A DNA stretch of 46,834 nt from Myxococcales bacterium (GTDB lineage: Bacteria > Myxococcota_A > Polyangia > Fen-1088): the NCBI GenBank assembly GCA_003158735.1, contig PMLB01000306.1:1422-48255 (forward strand), given 5' to 3'. Below are positions 1 to 46,834 of this stretch, piece after piece. The stretch's first letter is position 1. Every line of letters starts with the position of its first letter. The position numbers and the translations under genes were made by a program. Under the pieces are notes generated by a model. It was not told the origin of the DNA, did no database searches, and worked only from the letters and a program-made list of their open reading frames with translations.

Positions 1-1
1 C

Positions 2-1234
2 GCGAAACGCAACCCCGCGGCAGATGGGCCACCCGCGATAGCTATGCCCTCTGGCACGACCGGCTTTGCGATCAACTGGAGCGCCAAAATAGCGCCAGTC
101 ACCTCGTTCCGCATCCAGATTCAAGGCGTCAAGGGCGCCACCGATCCGACCAATCGGTGGTGCGCGACGATTACAGATGCGTCGGGACCAAGCTTTGTGA
201 AGTACTCGGACTTCTACCCTTCGTGCTGGTACGTGGGCGTCGCTGGCCAGAATCCAGGCACGGCGTACGCTGGCCAGCCCATAGACTCTGTGGTCTTCCT
301 CGTGCCTGGCACGATCGCCGCGAAAGCGCCGTTCGATTTCACAATCGTTGGCTTCGCGCCAGGCACCAGCGCCGCAATGGCACCTGGTCCGGTTGGGGCA
401 TGCGGCACAACGACTGGCACGGTCGGCTCCACCACGCAATTGTCTGGCCAGGCGTCGATTGATGCGGCGACTCAGCGCGCAGCAGTGACTGGAACGGACT
501 GCAAGAAATACATCATCAACAACAACAACTGGGGAAATGAGGGCACCACCTATCAGTCCCTGAGCTACACGGGCAACACCTTCACCGACACGGTCACTAG
601 CGGCAGCGGTGGCGGCGCCAACGTGGTGTCGTTCCCGTCGATTTACATTGGCGCCAACGGCCAGATTGGCGGCGGTACGTTCAACACGTGGGCTGACAGC
701 GGTTTGCCTATGAAGATCAGCGACATGAAGAGCGCCAAATCCACATTCCAGTGGTCCGGTGGCAATAGTGGAAATTACAATGCAGCCTACGACATCTGGT
801 TCGCAAAGACCCAGCCCACGGCGGGCGGCTACAACGATGCCGTTTCAGGTTTCATCATGATCTGGAACTTCAAGCCAGGGAGCAGCCAACCCATTGGCGA
901 CGCCGGCAAGACTCGCCCAGCGACCATCGATGGCAAAGGGTATCACGTCTGGCGCGGCGGACGAAATGCCACGGCCACAGGCACCGATGGCACTGGGCGC
1001 CCGGTCATCTCGTACGTTGCCGACAGCACCAACAACAACTTCTCCTCCGATCTGAAGTTGTTCTTCGACGATGCGGTGAAGAACGCCGCGGATGACATGA
1101 GCAATGGCACGCCCGCCATCACCCAGGCCTTCGCGAACAGCTGGTACCTGACCGACGTGTTTGCTGGCTTCGAGATCTGGAACGGCAGTGACGCCAAGGG
1201 TCTCAAAGACACCTTCACCTGCGTAATCCAATAG
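2..1234 (+). CDS. GH12-like (endoglucanase/xyloglucanase fold) secreted protein, 5' truncated by window edge
   Basis: Frame is open to the window start. C-terminal half carries GH12-like motifs: NNNNWGNEG, FPSIYIG, YDIWF, GFIMIWNF..QPIG, YLTDVFAGFEIWNG. Confidence 0.75.
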   Translation, partial: AKRNPAADGPPAIAMPSGTTGFAINWSAKIAPVTSFRIQIQGVKGATDPTNRWCATITDASGPSFVKYSDFYPSCWYVGVAGQNPGTAYAGQPIDSVVFLVPGTIAAKAPFDFTIVGFAPGTSAAMAPGPVGACGTTTGTVGSTTQLSGQASIDAATQRAAVTGTDCKKYIINNNNWGNEGTTYQSLSYTGNTFTDTVTSGSGGGANVVSFPSIYIGANGQIGGGTFNTWADSGLPMKISDMKSAKSTFQWSGGNSGNYNAAYDIWFAKTQPTAGGYNDAVSGFIMIWNFKPGSSQPIGDAGKTRPATIDGKGYHVWRGGRNATATGTDGTGRPVISYVADSTNNNFSSDLKLFFDDAVKNAADDMSNGTPAITQAFANSWYLTDVFAGFEIWNGSDAKGLKDTFTCVIQ

Positions 1235-1257
1235 CGGGCCTCTACCGCTAGTTCGAA

Positions 1258-1290
1258 GGGCCGCGCGGAGAGATCCTCGCGGCCCTTTTT
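1258..1290 (+). terminator. Rho-independent terminator
   Basis: GGGCCGCG...CGCGGCCC stem followed by TTTTT, about 24 nt after the stop of the GH12-like gene. Confidence 0.75.
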
Positions 1291-1503
1291 GCGTCTGCTC
1301 AGCTGCGTTGGCTGGCCTGCGCGGCAACGTTTCTCCTGCGGTTCAACGTTCGCGCTGACTTCCACTTGTACGAAGCCAGCAGTGAGGCCAGGCTGGTCGG
1401 ACGGATCGCCACCGCAGCCGGTACGCCGGCTCCAGCGGCCGCGAGGTGGTCGCGGAGGGGCAATATTGATGCGATCACACCCCCGCTGCGGGCCTGCCTC
1501 GCG

Positions 1504-3831
1504 CTACTTCGCGAGCTTCATGAGCTGGCCCGAGCCGTTGATCCAGTAGAGGAAGCCGGAATCCTGGTAGAGGACACCCAAGTTGCCGTTCCCCGTGAAG
1601 TAGTTGCCCAGGGTCTGGCCGGTGGTCATGACCGTGGTCGTCGAGGAACACGAGGACGCGGTACAGCGGTTGAGGTTGGCCAAGGTATCGATCCAGTAGA
1701 TGCCGTTGGCATCCTCGGTGACGAACTTCGTGCCCGTCCCGCTCACGATGAGCTGCGGGGCTCCCGTGCCCAAGCCGCCCGGCGCCGGCACACGGTAGAG
1801 GTTGTTAGTGTCCAGGTAGATCAGCGAAACCGAGTTTGCATCGACGAGAAGCGGAGAGAACGTGAACCCACCGGTAATTTGGCTTGTAGCCGTCGCGGGG
1901 ATTGTGCCATTGGTTCTCCAAATCGTGTAGCTGCCACTGCCGTTCCCGCACGCCCAGTACTGGTAGTTGCCTACTGAGGCGAAGTTGGACAGGCCCCCGG
2001 CGCAATCGTAAGACCAGTAGAAGTTCTGGTACGCGCTATACGTGGCGTTGGTCGTGGTGTACCACGTCGTAATCTCCGTGCTGCTGTTAGAGCTGGTGAT
2101 CACGGCGACGTACGAAGGCGCCGGGTTCTTGAAACCGACGGGCATTCCATCGGGCACGTGGCTCGAGGAGTTGACCTGACAGGTCGAGCCGATGGTACAC
2201 AAGAAGTCCGCGACTTGGCTCTCGAAGAGGAGGAGGCTGCTGCCCATGACAGCGTAGCCGGAGCAGTCGATCGTTGTAAGCGAGCTGCCGCTTCCTCCCA
2301 CGGCCGAGAGCGCGATTCGCTTCGGGACACAGTCGTAGTATGTCGAGCAATCGTTGTAGTACACGTAGTTTGCGTCGACCCAGAACACGAAGGAATATCC
2401 ACCCAAGCTCGAGGTCATGGTGACGGGCTGGCACTTCCCGGCCGAGCAGGTGCTACCCGAAACGCAGCTCTTGCCGCAGATGCCGCAATTGGCCCCGTCC
2501 GTGTTGGTGTCGACGCATGCGGAGCCGCACGTCTGATACGGCGACTGGCAGGCGCAGGCATTGGCTGAGCATTTCTCGTTGGTGGGGCAGGATTGCGTCA
2601 ATGGCATGAAGCAAGTTCCAGTACTGCACGATCCTACCGGTTGATAGGTCGTTCCTGTGCAAGAAGCCGTTCCGCAGGAAGTATTCGACAGAGGATAGGC
2701 ACAAGCTGCGCTGTTTCCGTCGCATTTGCCGGCACACGTGGGGTCTTTGGCCACGCAAGCCGTGCGGCCCGCACGTGGTGTGGCGTTCGCCCCTAGCGTT
2801 GTGCAGGTGCCGACCGAGATGCCCACGTCGCAGGCTTCGCAAGTTCCCTTACAAGCCTTGTCGCAACAGTAGCCGTCCGCGCATGACAATCCGTTTACGC
2901 AGTCAGCGGAGGTCTTGCAGGCCTGTCCCTGCTTGCCCTTGCACGCACCTGTGGCGTCGCACGTACCAGCGCAGACGGTCGGGTCGTCTTGGTTCTTCAC
3001 TGCAATGCACGTGTTGACGGAGCAGGTTTGGCACGTACCTGAACAGTCGCTCCTCCTGGTACAGCCCACGCATTGATTGCTTGACGTGTCACAGGTCGCG
3101 GCTGTGCCTTTGCAGTACGAGTTTGCCGTGCAGGCAACGCAAAGGCCGCTGGTCGAGCAGGCGGGTCCGGTCCTTCCGACGCAATCGTTGTCGCTGGCGC
3201 ACTTCGCGCATTGATTACCCAGACAAAGTGGCTTCTGTGTTGGGCAGTCCTGGTCCGTGCTACAGGTTCCGGGAGCGTCCGGGGAGAACACGTCAGCAGG
3301 CACATCAAGGGGGAGCGCATCCGATCCCGTCGTGGTTCCTCCTGTTGCCATCGGAGCGTCGGTGCCGCCGGCTCCCCCGCCCCCAGTCACAAGGGCGTCG
3401 ACGCCGTTCGCTCCGCCAGCGGCGATGGCGCTGCTGCCGCCGCTCCCGCCCGCACCAGCGCCCCCTGTAGCGCTCGGAGCATCGACACTATTCGCGCCGT
3501 CCGTGCCGCCCATGCCCGCATCCGAGCCCGTGCCATCAGGAGGGCCCAGACCATCGACCCGTGGGCTCGAATCAACTCCGCTACGCACGTCCGGCCCATC
3601 AGCTGCATCCGCCGGGGGCACAAGCCTGTCGGCCCCGCCACTATCAACAACTAGTGCCCCTTGCTTACATATTCCCGAAGCCGCCCCATCGCCGAACACG
3701 CACGAATATCCAGTCGGGCAATGGTTCTGCGTCGTACATTTGAGATTGCCTTTGTCGAGGCTGTTGAAGCAGCCCGCGAGAAGCGCGGGTACGCAAAGGA
3801 CAGATGCAACTAGATGGGAGCGGCGGAACAT
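1504..3831 (-). CDS. Cys-rich lipoprotein with C-terminal beta-propeller-like region
   Basis: Start taken at MFRRSHLVASVLCVPALLAGC (lipobox LLAGC); many CxxC-type Cys repeats, then repeated hydrophobic/aromatic blades (YVYYND, GIYWIDT, FLYWINGSG). The ORF-track start is further upstream, but 3831 abuts the preceding gene. Confidence 0.75.
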   Translation of the reverse strand: MFRRSHLVASVLCVPALLAGCFNSLDKGNLKCTTQNHCPTGYSCVFGDGAASGICKQGALVVDSGGADRLVPPADAADGPDVRSGVDSSPRVDGLGPPDGTGSDAGMGGTDGANSVDAPSATGGAGAGGSGGSSAIAAGGANGVDALVTGGGGAGGTDAPMATGGTTTGSDALPLDVPADVFSPDAPGTCSTDQDCPTQKPLCLGNQCAKCASDNDCVGRTGPACSTSGLCVACTANSYCKGTAATCDTSSNQCVGCTRRSDCSGTCQTCSVNTCIAVKNQDDPTVCAGTCDATGACKGKQGQACKTSADCVNGLSCADGYCCDKACKGTCEACDVGISVGTCTTLGANATPRAGRTACVAKDPTCAGKCDGNSAACAYPLSNTSCGTASCTGTTYQPVGSCSTGTCFMPLTQSCPTNEKCSANACACQSPYQTCGSACVDTNTDGANCGICGKSCVSGSTCSAGKCQPVTMTSSLGGYSFVFWVDANYVYYNDCSTYYDCVPKRIALSAVGGSGSSLTTIDCSGYAVMGSSLLLFESQVADFLCTIGSTCQVNSSSHVPDGMPVGFKNPAPSYVAVITSSNSSTEITTWYTTTNATYSAYQNFYWSYDCAGGLSNFASVGNYQYWACGNGSGSYTIWRTNGTIPATATSQITGGFTFSPLLVDANSVSLIYLDTNNLYRVPAPGGLGTGAPQLIVSGTGTKFVTEDANGIYWIDTLANLNRCTASSCSSTTTVMTTGQTLGNYFTGNGNLGVLYQDSGFLYWINGSGQLMKLAK

Positions 3832-3833
3832 AG

Positions 3834-4607
3834 CTAGAACGCTCCCGTCAGCGCAATGCCGGTCTGCTTCGGACCAAGCGCGGGGAGTAGGCTGACGGAT
3901 GTCGGGGCGGGAGCATCCGAGCGTAAACCGAGGATGTAGAGCACTGCGCCGCCCGCAACACACACAGCGCCGACGCCATAGCCGACCCAGCTGAGCGTTT
4001 GGTAGGTCGAATGGTCAGATTCCTTGCCGCTTGTGTAGCTGTCGATTTTCTGCATGTCGCTGACCAGGCTGTTAGCCTTTGTGTTGAACAGGACACCAGC
4101 AACGACTGCTGCTCCACCAACCGTGGCAGTGATGATCCCCACTGTGCGCAGGCCCGAGCCGGATTTGCCGACGGGTTGAGGATTGGTTTGTTGCACGACC
4201 GCGGGCGCGGTCGACACGATTGGGGTGGGCGGCGTCGGCGGTGGAGCCGCCTGCGGTGCGGATGGCGGCATGGCTGCCGCGTCCTGGCTCTTCTGCTTGG
4301 CCAACAGCCGCTCACAATCGGCGATGTGGCTTTCCGCATCGGCCTTCGCGGCCTTGGTGATCTTCCCGTCCACGCGCAAGTATTCCTCGAATCGGCCGAT
4401 CGCATCTTCGTAGCGACGATTCTGCTCAAAGCAGCGGCCCTGGTTGTAGATGAAGTTCAGGTCTTGCGTGTCCACGAAAAGCTCTGAGAGCAAGGCCACA
4501 CCCCGGGCCGGATCACCCGCGAGGCGTGCCGTCCTGGCTTCCCGTTCCTTGCGTGCCGTATTCCCTGCGCGCGCCAGCGGTGCAGCCAAGAGAATCGGGA
4601 CCCGCAC
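3834..4607 (-). CDS. TPR-like periplasmic/membrane protein
   Basis: ARLAGDPARGVALLSELFVDTQDLNFIYNQGRCFEQNRRYEDAIGRFEEYLR is TPR-like; a Pro/Ala linker and TM segments follow. It ends 2 nt before the next gene start. Confidence 0.7.
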   Translation of the reverse strand: MRVPILLAAPLARAGNTARKEREARTARLAGDPARGVALLSELFVDTQDLNFIYNQGRCFEQNRRYEDAIGRFEEYLRVDGKITKAAKADAESHIADCERLLAKQKSQDAAAMPPSAPQAAPPPTPPTPIVSTAPAVVQQTNPQPVGKSGSGLRTVGIITATVGGAAVVAGVLFNTKANSLVSDMQKIDSYTSGKESDHSTYQTLSWVGYGVGAVCVAGGAVLYILGLRSDAPAPTSVSLLPALGPKQTGIALTGAF

Positions 4608-4694
4608 GCCGGGTGGTGTGGCAGGGGTCCCGAGAGATCATCTGAGGCCCTTTTGCTATCTGCCTTGTGGGGCGGCTTGATATAGATTGCAGCG

Positions 4695-5237
4695 ATGGCA
4701 TCCCTGCGTCAGCCCATTCCGCTCAAGCGACGACCGTTTGACATGGTTCTGCTGGGCTTCTTTGGCATCAACCTGCTCCTAGTCACCTACGTGATCAGCC
4801 TGGAGCAGATTGTGATCGCCACGCCTTTTGCCTATGCCCCGCCGGCCTGGCCGCCGCAGTTTTTGCTGACCATCATCCACTGGTGGGAGAAGACGTTCGA
4901 TCCCTTGTTGTGGGCGCGGCCGGCCTGGTACCGCGCGACCATCTGGTTGGACGTGTTGGTGTTCGGCCCCTACTACGTCACGGCCCTGTACGCCTTTGGC
5001 CGCGGTCGCGACTGGATCCGCATCCCCAGCGTGATCTGGGCGTCCATCATGTTCACCAATGTGTTCATCATCCTGTTCGACGAGCTGGGCGGCGTCCACG
5101 CCAGCCCGCACCCGGTGGTGGTGGTGATGGCCAACGCCGCGTGGTTGCTGGCACCCTTCATCGTGGGCTGGCGTGTGCTGCGCAGGCAACACCCGTTCAC
5201 TGAAGAGGTTCTCCCGCAGCCAGGCGCCGGCGCATGA
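4695..5237 (+). CDS. EXPERA-domain (EBP/TMEM97-like) integral membrane protein
   Basis: Four hydrophobic segments and the pattern WWEKTFDPLL..ARPAWYRATIWLDVLVFGPYYVTALYAFGRGRDWIRIPSVIWA typical of EXPERA proteins; ATGA overlap with the next gene. Confidence 0.65.
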   Translation: MASLRQPIPLKRRPFDMVLLGFFGINLLLVTYVISLEQIVIATPFAYAPPAWPPQFLLTIIHWWEKTFDPLLWARPAWYRATIWLDVLVFGPYYVTALYAFGRGRDWIRIPSVIWASIMFTNVFIILFDELGGVHASPHPVVVVMANAAWLLAPFIVGWRVLRRQHPFTEEVLPQPGAGA

Positions 5238-6046
5238 ATGACTGGCAGGCGCGCTACGGGCCTTGGGCTTTGGTCGCGGGGGCGTCAGTGGGATTGGGTG
5301 AAGCCTTTGCGCGTTGCCTGGCCGAACGCGGCCTCAACTTGCTTCTGATCGCGCGCCGGCCAGAAGTGTTGGAACAGCTCGCCGCTGATCTGCGCGCCCG
5401 GCATGGCGTCGAGGTGCGAACCCTGGTTGCGGATCTGGGCCAGCCCGATCTGCGGGCAGTGGTGGAACGCGCCGCGGCCGGACTGACGGTGGGACTGCTG
5501 GTGTACAACGCCGCCTATTCGGTGATTGGGCCGTTCGTCGACCATTCGCTCGACGAGCAACTGCACGTCCTGGACGTCAACTGCCGTGGCCCGCTGGTGC
5601 TGTCGCACCTTTTGGGCAAGGCCATGGCGGAACGCGGTCGCGGCGGGATCGTGCTCATGACCTCGATGGCCGGATCGCAGGGCGGGCCTTGGCTGGCCTC
5701 GTATGCGGCGTCCAAGGCCTTCAACCTGGTGCTGGCCGAGGGGCTGTGGGACGAGCTGGGTGAGCGAGGCGTGCATGTCGTCGCCTGCCGAGCGGGTGCC
5801 ACGCACACGCCAGGTTACGCGGCCTCGCGGCCCCGGCCCAGCCGGGTTCCCTTGCTGGAGCCCGACCATGTCGCGCGCACGGCGCTCGATGCCCTTGGTC
5901 GCAATCCTTCAGTGGTCCCCGGCGTGTTCTATCGATTTTCGGCCTTTGTCATGAACCGCCTGCTGCCCCGTCGGATGGCCGTGCGAATCATGGGCCGGGC
6001 CACCCGGCAGCTGTATGCTGGCCGCGATGGCAACCCCAAGTCCTGA
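5234..6046 (+). CDS. Short-chain dehydrogenase/reductase (SDR)
   Basis: N-terminal ALVAGASVGLGEAFA (TGxxxGxG variant), NAAYS, SYAASKAF (YxxxK), CRAGATHTPG. Confidence 0.85.
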   Translation: MNDWQARYGPWALVAGASVGLGEAFARCLAERGLNLLLIARRPEVLEQLAADLRARHGVEVRTLVADLGQPDLRAVVERAAAGLTVGLLVYNAAYSVIGPFVDHSLDEQLHVLDVNCRGPLVLSHLLGKAMAERGRGGIVLMTSMAGSQGGPWLASYAASKAFNLVLAEGLWDELGERGVHVVACRAGATHTPGYAASRPRPSRVPLLEPDHVARTALDALGRNPSVVPGVFYRFSAFVMNRLLPRRMAVRIMGRATRQLYAGRDGNPKS

Positions 6047-6902
6047 CCAGCGCCGGCGCGACCTGGCGCGTGTGGCGCTGGCCTACGCGGCGGCTTTGGT
6101 GGCGGCGCTGGCCGTGGGATGGGCTCTGCGCGATCGACATCCCATCCTGGTGGCTGCCGCAGCCGACTTGGGCGCCACCCTGGTCGTGTTCGGCTTCAGC
6201 GTGAGGTACAACAACTCCAGTCTCTACGATCCTTACTGGAGCGTGGCTCCACTGCCCATCGCACTCTACTGGGCGGCTGCGGGCACGCCCGGACTGCTGC
6301 AGCTCTTGCTCCTGGCGCTCGTCGCCCTGTGGGGCGTGCGCCTCACCGCAAATTGGGTGGCACGTTGGCGTGGCATGGCTGACGAGGACTTTCGCTACGT
6401 GGAAATCCGTGGCCGCACCGGCCGCCTATACTGGCCCGCCAGCTTCGGGTCGATTCACATTCTGCCGACGGTGTGGGTTTTCCTCGGCCTGCTGCCTTTG
6501 TATCCTGCTCTGGCGCGGCCGAGCCCCTTCACGGCGTGGCAACCGGTGGGACTGATTGTCACCACGGTGGCCGTCGCGATCGAAGCCACGGCCGATCGGC
6601 AGTTGCGCGCATTCCTGCGCACCCGGCGCGATGCCGAGGCGATTCTCGACAAGGGTCTGTGGGCGCTCTGCCGTCACCCCAACTATCTCGGCGAGATCCT
6701 GTTCTGGTGGGGTCTCTACCTGTGCGGCCTGGCGGCTGCGCCGACATGGGCTTGGTCGGGCGTGGGCCCGCTTTCCATCACCCTGCTCTTCGTATTCATC
6801 AGCGTGCCCTGGATGGACCGACGCTTGTTGCTTCGACATCCGGCTTGGGCGCAGACCATGAAGTCCCGACTCGCCTTGCTGCCTTGGCCGCGCCCAAAGT
6901 AG
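6015..6902 (+). CDS. DUF1295 / steroid 5-alpha-reductase-like membrane protein (start possibly 6027)
   Basis: YDPYWSVAPLPIALYW, ADEDFRYVEIR, GLWALCRHPNYLGEILFWWGLYL; polytopic. Confidence 0.8.
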   Translation: MLAAMATPSPDQRRRDLARVALAYAAALVAALAVGWALRDRHPILVAAAADLGATLVVFGFSVRYNNSSLYDPYWSVAPLPIALYWAAAGTPGLLQLLLLALVALWGVRLTANWVARWRGMADEDFRYVEIRGRTGRLYWPASFGSIHILPTVWVFLGLLPLYPALARPSPFTAWQPVGLIVTTVAVAIEATADRQLRAFLRTRRDAEAILDKGLWALCRHPNYLGEILFWWGLYLCGLAAAPTWAWSGVGPLSITLLFVFISVPWMDRRLLLRHPAWAQTMKSRLALLPWPRPK

Positions 6903-6945
6903 CGACGTCACGGGTAGCGACGACGATGTATCTTTCGCCGTTCCG

Positions 6946-8271
6946 ATGAACGACGCGTCTGCACCCTCATACCGACACCTGACCGCCTTCTTCATCCCGC
7001 TGGCCCTCCAGTCGGCATCGCAAAGCTTGACCTACCCGCTGGTCGCCATGGTGGCTTCGCACGGCCCGGGCGGCACACTGAATCTGGCGGGCGTGGCTCA
7101 ATCGAACATCGTGATGTTTCTCGTGGGAGCGGTCGGTTGGGGCCTGGTCACCACGGGCATGGTCTATGGCAAGTCCCGCCCGGGATTCTCGCGCTTCTTC
7201 GCCGTCAACAACCTCATGGCGGTCATCGCGGCCCTCGTGCAGGCCGTGATCTGCATTCCCGCTGTCAGCCATGGCGTGTTCGGCGCCCTGCTCGGCTTGC
7301 CGCCGTCCATCGAAGGCCCTGCCCGGCAGGCCTTCCCGCTGACCATCTTGCTGAATTTCCTATTCTTCGCCCGCAATCCCTACGAGGTCTTGCTGCTAAA
7401 CCACGGCGCTTCCGGGCGCGTCAGCGCGGCCACCTTCGCCCGCATCGGGCTCACCCTCGCTCTCGCGCCGCTTTTCGTCCGGGCCGGCCTGGTCGGTCCG
7501 CGCTGGGCCGTCGTCTGCCAAGCCATTCCCGTGGGCGTCGAAGTGGCCGTCGCCTGGTACTTCAGCCGGCCGTTCGCGTCGGTGTTTACCCAAGCCGACG
7601 ACAAAGTACCCAGGCGCCGCGCGATCATGTGGTTCAACCTGCCCCTCTCGCTAGGCGGGTTTCTCATGACCCTGTCCGGGATGCTGTTGGGCGCCGTCAT
7701 CGCAAGGTCAAACCAGCCCGAGCGCATGCTGCCCGCCTACTATCTGGCCGTGGGCCTTGCCAACCCCATGGCCTACGCAGCCACACGCCTGCAGAACGTC
7801 GTGCTTCGCTTCCCTCCCCGCTCACGCGAGGACAGGCTCACACGTCGATTCGCTCTGCGCGCGGGCGCGATCGTGTCGTTCGTCCCGCTGGTCTTTTTGC
7901 TGCCCGCGCTTTCCCACTGGTACTACGTTTCGTTGCAGCGCCTGGCCCCCGCCGACCTTTCCCTGGTCGCCGTGTCCGCGCTGCTGCTGGTCGGATATCC
8001 GTTCACCTCGGGCTTGCGCGCGCACTGGGAAGGATTGGCGGCGCTGGCGCGTCGGACATCGACCATCCTGGCCGGCAACATTGCCTTCGTCGCAGCGCTG
8101 GCCATCACGGCACCAACTTGTCTGGCGCTGAAAGTGTCCGGCAACATGATTGGCCCCATTGCCCTGGTCATCAGCAACCTGGCCGGCCTGGGCGCTCTCG
8201 TGCTCTTGCAGTCTTTACCCGAAAGCCCAGGTCCCGTACAAGTGATCGACGTGCAAGGCGAGCGTGGCTGA
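6946..8271 (+). CDS. Polytopic membrane protein, MATE/ANKH-like
   Basis: About 12 hydrophobic segments; local resemblance to ANKH, e.g. [21 protein letters not shown] versus [21 protein letters not shown] (recalled). Confidence 0.6.
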   Translation: [441 protein letters not shown]

Positions 8272-8298
8272 CAGCCGGGGGCAGCCTCGAGGCTACGG

Positions 8299-8985
8299 CT
8301 ACGGCTTGTCAGCCTTCTTCTGCGCCTTCACTGGCCAGGGCTTGCCAGCCAGCGACTGGCAGGTGGTGCCCGCCGGAACCGGGCGATACGCGAAAGTTCC
8401 CTTCTGGGACTCGGTGCTGTCACCGGCCATGGCCCGTAGACACAAACCGCTTGCGCCGAGAATCTGCTGCTTCTGCGCAACGTTGAGCTCGCCTGAAAGA
8501 CCGCGCTCGTCGAGCTGCGCCCGCTCGACTGTGTAGTGCGACTGGCTTGCGACGTAGACGTCGCCCGAGCAGAAGGTCCCGCTGACCGTGAAGGTCACCC
8601 CAGGCTTTCCGTCGCCATCTATGTCCTCCTGTGCCCAGTCCACGTCCCAGGGCGCGATCCTCACCCCGCCATCGGCCGCCACGTCGATAGTCACCGTCGA
8701 CGCGGGCATGCGCGCCACGCCAGTGGGCGAAGGAGCGACGGTCACTCCCTTGATCGGCTTGGGCTCTAGCCGACAGAAGTGCTGGCGCAATTCGATATGG
8801 TTGCCTTTGCGCTGCACTTTGGCGATGAGGTAGTTTTCAGTCTCGACGGGCACGTCGCCGTGGAGAGGCACATGGCGCTTTCCGCGCAGAATCTGGTGGC
8901 CGGCCCAAACCTCAACCGGCGATGCCTCGACGGGCGGCGTTTCGCCGAGCACCAGCAGGGCAAGCAGGGGAGCGAGGATGAACAT
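8299..8985 (-). CDS. Secreted hypothetical protein
   Basis: N-terminal signal MFILAPLLALLVLGETPPVEASP; complete ORF. Confidence 0.6.
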   Translation of the reverse strand: MFILAPLLALLVLGETPPVEASPVEVWAGHQILRGKRHVPLHGDVPVETENYLIAKVQRKGNHIELRQHFCRLEPKPIKGVTVAPSPTGVARMPASTVTIDVAADGGVRIAPWDVDWAQEDIDGDGKPGVTFTVSGTFCSGDVYVASQSHYTVERAQLDERGLSGELNVAQKQQILGASGLCLRAMAGDSTESQKGTFAYRPVPAGTTCQSLAGKPWPVKAQKKADKP

Positions 8986-9142
8986 GAGAGAGTGGGGATT
9001 TCACCACAGCGCACGCCGGCGGCACAGAGAAGAATGTCCAGCTTGGAACTTTTCACGACGGGGCCGAGGGCCGGAGGCCGAAGCCCGGGGGCCGGAACCG
9101 GGTTCGGCCCCGGAGCCGGTTGCGGTTCCGGTGTCCGGCCTA

Positions 9143-11677
9143 CTAACTTCCCGTGGCCGCCCGCCGGTCGGTCTGCGACGACGGTGCGCTGAGGTAGTCG
9201 GGCAGCGTGCGCCCGGCGCCCTGCAACCACGCGCGTGCCAGCCGCCGGCCGAGCACCCGGTCGGCCGAGGTGAGCATGCGGTAGGCGGCCTCGCGCACCA
9301 GCTTGTTGCGGACCCGGTACGCCACCTCGCCGCCGTTCGCTTGCCTCTGCACCAGGTCGCGCATGACCAGGTTCTCCAGCCACTCGCCCATTTCGCGGTG
9401 GCTGGCATCGCCCAACACCGCAACCAGCGCCTCGGCCGAGAAGAACTTGTCACCGTACAGGCTCGCCGCGCGCAGCACCCGCCGTACCTCGGGGGACAGG
9501 CAATCGAAACGCGCTTCGACCGCGGCCAGCACCACGTCCGGCACGCCCGCCCGGCCCGCTGCGATGGCGTCCGCCATCTCTTCCAGAAACATAGGATTGC
9601 CTTCCCAGCGCTCGAGCACGAAGTGCTCGGCCTCGGCCGTCAGGGGGGGAGTACGCAGGCGCAGCACGCTCTGGCCGGCCTTGCGTGGCAAGGGTGCCAA
9701 GCGGATGTACTCGACCATGCGTTCGCCCCACAAGCCGGGGAAGCGCTCCTCCACCTCCGGCCGACCCAGGGCCAGCACCAGCAGCGGCTGATCCGAGAAG
9801 AGACCCAACACCTCATCCATGACCTGCACGCTGGCCGCATCCGCCCACTGCAAATCCTCCAACACCACCACCGGCGCGCTGGCCGAGCCCTTGCCGCGCA
9901 GCCACTGCACGAACCCCCGCTTGACTTCGGCCGCCTCGCGTCCCGCGGTCGGGATGCCGGCAGCGGCAAGCAAGGAGGCCAGCAGCGCGAAATCTGATTC
10001 GGGCCGAACCAGCGTTCCCGTGCAGCGAACGATGTTCCCGGGTAGCTCCCCAGTCAGAGAAATGAACTCGCGCGCCAAACGCGTTTTCCCTGTGCCCGCT
10101 CCGCCTATCACCAGCGCCGCGCGCGCCACCCGTTCGCGTACGCATTCCTCGCGCAACGACATCAGCAAGTCCAGCTCTCGCTCCCGTCCCACGAGAGGGA
10201 TCACCTGACCGCCCACGCTGCGTGGCCGCTCTGGCCCTGCCCCACCAGTTTCGGCAAACAGCAGCGCCCCTCCATCCGCATCCCCCACCACGAAGCGGGC
10301 CGGCAAGAGGCGCCGCGTGGTTTCATCCATCCGTACCGTGCCGGCCGGCTGGTTTTGCATGAGCGCGGGCAAGGAATCCATGAGACGGCCAACCGGAAGC
10401 CGTGCCATGAAAGCCGCCCGGCCCGCCCCGATCGCGATTTTCGCGTCCGGCTCCATGTCTCGCAGCACGAGAGCGGCGCGCGCAATCTGCATGGCCTGCT
10501 CGCGCGTCGTCCCCACGGCCGGCGCGGTCACCAGAAGCGTGCGATCGATTAGGCGGTCCATCTCGCCACCCAGCGTGCGGATCGCAGCCTCCAAGGCGGC
10601 CACGCGCTCAGGGCTGTCGTCCTTGACTTCAGCCGTCTTGAGCGCGGCTTGCCAGGGGAATGCCGCGCGGGGTCCGAGGCGCCTGTCCCGCACTGTCCGT
10701 CGCGAACCATCGGCCAGCGGCCGCCGCCCCAGCGAGATCAGCATCGCACAGATAGTGCGCTCCTCCGATTCGCTGATGCAGCTGGGCCGCAACGGGGAAG
10801 GCGGCTTGGCCGATGCGGTCTCTTCGCCCAGGTCACCCAGACGCTGCGCCAGGGCGCGGAACTCATCCGCCACCGCGCTTGCCGACTGCGGCCGCGCCGC
10901 CGGATCCGGTGCCAACATGCGGTGGACGATCTGCTCCAGCTCAGGCGGCACGTTCGATCGGCGCGACGACAGCGGTGCCACCGTGCCCGCGCACACCTTC
11001 TGCATCACCTCGATGGCATTGTCTCCGGTGAAAGGCGGCTCACCGGTCAGCGCCTCGTACAAGACACATCCGAGCGAGAAGATATCGGCCCGACCATCCA
11101 CGTCGTGGCGACCGCGGGCCTGCTCGGGTGATGCGTAGAGCGGCGTCCCCACGGTCGAGCCCTTGTGCGTGAATCGCTTGGGGTCGAGCACGCGGCGGGC
11201 GATGCCGAAATCGAGGATGCGCGTGTCAGTGAGCCGCCAGCCCACCAGAAAGATGTTGCTCGGCTTGATGTCGCGGTGGACCACGCCACGCTCATGGGCA
11301 GCGGCCAGCGCGTCCAACACATGATAGGCCACGTGCATGACAGCCGCAGGTCCCAGAGAGCCGCGCGACAGGCGCTCTTCCAGAGTTTCTCCCTCAAGCC
11401 ACTCCATGGCGATGAAGGGCGATCCATGGGGTGCCGTCCCTCGATCGAAATAGCGGACGATGCCCGGATGTAGCAATTCCGCCAGGAGGTGTGCCTCCTG
11501 GTCAAAACGCGCACTCTCAGTGGCGTTCCGTACGTGAAGCACTTTGAGCGCAACCACCATACCTGTCCGCCGATCGATCGCCTGATACACGGTACCCATC
11601 CCGCCCGTGCCTGCCTCGCTCTTTATCTCAAAGCGCTCCATGAAGTCCGTGCCGCCCGCTGGTGTTCGAGACTTCAC
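9143..11677 (-). CDS. Ser/Thr protein kinase (PknB type) with degenerate cyclase-like region and AAA ATPase domain
   Basis: GTGGMGTVYQA, VALKVL, HRDIKPSNIFL, DFGIA, APE-equivalent YASPEQARG; ATPase Walker A GGAGTGKT and VVLEDLQWADAAS. Confidence 0.9.
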   Translation of the reverse strand: MKSRTPAGGTDFMERFEIKSEAGTGGMGTVYQAIDRRTGMVVALKVLHVRNATESARFDQEAHLLAELLHPGIVRYFDRGTAPHGSPFIAMEWLEGETLEERLSRGSLGPAAVMHVAYHVLDALAAAHERGVVHRDIKPSNIFLVGWRLTDTRILDFGIARRVLDPKRFTHKGSTVGTPLYASPEQARGRHDVDGRADIFSLGCVLYEALTGEPPFTGDNAIEVMQKVCAGTVAPLSSRRSNVPPELEQIVHRMLAPDPAARPQSASAVADEFRALAQRLGDLGEETASAKPPSPLRPSCISESEERTICAMLISLGRRPLADGSRRTVRDRRLGPRAAFPWQAALKTAEVKDDSPERVAALEAAIRTLGGEMDRLIDRTLLVTAPAVGTTREQAMQIARAALVLRDMEPDAKIAIGAGRAAFMARLPVGRLMDSLPALMQNQPAGTVRMDETTRRLLPARFVVGDADGGALLFAETGGAGPERPRSVGGQVIPLVGRERELDLLMSLREECVRERVARAALVIGGAGTGKTRLAREFISLTGELPGNIVRCTGTLVRPESDFALLASLLAAAGIPTAGREAAEVKRGFVQWLRGKGSASAPVVVLEDLQWADAASVQVMDEVLGLFSDQPLLVLALGRPEVEERFPGLWGERMVEYIRLAPLPRKAGQSVLRLRTPPLTAEAEHFVLERWEGNPMFLEEMADAIAAGRAGVPDVVLAAVEARFDCLSPEVRRVLRAASLYGDKFFSAEALVAVLGDASHREMGEWLENLVMRDLVQRQANGGEVAYRVRNKLVREAAYRMLTSADRVLGRRLARAWLQGAGRTLPDYLSAPSSQTDRRAATGS

Positions 11678-11719
11678 TGGTCACCTAATCGGCACGAAGA
11701 TTGGCCCTCTTGAGGCAGC

Positions 11720-11748
11720 TTGACAAGCACCCATGTTACATCTATCTT
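11720..11748 (+). promoter_or_regulatory. Predicted sigma70-type promoter of the ArsR-methyltransferase/metH operon
   Basis: Perfect TTGACA (11720-11725), 17-nt spacer, TATCTT (11743-11748), 17 nt before the ATG at 11766. Confidence 0.5.
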
Positions 11749-11765
11749 CCCATCAGGATTGTCGG

Positions 11766-12763
11766 ATGGATACAATCGGATCAGCCGTTGATCTACTTCG
11801 CCTTTTTGGTGACTCTACACGTCTGCGGCTTGTTTCTCTGCTGGAAAAAAACGAGCTTACAGTTGCTGAAATTACCAAGATTACTCAGCTGCCCCAGTCG
11901 CGGGTGTCAACGCATCTAGGCAAGCTGCGTGACGCGGGTGTACTGCGCGACCGGCGCGAAGGCGCGCTGGCCTACTACGCGACGAACGACGGCAGCGCAC
12001 CGGCCAGCGTGCTCAAGCTGTGGACGCTGCTGGGTCGCGAGCTGGACGAGCCACTTCTGCGCAGTGATCAGGAGCGCTGTCAGGCTGTGCTGCGGGCGCG
12101 GCAGGGTACCGCCAATTGGCCCGAAGCTGTGGCCGGTCAGATGGAGCGGCACTACTCACCAGGTCGGACCTGGGAGGCTACCGCGATCGGCATGATGGGC
12201 CTTTTGCACCTGGGCGACGTGCTGGATGCCGGCTCGGGCGACGGAACCATCGCCGCCCTTCTGGCTTCGCGCAGCCGCCGCGTGACCTGCCTGGACATCA
12301 GCCCCAAGGTGTTGCAAGCCTGTCGTAAGCGGCTGCAGGGACTGGACAACGTGGACTTTGTGCTGGGTGATGTCCAGGGGTTGCGATTCGCGGATGCGAG
12401 CTTCGATCAGGTGCTGCTGCTCAACCTGTTGACCTACGCGACCGATCCCGCGCGGGCTCTGGCCGAGGCGGCGCGCGTGCTCCGGCCAGGTGGCGATCTA
12501 GTCGTGACCACGCTAGCAGCCCATGAGCAGCGCGAAGTGACCGCCGGTTACGGCCACGTACAGGTTGGCTTCCGGCCGCAGGCGTTGCGGGATTGGCTGA
12601 CCGAAGTCGGGCTGGTCGTGGACCGCTGCGAGGTAACCTCGCGGGAAAAGCGAGCACCGCATTTCGCCGTGGTGAGCGCCTTCGCGCGCAAGGCTTCGAG
12701 CCGGACCGGCACGCGCAAGCCGACAGACGAAACCGGATCGCCCGCCGAGAAAGAAGGGCCCTC

Positions 12764-12767
<4 letters not shown>
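11766..12767 (+). CDS. ArsR-family HTH fused to a SAM-dependent methyltransferase (SahR-like regulator)
   Basis: N-terminal w[61 protein letters not shown]-terminal motif [20 protein letters not shown] overlap with metH. An alternative start is 11733. Confidence 0.85.
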
Positions 12768-16441
<3,674 letters not shown>

Positions 16442-16451
16442 GGCGTGTCTG

Positions 16452-17147
16452 ATGGGTGCCGAGATTGCCTTCCGCCTCAACTTGGTGCACGGCCGGTGCG
16501 TGGGTGTTCGCATACCAAGTGAGGTGGACGAGAAGGTCTTGGCAGAGTTGGTTCCCGAGGAACGCAGCTTCTTGTCAACCCTGGCTTCCGGCCGTCACCC
16601 AAGCTGGGTCGCCGGCCGGCTCGCCCTGCGCGAGGCATTTCGTGACCTCGGTATCGAGCCCGGCCCCATCCTCGTCACCCGGCGCGGAGCACCGGCACTG
16701 CCGTGCGACCTGGTCGGCTCCATCAGCCACAAGCGCACGCTGGCGGTCGGGCTGGCGGCCCGTCGCGAGAACGGCGCCCGCATCGGCGTGGACCTGGAAA
16801 CCCGCCCGCCCGCCTTCGCTTCGGCGCAGGAGGCCCAGGTCCACCAGGACGTACGCGCGCGTGTGCTCACCCCGGACGAGCTGGCTCGGCTTGAGCGCGT
16901 GCCCGAGGAGCACCGCCGGCGCACGGTCATCCTGCACTTCTCGCTCAAGGAGGCTCTGTACAAGGCCATCGATCCGCTGGTGGGCCGGCACGTGGCGTTT
17001 CACGAGGCCAGCATGTCCCCGTTGCCCGACGGCTCTGCATCCGTCGTGCTGGCCCTGTCCGAAAACGATGGCTGCTTCGCCGTCACCGCCTTCTGGACCG
17101 AGGTCGAGGATCACTTCCTCACCACGGCCCGCGTACTGCGAACCTAG
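16452..17147 (+). CDS. 4'-phosphopantetheinyl transferase superfamily protein
   Basis: GSISHKRTLAVGLA, IGVDLETR, FSLKEALYKAI. Confidence 0.85.
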   Translation: MGAEIAFRLNLVHGRCVGVRIPSEVDEKVLAELVPEERSFLSTLASGRHPSWVAGRLALREAFRDLGIEPGPILVTRRGAPALPCDLVGSISHKRTLAVGLAARRENGARIGVDLETRPPAFASAQEAQVHQDVRARVLTPDELARLERVPEEHRRRTVILHFSLKEALYKAIDPLVGRHVAFHEASMSPLPDGSASVVLALSENDGCFAVTAFWTEVEDHFLTTARVLRT

Positions 17148-17244
17148 CAGCCACTCCGGGGAATCGAAGTTAGCTATTCCCCCTGCGGGGGCTTCGGGAC
17201 GGACAACCCACCCCACCTCGCCCCGCGCGCTTCGCGCGCCCTCG

Positions 17245-17362
17245 TCACCACAGAGGTCACAGAGGCCACAGAGCCGGACCGGAAAGGGAAGGGTTGGGTT
17301 CTGTCCGATCCGAACCCATTCTTCCCTTCCGACCTCTGTGTTCTCTGTGCTCTCTGTGGTGA
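17245..17362. mobile_element. MITE-like 118-bp near-palindrome with GxxExxY-element termini
   Basis: Left end TCACCACAGAGGTCACAGAGGCCACAGAG; reverse complement of the right end TCACCACAGAGAGCACAGAGAACACAGAG; the inner arms are also near-complementary (CGGAAAGGGAAGGGTTGGGTT / AACCCATTCTTCCCTTCCG). Confidence 0.75.
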
Positions 17363-17376
17363 AAAAGCTAGCCTGA

Positions 17377-18189
17377 TCACCGAAGCACGCGGAACTGGGC
17401 TCGAAACTGCTTCCAGTCGAGGTCGATAGGCCTTGGCTTGCCGGGCCAGTTCGCCGACGCCTGTTCGGATAGCTGCACGCGCTCGTCGAAGCCTGGGTGA
17501 GTGCTGATGTACTGGAGCACCGCCGGGTCTTCGTCCTTGTCTCCCCGAATCCGTCGCAGGGCGTCCGCCAGCGCCTTGGGATCGATGTCCGAGGCAGCCA
17601 GCACGCGCAAGGCTTCTTCGTCGGCGGCCAGCTCCTGCTGCCGGCTGAAACCGCTGCTCACCAGCCGGTGCATCAGGCGTCCAGTGACGCCATCTCCGCG
17701 ACCACCCCCGACCATGGCAAACAGCGCAGCCAGGCCCAGTTCGCGCTTCAGGACTTGCATGGGATCCCGGTGTATCGCATGCGCGATCTCGTGCGCCAGG
17801 ATCGCGGCCAGTTCCTCGGGTGACTCCAGCCTGCGCAGGAGGCCCGAGTACACCAAGATGATGTTCCCTGGCAAGCACACGGCATTCACTGTGCTCGAAT
17901 CGATGAGGTAACTCTCGATGGGATAGGAAAGCGCGCCCAGCGCCGGGCTGAGACGATCCTGGACCTTGCGCAGGCCTGCTTTGACCGCAGCCTCGTCGTT
18001 GGCGTCGGCGATCACTTCTCGACGCAACAGTTCCCGCAGCTTCCCCTCGGTCCGATGCATGAGGGAAGTCTCGTCCTGCGCGAGGCTGTGGGTCTTCGAT
18101 GCCGGCCACAGTCGCCACACGCCGTAGACGGCCAAGCCGACCCCGGCATAGAGCGCGAGCAGAAGGAGAACTTCCCGCAAGATTCGCAT
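17377..18189 (-). CDS. M48-family zinc metalloprotease
   Basis: LAAILAHEIAHAIHRD (HExxH); N-terminal TM MRILREVLLLLALYAGVGLAVYGV; EELAADEEALRVL. Confidence 0.9.
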   Translation of the reverse strand: MRILREVLLLLALYAGVGLAVYGVWRLWPASKTHSLAQDETSLMHRTEGKLRELLRREVIADANDEAAVKAGLRKVQDRLSPALGALSYPIESYLIDSSTVNAVCLPGNIILVYSGLLRRLESPEELAAILAHEIAHAIHRDPMQVLKRELGLAALFAMVGGGRGDGVTGRLMHRLVSSGFSRQQELAADEEALRVLAASDIDPKALADALRRIRGDKDEDPAVLQYISTHPGFDERVQLSEQASANWPGKPRPIDLDWKQFRAQFRVLR

Positions 18190-18190
18190 T

Positions 18191-18691
18191 TCAGAAACCC
18201 GCGGGAGGAAGATTGCGGTGCGCCGGGCTGCCGTCGAGCGCGATGGCATGGGGGCCGTAGTAGCGTGCATAGGCCCAGCGCCCGAATACCAAGAAGTAGT
18301 GAACGCGTCCCTTGGCCGCCAAGACACAAGCGTAGATGCTCGACGCCAGATACATCAAGTTGGTCACCACCGCGAACCCCACGTAGGGCCAGAAGAAGCG
18401 CGGCAGGTCGCGATTCAGGATCAGCACGTAGTCGATGAACATGCCGACGCCGATCATGTTGATCAGCGTGGTCGGGATTTGCGAGGTGCAGGCCTGAAAG
18501 CAATGAAAGGCCACGAAGCGGTTCTTCTTGCGATTAATGAGAAAGTAGACCCACGCTGCAATCAGGTTCAACGACGGGATGGGAAGGCCCGCGCCCCAGG
18601 CCGCGAAGTTCATCAAGTACGCGGCCAGGGCGTCGTCCTTTTCTCGTTGCGACAGTTCGTGAGGCTGGGGAAGGGCGATGGTTTCCGTCAC
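18191..18691 (-). CDS. DUF4870-like integral membrane protein
   Basis: Polytopic; WVYFLINRKKNRFVAFHCFQA resembles the DUF4870 signature. Confidence 0.6.
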   Translation of the reverse strand: MTETIALPQPHELSQREKDDALAAYLMNFAAWGAGLPIPSLNLIAAWVYFLINRKKNRFVAFHCFQACTSQIPTTLINMIGVGMFIDYVLILNRDLPRFFWPYVGFAVVTNLMYLASSIYACVLAAKGRVHYFLVFGRWAYARYYGPHAIALDGSPAHRNLPPAGF

Positions 18692-18722
18692 TACGTGCCT
18701 GCGAAGGAAATGTGGGGCTTGA

Positions 18723-19334
18723 CTAAATTGCCACGGGTTCGGCAGCCGTGATCGGCTTGCCAGAGAATGGTGGGTAGCTGTCCGTCATGTTGGCCATGTA
18801 GATGTTCAGCCGGAGCATCCAGCGCAAGGTCCCCACGTTGAACTGGAACCAGCTCTCGGGAATCCTTCCCGAGAACAGAATCGACCACCAGGAGAGGAAG
18901 TTGAGGAAGGCCGTCGCGACCATGCGCAACCAGAGACAGATGCCGTGCGGGATGGTGACGTAGATGAAGCCCAGGAACGTGCGCAAGAGCAGGGTTCCGC
19001 GACTCAGCGACTGGGGATAGGGGACGTCCAAGGAGATGGCCGGGTGGCTACCGGCGATTCCGATGGCCGGATAGCCGTCGGCCAGGTTCCAGGTCACAGC
19101 GTTGAGTCGCATGTTCCACGCCAGCAGCTTGACGTGGAATTCGAAGAAGGAGGCCGGATAGCGGCCGGTGAGCAGAATCACCCACCACGCGATGAAGTGC
19201 AGGATGGCCGACCAGATGCCCACGAAGAACAGGACCAGGACATGCGGCACCGTGATGTACAGCCAGCCGAAGAGCGTGCGCAGGAGAAGCTCGCTGCGCG
19301 AATAGGACTCCTGCTGAGTGATGTCGAAGTTCAT
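18723..19334 (-). CDS. DUF4389 membrane protein with two internal repeats
   Basis: Repeat 1 LLLRTLFGWLYITVPHVLVL...WWVILLTGRYPASFFEFHV; repeat 2 LLLRTFLGFIYVTIPHGICL...WWSILFSGRIPESWFQFNV. Confidence 0.8.
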   Translation of the reverse strand: MNFDITQQESYSRSELLLRTLFGWLYITVPHVLVLFFVGIWSAILHFIAWWVILLTGRYPASFFEFHVKLLAWNMRLNAVTWNLADGYPAIGIAGSHPAISLDVPYPQSLSRGTLLLRTFLGFIYVTIPHGICLWLRMVATAFLNFLSWWSILFSGRIPESWFQFNVGTLRWMLRLNIYMANMTDSYPPFSGKPITAAEPVAI

Positions 19335-19445
19335 TGGGCCTCCTTCAGCAAGAGACTGGGCTCAGCTCTCGCCCCGAATAGCGAGCCAATCATTTGACGT
19401 CCGCGGGAAGATTCTGTCAACCGATGGTGCTAAAAGACGGGGGCT

Positions 19446-19754
19446 ATGCCGCGCATTCAACCCGACGAGGTCCGAACCATTGCGACGCTCGCCCGCCTGC
19501 GCCTGTCGCCGGAGGAGATCGAGCGCATGACCCATGAACTGGACGCGATCCTCGAATATATCGACACGGTGAAGAACCTGGACACGGGCGACACTGAGCC
19601 CATGACCCACGCCGTGCCCTTCGACTGTCCCCTGCGGCAGGACGAGCCCATGCCCTCGCTGTCGGTGGAGGACGCTCTCCAGAACGCGCCCCGGCGACGC
19701 GATTCCTTTTTCGAGGTGCCGCGCATCGTGCCCGGCTCAGGCGAGGGATCCTAG
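19446..19754 (+). CDS. gatC: Asp-tRNA(Asn)/Glu-tRNA(Gln) amidotransferase subunit C
   Basis: VRTIATLARLRLSPEEIERMTHELDAILEYIDTVKNLDT; followed directly by gatA. Confidence 0.95.
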   Translation: MPRIQPDEVRTIATLARLRLSPEEIERMTHELDAILEYIDTVKNLDTGDTEPMTHAVPFDCPLRQDEPMPSLSVEDALQNAPRRRDSFFEVPRIVPGSGEGS

Positions 19755-19756
19755 CC

Positions 19757-21228
<1,472 letters not shown>

Positions 21229-21232
<4 letters not shown>

Positions 21233-22668
21233 GCGTCGACCGATATGAGGCCGTCATTGGGTTGGAGGTGCACGTGCACCTGGCCAGCCGTTCCAAGATC
21301 TTCTCGTCGTCGTCGACTACCTTCGGCGAGCAGCCCAATTCCTGCACCGATCCCGTGTGTTTGGGCCTGCCGGGTGCGCTGCCGGTGCTCAATCGGGCCG
21401 TGGTGGACGCGGCGGTGCGCCTGGGCCTGGCCGTGGGTTCGCATATCCGGCCGCGCTGTCGTTTCGCGCGCAAACACTACTTCTACCCGGATCTGCCCAA
21501 GGGGTTTCAGATCTCGCAATACGAAGAACCCTTGTGCGAAGGCGGCGCGGTGGAATTCCGCCTGGCAGGGGAAGCACGCACCGTGCGCCTGACCCGCATC
21601 CACCTGGAGGACGACGCGGGCAAGAACATTCACGATGATTCGGGCGTCAGCTTCGTGGATTTCAATCGTGCGGGCGTGCCCTTGGCCGAGATCGTGAGTG
21701 AGCCCGACATTCGCTCGTCGGAAGAAGCGGCCGAGTACATGCGCGCGCTGCGCACCCTGGTGCGAACCCTGGGGATCAGCGACGGCAACATGGAGGAAGG
21801 ATCGCTTCGCTGCGATGCCAACGTGTCGCTGCGATTGCACGGCGCCGAAAAGCTCGGTACCAAGGCCGAGCTGAAGAACATCAACTCATTCAAGCACGTG
21901 CGCGAGGCCATCGAGCACGAGATCCGGCGCCAGGCTGTCATCCTGGATCGGGGCGAGGCGGTGGTGCAGGAAACCCGGCTGTGGGATCCGGAGCGCGGCC
22001 TCTCGCAATCCATGCGCAGCAAAGAGCACGCGCATGACTACCGTTACTTTCCCGAGCCTGACCTGCCGCCGCTGGCCGTGGATCAAGCCTGGATCGATCG
22101 AGCTCGGGCATCGCTGCCCGAGTTGCCCGAGAAGCGCTTTCGCCGCTACACCGAGACCCTGGGCCTGTCCGCGCAAGACGCGGGCGTGCTGGCCTCCGAG
22201 CGCGAGATCGCGGACTACTTCGACGCCGCAAGCAAGTCCTGCCTCGCGCCGGCCAAGAAAGTGGCCAACTGGATCATCAACGAGGTGCTGGCCCGCGTGG
22301 GCGATCCGCGCGCGCTGGCTGCCGCGGCTTTGCCCGTGCCAGCGTCGGCACTGGCCGAGCTGGTGGATCTGGTCGAAAGGGGCACGCTGTCAGGCAAGCT
22401 GGCCAAAGACGTGTTCGGTCGCATGTGGCAGGAAAAGCGACGAGCCGGCGACATCGTGGCCAGCGAGTCGGTGGCGCTGGTGTCCGATGCCGGCCTCATC
22501 GAAGAGACCTGCAAGAAGATCGTCGCCGCGCACCCGGACGAGGTGGCGCGCTTTCGCGCCGGCCAAAGCAAGCTGCTCGGCTTCTTCGTGGGCAAGGTGA
22601 TGAAGGAAATGGCCGGCAAAGCCGACCCCAAGACAGCGAACGAAATCCTGCAGAAGCTGCTGGGGTAG
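21229..22668 (+). CDS. gatB: Asp-tRNA(Asn)/Glu-tRNA(Gln) amidotransferase subunit B
   Basis: YEAVIGLEVHVHL, CLGLPGALPVLN, YFYPDLPKGFQISQYE, DYRYFPEPDLPP; ATGA overlap with gatA. Confidence 0.97.
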
Positions 22669-22673
22669 GGGGG

Positions 22674-23729
22674 TCAGTCGCACACCCCGATTTCCGAGAT
22701 CGTGGTCTCGACCGCGAAGTCGGACCCGGTCACGTGTCGCTCGGCGAAGAAGATGTTCATGGGGTAAAGCTCGCCCTTGTTTAGGCCGAGCGTGGCAGCT
22801 TGGGCATCGAGATCCACGGTCTGGCTCTCGGTCGAGTGGATGCCGCCTAGATCGATCGCGAGCTTGCGGTTGATGAACACCCAGACGTCGTCGTCGCCGG
22901 AGAAAGTGAAGGTTTCGCCGCCCTGGTAACGAAAGCGGGTCGGTATCTCGACGGTGAAGTGATAGTTGTGCGGCTCCCCTTCGTTGCCGAAAAGCTGATT
23001 GTCGATGGGGAAGAAAGCCATGTCTTGGTAGGCATAGACGCCCGTCTCGGTTGGAGATGGCGAAAGCGGCAGACTGATGGTGGTCGTGAGGTTCACGCCG
23101 GGGACGTCCCTATACCACTCGTTGAAAGTATCCGGGCCGCTGACCGAATGGGAGACCCCGCTGTAGACAGGCTTGTCGTCGGGCCCCAGGTCTGGAGTCA
23201 CGATGCCACGGTCGTCGTATAGCCATTGCAGCGGTTCCATGTCCGGAAAGCTGGTGTGGAAGTCGCGAATCGTGGCCACCAGCGTGGGCTGCTTGGGCAG
23301 CGGGGCATCGCACGTCCCCCACAGGTTGTTGGTGCAGGTCCGAGTGCCACTGCCGCAGACGCTGGCGCAGGTCTCCACAACCGGCGCGACCTCACAGTTC
23401 CCCTTCTTCTCGTTTTCGCAAAGCTGAGTGCCCTGGCCGCAGTCGTTGCTACAAGGAAGCTGGGTGCTGGGGATGACGCAGGCCTTCCACTGCTCGTTCT
23501 CGCATTCCTGGGTTCCCTCCCCGCACACGCCTTGACACGGACGCGTAACGGGAGATACCTCGCAACCCTGCCAGGCGCCCATGCGGCAGGTTTGCACGCC
23601 TTCGCCGCATGCCGTCGAACACGCGCGAGTTTGGCCAGCCGTTGCGCAGAGGTCGACGTGCAGGCCGTGGGCGTGGCAAGCAGCGGCACCAAGCAAGGCT
23701 GTCGCGAGCAGCAGATTGGGGGCTGTCAT
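22674..23729 (-). CDS. Secreted protein with tandem Cys repeats and a fibro-slime domain
   Basis: Four C..xCGxGTxxCxxxxWxxC-like repeats, then FTFSGDDDVWVFINRKLAIDLGGIHSTESQTVDLD. Confidence 0.8.
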   Translation of the reverse strand: MTAPNLLLATALLGAAACHAHGLHVDLCATAGQTRACSTACGEGVQTCRMGAWQGCEVSPVTRPCQGVCGEGTQECENEQWKACVIPSTQLPCSNDCGQGTQLCENEKKGNCEVAPVVETCASVCGSGTRTCTNNLWGTCDAPLPKQPTLVATIRDFHTSFPDMEPLQWLYDDRGIVTPDLGPDDKPVYSGVSHSVSGPDTFNEWYRDVPGVNLTTTISLPLSPSPTETGVYAYQDMAFFPIDNQLFGNEGEPHNYHFTVEIPTRFRYQGGETFTFSGDDDVWVFINRKLAIDLGGIHSTESQTVDLDAQAATLGLNKGELYPMNIFFAERHVTGSDFAVETTISEIGVCD

Positions 23730-23867
23730 GACCGATCCAGGATACTCCCCCAGGGCCAACAAATCCCCATATCAAACTGCCACCCTGTTCTTCGGTGAAC
23801 GTGTACACTGCGCTTCGTCCGGACGAGGGCCGGGCCAACCAAACGTAACGAGACGAGGAGAGAGAAC

Positions 23868-24536
23868 ATGAGAACTGTGTGGCGACTGCTGCCGATGCTG
23901 CTGGTGATGGGGCTCGCGCCGTATGTGATCGCGGGGTCGAAGACAACATCGGATGAACCCCAGCTCAACGCGTGCGGGTGCTACAAGAACTCGGCGGGGG
24001 TTTGCCTGTGCGGAAAGAAGGGCAAATGCGAGTGTCCGGGCGAGTGCGAACCCAAGGGCTGCGCCGAGAAACGCGAGAAGGACTACGACCGAGAGATTCA
24101 GGCGGAGACCAAGCGCGCACAAGAGGCCGAGAAGAAGCAACAGGAAGAGGCAGCCGAGAAGAAGAAACGCGAAGCTGAGGCACCGACAGAAGAAATCGTT
24201 TCCCCTGAAGTCGTCGCCGATGGCGAGGCTGCCTCTGACGGCAGCGGGGCCGCAGACCCGAATCAGCCCAAGGACAAGAAAGGCAAGGACGGCAAGAAGG
24301 GCAAGAAGGGCGGCAAGACCGAGAAGAGCAAGAAGATCGAGAACGCTGACAAGACCGAGAAGACCGAAAAGACTGCGAAGACCGACAAGACCGAAGAGAC
24401 TGCGAAGACCGAAAAGACTGCGAAGACCGACAAGACTGCGAAGACCGACAAGACTGCGAAGACCGACAAGACCGAAAAGACCGACAAGACTGCGAAGACC
24501 GAGAAGACCGAGAAGACGAAGTCAGACGTCCCGTAG
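23868..24536 (+). CDS. Secreted Cys-cluster protein with charged coiled-coil and (D/E/A)KT tandem repeats
   Basis: Signal MRTVWRLLPMLLVMGLAPYVIAG; CGCYKNSAGVCLCGKKGKCECPGECEPKGC; about 19 KT tripeptide repeats. RBS gaggagagag upstream. Confidence 0.7.
   Translation: MRTVWRLLPMLLVMGLAPYVIAGSKTTSDEPQLNACGCYKNSAGVCLCGKKGKCECPGECEPKGCAEKREKDYDREIQAETKRAQEAEKKQQEEAAEKKKREAEAPTEEIVSPEVVADGEAASDGSGAADPNQPKDKKGKDGKKGKKGGKTEKSKKIENADKTEKTEKTAKTDKTEETAKTEKTAKTDKTAKTDKTAKTDKTEKTDKTAKTEKTEKTKSDVP
24348..24518 (+). repeat. Degenerate 9-bp tandem repeat (GACAAGACC/GCGAAGACC/GAAAAGACT), coding
   Basis: 171 bp of in-frame 9-mers encoding (D/E/A)KT, with one EET. Confidence 0.85.
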
Positions 24537-24556
24537 GCCCACCAAGCGAAACAGCC

Positions 24557-25081
24557 ATGACCAACGTCAGAGCCGACCAGGCGCCAGCCCGCTCGGCGAT
24601 TGGCTTGGCTACGGTCCGGGCGCTGGTCGTGACACTCAGCCTCGCGCTGGTCGCGACCCCAGGCCTTGTCCGCGCAGCCGAGACGGCGGATGCGGCGGGC
24701 CTCCCGCAAGATCAGCACGTGCTCGCACCTGCACCGGTGACGACCGGTGCGCCCTCGGTGAATTCCGTCGCGGGCACGGCGGCCCCTTCACGCTGGGCGC
24801 GCGTTCCACTGTGGCAGAAGGTGCTGGGCGTGGGTGCGAGCTTGGCCGGTCTGGCAGCAGTGGGAAGCGGGGCTTACCTGCTCTGGCGGGACGGCCAGGC
24901 GGCCTGCTCGCCTCCTACTGGGACATGCGCATACCATCATCGAGCCGCCTTGGCCGGCTGGTTGCTCGTGGCAGGAGGCACCGCCGCCTCCTTGGGCGGG
25001 GTCACGCTGGTTCTCTTGCCTCCCATCGGCGAATCGCGTGGCCACGCGGTCGCCAGACTGGCGGTGTATGCCAGCTTCTGA
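24557..25081 (+). CDS. Hypothetical membrane protein with signal peptide
   Basis: ALVVTLSLALVATPGLVRAAE signal; TM segments VLGVGASLAGLAAVGSGAYLLW and AGWLLVAGGTAASLGGVTLVLL. Confidence 0.55.
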   Translation: MTNVRADQAPARSAIGLATVRALVVTLSLALVATPGLVRAAETADAAGLPQDQHVLAPAPVTTGAPSVNSVAGTAAPSRWARVPLWQKVLGVGASLAGLAAVGSGAYLLWRDGQAACSPPTGTCAYHHRAALAGWLLVAGGTAASLGGVTLVLLPPIGESRGHAVARLAVYASF

Positions 25082-25127
25082 AGCGGACGCCGCGCTCAAT
25101 CTGCCGCCGGTGTGATAGTCAGAGGTT

Positions 25128-26819
25128 GTGAATCCTGGAGGGTTCCTCAAAAACCGCGCATTCCATCCGGCTCTCATTTCGGGAGCAATTTCAGTCCTGG
25201 TCGTGCTCGCTCTCGGACTCCATTGCCGGCGTGGGTTTCGAGACATCGACCGCGAGGTTGCGACCTTGGAAAAGCAGAAGCGCGCACTGGTGGTAGTTGG
25301 TGGAGACGTTGCCCTGCGCGACGTTCCCAAGGCCCACGAGATTCTGCGTGGTCACTTCTTCACTGATCCCTACTACCTCGGTGAAGCGCACTGGTATCCC
25401 TTCGTGATGCCTGCCGCTGCGGCACTGGTTGCCCGGGTCAGCGGCCGCGACGTGCCCGAGGCCTACTTCCGACTGGAAGTCATCACGACGGCGTTCTTTA
25501 TGCTTGTCGCTGGATGCGCGATCGTCGTGCTCGGCGGCCTGCGCAGCCTTCCGCTCGTGCCCTTGGCGATGTTGCTTGGATGGCTCGAACCTGGACATGG
25601 ACTGTATCCAGCCGACGGTGTGCGCGGACAGTTCTGCCTATTCTTGGTCCTGGCCGGTCTCGTGTGGGAAGGAAGATCGTCTCGTGCGCGATCACCCGCT
25701 GCCTTCTTTGCTGTGGGGCTCTCGATTGGCATTCTGGGGATTTGGCAGGGGGCTTCCTTCATGACGGCAACCGGTATCGGGCTCGTGCTCCTGCTGACTT
25801 TGGCGCGCGACTGCGTCCGGCCCGGACAGAGGGTCGCGACTTTGAAGCGAGTTGTGTTTCTTCTGGTCGGTGCCGCAGGACCGCTGTTGCTGTTGTTTGG
25901 CCCCCAGCTGGTGAAATACGGAAGACTGGTCTATCCGCAGGCCGCCGCCGCATGGCTTGAACCCCTCTATGAGGGCCATGGGATGGTCGACGCCCTCAAG
26001 CTGGCGCTCTTTCCGCGCGAGGCTGGCTTGGTGTTGGTCGTGGCCTTTGTGGTTCGTGTGCTGTGGATCGGCGGAAATGGGACCGCCTGGCGCCGCAGCC
26101 AGCCCCTCTTGGCTGCCTTCGTTGTCAGTCTGATCTTGGCCCATGGCGGGTTCGTGGTGGCGGACCTGGCGCACCCCGACCTTGCCAGGATCGTGAGGCG
26201 TCTCCTGCCTGCGCCCCCTCACACCTTCTGGCTCGTGACCACAGCGCTGCTCCCTATCGTGAAACTACTCGGTCTGGTCGCGCTGCTTGAGAGCGTCTCG
26301 CGTGCTTTGAAATGGCGGTTTCGCGGATTCATCGATCGCCACAAGACCACAATTGGCACCTGGGCGAAATGGGGCCCCATGGGACTCGCCCTGGCGCTCT
26401 TCGTGGTCTTGCCTTTCCATTTCCCTAAGCTTCCGCCCCGCACCAGCGACAGTCAGGATCGCGGCTTCTACAACTTTACGAAACAGGTCGCGGCCACGGT
26501 TGGACGAACGCCGGTGTTCTTTCGATACCCTGGAATGTTCGTTCAGGGCGGAGCATTCAAGGTCCCTCTGCTCAGCCTGGACTACTATGCCAGCCAATAT
26601 GTCCAAGCGTCGCGGCGTCGTGCCGTTGAGGCTCTGGACAGGGCGGTGGCGTTCGGGGATATCGCTGGCGCCGATGCCTACTTCGTGAAGAACGGCTACC
26701 AATTCATTATGGAAGATCCGCGCGCCAAGTCTGATCCCGTGATCCTTCGCTGCGGCGGCTCCCCCATCATGAGCCACAGTGGATTTGTGCTTCGTCGCTA
26801 CGAAGGGTGCCGTCTGTAG
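25128..26819 (+). CDS. Polytopic membrane protein, possibly GT-C glycosyltransferase-like
   Basis: GTG start; many TM segments; first loop HFFTDPYYLGEAHWYPFVMPAAAALVARVSGRD resembles GT-C architecture. Confidence 0.55.
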   Translation: MNPGGFLKNRAFHPALISGAISVLVVLALGLHCRRGFRDIDREVATLEKQKRALVVVGGDVALRDVPKAHEILRGHFFTDPYYLGEAHWYPFVMPAAAALVARVSGRDVPEAYFRLEVITTAFFMLVAGCAIVVLGGLRSLPLVPLAMLLGWLEPGHGLYPADGVRGQFCLFLVLAGLVWEGRSSRARSPAAFFAVGLSIGILGIWQGASFMTATGIGLVLLLTLARDCVRPGQRVATLKRVVFLLVGAAGPLLLLFGPQLVKYGRLVYPQAAAAWLEPLYEGHGMVDALKLALFPREAGLVLVVAFVVRVLWIGGNGTAWRRSQPLLAAFVVSLILAHGGFVVADLAHPDLARIVRRLLPAPPHTFWLVTTALLPIVKLLGLVALLESVSRALKWRFRGFIDRHKTTIGTWAKWGPMGLALALFVVLPFHFPKLPPRTSDSQDRGFYNFTKQVAATVGRTPVFFRYPGMFVQGGAFKVPLLSLDYYASQYVQASRRRAVEALDRAVAFGDIAGADAYFVKNGYQFIMEDPRAKSDPVILRCGGSPIMSHSGFVLRRYEGCRL

Positions 26820-26863
26820 CAGGTGAGTGACCTGCCCTACTGGGGCGCACCGGCAGGCCTCGA

Positions 26864-26962
26864 TCAGAAATCGAAATTCACGTTCGCGTCAGCTGGCGTG
26901 GCTCCGATCACATGGAAGCCTTGCCGACGCAGATATCCCAGCGGGTTCAAAGGGAGCGCCAC
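26864..26962 (-). CDS. Possible 32-aa micro-ORF overlapping the recA stop (TAGTG), or gene remnant
   Basis: Translation [32 protein letters not shown]; not in the supplied ORF track because it is short. Confidence 0.25.
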   Translation of the reverse strand: MALPLNPLGYLRRQGFHVIGATPADANVNFDF

Positions 26963-28032
26963 TACGCCGCTACGGTGTCCGCGCTAGTAGCCGGCGCACT
27001 TGTAGGCGCCGCGCCCAAACGCGCATTCTCGGCTTTGCGTTGTTCGACCAGCTTCTCTCGCAATTCATCGACCAGGGCCGGGTGCTCGGCCATGTATTGG
27101 CAGGCCTTGTCGCGGCCCTGGGCAATGCGCTCGCCCTGCCATGAATAGTAGGCGCCAGATTTTTCCAGTAGGCCGGCTTCGCTGGCCAGGTCGACGATCT
27201 CGCCCACGGAGTTCACGCCGCTGCCGTAGAGGATCTCGAACTCGCACTCGCGGAAGGGCGGCGCCACCTTGTTCTTCACCACCTTGACCCGCGCCTTGTT
27301 GCCGACGATCTGCTCACCGTTCTTGACCACGCCGATCTTGCGGATGTCCAGCCGCACGCTGGCGTAGAATTTCAGCGCGTTGCCACCGGTGGTGGTTTCG
27401 GGATTGCCGTAGACCACGCCAATCTTTTGACGAAGCTGATTGATGAAGACCACGCAGGTCGCGTTGCGCGAGGTGGCGGCGGTCAGCTTGCGCAAGGCCT
27501 GGCTCATCAGGCGCGCCTGCAAACCCATATGCGCATCGCCCATCTCGCCTTCAATCTCGGCTTTGGGCACCAGAGCCGCCACTGAATCGACGACGATCAT
27601 GTCGATGGCGCCGGTGCCCACCAGTTTGTCGGCGATTTCCAGGGCCTGCTCGCCATTGTCGGGCTGGGACACCAGTAAGTCCTCGATGCGCACGCCCAGC
27701 TTGCGGGCATAGGTCACGTCCAGGGCGTGCTCGGCGTCGATGAAGGCGCAAATGCCGCCTGCCTTCTGCGCCTGCGCGATAGCGTGCAGGGTTAGCGTGG
27801 TCTTGCCCGACGACTCGGGACCGAAGACCTCCACCACGCGACCGCGCGGCAATCCGCCAACGCCCAGGGCCAGATCGAGCCCCACCGAGCCGGTGGGAAT
27901 CACGGGGATGTCGCTGGTATCGGCGCCCCCGAGGGACATGATGGCGCCCTTGCCAAATTGCTTTTCAATCGCAGAGAGAGCGGAAGACAGGGCTTTGAAC
28001 TTCTCTTTCAGTTGTTCCTTGATGGTAGCCAT
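26962..28032 (-). CDS. recA: Recombinase RecA
   Basis: [79 protein letters not shown]. Confidence 0.98.
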
Positions 28033-28050
28033 GGGTCATCTCCTTTTTGG

Positions 28051-28464
28051 TTAGCTGTTTTTCACCACAGAGAGCACAGAGGACACAGAGAGGGATTGAA
28101 AAGGTCGGAAGCGGCGCACGCCTTGCCTCAAGGTTGCGCCGTTGAAATTGATGAGAAGTCCGAGGGGAAGTCCGGAGAGGCGCAGGTACGAGAGGATTTG
28201 CGCTTGGTGAATCGGCAACAGTTGCTCAACTGCCTTGAGTTCCACGATCACCTGCTCATCCACCACCAGGTCCAAGCGATACGCGCAATCGATGGGCACT
28301 TCCTTGTAAACGATGGGTAGAGGCTTCTGTCTCTCGACCACATGCCCCTGGGCGATCAGCTCGCACTCGAGGCACGTCTCGTATGCGGATTCCAGCATCC
28401 CCGGCCCGAGGTACTTGTGCACCTCAATCGCAGCGCCGATGATCGACCTCGAGATCCCATTCAC
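28051..28464 (-). CDS. GxxExxY protein (PDDEXK-like nuclease fold); upstream GTG at 28527 is an alternative start
   Basis: VNGISRSIIGAAIEVHKYLGPGMLESAYETCLECEL (GMLESAY), then YRLDLVVDEQVIVELKAVEQL (D...ExK). GTG preceded by GGAGGGGAAGG. Confidence 0.9.
   Translation of the reverse strand: MNGISRSIIGAAIEVHKYLGPGMLESAYETCLECELIAQGHVVERQKPLPIVYKEVPIDCAYRLDLVVDEQVIVELKAVEQLLPIHQAQILSYLRLSGLPLGLLINFNGATLRQGVRRFRPFQSLSVSSVLSVVKNS
28062..28090 (+). repeat. Terminal inverted repeat (recA-proximal)
   Basis: TCACCACAGAGAGCACAGAGGACACAGAG; internal CACAGAG repeats at 9-bp spacing. Confidence 0.9.
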
Positions 28465-28479
28465 CCCTTCCCCTCCGAC

Positions 28480-28508
28480 CTCTGTGTCCTCTGTGCTCTC
28501 TGTGGTGA
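28480..28508 (-). repeat. Terminal inverted repeat (comM-proximal)
   Basis: CTCTGTGTCCTCTGTGCTCTCTGTGGTGA, exact reverse complement of 28062-28090. Confidence 0.9.
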
Positions 28509-28523
28509 AACAGCATTCTTCCC

Positions 28524-30059
28524 TCACGACGTCACCTCCCGATCGAGAAATCTGTATTGCAATGCCTCGGCCAGATGCGGCCCGCGCACATTGGGCGACC
28601 CGTCGAGATCTGCGATCGTGCGCCCGAGGCGCCGCACGCGTTCTATAGAACGAGCCGAGAGAGCCAGCCGCTCCACCGCGCGTTCCATGATGCGATGGCC
28701 GTCGCTGTCCAGTTTGGCCGCGCTCTGCAATTCCTTGCATGAAAGCCGGGCATTGCAGCGGACGCCGCGCTCGATCTGTCGCGCGCGCACGAGCTCAACC
28801 CGCGCGCGCACTGTTTCACTGGTTTCGCCGGTTTCGCTGCTGGCCAGTTCACGATACGAAATGGCGGGCACTTCGACGTGCATGTCGATGCGGTCCAGCA
28901 GCGGCCCGGACAGCTTGGCCCGGTAGCTACTGATGGCCAACTGCGAACACGTGCAGGTCCGCAATGGATTTCCATAGTGGCCACAGGGACAGGGGTTCAG
29001 GGCCGAGACCAGCATGAAGTCCGCGGGAAAGGTGACTGTGCGGCGGGCGCGTACCACGGCGATCGCGCGCTCCTCCAGCGGCTGGCGCAAAGCCTCCAGG
29101 GCGTGCCGGCCGAATTCCAGCAGCTCGTCGAGAAACAACACCCCGTTGTGGGCCAGCGAGATTTCCCCCGGCCGCACCATGGGCCCGCCACCCACCAGGC
29201 CGGCCACACTGACCGTGTGGTGGGGCGCGCGAAAGGGCCGCTCCGTGACGAGCGATCGGCCAGCCAACATTCCTGCCACCGAATAGATCATGGTGGTTTC
29301 GAGCGATTCGTCGAACGACAGGGTGGGCAGGATTCCCGGCAGCCGCCGGGCCAGCATGGTCTTGCCTGATCCGGGCGGCCCAATGAAGAGCAGGTTGTGC
29401 CCGCCCGCCGCCGCAATCTCCAAGGCGCGGCGGGCGACTTCCTGCCCGCGCACCTCGCCGAGGTCAGCCGTGGCAGTGGGCGAGTGCCGGACCGGCAGCG
29501 CGGTGACGGTGGCCGCCCGCTGCCCGTGCAGGACATCCAGCAAGTCGCTCAGGTGGCCCACCGGCACGACATCGCAGCCCCCCACCGCAGCGGCCTCGGC
29601 CGCATTGTCGCGAGGCACGAACAACCGTTGCACGGCCCGGGCTCGCGCATAGGCCGCCATGGGCAACACACCCTTGACCGGTCGCACGCTGCCATCAAGG
29701 GCCAGCTCACCTACAAACAGCCCATTGTCGAAGCTCTCGGGCGGCAAGAATCCCGCGCCCGAAAGAATGCCCATGGCGATGGGCACATCGAAGGCGGCAC
29801 CGTCCTTGCGCAGATCGGCCGGTGCCAGGTTGACCGTGATCCGACGCAGAGGGAACTTGAACCCACTGTTTTCCAGCGCGCCGCGGATGCGCACACTGCC
29901 TTCTTTCACGCCCGCATCAGGCAGGCCGACGATGTTGCAACCGGGCAGGCCCTGCGACACGTCCACCTCGACGTTGATGGGCGCGGCCTCAATGCCGATG
30001 ACCGTGGCGGAAAGTACGCGAGCCAGCACGCCGCTTGCCCAAAGCGAGAACGGTGCCAC
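28524..30059 (-). CDS. comM: ComM/YifB-family Mg-chelatase-like AAA ATPase (start possibly GTG at 30029)
   Basis: IEVDVSQGLPGCNIVGLPDAGVKE-like N-terminus, FIGPPGSGKTMLARRLPGILP, FRAPHHTVSVAGLVGGG, NPCPCGHYG. Confidence 0.93.
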   Translation of the reverse strand: MAPFSLWASGVLARVLSATVIGIEAAPINVEVDVSQGLPGCNIVGLPDAGVKEGSVRIRGALENSGFKFPLRRITVNLAPADLRKDGAAFDVPIAMGILSGAGFLPPESFDNGLFVGELALDGSVRPVKGVLPMAAYARARAVQRLFVPRDNAAEAAAVGGCDVVPVGHLSDLLDVLHGQRAATVTALPVRHSPTATADLGEVRGQEVARRALEIAAAGGHNLLFIGPPGSGKTMLARRLPGILPTLSFDESLETTMIYSVAGMLAGRSLVTERPFRAPHHTVSVAGLVGGGPMVRPGEISLAHNGVLFLDELLEFGRHALEALRQPLEERAIAVVRARRTVTFPADFMLVSALNPCPCGHYGNPLRTCTCSQLAISSYRAKLSGPLLDRIDMHVEVPAISYRELASSETGETSETVRARVELVRARQIERGVRCNARLSCKELQSAAKLDSDGHRIMERAVERLALSARSIERVRRLGRTIADLDGSPNVRGPHLAEALQYRFLDREVTS

Positions 30060-30188
30060 TGCGGTCAGCCCGAGTTTCCAGCTACTTGCCCGGGATCGAA
30101 CCTGCGCCCGAGCGGATCTCGGCCGCCCGACTGTCCTGCCTGCCGGTCAATGTCCGGCATGGCAACCGCAGGCAGACTAGATATACGA

Positions 30189-30956
30189 CTACTGCTCGAC
30201 CGAAAGCCGATACTCACGGAAGAAGCAGAACGGGATGGGTCGGCCGTGGTCAAGATAGGGCCTGAACTTGAAAAGACGAAGCTTCTCGACTATCGCGGGG
30301 TCGACTGCCGGATCCGAGGGCCGCATCACCGTGACGTCGCCCACCGAACCGTCCTTTCGCACGCACAGCTTGACCAGGGGTGCGAACTTGGCGCCCGGTT
30401 TGCGCAAGCGCGCAGGAATAGCGGGTTGAAATTGGGCTTCGTTGGGATCGATGGCCAGCTGACCGTCGCCCTCGGCGGGCGGCAGAATCCTAGGCGCGCT
30501 GCTCGCTTCAGGCCCGTGCGCCGGGGGTGCCTCGCCCCCAGCCAGGGCCGTGCCTTTGCCGGCTGGCGCGCTCGCCGCCTGAACCACCAGGTCGCCTTGC
30601 AGGCTGGGCGCCAGTGCGGCCGCAGGTGCCGGCGCTTGGTCTCCAGATGACGGTGACGGCGGCGGAGGTGCCAGCTGATTGGCCACACGATCAGCTCGCG
30701 GCCGTGGCTTGGCGGGACGTCCCGGTGCGTTCGCTGGCGCTGCTGTCACTGGGGCTGCAGCGGCTGGCGGCAACGGCGGCGCCTCCTCTGACATGACCAT
30801 CACGACAACCGGCACGGCCGGGCGCTCTTCGCGCCGCGCCCGCGTGGCTGTCACCGCGTAGACAACGACCGCAATGTGCAAAGACAGAGACACCGCCAGA
30901 GCTGTGGGCCACCGTTCCGTGTTTCGGTTTCTCGCGGCGACTGTGTCGAACGCCAT
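30189..30956 (-). CDS. TonB-like energy transducer protein
   Basis: Single N-terminal TM, Pro/Ala-rich middle, C-terminal LVKLCVRKDGSVGDVTVMRPSDPAVDPAIVEKLRLFKFRPYLDHGRPIPFCF. Confidence 0.75.
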   Translation of the reverse strand: MAFDTVAARNRNTERWPTALAVSLSLHIAVVVYAVTATRARREERPAVPVVVMVMSEEAPPLPPAAAAPVTAAPANAPGRPAKPRPRADRVANQLAPPPPSPSSGDQAPAPAAALAPSLQGDLVVQAASAPAGKGTALAGGEAPPAHGPEASSAPRILPPAEGDGQLAIDPNEAQFQPAIPARLRKPGAKFAPLVKLCVRKDGSVGDVTVMRPSDPAVDPAIVEKLRLFKFRPYLDHGRPIPFCFFREYRLSVEQ

Positions 30957-31009
30957 CGGCCACGCCCCAGCTTCAGTCGCGACTGGTGCCCGAGAGGTTC
31001 ACAGCGTTC

Positions 31010-31801
31010 TTAGTCCCTGCAGCAGAGGACGCCACCCAGCGACGGGCCGGTCTTGTAGACCTTGCTGGCCTCGTCCAAACTGTCATCCACGGTTCCGCAC
31101 TGCCACACGCCCGTGCAGTCGGCGAAACCCATGCGGCGAGTGAGCGGCGGACACCAATCCGACTCGGGCTGTCCGATGGACCCACAGCCGTGGAGATCGT
31201 TTGTCGCCGACGGATCGGAATAGCACACACCTTGGGGCGAGGCACCCGTCATGACGGCAAAGAAGGCTTGATCGCCGGGCAAGCCCAGGCTCTCACAGCC
31301 GGTAGGCGAACGCCTCGCTACGTCCGGGCCGTCAACACAAGCGTGCCAGTTCAGGGCGCACAGGTCGGCAGCCGAGCACTCATCCCCATTCGGATTGATG
31401 CTGTCGTTGCCTGACACGCGGCCGCAGCGGGGCGAGCGCGCGACAAGGTCGAGTAATCCGGGCGACGTCCAGCCGCCTGCGCAGCCGGCGATGTCGGGCC
31501 AGTTGGTGACGTCGCGAAAGCCCTCGCGCGTTCCGTCTGAACATCCGACGCTATTGGGGTCGCCGATCACTGGCGCCAGGTCCGCGGCTCCTCCGACTTC
31601 GCTCCGGTACGCACCCGCATCGATTGCCAGCTCGCCTAGCGCGTCGACGACGGCACGTTCACCCGCACCGCCAGAATCCCGCAGACCCATGCCAACGAAG
31701 TCGCCCGCGGTGGCGTCGGTGGGAAGGCCAACCGAGTAGACGCGGCAGCCGAGCAGGGCTGGGACTAGCGTCAGCAAGAGTCCGAGCGGGATTCTGGTCA
31801 C
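31010..31801 (-). CDS. Hypothetical lipoprotein
   Basis: MTRIPLGLLLTLVPALLGCRVYSVGL (lipobox ALLGC); Cys-rich. Confidence 0.65.
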   Translation of the reverse strand: MTRIPLGLLLTLVPALLGCRVYSVGLPTDATAGDFVGMGLRDSGGAGERAVVDALGELAIDAGAYRSEVGGAADLAPVIGDPNSVGCSDGTREGFRDVTNWPDIAGCAGGWTSPGLLDLVARSPRCGRVSGNDSINPNGDECSAADLCALNWHACVDGPDVARRSPTGCESLGLPGDQAFFAVMTGASPQGVCYSDPSATNDLHGCGSIGQPESDWCPPLTRRMGFADCTGVWQCGTVDDSLDEASKVYKTGPSLGGVLCCRD

Positions 31802-31888
31802 TCCGGGAAGATTACATCTGCTATGCCGCGGCCACCACAGGGATGGTGCGAAGCACCGCCCAAGCAGAATCGTCCCGGTTGGCTCGGT

Positions 31889-32515
31889 TCAGCGTGTGGC
31901 CAGCGCCGTGCCCTTGCGAGGATCCACCGGACTCGCCGGGGGGGTCTGGCTGTTGTCTATCTGCGCGGCCAGCGACTTCTCGCGCGAAAACGTGTAGTAC
32001 TCGCAGCGACCTGGCACGACCCGCCAGTGGCCGTTGTCTTCGATCTCGCTCCCTGTCTCCACCACCGTGCGATCCGAGAAGAGCTCGACCTTGATTCGGT
32101 CGCGCACTCCTGATGTGCCTGCCGGATTGCTGTAGGCGACCATGGTGTAGCCCGCCGGACTGGCCAGGACCACGTTCCACTGCTCGCGCTTGGCCGCACT
32201 TTGCAGCGCCTGCCAGCGGGCCGCGGCCGACACCGTGGTTCTCTGCTCAAAGGGGACGTAGACCTGCGGCCCAGCGCACCCGGCAGCGCTCAGCCAGACT
32301 GCGACGAAGACCAGGGGGAAGACGGCCAGGCGTACCTTGTCACCAAGATCTTCTGTCGGGACGCGCTGTGGGCTGCTGTGGGAAGACACGTGGGGAACCT
32401 CCAGCGGCTTTCCTGTGCATCGGAGGTGCCAGGCTCCGCCGCCAGCAAGATCGGGCAGTTGTGCCTGAGCCCGGCAGCCGTTCGACAATCCAGCCAGGTT
32501 TCCCGCCGTCGCCAC
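31889..32515 (-). CDS. Hypothetical lipoprotein (start likely internal to the listed ORF)
   Basis: VFPLVFVAVWLSAAGCAGPQVYVPFEQRTTV lipobox; conserved-looking secretory domain. Confidence 0.55.
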   Translation of the reverse strand: MATAGNLAGLSNGCRAQAQLPDLAGGGAWHLRCTGKPLEVPHVSSHSSPQRVPTEDLGDKVRLAVFPLVFVAVWLSAAGCAGPQVYVPFEQRTTVSAAARWQALQSAAKREQWNVVLASPAGYTMVAYSNPAGTSGVRDRIKVELFSDRTVVETGSEIEDNGHWRVVPGRCEYYTFSREKSLAAQIDNSQTPPASPVDPRKGTALATR

Positions 32516-32530
32516 ACCGACGGCGAAGCA

Positions 32531-33049
32531 TCAGCGGTAGCGAAGGACGCGCGCCGGAACTCCGGCGGCCACGGCGTAGGCAGGAATATCCCGGGTCACC
32601 ACCGCACCTGCACCCACAATCGCCCCCAGTCCGACGGTCACGCCCGGCAGGATGATGCTGCCCACTCCCAGGTCGCAGCCATCTTCGATGACCACGGGCG
32701 CAAATTCGATAGGTGAAAACAGCACGGGAACCGCGCGCCCCGCTTCCCGGTGCTGCGAGGTGATGATCTTGACCGCTATCCCGATCCCCACGCCCGCCCC
32801 AATGGTCAGCCCGCCCGCCGAATGGAAGAAGCACTGCTGGCCAATCCAGGTTTCGTCCCCGATGCGCATTTCGTTCTGGTGGTACCCCTTGAGGATGGCG
32901 TTGTGCCCGACGTACACGTTGCGACCGAGAGAGATCGTCTCGGGGTGAAAGACCAGTACGCCTGGTTCGAACACACAGTCATCGCCCAGACTGCGAAAGT
33001 CCGTGGGCGAGAAGGCTCCGGTTCCGTGGCTGCGGTGGCGCTTTTCCAT
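32531..33049 (-). CDS. Left-handed beta-helix acyltransferase (hexapeptide repeat)
   Basis: GRNVYVGHNAILKG, IGDETWIGQQCFFHSAGGLTIGAGVGIG, VVIEDGCDLGVGSIILPGVTVGLGAIVGAGAVVTRDIPAYAVAAGVPARVL. Confidence 0.9.
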   Translation of the reverse strand: MEKRHRSHGTGAFSPTDFRSLGDDCVFEPGVLVFHPETISLGRNVYVGHNAILKGYHQNEMRIGDETWIGQQCFFHSAGGLTIGAGVGIGIAVKIITSQHREAGRAVPVLFSPIEFAPVVIEDGCDLGVGSIILPGVTVGLGAIVGAGAVVTRDIPAYAVAAGVPARVLRYR

Positions 33050-33057
33050 CTTTCACC

Positions 33058-33300
33058 TCAGGGCTCAAATGGCCGCAGCAAGTGACTCTCCAGGCTGCAG
33101 CTGCTGGTTGGGCGGTCGACGAATGGGCAGTTCTGGCAGAAGCTGAGGCTCGCAGGAGCCTCCCGGATTGTCTTGCGCACCTCCCGGGCGTGCGCCCCAA
33201 ACCAGATGTCAGAAAACGACGTATCGTGGGGCACCACCGAGAAAATGGGGCTGCTCATGGTGAAGACACTCTCCAGATCAAGGTAGCAGATCGGTGACAT
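33058..33300 (-). pseudogene. Probable C-terminal remnant of a radical-SAM/SPASM protein
   Basis: MSPICYLDLESVFTMSSPIFSVVPHDTSFSDIWFGAHAREVRKTIREAPASLSFCQNCPFVDRP resembles the SPASM tail (xxFxDIWxGxxxRExRxxIxxxxxxxFCxxCP), without the N-terminal CxxxCxxC domain. Confidence 0.5.
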
Positions 33301-33397
33301 CTTGGATTGTGCCCCCGGCACCGCCCCGCTCCCAATTCCGAACCCCCGGCCTGCCCGAGTTTGACGGGACCACCTTCGGCCTCCATAGTTGGGGCAC

Positions 33398-33991
33398 ATG
33401 CGCCCGGCCACTGTGGAACGAAACACGAAGGAAACCCAGATCCGCGTGGTGCTGAACCTGGACGGCTCGGGGCAGCGCCACATCGCGACCCCGCTGCCGT
33501 TTTTCAACCACATGCTGGACTCGTTCGGCCGGCACAGCTTGGTCGACCTCGAGATCGATGCGCGCGGCGATGTCGAAGTCGACGGGCACCACACCGTGGA
33601 AGACGTGGGGATCTGCCTGGGCCAGGCCTTTCGCGAGGCCCTGGGCGACAAGCGCGGCATCGCGCGCTTCGGCGACGCAGCCATTCCGATGGACGAGGCC
33701 CTGGCCCGCGCGGCGGTGGACTTCGGTGGCCGCGGCTGCCTGGTCTATCTCGCCGACCACCTCAAGGGCCGGCGTATCGGCGACTTCGACGCCGAGCTGG
33801 CGCGTGAGTTTTTCGCCGGGTTCGCCTCCACGGCGCTGTGCAACCTGCACCTGGAAACCGTGTACGGCGAGAACACCCATCACGCGATGGAGGCGCTGTG
33901 GAAAGCCTTTGCGCGCGCGGTGCGTGCGGCGGTGCAACTGGATCCGCGCGAGCGCGATGTGCCGTCGACCAAGGGGACGCTGACCACCTAG
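33398..33991 (+). CDS. hisB: Imidazoleglycerol-phosphate dehydratase
   Basis: RNTKETQIRVVLNLDG, PFFNHMLDSFGRHSLVDL, DVEVDGHHTVEDVGICLGQA, GENTHHAMEALWKAFARAVR. Confidence 0.97.
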   Translation: MRPATVERNTKETQIRVVLNLDGSGQRHIATPLPFFNHMLDSFGRHSLVDLEIDARGDVEVDGHHTVEDVGICLGQAFREALGDKRGIARFGDAAIPMDEALARAAVDFGGRGCLVYLADHLKGRRIGDFDAELAREFFAGFASTALCNLHLETVYGENTHHAMEALWKAFARAVRAAVQLDPRERDVPSTKGTLTT

Positions 33992-34015
33992 ACTGGCTGA
34001 AGGCCGGCATCATCG

Positions 34016-34648
34016 ATGGGCAAGCCCCGGATTGCGATTGTCGACAGCGGCAGCGGCAACCTGCGCAGCGTGGAAAAGGCGCTGGAGAGCGTGGGTGCCG
34101 ACGCCTTCATCACCAGCGACGCCGACCAGGTGGCACGCGCCGACAAGATCGTGGTGCCTGGCCAGGGCGCCTTTGGAGGATGCGTGGCTGGGCTGGACCG
34201 CGGGGGTGGTGCCTTGCGCGCGGCCGTCATGCAAGCCATCGGCAAGGGCACGCCCTTTCTCGGCATCTGCATCGGCATGCAGATGCTTTTCGAGGGCAGC
34301 GACGAAGATCCGTCCTGCAAGGGCCTGGGCATTTTCCCTGGCCGGGTGGTCCGCTTCGCCATCGCGCCGCCGCTCAAGGTGCCCCATATGGGTTGGAACG
34401 CCTGCCGCCACGAAGCGGCCGCCGGCCGAGCGGCCGTGCTGCGCGACACGCCGGACGGCACCTACTTCTACTTCGTGCACAGCTACTTCCCGGTCCCAGC
34501 CCACGCCGCCGACATCGCCCTGACGGCCGAACATGGCGTGAGATTCTGCGCAGCCGTGGCGCGCGACAACCTTTTCGCCTGCCAGTTCCACCCCGAAAAA
34601 AGCCAGCGGGCAGGCTTGGCTGTGCTCAGCCGCTTCGTGGCCTTGTAG
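34016..34648 (+). CDS. hisH: Imidazole glycerol phosphate synthase subunit HisH
   Basis: IAIVDSGSGNLRSVEKAL, PGQGAFG, GICIGMQMLFEGS, HSYF, FACQFHPEKSQ. Confidence 0.97.
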   Translation: MGKPRIAIVDSGSGNLRSVEKALESVGADAFITSDADQVARADKIVVPGQGAFGGCVAGLDRGGGALRAAVMQAIGKGTPFLGICIGMQMLFEGSDEDPSCKGLGIFPGRVVRFAIAPPLKVPHMGWNACRHEAAAGRAAVLRDTPDGTYFYFVHSYFPVPAHAADIALTAEHGVRFCAAVARDNLFACQFHPEKSQRAGLAVLSRFVAL

Positions 34649-34659
34649 AGAATCCTCGC

Positions 34660-35391
34660 ATGTTGGTATTTCCCGCAATCGATCTGATGAACGGCCAGGC
34701 GGTACGCTTGCAACAGGGCCGCCGCGACAGCGCGAAGGTCTATTCTAGCAATCCGCCCGAGCTGGCGCGCGCCTTTGCCGCAGCCGGCGCGCCCCGTCTG
34801 CACGTTGTGGATCTCGATGCAGCCTTCACCGGCGGCACGCAGAACAACCACGAAACCATCAAAGCCATCCTGGCCGCCACGACCATGGACGTGGAAGTCG
34901 GCGGCGGCGTGCGCACGGTGGAAGCCTGCGAGCGGTTGTTTGCGCTGGGTGCGCGCTTCGCGGTCATGGGCACCGCCGCCATCAAGACGCCCGAATTGGT
35001 GGCCGAGGCTTGCCGCCGTTTTCCCAAGCGCATCGTGGTCGCGGTGGACGCACGCGAGGGCAAAGTGGCAGTCGAGGGATGGACCGAGGACACCAAGAGC
35101 GACGCTCTGGAGGTCGGGTTGGCCGTGGCCGAAGCGGGCGCAGCCGCCGTGCTCTACACCGACATCGGCCGCGACGGCATGCGCAGCGGCCCCAATCTGG
35201 AAGCCACTGCGCGACTCGCGACCAAGATCGCTCCTTGTGCAGTCATCGCTTCGGGCGGCATGGCTCGCCTGGAAGACATCGATCGGGTGAAGACCACGGG
35301 CGCCCAAGCCGTCGTGATCGGCAAGGCCATCTACGAGGGCATGTTCACCGTGGCGCAGGCGCTGGCCCGCGCGGCTCAGGGAGCGAGATAG
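34660..35391 (+). CDS. hisA: Phosphoribosylformimino-5-aminoimidazole carboxamide ribotide isomerase
   Basis: [63 protein letters not shown]. Confidence 0.96.
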
Positions 35392-35395
35392 CGGC

Positions 35396-36163
35396 ATGCT
35401 GGCGCGACGGATTATTCCTTGTCTCGACGTGGACGCGGGTCGCGTGAAGAAGGGAATTCGTTTCAAGCAACTGCGCGACGCCGGCGATCCGGTGGAAGTC
35501 GCGGCGGCCTACGATCGGCAAGGCGCCGACGAGATCTGCTTTCTGGACATCACCGCTTCGTCTGACAACCGCGCGACCATGCTCGAGGTGGTGCGCATCA
35601 CCGCCGAGCAGGTCTTCCTGCCGCTCACCGTGGGCGGCGGCGTGCGCAGCGTGGAGGACGTGCGCAAGCTGCTGCTGGCTGGGGCTGACAAGGCCGGCAT
35701 CAACACCGCCGCAGTGGCCGACCCCGAGCTGGTCCGCCGCGCCTCGGACGCCTTTGGTAGCCAGGCCATCGTGGTCGCGGTGGATGCCCGGCACCGGCCC
35801 GACCGGCCCGGCAACTGGGAGGTCTTCACCCACGGCGGCCGCAAGCCCACCGACATCGACGCGGTTGCCTGGTGCGCGCGCATGGCGGAACTGGGAGCAG
35901 GAGAAATCCTGCTCACCAGCATGGATCGCGACGGCACACGCGACGGCTTCGACTTGGAACTGACCCGCGCCGTGGCTGACCGCGTGCCCATCCCCGTCAT
36001 CGCCTCGGGCGGCGTGGGCACGCTGGAGCATCTCTACCAGGGTGTGGCCATCGGTGGTGCCGACGCGGTTCTGGCTGCTTCGATCTTCCACTTCGGCGAA
36101 TTCACGGTGGGCCAGGCACGCGACTACTTGCGCGCCCGGGGCGTGCCAGTGCGCGAAGGCTGA
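35396..36163 (+). CDS. hisF: Imidazole glycerol phosphate synthase subunit HisF
   Basis: [66 protein letters not shown]. Confidence 0.97.
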
Positions 36164-36223
36164 TCGACAGCCCCGCCTGTGCTGGATTGCTCGGGCGACG
36201 TGCCTGCATCGTCGCAGGGAGGA

Positions 36224-36886
36224 TTAGAAATGTACCTGACCGTTGAATTCGAGGGACACAGTGCTGAGAAACGGGGCATTTGACCGGCGGGCCTGCGGCT
36301 CGGTGAAGCTGCTGAACTGCACGCCATGGTAAAGCACGCGGCCGCCAACGGACCACCAGGGGTTCAGCCAGAAATCGAGGCCGCCGCCGAGCTGGAACCC
36401 GCCGCCAGAGGCGATTTCCGAGCTGAACGAGTCAGCGAGAACGTACGCACCAACACCACCCTGAAGGAACGGCTGGAACTGCGCGTTGGGCACGGGAAGG
36501 ATCACTTTCAGGTCGACGGTTACTTGGGTCAGGGACAGGTAATCCACCGTGTCGCCCCAGGCATCCGTCACGTTGTTGTGGAATCCCTGGCCGAGGCCGA
36601 GTTCCAGGGCCAACATGGGGTTGAGTCGGAAGCCCAACATCAGATTGTACCCGCCCCCGGCGGTGAGAAAATCCACAGCCGAGTTGGCTTGGTTGATGAC
36701 TTCGTCGCCAAATGCGCCGAACCCCAGATACAGCCCCGAGCGGTCCAGCGGCGGGCCGCCAATCGTCGGGGCGCCATACGATTGATAGGGCGCTGGATAC
36801 CCATACTGGGCCCATGCCGCGCTGGGTGCGAGCAAGGCCAGACCGAAGACAGCGATGAGCAGCGAGTGGCGTTGGGAATTTGGCAT
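36224..36886 (-). CDS. Outer-membrane beta-barrel-like protein
   Basis: Signal LLIAVFGLALLAPSAAWAQ; GLYLGFGAFG, GGGYNLMLGFRLNPMLALELGLGQ; terminal Phe (FNGQVHF*). Confidence 0.7.
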   Translation of the reverse strand: MPNSQRHSLLIAVFGLALLAPSAAWAQYGYPAPYQSYGAPTIGGPPLDRSGLYLGFGAFGDEVINQANSAVDFLTAGGGYNLMLGFRLNPMLALELGLGQGFHNNVTDAWGDTVDYLSLTQVTVDLKVILPVPNAQFQPFLQGGVGAYVLADSFSSEIASGGGFQLGGGLDFWLNPWWSVGGRVLYHGVQFSSFTEPQARRSNAPFLSTVSLEFNGQVHF

Positions 36887-37182
36887 GGCTACATTCCTTT
36901 GAACTTTGACGGCTGGGCTTGAGTGCTATTCACGACTGGATCCGAAGCAGCCTTTGCATGGTAGTACAGGATGGGCCAGCCCGCGAGCGTGTCCAAGGCG
37001 CTGCTTGCCGGCGCCTGGGGTGCAGCATGATCTTCTCCAGCAAGCCGCTGCCGCAAGCTGGGTGTACCTGGTTCACCGGCTGGTTCAACGCGGCTGACAA
37101 TCCCGCGCTGAAGTATCAGCAGATCACCTGCCCCTCCGCGATTACCTCGAAGAGTGGCATGTCCGGCTAGCCGCGGTTACTG

Positions 37183-39219
37183 CTACGACCCGGAGGTGTA
37201 GAACTTCACGTCCGGATTGATCCACCCCGTGTAGATGCTCCAGTTGTACAGGTGGTACTGCTGGCGAATACTGGGATTGGCCGGCGGGTCATCCAGATTG
37301 CAGCCACCATTGGCGTAGATCCAGACGGTCGTCTCGTCGTACATGATGACTTCCTCTTTGCCGTCCCCGCAAAGATCGGCGTGCATAGCGAAGCTCTGTG
37401 CACCGGAGCCGGAATAGGGGAAGCTGGCCACGGTCTTGTTATAGCCGTCGTAGATGTAGGTTCCTGTGCCGCCGCTGCCATCCGACGCGCCGTCGCGACG
37501 ATACGAGAAAATGAAATCGCTACCTTTCCCGTCCCAGTTGTTCATGTTTTCAGTCACGGTTAGCCAGCCCGAGTTGGTGGGCCGGTTCTCTTTCCACAAG
37601 AGGGTGTCGTCGTAGGCCACGAGCACGTTGTTGGATTTGAAACCTTCCGCGGCTGTGCGCAAACGGTCCAGCAGAACCACCTCGAGGCCTGTTTTGTCGG
37701 TTCGGTACTCGCCGATTCCGATTTGTTGGGCTTCTGTCGTGTGGTTGTCCTTCCACAACTGATTGCCCGTCTTCCAATCAAACGCGGCCGCCACGTCCCC
37801 ATTGACGACTACCTCGTATCCATTGGTTGGATTGGCGTCGATGTCGGCTGTGGCGATGGAGTCTGCATGCATCTTGAGAACCGTCGTGGTCCACTGCGTA
37901 TTTCCTTCGCTGTCCAGAAAATCGTAGCCAAGCATGACTTCATCCTTGCCATCACTGTTCCAATCGTAGGCCAAAGGATAGTGTCCTGTGCCAAGGTCGG
38001 ACCCTGACGTATCACTGGGAAGCTTCTTGTGATTCCACAGCACCTTACCGGCAGGGGTGGCGGGGGTGGTAGTCGCATCGTCGATGCCGACCATCGCCCA
38101 CGCTTGTGAGTAGCGGGTCTTGACGATGATGTCCTGTGGCCACTTCTTGCCTCGCAGATTGGCAAAGGCGATGGAATCGTTGGCACCCGCTTTGGGCAGG
38201 GGAATCTTGCGCACGACCGTTCCCGCAGTTCCGTCGAGAACGGTCATCTCGGTGGTGCTCATGTTGACGAACACCTCGGACTTGCCGTCCCCGTCCATGT
38301 CGTAGACTTGAATTGGAATGTCAGAGCTGGCGGTATGGGTCGGGCCGGGCGTGCCGTACTGCCACAGTTGCTTGCCCTTGAGATCGTACGCGGTCACGCA
38401 GACCGCGAACTGGGGACCGTAGGCGCCAAGCTTGGTCTGGTCCGTGGGCTGAGCCACGACGATCTCCATCTTGCCATCGCCGTTGATGTCGCCCAGGCGC
38501 ATTCCCGGACAGCCACCAGAAGTCTTCATGCTGAAGGTGCTCACTTGCACTGGTATGCCGCTGGCTGTTGTGCCGCCACCGGTTGAAGTCGTGCCACCGG
38601 TTGTCTTGGTGCCGCCGGATGCCGTGACCCCGCCAGAAACCGTCACACCACCAGATGCCGTGGCCCCACCGGATGCCGTGACCCCGCCGGTTGCCTTTGT
38701 CGTCCCGCCGGTTGCCGTGGCTCCACCGGCCACCGTGGTACCGCCGGTTGTCGTCGTCCCACCAGCGCGAACCGTGCCACCAGCATTCCCAGCCCCCCCG
38801 GCGACACCGGCGCCAGTGCTAGTCCCGAACCCGCCACTCGCGAGGATTCCGCCAGAGCCAGCTCCTCCCGCACCGCCGCCGCCGGAGGCGACACTCCCCG
38901 CGACGCCGCTGTTGCCCGTTGCGCCTGCCCCACCACCGGGAACGCCTGCCACCGGCCCCGCACCAGCAGTGCCGGACGCGCCTACTGGACCACCGCTGTT
39001 GCCAGCCGAGCCGGCGTTTCCGCCGACGCCTGCAGAGCCGCCCAGGGGCGGAGCGGTGCTGCCGGCGCTGGCGCTGCCGCCCTGGCTTGTCGTGGAGCCG
39101 CCAGAACTGCCACTGCTCCGAGCCGACGATCCTTGGCCACAGCCGATCGAAGAGATCAGCAACACCAGGCCAGCTCCGGCTAACAGCCAGGACGCGGTCC
39201 TCGATGATTCCCTAATCAT
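37183..39219 (-). CDS. Lipoprotein with Gly/Thr/Ala-rich repeat linker and FG-GAP/VCBS-like repeats
   Basis: LLAGAGLVLLISSIGCG lipobox; long GGTT/ATGG repeats; GDINGDGKMEIVVAQ, YDMDGDGKSEVFVN, DWNSDGKDEVMLG, DLCGDGKEEVIMYD. Confidence 0.8.
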   Translation of the reverse strand: MIRESSRTASWLLAGAGLVLLISSIGCGQGSSARSSGSSGGSTTSQGGSASAGSTAPPLGGSAGVGGNAGSAGNSGGPVGASGTAGAGPVAGVPGGGAGATGNSGVAGSVASGGGGAGGAGSGGILASGGFGTSTGAGVAGGAGNAGGTVRAGGTTTTGGTTVAGGATATGGTTKATGGVTASGGATASGGVTVSGGVTASGGTKTTGGTTSTGGGTTASGIPVQVSTFSMKTSGGCPGMRLGDINGDGKMEIVVAQPTDQTKLGAYGPQFAVCVTAYDLKGKQLWQYGTPGPTHTASSDIPIQVYDMDGDGKSEVFVNMSTTEMTVLDGTAGTVVRKIPLPKAGANDSIAFANLRGKKWPQDIIVKTRYSQAWAMVGIDDATTTPATPAGKVLWNHKKLPSDTSGSDLGTGHYPLAYDWNSDGKDEVMLGYDFLDSEGNTQWTTTVLKMHADSIATADIDANPTNGYEVVVNGDVAAAFDWKTGNQLWKDNHTTEAQQIGIGEYRTDKTGLEVVLLDRLRTAAEGFKSNNVLVAYDDTLLWKENRPTNSGWLTVTENMNNWDGKGSDFIFSYRRDGASDGSGGTGTYIYDGYNKTVASFPYSGSGAQSFAMHADLCGDGKEEVIMYDETTVWIYANGGCNLDDPPANPSIRQQYHLYNWSIYTGWINPDVKFYTSGS
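38570..38775 (-). repeat. Coding tandem repeats, 18-bp-scale units (GGxTxx)
   Basis: TTGGTTVAGGATATGGTTKATGGVTASGGATASGGVTVSGGVTASGGTKTTGGTT; DNA repeats such as ccaccggatgccgtgaccccgcc. Boundaries approximate. Confidence 0.6.
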
Positions 39220-39478
39220 GCTACTTCCTTTCGCGGCGTCTTTGCTTCCGAGGACCCATCACCTGTGCGACTGTGAAATACGAACGCCATAGTGGACTGA
39301 GGGACGGCTCTTGTTGCAGACGGCGCTTTGCGACGGCGTCGCCCAAACGCCGTCCAATACTGTACACCGCCGCCCACCAATCAGGCCAGCGTCCGCCCGT
39401 GGATTCAGCAGCTATTTTCCTGCCGCCGCGGCATCTTCTGGCTGCGTCAGGCTTGGCGCACTTTCCCCCACATCGGGC

Positions 39479-39901
39479 GTGGAACTGTCTGACGAAAATG
39501 CGGTAGACCTGGGCATCATGATTGGAAATGCCGATGCGCTGCTGTCAGCCATGAAATTCGACTCAAAGGGCTTGGTGCCGGTGATTGCACAAGATCGCGT
39601 CACCGGCGTGGTGCGCATGCTGGCTTGGGCCAACGCCGAGGCGTTGCGGGCCACCGTTCAGAATGGCCTAGCCACCTTCTGGAGCCGCTCGCGCAACGAG
39701 CTGTGGGAGAAGGGCAAGACATCGGGGAATTCCATGCGCGTCTACGATGTCCGCCTGGACTGCGACGGCGACGCCATCCTCTACATCGTCGACGCCAACG
39801 GGCCGTCGTGCCACACCAATGCCACCTCTTGCTTCTTTCGCAGCGTGACCGCCAACGGCCTGGCTGCCGACGACGGCCCGGCGCCAGCCGCCGCCAAATA
39901 G
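39479..39901 (+). CDS. hisI: Phosphoribosyl-AMP cyclohydrolase (start GTG 39479 or ATG 39518)
   Basis: GLVPVIAQDRVTGVVRMLAWANAEAL, TFWSRSRNELWEKGKTSGN, DCDGDAILYIVDANGPSCHTNATSCF. Confidence 0.93.
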   Translation: MELSDENAVDLGIMIGNADALLSAMKFDSKGLVPVIAQDRVTGVVRMLAWANAEALRATVQNGLATFWSRSRNELWEKGKTSGNSMRVYDVRLDCDGDAILYIVDANGPSCHTNATSCFFRSVTANGLAADDGPAPAAAK

Positions 39902-39914
39902 CGACGCGGAGGCC

Positions 39915-41912
39915 GTGACGCTCGAAAAAGCCGTCGCCCGGATCCTGCGCCCCGGCGGCCTCCTGGCCGACCACTTGCCGGGCTTCGAGCCGCGCCCTGG
40001 CCAGCTCGCCATGGCCAAGCGCGTGGCCCAGGCCATCGACATGGACGAGCGCTTGCTGGCCGAGGCGGGCACCGGCACGGGCAAGACCATCGCCTACCTG
40101 GTGCCGGCGATTCTTTCCGGCCGCAAGGTGGTGGTCAGCACCGGGACGCGCACCTTGCAGGACCAGATCGCGCAAGTGGACCTGCCGCGCCTGCAACGCG
40201 TGCTGCCCGAGCCGTTCACCTTTGCGGTGATGAAGGGGCTGTCCAACTACCTGTGCTTGCGCCGCTTCGACGAGCACAGCCAGCAGCTGGAAATTGCGGC
40301 AACCAAGTCGCACGAGACCGAGCGCGTGCGCGCCTGGGCCACCACCACCAGCACCGGCGACCGGGCGGATCTCGACGGCGTGCCCGACGCCGCCCCTATC
40401 TGGCGCGAGATCACGTCCAGCCCGGAGATGCGACTGGGCAACCGCTGCCCCTTTGTCGAGCGCTGTTTCATCACGCAGATGCGACGGCGCGCGCTGGGGG
40501 CCCAGGTGGTGGTGGTCAACCATCACCTGTTTCTGGCCGACCTGGCCCTGCGCAGTCGCTGGCCCGACGCCCAGGTGCTGCCGCCCTATGAGCTGGTGAT
40601 CTTCGATGAAGCCCACCAAATCGAAGATGTGGCCACCGAGGTTTTCGGCGTTCAGGTCTCCAATGCCCGACTCTTCGCTCTGGCGCGCGACCTGCTGCGC
40701 GCGCCGGCGCCCACGCTGGAAGCTGGCCGAGTAGAGTCCGCGGCGCGCCGCATGGAAGCCGCGACCCACGTGCTGGCCGAGGCCCTGCGCGGCCGTTTGC
40801 CGGCCTTGCGCGGCAGCGGTGAGGAAGTGCGCGTGGAAATGCCCGACGACTTGTGGGCTGCCGAGGTGCTGCAGCGCTACCACGAGCTGGACAACGTCCT
40901 CGAAGAAGCGGCCGCCCTGTGCGGACGTCTGAGCGAAGATGACGGCAGCGACGTCGAGCGGCCGCATCCCCCTTCGCAGACCAAAGCGGCGGCGTTGGCT
41001 GGGCTCTCGCGACGGGCCGACGCCGTACGCGCCGATTTCGCCGAGATCGTGGGCACGGCTCGACGAGACTCGATCCGCTGGGTGGTGGTGTCGCGCCGCA
41101 ACCTCACCCTGCGCGCCTCGCCCGTGGACGCCGCGCCCATCCTGCGCGAGAGCTTTGACCGCCACCCGGGACCCCTGATTTTCACCTCGGCCACGTTGAG
41201 TGCAGGCGGACACTTCGACTACATCCGTGGCCGGCTCGGCCTCACCGACACCGCCAGCGAATCGAGCTTTCCCTCACCCTTCCGCTACAGCGAACAGGCC
41301 TTGCTCTATCTGGCTGTCGATCTTCCTGATCCGACACATGAGGGTTTCTCCGCCGCGGCCGCCGAGCGCGTCTTGCAACTATGTCGGCTCTCGCGCGGTC
41401 GGGCGCTTCTGCTCTTTACCAGCTTCCGCAACCTGCGCGTGGCCGAGGAGTGTCTGCGCGCCGACGGTGGTTTTCCTCTGCTGGTACAGGGTGAACGCCC
41501 GCGCCACGTGCTGCTCGCCACACTCCGCCAGCAAGTCGGCTCGGTGCTGCTGGCCACACAGAGTTTCTGGCAGGGCGTGGACGTGCCGGGCGAGGCGCTC
41601 TCGCTGGTGGTGATCGATCGCTTGCCTTTTGCCGTGCCCGACGATCCGCTGACCGCCGCGCGCATCGAGCGCATCCGCGAGGACGGCGGGGATCCCTTCA
41701 ACAGTTTCCAGCTTCCGCGCGCGGCCCTGGCGCTCAAGCAAGGCTTCGGCCGCCTGGTGCGCACGCGCAGCGATCGCGGCGTGGTGGCCATCCTAGACGG
41801 CCGTATCGCCCGCCGCCGTTACGGACCCATGCTGCTGGCCAGCCTACCCGCCGAATGCCCGCGCACCGAGGAGTTGGAGGACGTTGGGGCGTTCTTCGGA
41901 TCCGCAGGCTGA
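39915..41912 (+). CDS. DinG/YoaA-family ATP-dependent helicase
   Basis: AEAGTGTGKTIAYLVPA, IFDEAHQIED (DEAH), VVVNHHLFLADL, GVDVPGEALSLVVIDRLPFAVP, QGFGRLVRTRSDRG. Confidence 0.9.
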   Translation: MTLEKAVARILRPGGLLADHLPGFEPRPGQLAMAKRVAQAIDMDERLLAEAGTGTGKTIAYLVPAILSGRKVVVSTGTRTLQDQIAQVDLPRLQRVLPEPFTFAVMKGLSNYLCLRRFDEHSQQLEIAATKSHETERVRAWATTTSTGDRADLDGVPDAAPIWREITSSPEMRLGNRCPFVERCFITQMRRRALGAQVVVVNHHLFLADLALRSRWPDAQVLPPYELVIFDEAHQIEDVATEVFGVQVSNARLFALARDLLRAPAPTLEAGRVESAARRMEAATHVLAEALRGRLPALRGSGEEVRVEMPDDLWAAEVLQRYHELDNVLEEAAALCGRLSEDDGSDVERPHPPSQTKAAALAGLSRRADAVRADFAEIVGTARRDSIRWVVVSRRNLTLRASPVDAAPILRESFDRHPGPLIFTSATLSAGGHFDYIRGRLGLTDTASESSFPSPFRYSEQALLYLAVDLPDPTHEGFSAAAAERVLQLCRLSRGRALLLFTSFRNLRVAEECLRADGGFPLLVQGERPRHVLLATLRQQVGSVLLATQSFWQGVDVPGEALSLVVIDRLPFAVPDDPLTAARIERIREDGGDPFNSFQLPRAALALKQGFGRLVRTRSDRGVVAILDGRIARRRYGPMLLASLPAECPRTEELEDVGAFFGSAG

Positions 41913-41955
41913 CGCGCCATTGAGACTTGCCGGGGCGGGGCTACAATCGTAGTCC

Positions 41956-42531
41956 ATGCACATCTTGTTTCTGATCGGAGCCTTCTTGCTGGGCTCGTTC
42001 CCGACCGGCGTCGTGGTGGCGTGCGCCAAGGGCGTCGATCTGCGCAAGGTGGGCAGCGGCAACATCGGCACGACCAATGTGGGCCGCGCACTCGGCCGGG
42101 GTTGGGCCGCCCTGGTGCTCTTGATCGACGCGGGCAAGGGAGCTCTTCCGGTTGTACTCGCAGCCGGACTCTTCGAGCAGACCTGGCTGCCCGCGGCTGC
42201 GGGGCTGGTCGCGGCGCTGGGGCAGGTCTTTTCCGTTTTTCTCAAAGGCCGCGGCGGGAAAGGGGTCGCTACTTCGCTGGGCGCCGGCCTGGCCCTCGCT
42301 CCCCTGCCCGCGCTGGCCTGCGTGGTTGTTTGGGTCGCGCTGTTTGCCGCTTTTCGCATTTCGTCCATCGGCTCTCTGGCGGCCGTGGCCAGCTTCCCCA
42401 CTTTCCTCTGGCTGTTCCGTGCGGGCAGCTTCGCCAACCTGACCTTCGCTGCAGCGGTCGCGCTCCTGGTCTTCTGGCGCCACAAGGACAACATCCGCCG
42501 CCTGGTGCGCGGCGAAGAACTGCGTGCCTAG
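41956..42531 (+). CDS. plsY: Acyl-phosphate glycerol-3-phosphate acyltransferase
   Basis: LLGSFPTGVVVACAKGVDLRKVGSGNIGTTNVGRALGRG, FLKGRGGKGVATSLG. Confidence 0.95.
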   Translation: MHILFLIGAFLLGSFPTGVVVACAKGVDLRKVGSGNIGTTNVGRALGRGWAALVLLIDAGKGALPVVLAAGLFEQTWLPAAAGLVAALGQVFSVFLKGRGGKGVATSLGAGLALAPLPALACVVVWVALFAAFRISSIGSLAAVASFPTFLWLFRAGSFANLTFAAAVALLVFWRHKDNIRRLVRGEELRA

Positions 42532-42698
42532 TGCCGCCGGTCAGAATTTCGGTCAGGTTTTGGCTGCCGATCCATCCCGGCCGGCGGCGTTGCTCCTCGG
42601 TCACATAGGATTGACTATGCTCCCTCGTCGCGCCTTGCCGGCCGGGCGCTCACCCAAAACATGGCCGCTCTTCTGACCGGCGGCACTAGCTTCCCAAT

Positions 42699-43661
42699 TC
42701 AATGTGTCGGCGGCGCGACTCGCAGGCCCGCGTCGCGCAGCAGTTGCTGGTCCGCCTCCACGTCGGGGTTGCCTGTGGTGAGCAGTTTCTCGCCGTAGAA
42801 GATCGAATTGGCCCCGGCCACGAAGCACATCACCTGTGCCTCGCGGGTCAGCGCCGCTCGACCAGCCGAGAGTCGTACCTGCGACCGGGGCATGATGATG
42901 CGAGCGGTGGCGATCACGCGCACGAGTTGCAGCGGATCCACGGGCGGCCGCTCAGCCAGCGGTGTGCCCGCGATGGGCACCAGCGCATTGATGGGCACGC
43001 TTTCCGGGTGCGGGTCGAGGTGGGCGAGCGTAGCCAGCATGGCGCAACGATCATCGACCGATTCGCCCATGCCGATGATCCCGCCCGAGCAAATACGCAT
43101 GCCGGCGCGCCTGACCCGCGCCAAGGTCGCCAGCCGGTCGTCCTGCGTGTGAGTCGTGATGATTGACGCATAGAAGGCCCGTGACGTGTCGATGTTGTGA
43201 TTGTAGATGGTCAGCCCTGCCTCGGCCAAGCGGCGGCACTGCTCGTCGGTGAGCATGCCCATGGTCAGGCACGCCTCCAGACCCACGCCCCGCACAGCGC
43301 GCACCATGTCCAGCACGGACTCGAAGGCGGGCCCGTCCTTGGCATCGCGCCAGGCAGTCCCCATACAGAAGCGCGTGGCCCCAGCCGCCCGCGCCCGCTC
43401 AGCTGCCAGCACCACATCCTCGCGGCTCAGCATGCGCGCCGGCTGCACCGCGGTCGAGTAGCGTGTCGATTGGGCACAGTAGGCACAGTCTTCCTGGCAC
43501 GCGCCGGTCTTCACCGAAAGCAGCGCGCACAGCTGCACCTCGTCGGGTCGATGGTACTGGCGGTGCACTTGTTGCGCGCGGAAGAGCAATTCGGGCAGGG
43601 CCAGGTCGTGGATAGTCCGGACCTCCTCGACCCGAAAGTCGTGGCGAAGCTCAGCGGTCAT
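42699..43661 (-). CDS. bioB: Biotin synthase
   Basis: KTGACQEDCAYCAQSTRYST, MGTAWRDAKDGPAFESVLDMVRAVR, ICSGGIIGMGESVDDR. Confidence 0.97.
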   Translation of the reverse strand: MTAELRHDFRVEEVRTIHDLALPELLFRAQQVHRQYHRPDEVQLCALLSVKTGACQEDCAYCAQSTRYSTAVQPARMLSREDVVLAAERARAAGATRFCMGTAWRDAKDGPAFESVLDMVRAVRGVGLEACLTMGMLTDEQCRRLAEAGLTIYNHNIDTSRAFYASIITTHTQDDRLATLARVRRAGMRICSGGIIGMGESVDDRCAMLATLAHLDPHPESVPINALVPIAGTPLAERPPVDPLQLVRVIATARIIMPRSQVRLSAGRAALTREAQVMCFVAGANSIFYGEKLLTTGNPDVEADQQLLRDAGLRVAPPTH

Positions 43662-43674
43662 GCGACTGGATCTA

Positions 43675-44742
43675 CTAGTTGATCCGGCGCAAGACCACCA
43701 GCACGCGCAAGGTCAGCCAGATGGCCTCGGCTACATCTTTGTCCTTGCCCGCTGCCTTGCCCGCAGACCGCACCGTCGGGCCTTCGCTCTTGACCGGCGC
43801 GCCTGGGTACCACAGGCCATCGTTCGCCTGGCGCGAACGCAGGTAGGCCTCGGCGGTGCGCACGCCTGAGTTTTCCTTGCCCAGGCCGATGCTGGTGATG
43901 GTGTCGAGCGCATCGAGTGCGTCGGTGTAGAAGCGCGGTTCAGTCAGGATTTCCCAAAAAGCGGGCGCCTTGCGGTCCTCATAGCGGTCGGGCTGCAAGA
44001 AGCGTGTGGCCAACAGCTCCGCTGCCCGACGCGCCTCGCGCGAGCTGCAGCGCTGGCTGGAAGATGCAAAGGCGCGCAAGACCATGCCGGTCACCAGGTG
44101 GCTCGACGGTCGCGCAGCGGAGTCCGTGCGCACACCCCGCCAAGCCCAACCGCCATCGTCCTGACGGAGGGACAGGAGAAGTTGGAAACCCTTCTCCACC
44201 CTGGGGTCTGACTCGAACCCTGCACGGCACAGGGCCGAAATGGCCCAGCCGTGGAAATGCAGCGCGACGACTTTGGCGCGAGCCTTGGGCGTATCGGCCA
44301 GCGCGAGATCCGCAATCCCGCCGTCATTCGCTTGCGAGGCCAGAATCACGTCCGCCATCTTGTGCAGCTGGGGCGCGGCGCTGCCCTCGCCCTCGACCCG
44401 CAGACCCAGATCGGCCAAGCGGTCAAGCGCGCGCACCGTGGCCAAGCACAGAGCGAACTTTCCACTGCCCATCCCCTTCTCTGGCGCGCGCGGCGCGAAG
44501 CTGCCATCCTTCTCCATCTTGCGCAGCACCGATTGAACCTCACGGTAGCCGGCAATCTCGTGCGCCGTGGGCGCTTCGCTGTCGTCGATGAGGTCGCGAC
44601 GCACGCGTGCGAGCACACTGGGGGTTCCCTCACGCAACAAGCGCGGAATAGGATCGCTGGCCAGCCGAGCGCGCCACCCCGAAAGTGCCCGGGGCGGGGA
44701 TGAGATGGGGACCGAGGTGGGGAAGAGTCGCGACCGATTCAT
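43675..44742 (-). CDS. Alpha-alpha toroid (prenyltransferase/squalene-oxidase-repeat-like) protein
   Basis: ILASQANDGGIAD, LLLSLRQDDGGWAWRG, YLRSRQANDGLWYPG: three QxxDGxW-like repeats. Confidence 0.55.
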   Translation of the reverse strand: MNRSRLFPTSVPISSPPRALSGWRARLASDPIPRLLREGTPSVLARVRRDLIDDSEAPTAHEIAGYREVQSVLRKMEKDGSFAPRAPEKGMGSGKFALCLATVRALDRLADLGLRVEGEGSAAPQLHKMADVILASQANDGGIADLALADTPKARAKVVALHFHGWAISALCRAGFESDPRVEKGFQLLLSLRQDDGGWAWRGVRTDSAARPSSHLVTGMVLRAFASSSQRCSSREARRAAELLATRFLQPDRYEDRKAPAFWEILTEPRFYTDALDALDTITSIGLGKENSGVRTAEAYLRSRQANDGLWYPGAPVKSEGPTVRSAGKAAGKDKDVAEAIWLTLRVLVVLRRIN

Positions 44743-44970
44743 AACCAATGCCAAAGTTGCTGCAGTATAGCGAATGGTTCGGCCGGCGGCGGGAAGACGA
44801 ATGCGCCACAAGCCTGTCGACAATGTAGGGATAAGAGAGTAGCGCAGAAGGTCGTCTGGGTCCAACGGCTATCGTTTTTCTCCCAACTCAATCTGGGCCT
44901 GGCACAGCCCCATTTCGGGAGGTAATAGATCCAGGTCGTCGGCGAGTCTTTGGCCCGTGGGGGCACATCC

Positions 44971-45504
44971 ATGGATGTCAGCGAGAGACCATCGAAACAG
45001 GAAGCGTTTCTGACTTTGCTGAGCGAAGGCTGGGTGGCCTTGCACCTGGACGCGCGTCGTCCCGGGGTGGTGGTGCCGGCCCCGTTCTCTTCGCAGGCGC
45101 AACTGGTTCTGCAGTACGGCCGCAGCATGCCCATTCCCATCCCCGACCTGGAAGTCACGGCCGCCGGGGTGAGCGCCACCCTGTCGTTCTCCCGCGTGCC
45201 TCATCGGACCTACGTGCCCTGGTCCGCGGTGTTCGCGGTTACTTGCACCAATGGTTGCGGCGCGATCTACCGCGAGGATGCTCCGCGGGAGTTGTGCTTT
45301 TTTCGCCAAGGGCATGATGGGGGCTTGCCGCCACTCGTGGCGCGGATGAATGAAGGAGCGCAGACTCTGCCAGTTGACGAGCCCTGGCTACATTCCGTCC
45401 CGCTGGTCGATGAAGACACCGAAGCGGAGATCGAGAGCGACGGCATGCTCATGCGCGCGCCCACTCGCAGGCGTCGGCGTCCTCAACTGCGCGTCGTGAA
45501 GTAG
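44971..45504 (+). CDS. sspB: SspB-like ClpXP specificity-enhancing adaptor
   Basis: VALHLDARRPGVVVPAPFSSQAQLVLQYGRSMPIPIPDLEVTAAGVSATLSFSRVPHRTYVPWSAVFAV; C-terminal LRVVK tail. Confidence 0.8.
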   Translation: MDVSERPSKQEAFLTLLSEGWVALHLDARRPGVVVPAPFSSQAQLVLQYGRSMPIPIPDLEVTAAGVSATLSFSRVPHRTYVPWSAVFAVTCTNGCGAIYREDAPRELCFFRQGHDGGLPPLVARMNEGAQTLPVDEPWLHSVPLVDEDTEAEIESDGMLMRAPTRRRRRPQLRVVK

Positions 45505-46834
45505 CTACCGGCTTCCGACGGGCCGCACCCGTGCGGTCAGCTCCTGCCGCCCGCTCACCACGCGATCGCAGGGATGTAGGGTTCGCTCAGCCACGCGGTA
45601 GGCGTCAGCGCGGCGGGTTTGGTTGGCAGAGCGAAGCGTGTCCAGCGCCGAGTCGGGAAGGCTGGGAATCAGGCGGCCGCGCAAGGAGACACCGCTGTCA
45701 GGGGTGCTTACGCTGACCACGATGGACTTGCCTGGGTAGGAGACGCCCAGGTTTTCCATCAGGCCGCGCAGGCTCTCGGGCTTGGGGACATCGGGCCGTA
45801 CCAGCGCGCCTGAGGCCACGTCGATCTTGATGGTCTTGCCTGCCAGCGCGCGCGGAACCAGCACCGGCACGACCTCTACGAATTCCTTGTCCGCGTAGGG
45901 GCGCAGCACCACGCGCACGGGCAGGGTCTCGCCCGGCCGCACCCGCTCGTCAGGCAGCGAAACGCCGACTATTTCGGCCACGTCGTTGCGGTACTCCACG
46001 CGGATGTCCACATCGACTCGGTCGATCACCGCGGGTTCAAAGGGATTGCCCAGCAGGTCCGACAGAGCCTTGAGGCCGTGGGCCTGCGACAGGACTCGAC
46101 TCGACAGCCCCTCGCTCGAGAAGAGCTGGTCGCGAACCTCCACGCTGCCGGCGCCGCGGACATTCAGTCGGGTGGTCATGGCGATCACCATGTCGGTCAC
46201 GTCCGGCTCAGCCTCGTTCAGCGCACTGCCAATCACTGTGCCCGCAAGCAACGGGAGCAGCCGGCGATGCAGCGCTACCTGAGTGTGGAAGCTGGTCTTC
46301 TTGTCGCCGCGGGCGGTGACCATGACCTCGACGGCGACCCAGGGAGCGTGGCGGCCCAACTCGGCCACGATGCCGGTAGGAAGATCTTGCACCACCGCAC
46401 CGATCTCGCTGAGCGGCGAGGCCAGTTTCATGGAGCTGGCCAGACTGGCCACGATGGCGTGCACTTCTCCGGAAACCAGCGGCAGATCGACTTCACCCAG
46501 GCCCAGCAGGGGGTGCCCGAACGCGACGACCGTTCCGCCCTCCACTTGGGTCAGGGTGCCCATGGCCGCCGCGCTGAGGTCCCCGCGAATGAGCGCCACG
46601 CCCACGGTTGCGCCCGGCTGTACGGCCTGGGCCGGCGCAGCCGCCGGCTTCTTCCCACCCGAGCCGCCCGCGCGCACCGGAAGCAATCCAAAGGGACGCA
46701 AGCTTTCGCCCAGCTCGCGCAGGGCCACGTCCGAGATTCCTGATACGGTCAGGGGCAGCGACGCGGGCAGCAGGCGCGGCTCGCCGTCAGCCAAGGCAGG
46801 CGCGGCCGCGGGCTGGGCCGGCCGCCCAGGAGTC
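45505..46834 (-). CDS. SpoIVB/S55-peptidase-related protein, N-terminus beyond window
   Basis: GTLTQVEGGTVVAFGHPLLGLGEVDLPLVSGEVHAIVASLASSMKLAS; frame open to the window end. Confidence 0.6.
   Translation of the reverse strand, partial: TPGRPAQPAAAPALADGEPRLLPASLPLTVSGISDVALRELGESLRPFGLLPVRAGGSGGKKPAAAPAQAVQPGATVGVALIRGDLSAAAMGTLTQVEGGTVVAFGHPLLGLGEVDLPLVSGEVHAIVASLASSMKLASPLSEIGAVVQDLPTGIVAELGRHAPWVAVEVMVTARGDKKTSFHTQVALHRRLLPLLAGTVIGSALNEAEPDVTDMVIAMTTRLNVRGAGSVEVRDQLFSSEGLSSRVLSQAHGLKALSDLLGNPFEPAVIDRVDVDIRVEYRNDVAEIVGVSLPDERVRPGETLPVRVVLRPYADKEFVEVVPVLVPRALAGKTIKIDVASGALVRPDVPKPESLRGLMENLGVSYPGKSIVVSVSTPDSGVSLRGRLIPSLPDSALDTLRSANQTRRADAYRVAERTLHPCDRVVSGRQELTARVRPVGSR

Follow-up and report, generated by a model that had tools for sequence, protein, structure and literature searches.

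A family of dispersed CACAGAG hairpins and its probable partner, a single GxxExxY gene, in a Myxococcales genome

REP sequences and their RAYT partners (TnpA-REP, 'REPtron') comprise many short extragenic palindromes and one cognate gene, usually present in a single copy and flanked by the same palindromes (PMC8266576). RAYT is a single-copy domesticated transposase linked to many palindromes, the dissemination route of which is unresolved; it is rarely found on plasmids, and the abundance of REP correlates with the gene (PMC8266576). A comparable arrangement is described here for a Myxococcales draft genome. The window, which is the whole stretch of 46,834 nucleotides that was analysed, contains a 118-bp hairpin and, at another place, a gene of the GxxExxY family between arms of the same kind. 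As in REP/RAYT, many palindromes go together with a single-copy gene that they flank, the gene is rare on plasmids, and the abundance of the palindromes is linked to it. The gene is also vertically inherited and the repeats are extragenic, as in a REPtron. However, GxxExxY has a predicted PD-(D/E)XK fold, whereas RAYT is an HUH (Y1) transposase. Furthermore, the arms consist of three tandem 9-nt units, the length of the elements is greater (about 118-150 bp), and the hairpin ends are composed of RYTAGCT, a linker and CACC instead of the GTAG/CGTC foot of REP. Having another enzyme and another palindrome foot, the CACAGAG system lies outside the REP/RAYT family, which is, by analogy of organisation, its closest working analogue. 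The units also resemble MITEs, being short, non-coding and high in copy number, with terminal inverted repeats that match a coding element and with presence/absence polymorphism. Unlike in MITEs, the partner is not a recognised transposase, and within the clade it is present once and stays in place.

The hairpin core (17245..17362, 118 bp) is built as arm, inner stem and arm. It folds as one imperfect hairpin, both as RNA (-74 kcal/mol, z -8.3) and as DNA (z -8.25), and no shuffled sequence equals it, in agreement with the long hairpin of the original prediction. The left arm (17249..17273, plus strand) carries three CACAGAG heptamers at 17249, 17258 and 17267 with 2-nt spacers, and the right arm (17334..17358, minus strand) carries three at 17334, 17343 and 17352. 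Each arm thus reads TCAC followed by CACAGAG-NN-CACAGAG-NN-CACAGAG, with a heptamer period of 9 nt. The true ends lie outside CACC and are formed by an inverted RYTAGCT and a short T/A-rich linker, represented here by GTTAGCT on the left (17169..17175, plus strand) and AGCTAGC on the right (17366..17372, minus strand). When the 5-25 nt beyond the arms are read from outside to inside, GTTAGC occurs 26 times and GCTAAC never, which identifies RYTAGCT as a terminal motif in inverted, not direct, orientation. The whole unit consequently exceeds 118 bp, and the limits first assigned to it were too narrow.

The interval between the left outer motif and the left arm is occupied by another dispersed palindromic repeat, unrelated to the hairpin and about 65 bp long (17179..17244), which reads GGGGGCTTCGGGACGGACA...GCGCGCTTCGCGCGCCCTCG. 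Similar blocks adjoin hairpins at three other loci (L005, L017, L031), and one stands alone in the sister genome G005 (L229, about 2700-2840). The hairpin is placed between two convergent open reading frames. The left one (16452..17147, plus strand) is phosphopantetheinyl-transferase-like by sequence and has orthologues in G001, G002, G004, G005 and G006; the right one (17377..18327, minus strand) is M48-peptidase-like by sequence, with orthologues in G001, G002 and G004 and a partial one in G005. No Rfam family matches above its gathering score anywhere in the window.

The GxxExxY cassette, presumably the autonomous or source unit, extends over 28050..28515 and is ordered as GTTAGCT, linker, three heptamers, gene and three further heptamers. 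The gene itself (28051..28464, minus strand) has 137 codons from an inferred GTG start; its last ~19 codons run through an arm, and its stop codon TAA lies within the outer AGCTAAC. The neighbours are two open reading frames on the minus strand, which we take to be recA downstream (26962..28032, with a RecA-type N-terminus in syntenic relatives) and a comM/Mg-chelatase-like gene upstream (28524..30059, with a C-terminus conserved in relatives). The cassette has the same heptamer arms as the 118-bp hairpin, just as had been noticed for both 29-bp ends of the latter, which are present as described, and the element at 28 kb. The host genome has one GxxExxY gene, and in a sample of 68 units no other coding sequence is enclosed by paired arms. 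The 118-bp unit had moreover been read as a non-autonomous copy generated from this element. Dispersed non-coding copies with cassette-matching ends bear out the first part of that reading. An origin of this copy by internal deletion finds little support: the inward resemblance to the GxxExxY 5' end is weak, its score being equalled or exceeded by 26 of 1000 dinucleotide shuffles, and the 3' side shows no such homology.

The encoded protein is a clear member of the families TIGR04256 (147.9 bits against a cut-off of 35, E 1.4e-43) and PF13366 PDDEXK_3 (145.6 bits against 22, E 1e-42). Its residues H16, E25, D65, E75xK77, Q89 and Y93 are conserved in the GxxExxY alignment; among 27 sequences from many phyla, D65 and K77 are invariant and E75 is kept in at least 90%. 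We take the series H16...E25...D65...E75xK77...Q89...Y93 to be a RecB/Cas4-like PD-(D/E)XK pattern. The AF2 model is confident (pLDDT 92), and viral structure models annotated as PD-(D/E)XK match it well. Matches to PDB structures are weak (best E 0.11), and the recognisable nucleases among the best of them (Hjc, Bax1, ACE1 and a Cas4-family protein) are all PD-(D/E)XK enzymes. Sequence and model together place the catalytic D and ExK on an alpha/beta core, as in the PD-(D/E)XK superfamily, and GxxExxY is thus a small predicted nuclease of the RecB/Cas4 type. It shares the fold core and the H...E...D...ExK...QxxxY residues with RecB/Cas4-type nucleases and Hjc, and shows weak Cas4 and Hjc similarity. 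It differs from them as a lone protein of 120-140 aa, for which a sequence search among solved structures finds no close relative. A defence-system label was discarded, as PADLOC gives marginal Cas4 similarity only. A phage or plasmid origin was also set aside: phages yield no sequence match to GxxExxY, and plasmids yield eight records, several of which adjoin housekeeping genes. Among the open-licence literature searched, no relevant paper on GxxExxY or the repeat strings was found; TIGR04256/PF13366 appears there solely as annotation, and a link of the family to repeats is absent.

In the host genome (G000, a 6.5 Mb draft, 82% complete), the dyad pattern CACAGAGNNCACAGAG of CACAGAG matches 667 times, against none for the reversed-pattern control. 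With about four dyad matches per unit, this amounts to roughly 165 units, and the possibility that only the window copy exists is thereby removed. By chance, 0.03 matches would be expected in the window; it contains eight, of which four lie in the hairpin and the other four surround the GxxExxY gene. The arms are simple and purine-rich, which might make the shared CACAGAG a coincidence of low-complexity sequence. Both of these comparisons speak against such a coincidence, as do the displaced-flank controls and the permutation test given below, and it can be practically dismissed. Forty scored genomic copies are 90-100% identical to the 118-bp unit over essentially its full length. The 68 units extracted for anatomy comprise a main type of ~118 bp, a subfamily of ~109 bp that has a distinct outer sequence, and mosaics that combine the interiors and outer ends of the two. 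Longer conserved flanks (GATCCGGAGT ... AAATCCGGGGC...CCTGCGGG) surround the units of the ~109-bp subfamily at L046, L062, L067, L087, L090, L097 and others. Additionally, 8 of the 68 copies continue past the outer motif with a 33-nt extension, CTAGCCAGCATCKCRTGGACCGTGGATCGAAGTTAGCT (loci including L014, L018, L073, L195 and L234).

The third heptamer, which was not used for selecting the copies, is conserved over 64 of them. By contrast, the spacers are variable and free of covariation that would restore pairing, and the inner spacer pairs in a single copy of the 64; perfect arm pairing maintained by covariation is thus ruled out. As the heptamers are kept, the third included, and the spacers vary without covariation, it is suggested that the heptamers themselves are recognised, rather than stem formation alone.

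Of 61 units that could be evaluated with a simple, home-made gene caller based on codon usage, 55 are intergenic, and the arms frequently start 9-20 bp from a stop codon. Copies between convergent genes are enriched (27/55 intergenic copies against a background of 57/293, p 1e-5), whereas those between divergent genes are depleted (2/55 against 53/293, p 0.004). Such a distribution would be expected if the hairpins were retained chiefly because they terminate transcription or stabilise mRNA 3' ends. However, no U-run follows the stem on either strand of the window copy, where GGTGAAAAA and GGTGACGAGG are found instead of the tract of an intrinsic terminator. The hairpin is also missing from orthologous sites, and its identity with the GxxExxY arms and the match in spelling described below would be left unexplained. 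A terminator role as the main explanation is hence very improbable. Direct repeats outside the RYTAGCT ends do not exceed shuffled pairings in the 13 testable copies; the target-site duplications that a MITE would be expected to show are thus without excess.

Insertion polymorphism was assessed in related genomes, which are draft MAGs with some contamination. At the window site, the hairpin lies between the same two convergent genes in G000 and G004; in G001 and in G005, the latter of which shares ~90% identity with G000 over this region, these genes nearly abut. The junctions are too diverged there to be placed exactly. G006 and G002 have other sequence at this site, in which degraded look-alikes of the 33-nt extension may have been left behind by an excised copy. 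A clean filled/empty pair is provided by locus A, which reads ..GGACGGACGTAGCATGG.. in the empty G000 and ..GGACGGACGTAG[TTAGCTTTTTCACCGCAGAG...AGCTAACTTC...GGATAGG]ATGG.. in the filled G004. Its left junction is exact, and the comparison implies that the insertion started directly after a stop codon; a 3-bp TAG is possible at both junctions. Locus A is the only position-polymorphic site with an exact junction; at two more sites, the unit that is present differs from species to species. Therefore, the copies are not always confined to one conserved locus, and presence/absence polymorphism with clean empty sites, as known from MITEs, is found at locus A and the window site. The empty sites also imply that particular copies are dispensable. 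The orthologous hairpin of G004 (L235, about 2520-2640) carries a foreign repeat-like insert in its stem, CTACTAGGATGCGGAATCTTCGCGGGCC...GGCCGTGGCCGTGGCC, which is also present at L190 in G003.

A close association of gene and repeat is evident within the family of the host. Among its 18 sampled genomes, all 10 with GxxExxY contain 9-667 CACAGAG dyads and all 8 without it contain 0-1 (Fisher 2e-5). The gene is located between comM-like and recA throughout the genus and in a sister genus (L107, L109, L114, L117, L131-L135), and its position remains fixed in the clade while the repeat positions differ between species; G010a, which had been read in the wrong frame, is left out of this comparison. 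The alleles of G005 and G002 occupy the same comM-recA site but share only 57-58% identity with the G000 allele, compared with 71-85% for other sister alleles. Their arms differ from those of G000 as well and read GAGAACACAGAGGGGAGAG, a string counted 53 times in G005 and 12 times in G002, against 2 in G000, 1 in G001, 1 in G003, 6 in G004 and 3 in G006.

Probably, the genome's one GxxExxY protein is the cognate enzyme of a repeat family that spreads in trans by a REP/RAYT-like logic, and the 118-bp unit belongs to this family as a non-autonomous member. GxxExxY would bind the tandem heptamers and recognise or cut the paired arms, possibly when these are extruded as a hairpin or cruciform. The hairpins would thereby be spread or copied in trans into intergenic sites, often beside stop codons, and the host would complete the repair. 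Alternatively, gene and hairpins could now form a host system in which GxxExxY, acting at the hairpins, serves recombination, repair or the maintenance of the chromosome, the copies spreading mainly by gene conversion. A single-copy vertical gene adjoining recA and comM in the clade would fit such a role, as would its near absence from plasmids and phages, the location of repeats at gene 3' ends and the mosaics of the two subfamilies. On the other hand, GxxExxY has different gene neighbours in other clades, its presence is patchy between related genera, and the empty sites indicate dispensable copies. We therefore regard a host system of this kind as unlikely.

The association extends well beyond the Myxococcota. 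Forty-six relatives of the window protein were taken with their flanks, and 54 non-redundant loci were compared with 204 displaced controls. Inverted repeats flank GxxExxY in 40 of the 54 loci (above the 99th percentile of the controls), 38 of which lie above the control maximum; they are typically situated 5-60 bp from the matched coding region. About a quarter of the loci have no clear inverted repeat. Four of six loci from plasmid records have such flanks. Across phyla, the arms are made of tandem units of ~9 nt, spelled CACAGAG, CGCAAAG, CACGGAG, CACGAAG or AACAGAG.

The agreement between the spelling of the arms and that of the dispersed repeats was evaluated by counting four dyad patterns in 13 genomes, which were selected according to how the arms of one of their GxxExxY loci are spelled. 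These counts refer to dyads and not to verified complete units, although the listed places pair into hairpins of ~90-130 bp in several genomes. For instance, the CACAGAG/CGCAAAG/CACGGAG/CACGAA counts are 0/0/0/49 in G069 (CACGAAG), 6/38/0/4 in G100 (CGCAAAG), 3/2/29/6 in G105 (CACGGAG) and 96/1/3/4 in G097 (CACAGAG). In 12 of the 13, no other pattern outnumbers the genome's own spelling; the mean own share is 71%, and the observed match is reached in none of 100,000 permutations (p about 1e-5). As several of the 13 genomes have extra GxxExxY genes, the label from one locus is a simplification. The exception is G104 (Acidobacteriales), which contains 64 CGCAAAG dyads, while its two detected GxxExxY genes are armed with CACGGAG and CACGAAG; the CGCAAAG-armed gene predicted for it is absent among these two loci. 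In G104, the matching gene may have been lost or may be missing from the assembly; otherwise, G104 would be a counterexample.

Association and spelling match recur in Myxococcota, Planctomycetes, Verrucomicrobia, Gammaproteobacteria and Acidobacteria. This breadth bears on the idea that another transposase recognises the arms and that the GxxExxY cassette is a passenger moved by it. Lone PD-(D/E)XK nucleases are not known as transposases, which lends this idea some appeal. Nevertheless, the breadth just described speaks against it, GxxExxY is the sole coding occupant between arms in the sample, and the gene stays in place while the repeats scatter; such a role appears quite unlikely. For the preferred reading, in which GxxExxY itself would sustain the repeats, action in trans as first proposed is indirectly but strongly supported by the co-occurrence of gene and repeat and by the match in spelling. 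Counted against GxxExxY as the mobiliser are the lack of an excess of target-site duplications in 13 copies, G104, and the roughly one quarter of loci without a clear repeat.

More generally, we lean towards GxxExxY proteins being mobilisers of interspersed palindromic repeats across bacteria, built of tandem 9-nt units (CACAGAG, CACGGAG, CGCAAAG, CACGAAG, ACGCAGATT and others), each protein recognising its own spelling. If so, this would be a mobile-repeat system that is defined by a lone RecB/Cas4-like nuclease and stands apart from all known transposase classes. The gene and its matching repeats point to an undescribed REP/RAYT-like mobile repeat system, no description of which was met among open-licence papers. 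This would offer a possible function for a widespread protein family so far named after a motif, and a possible origin for the short iterated repeats of many environmental genomes. Beside REP/RAYT, it would be a second and enzymatically unrelated case of a single-copy, vertically kept gene sustaining tiny palindromes, which would allow the persistence of such pairs to be tested. Moreover, the matched spellings constitute a ready specificity code for binding assays.

In 'Ca. Thiosymbion' (G098), the GxxExxY arms consist of ACGCAGATT, CACGGAT and CGCAAAT units (L210, L220, L226), so iterated intergenic repeats of those units may belong to the same class. The surroundings of the gene vary among bacteria. 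GxxExxY precedes a trpG/pabA-like gene in three Gammaproteobacteria (L142, L145, L155), lies between fabD and fabG in a Sphingomonas (L250) and follows radA in a Bacteroides (L247).
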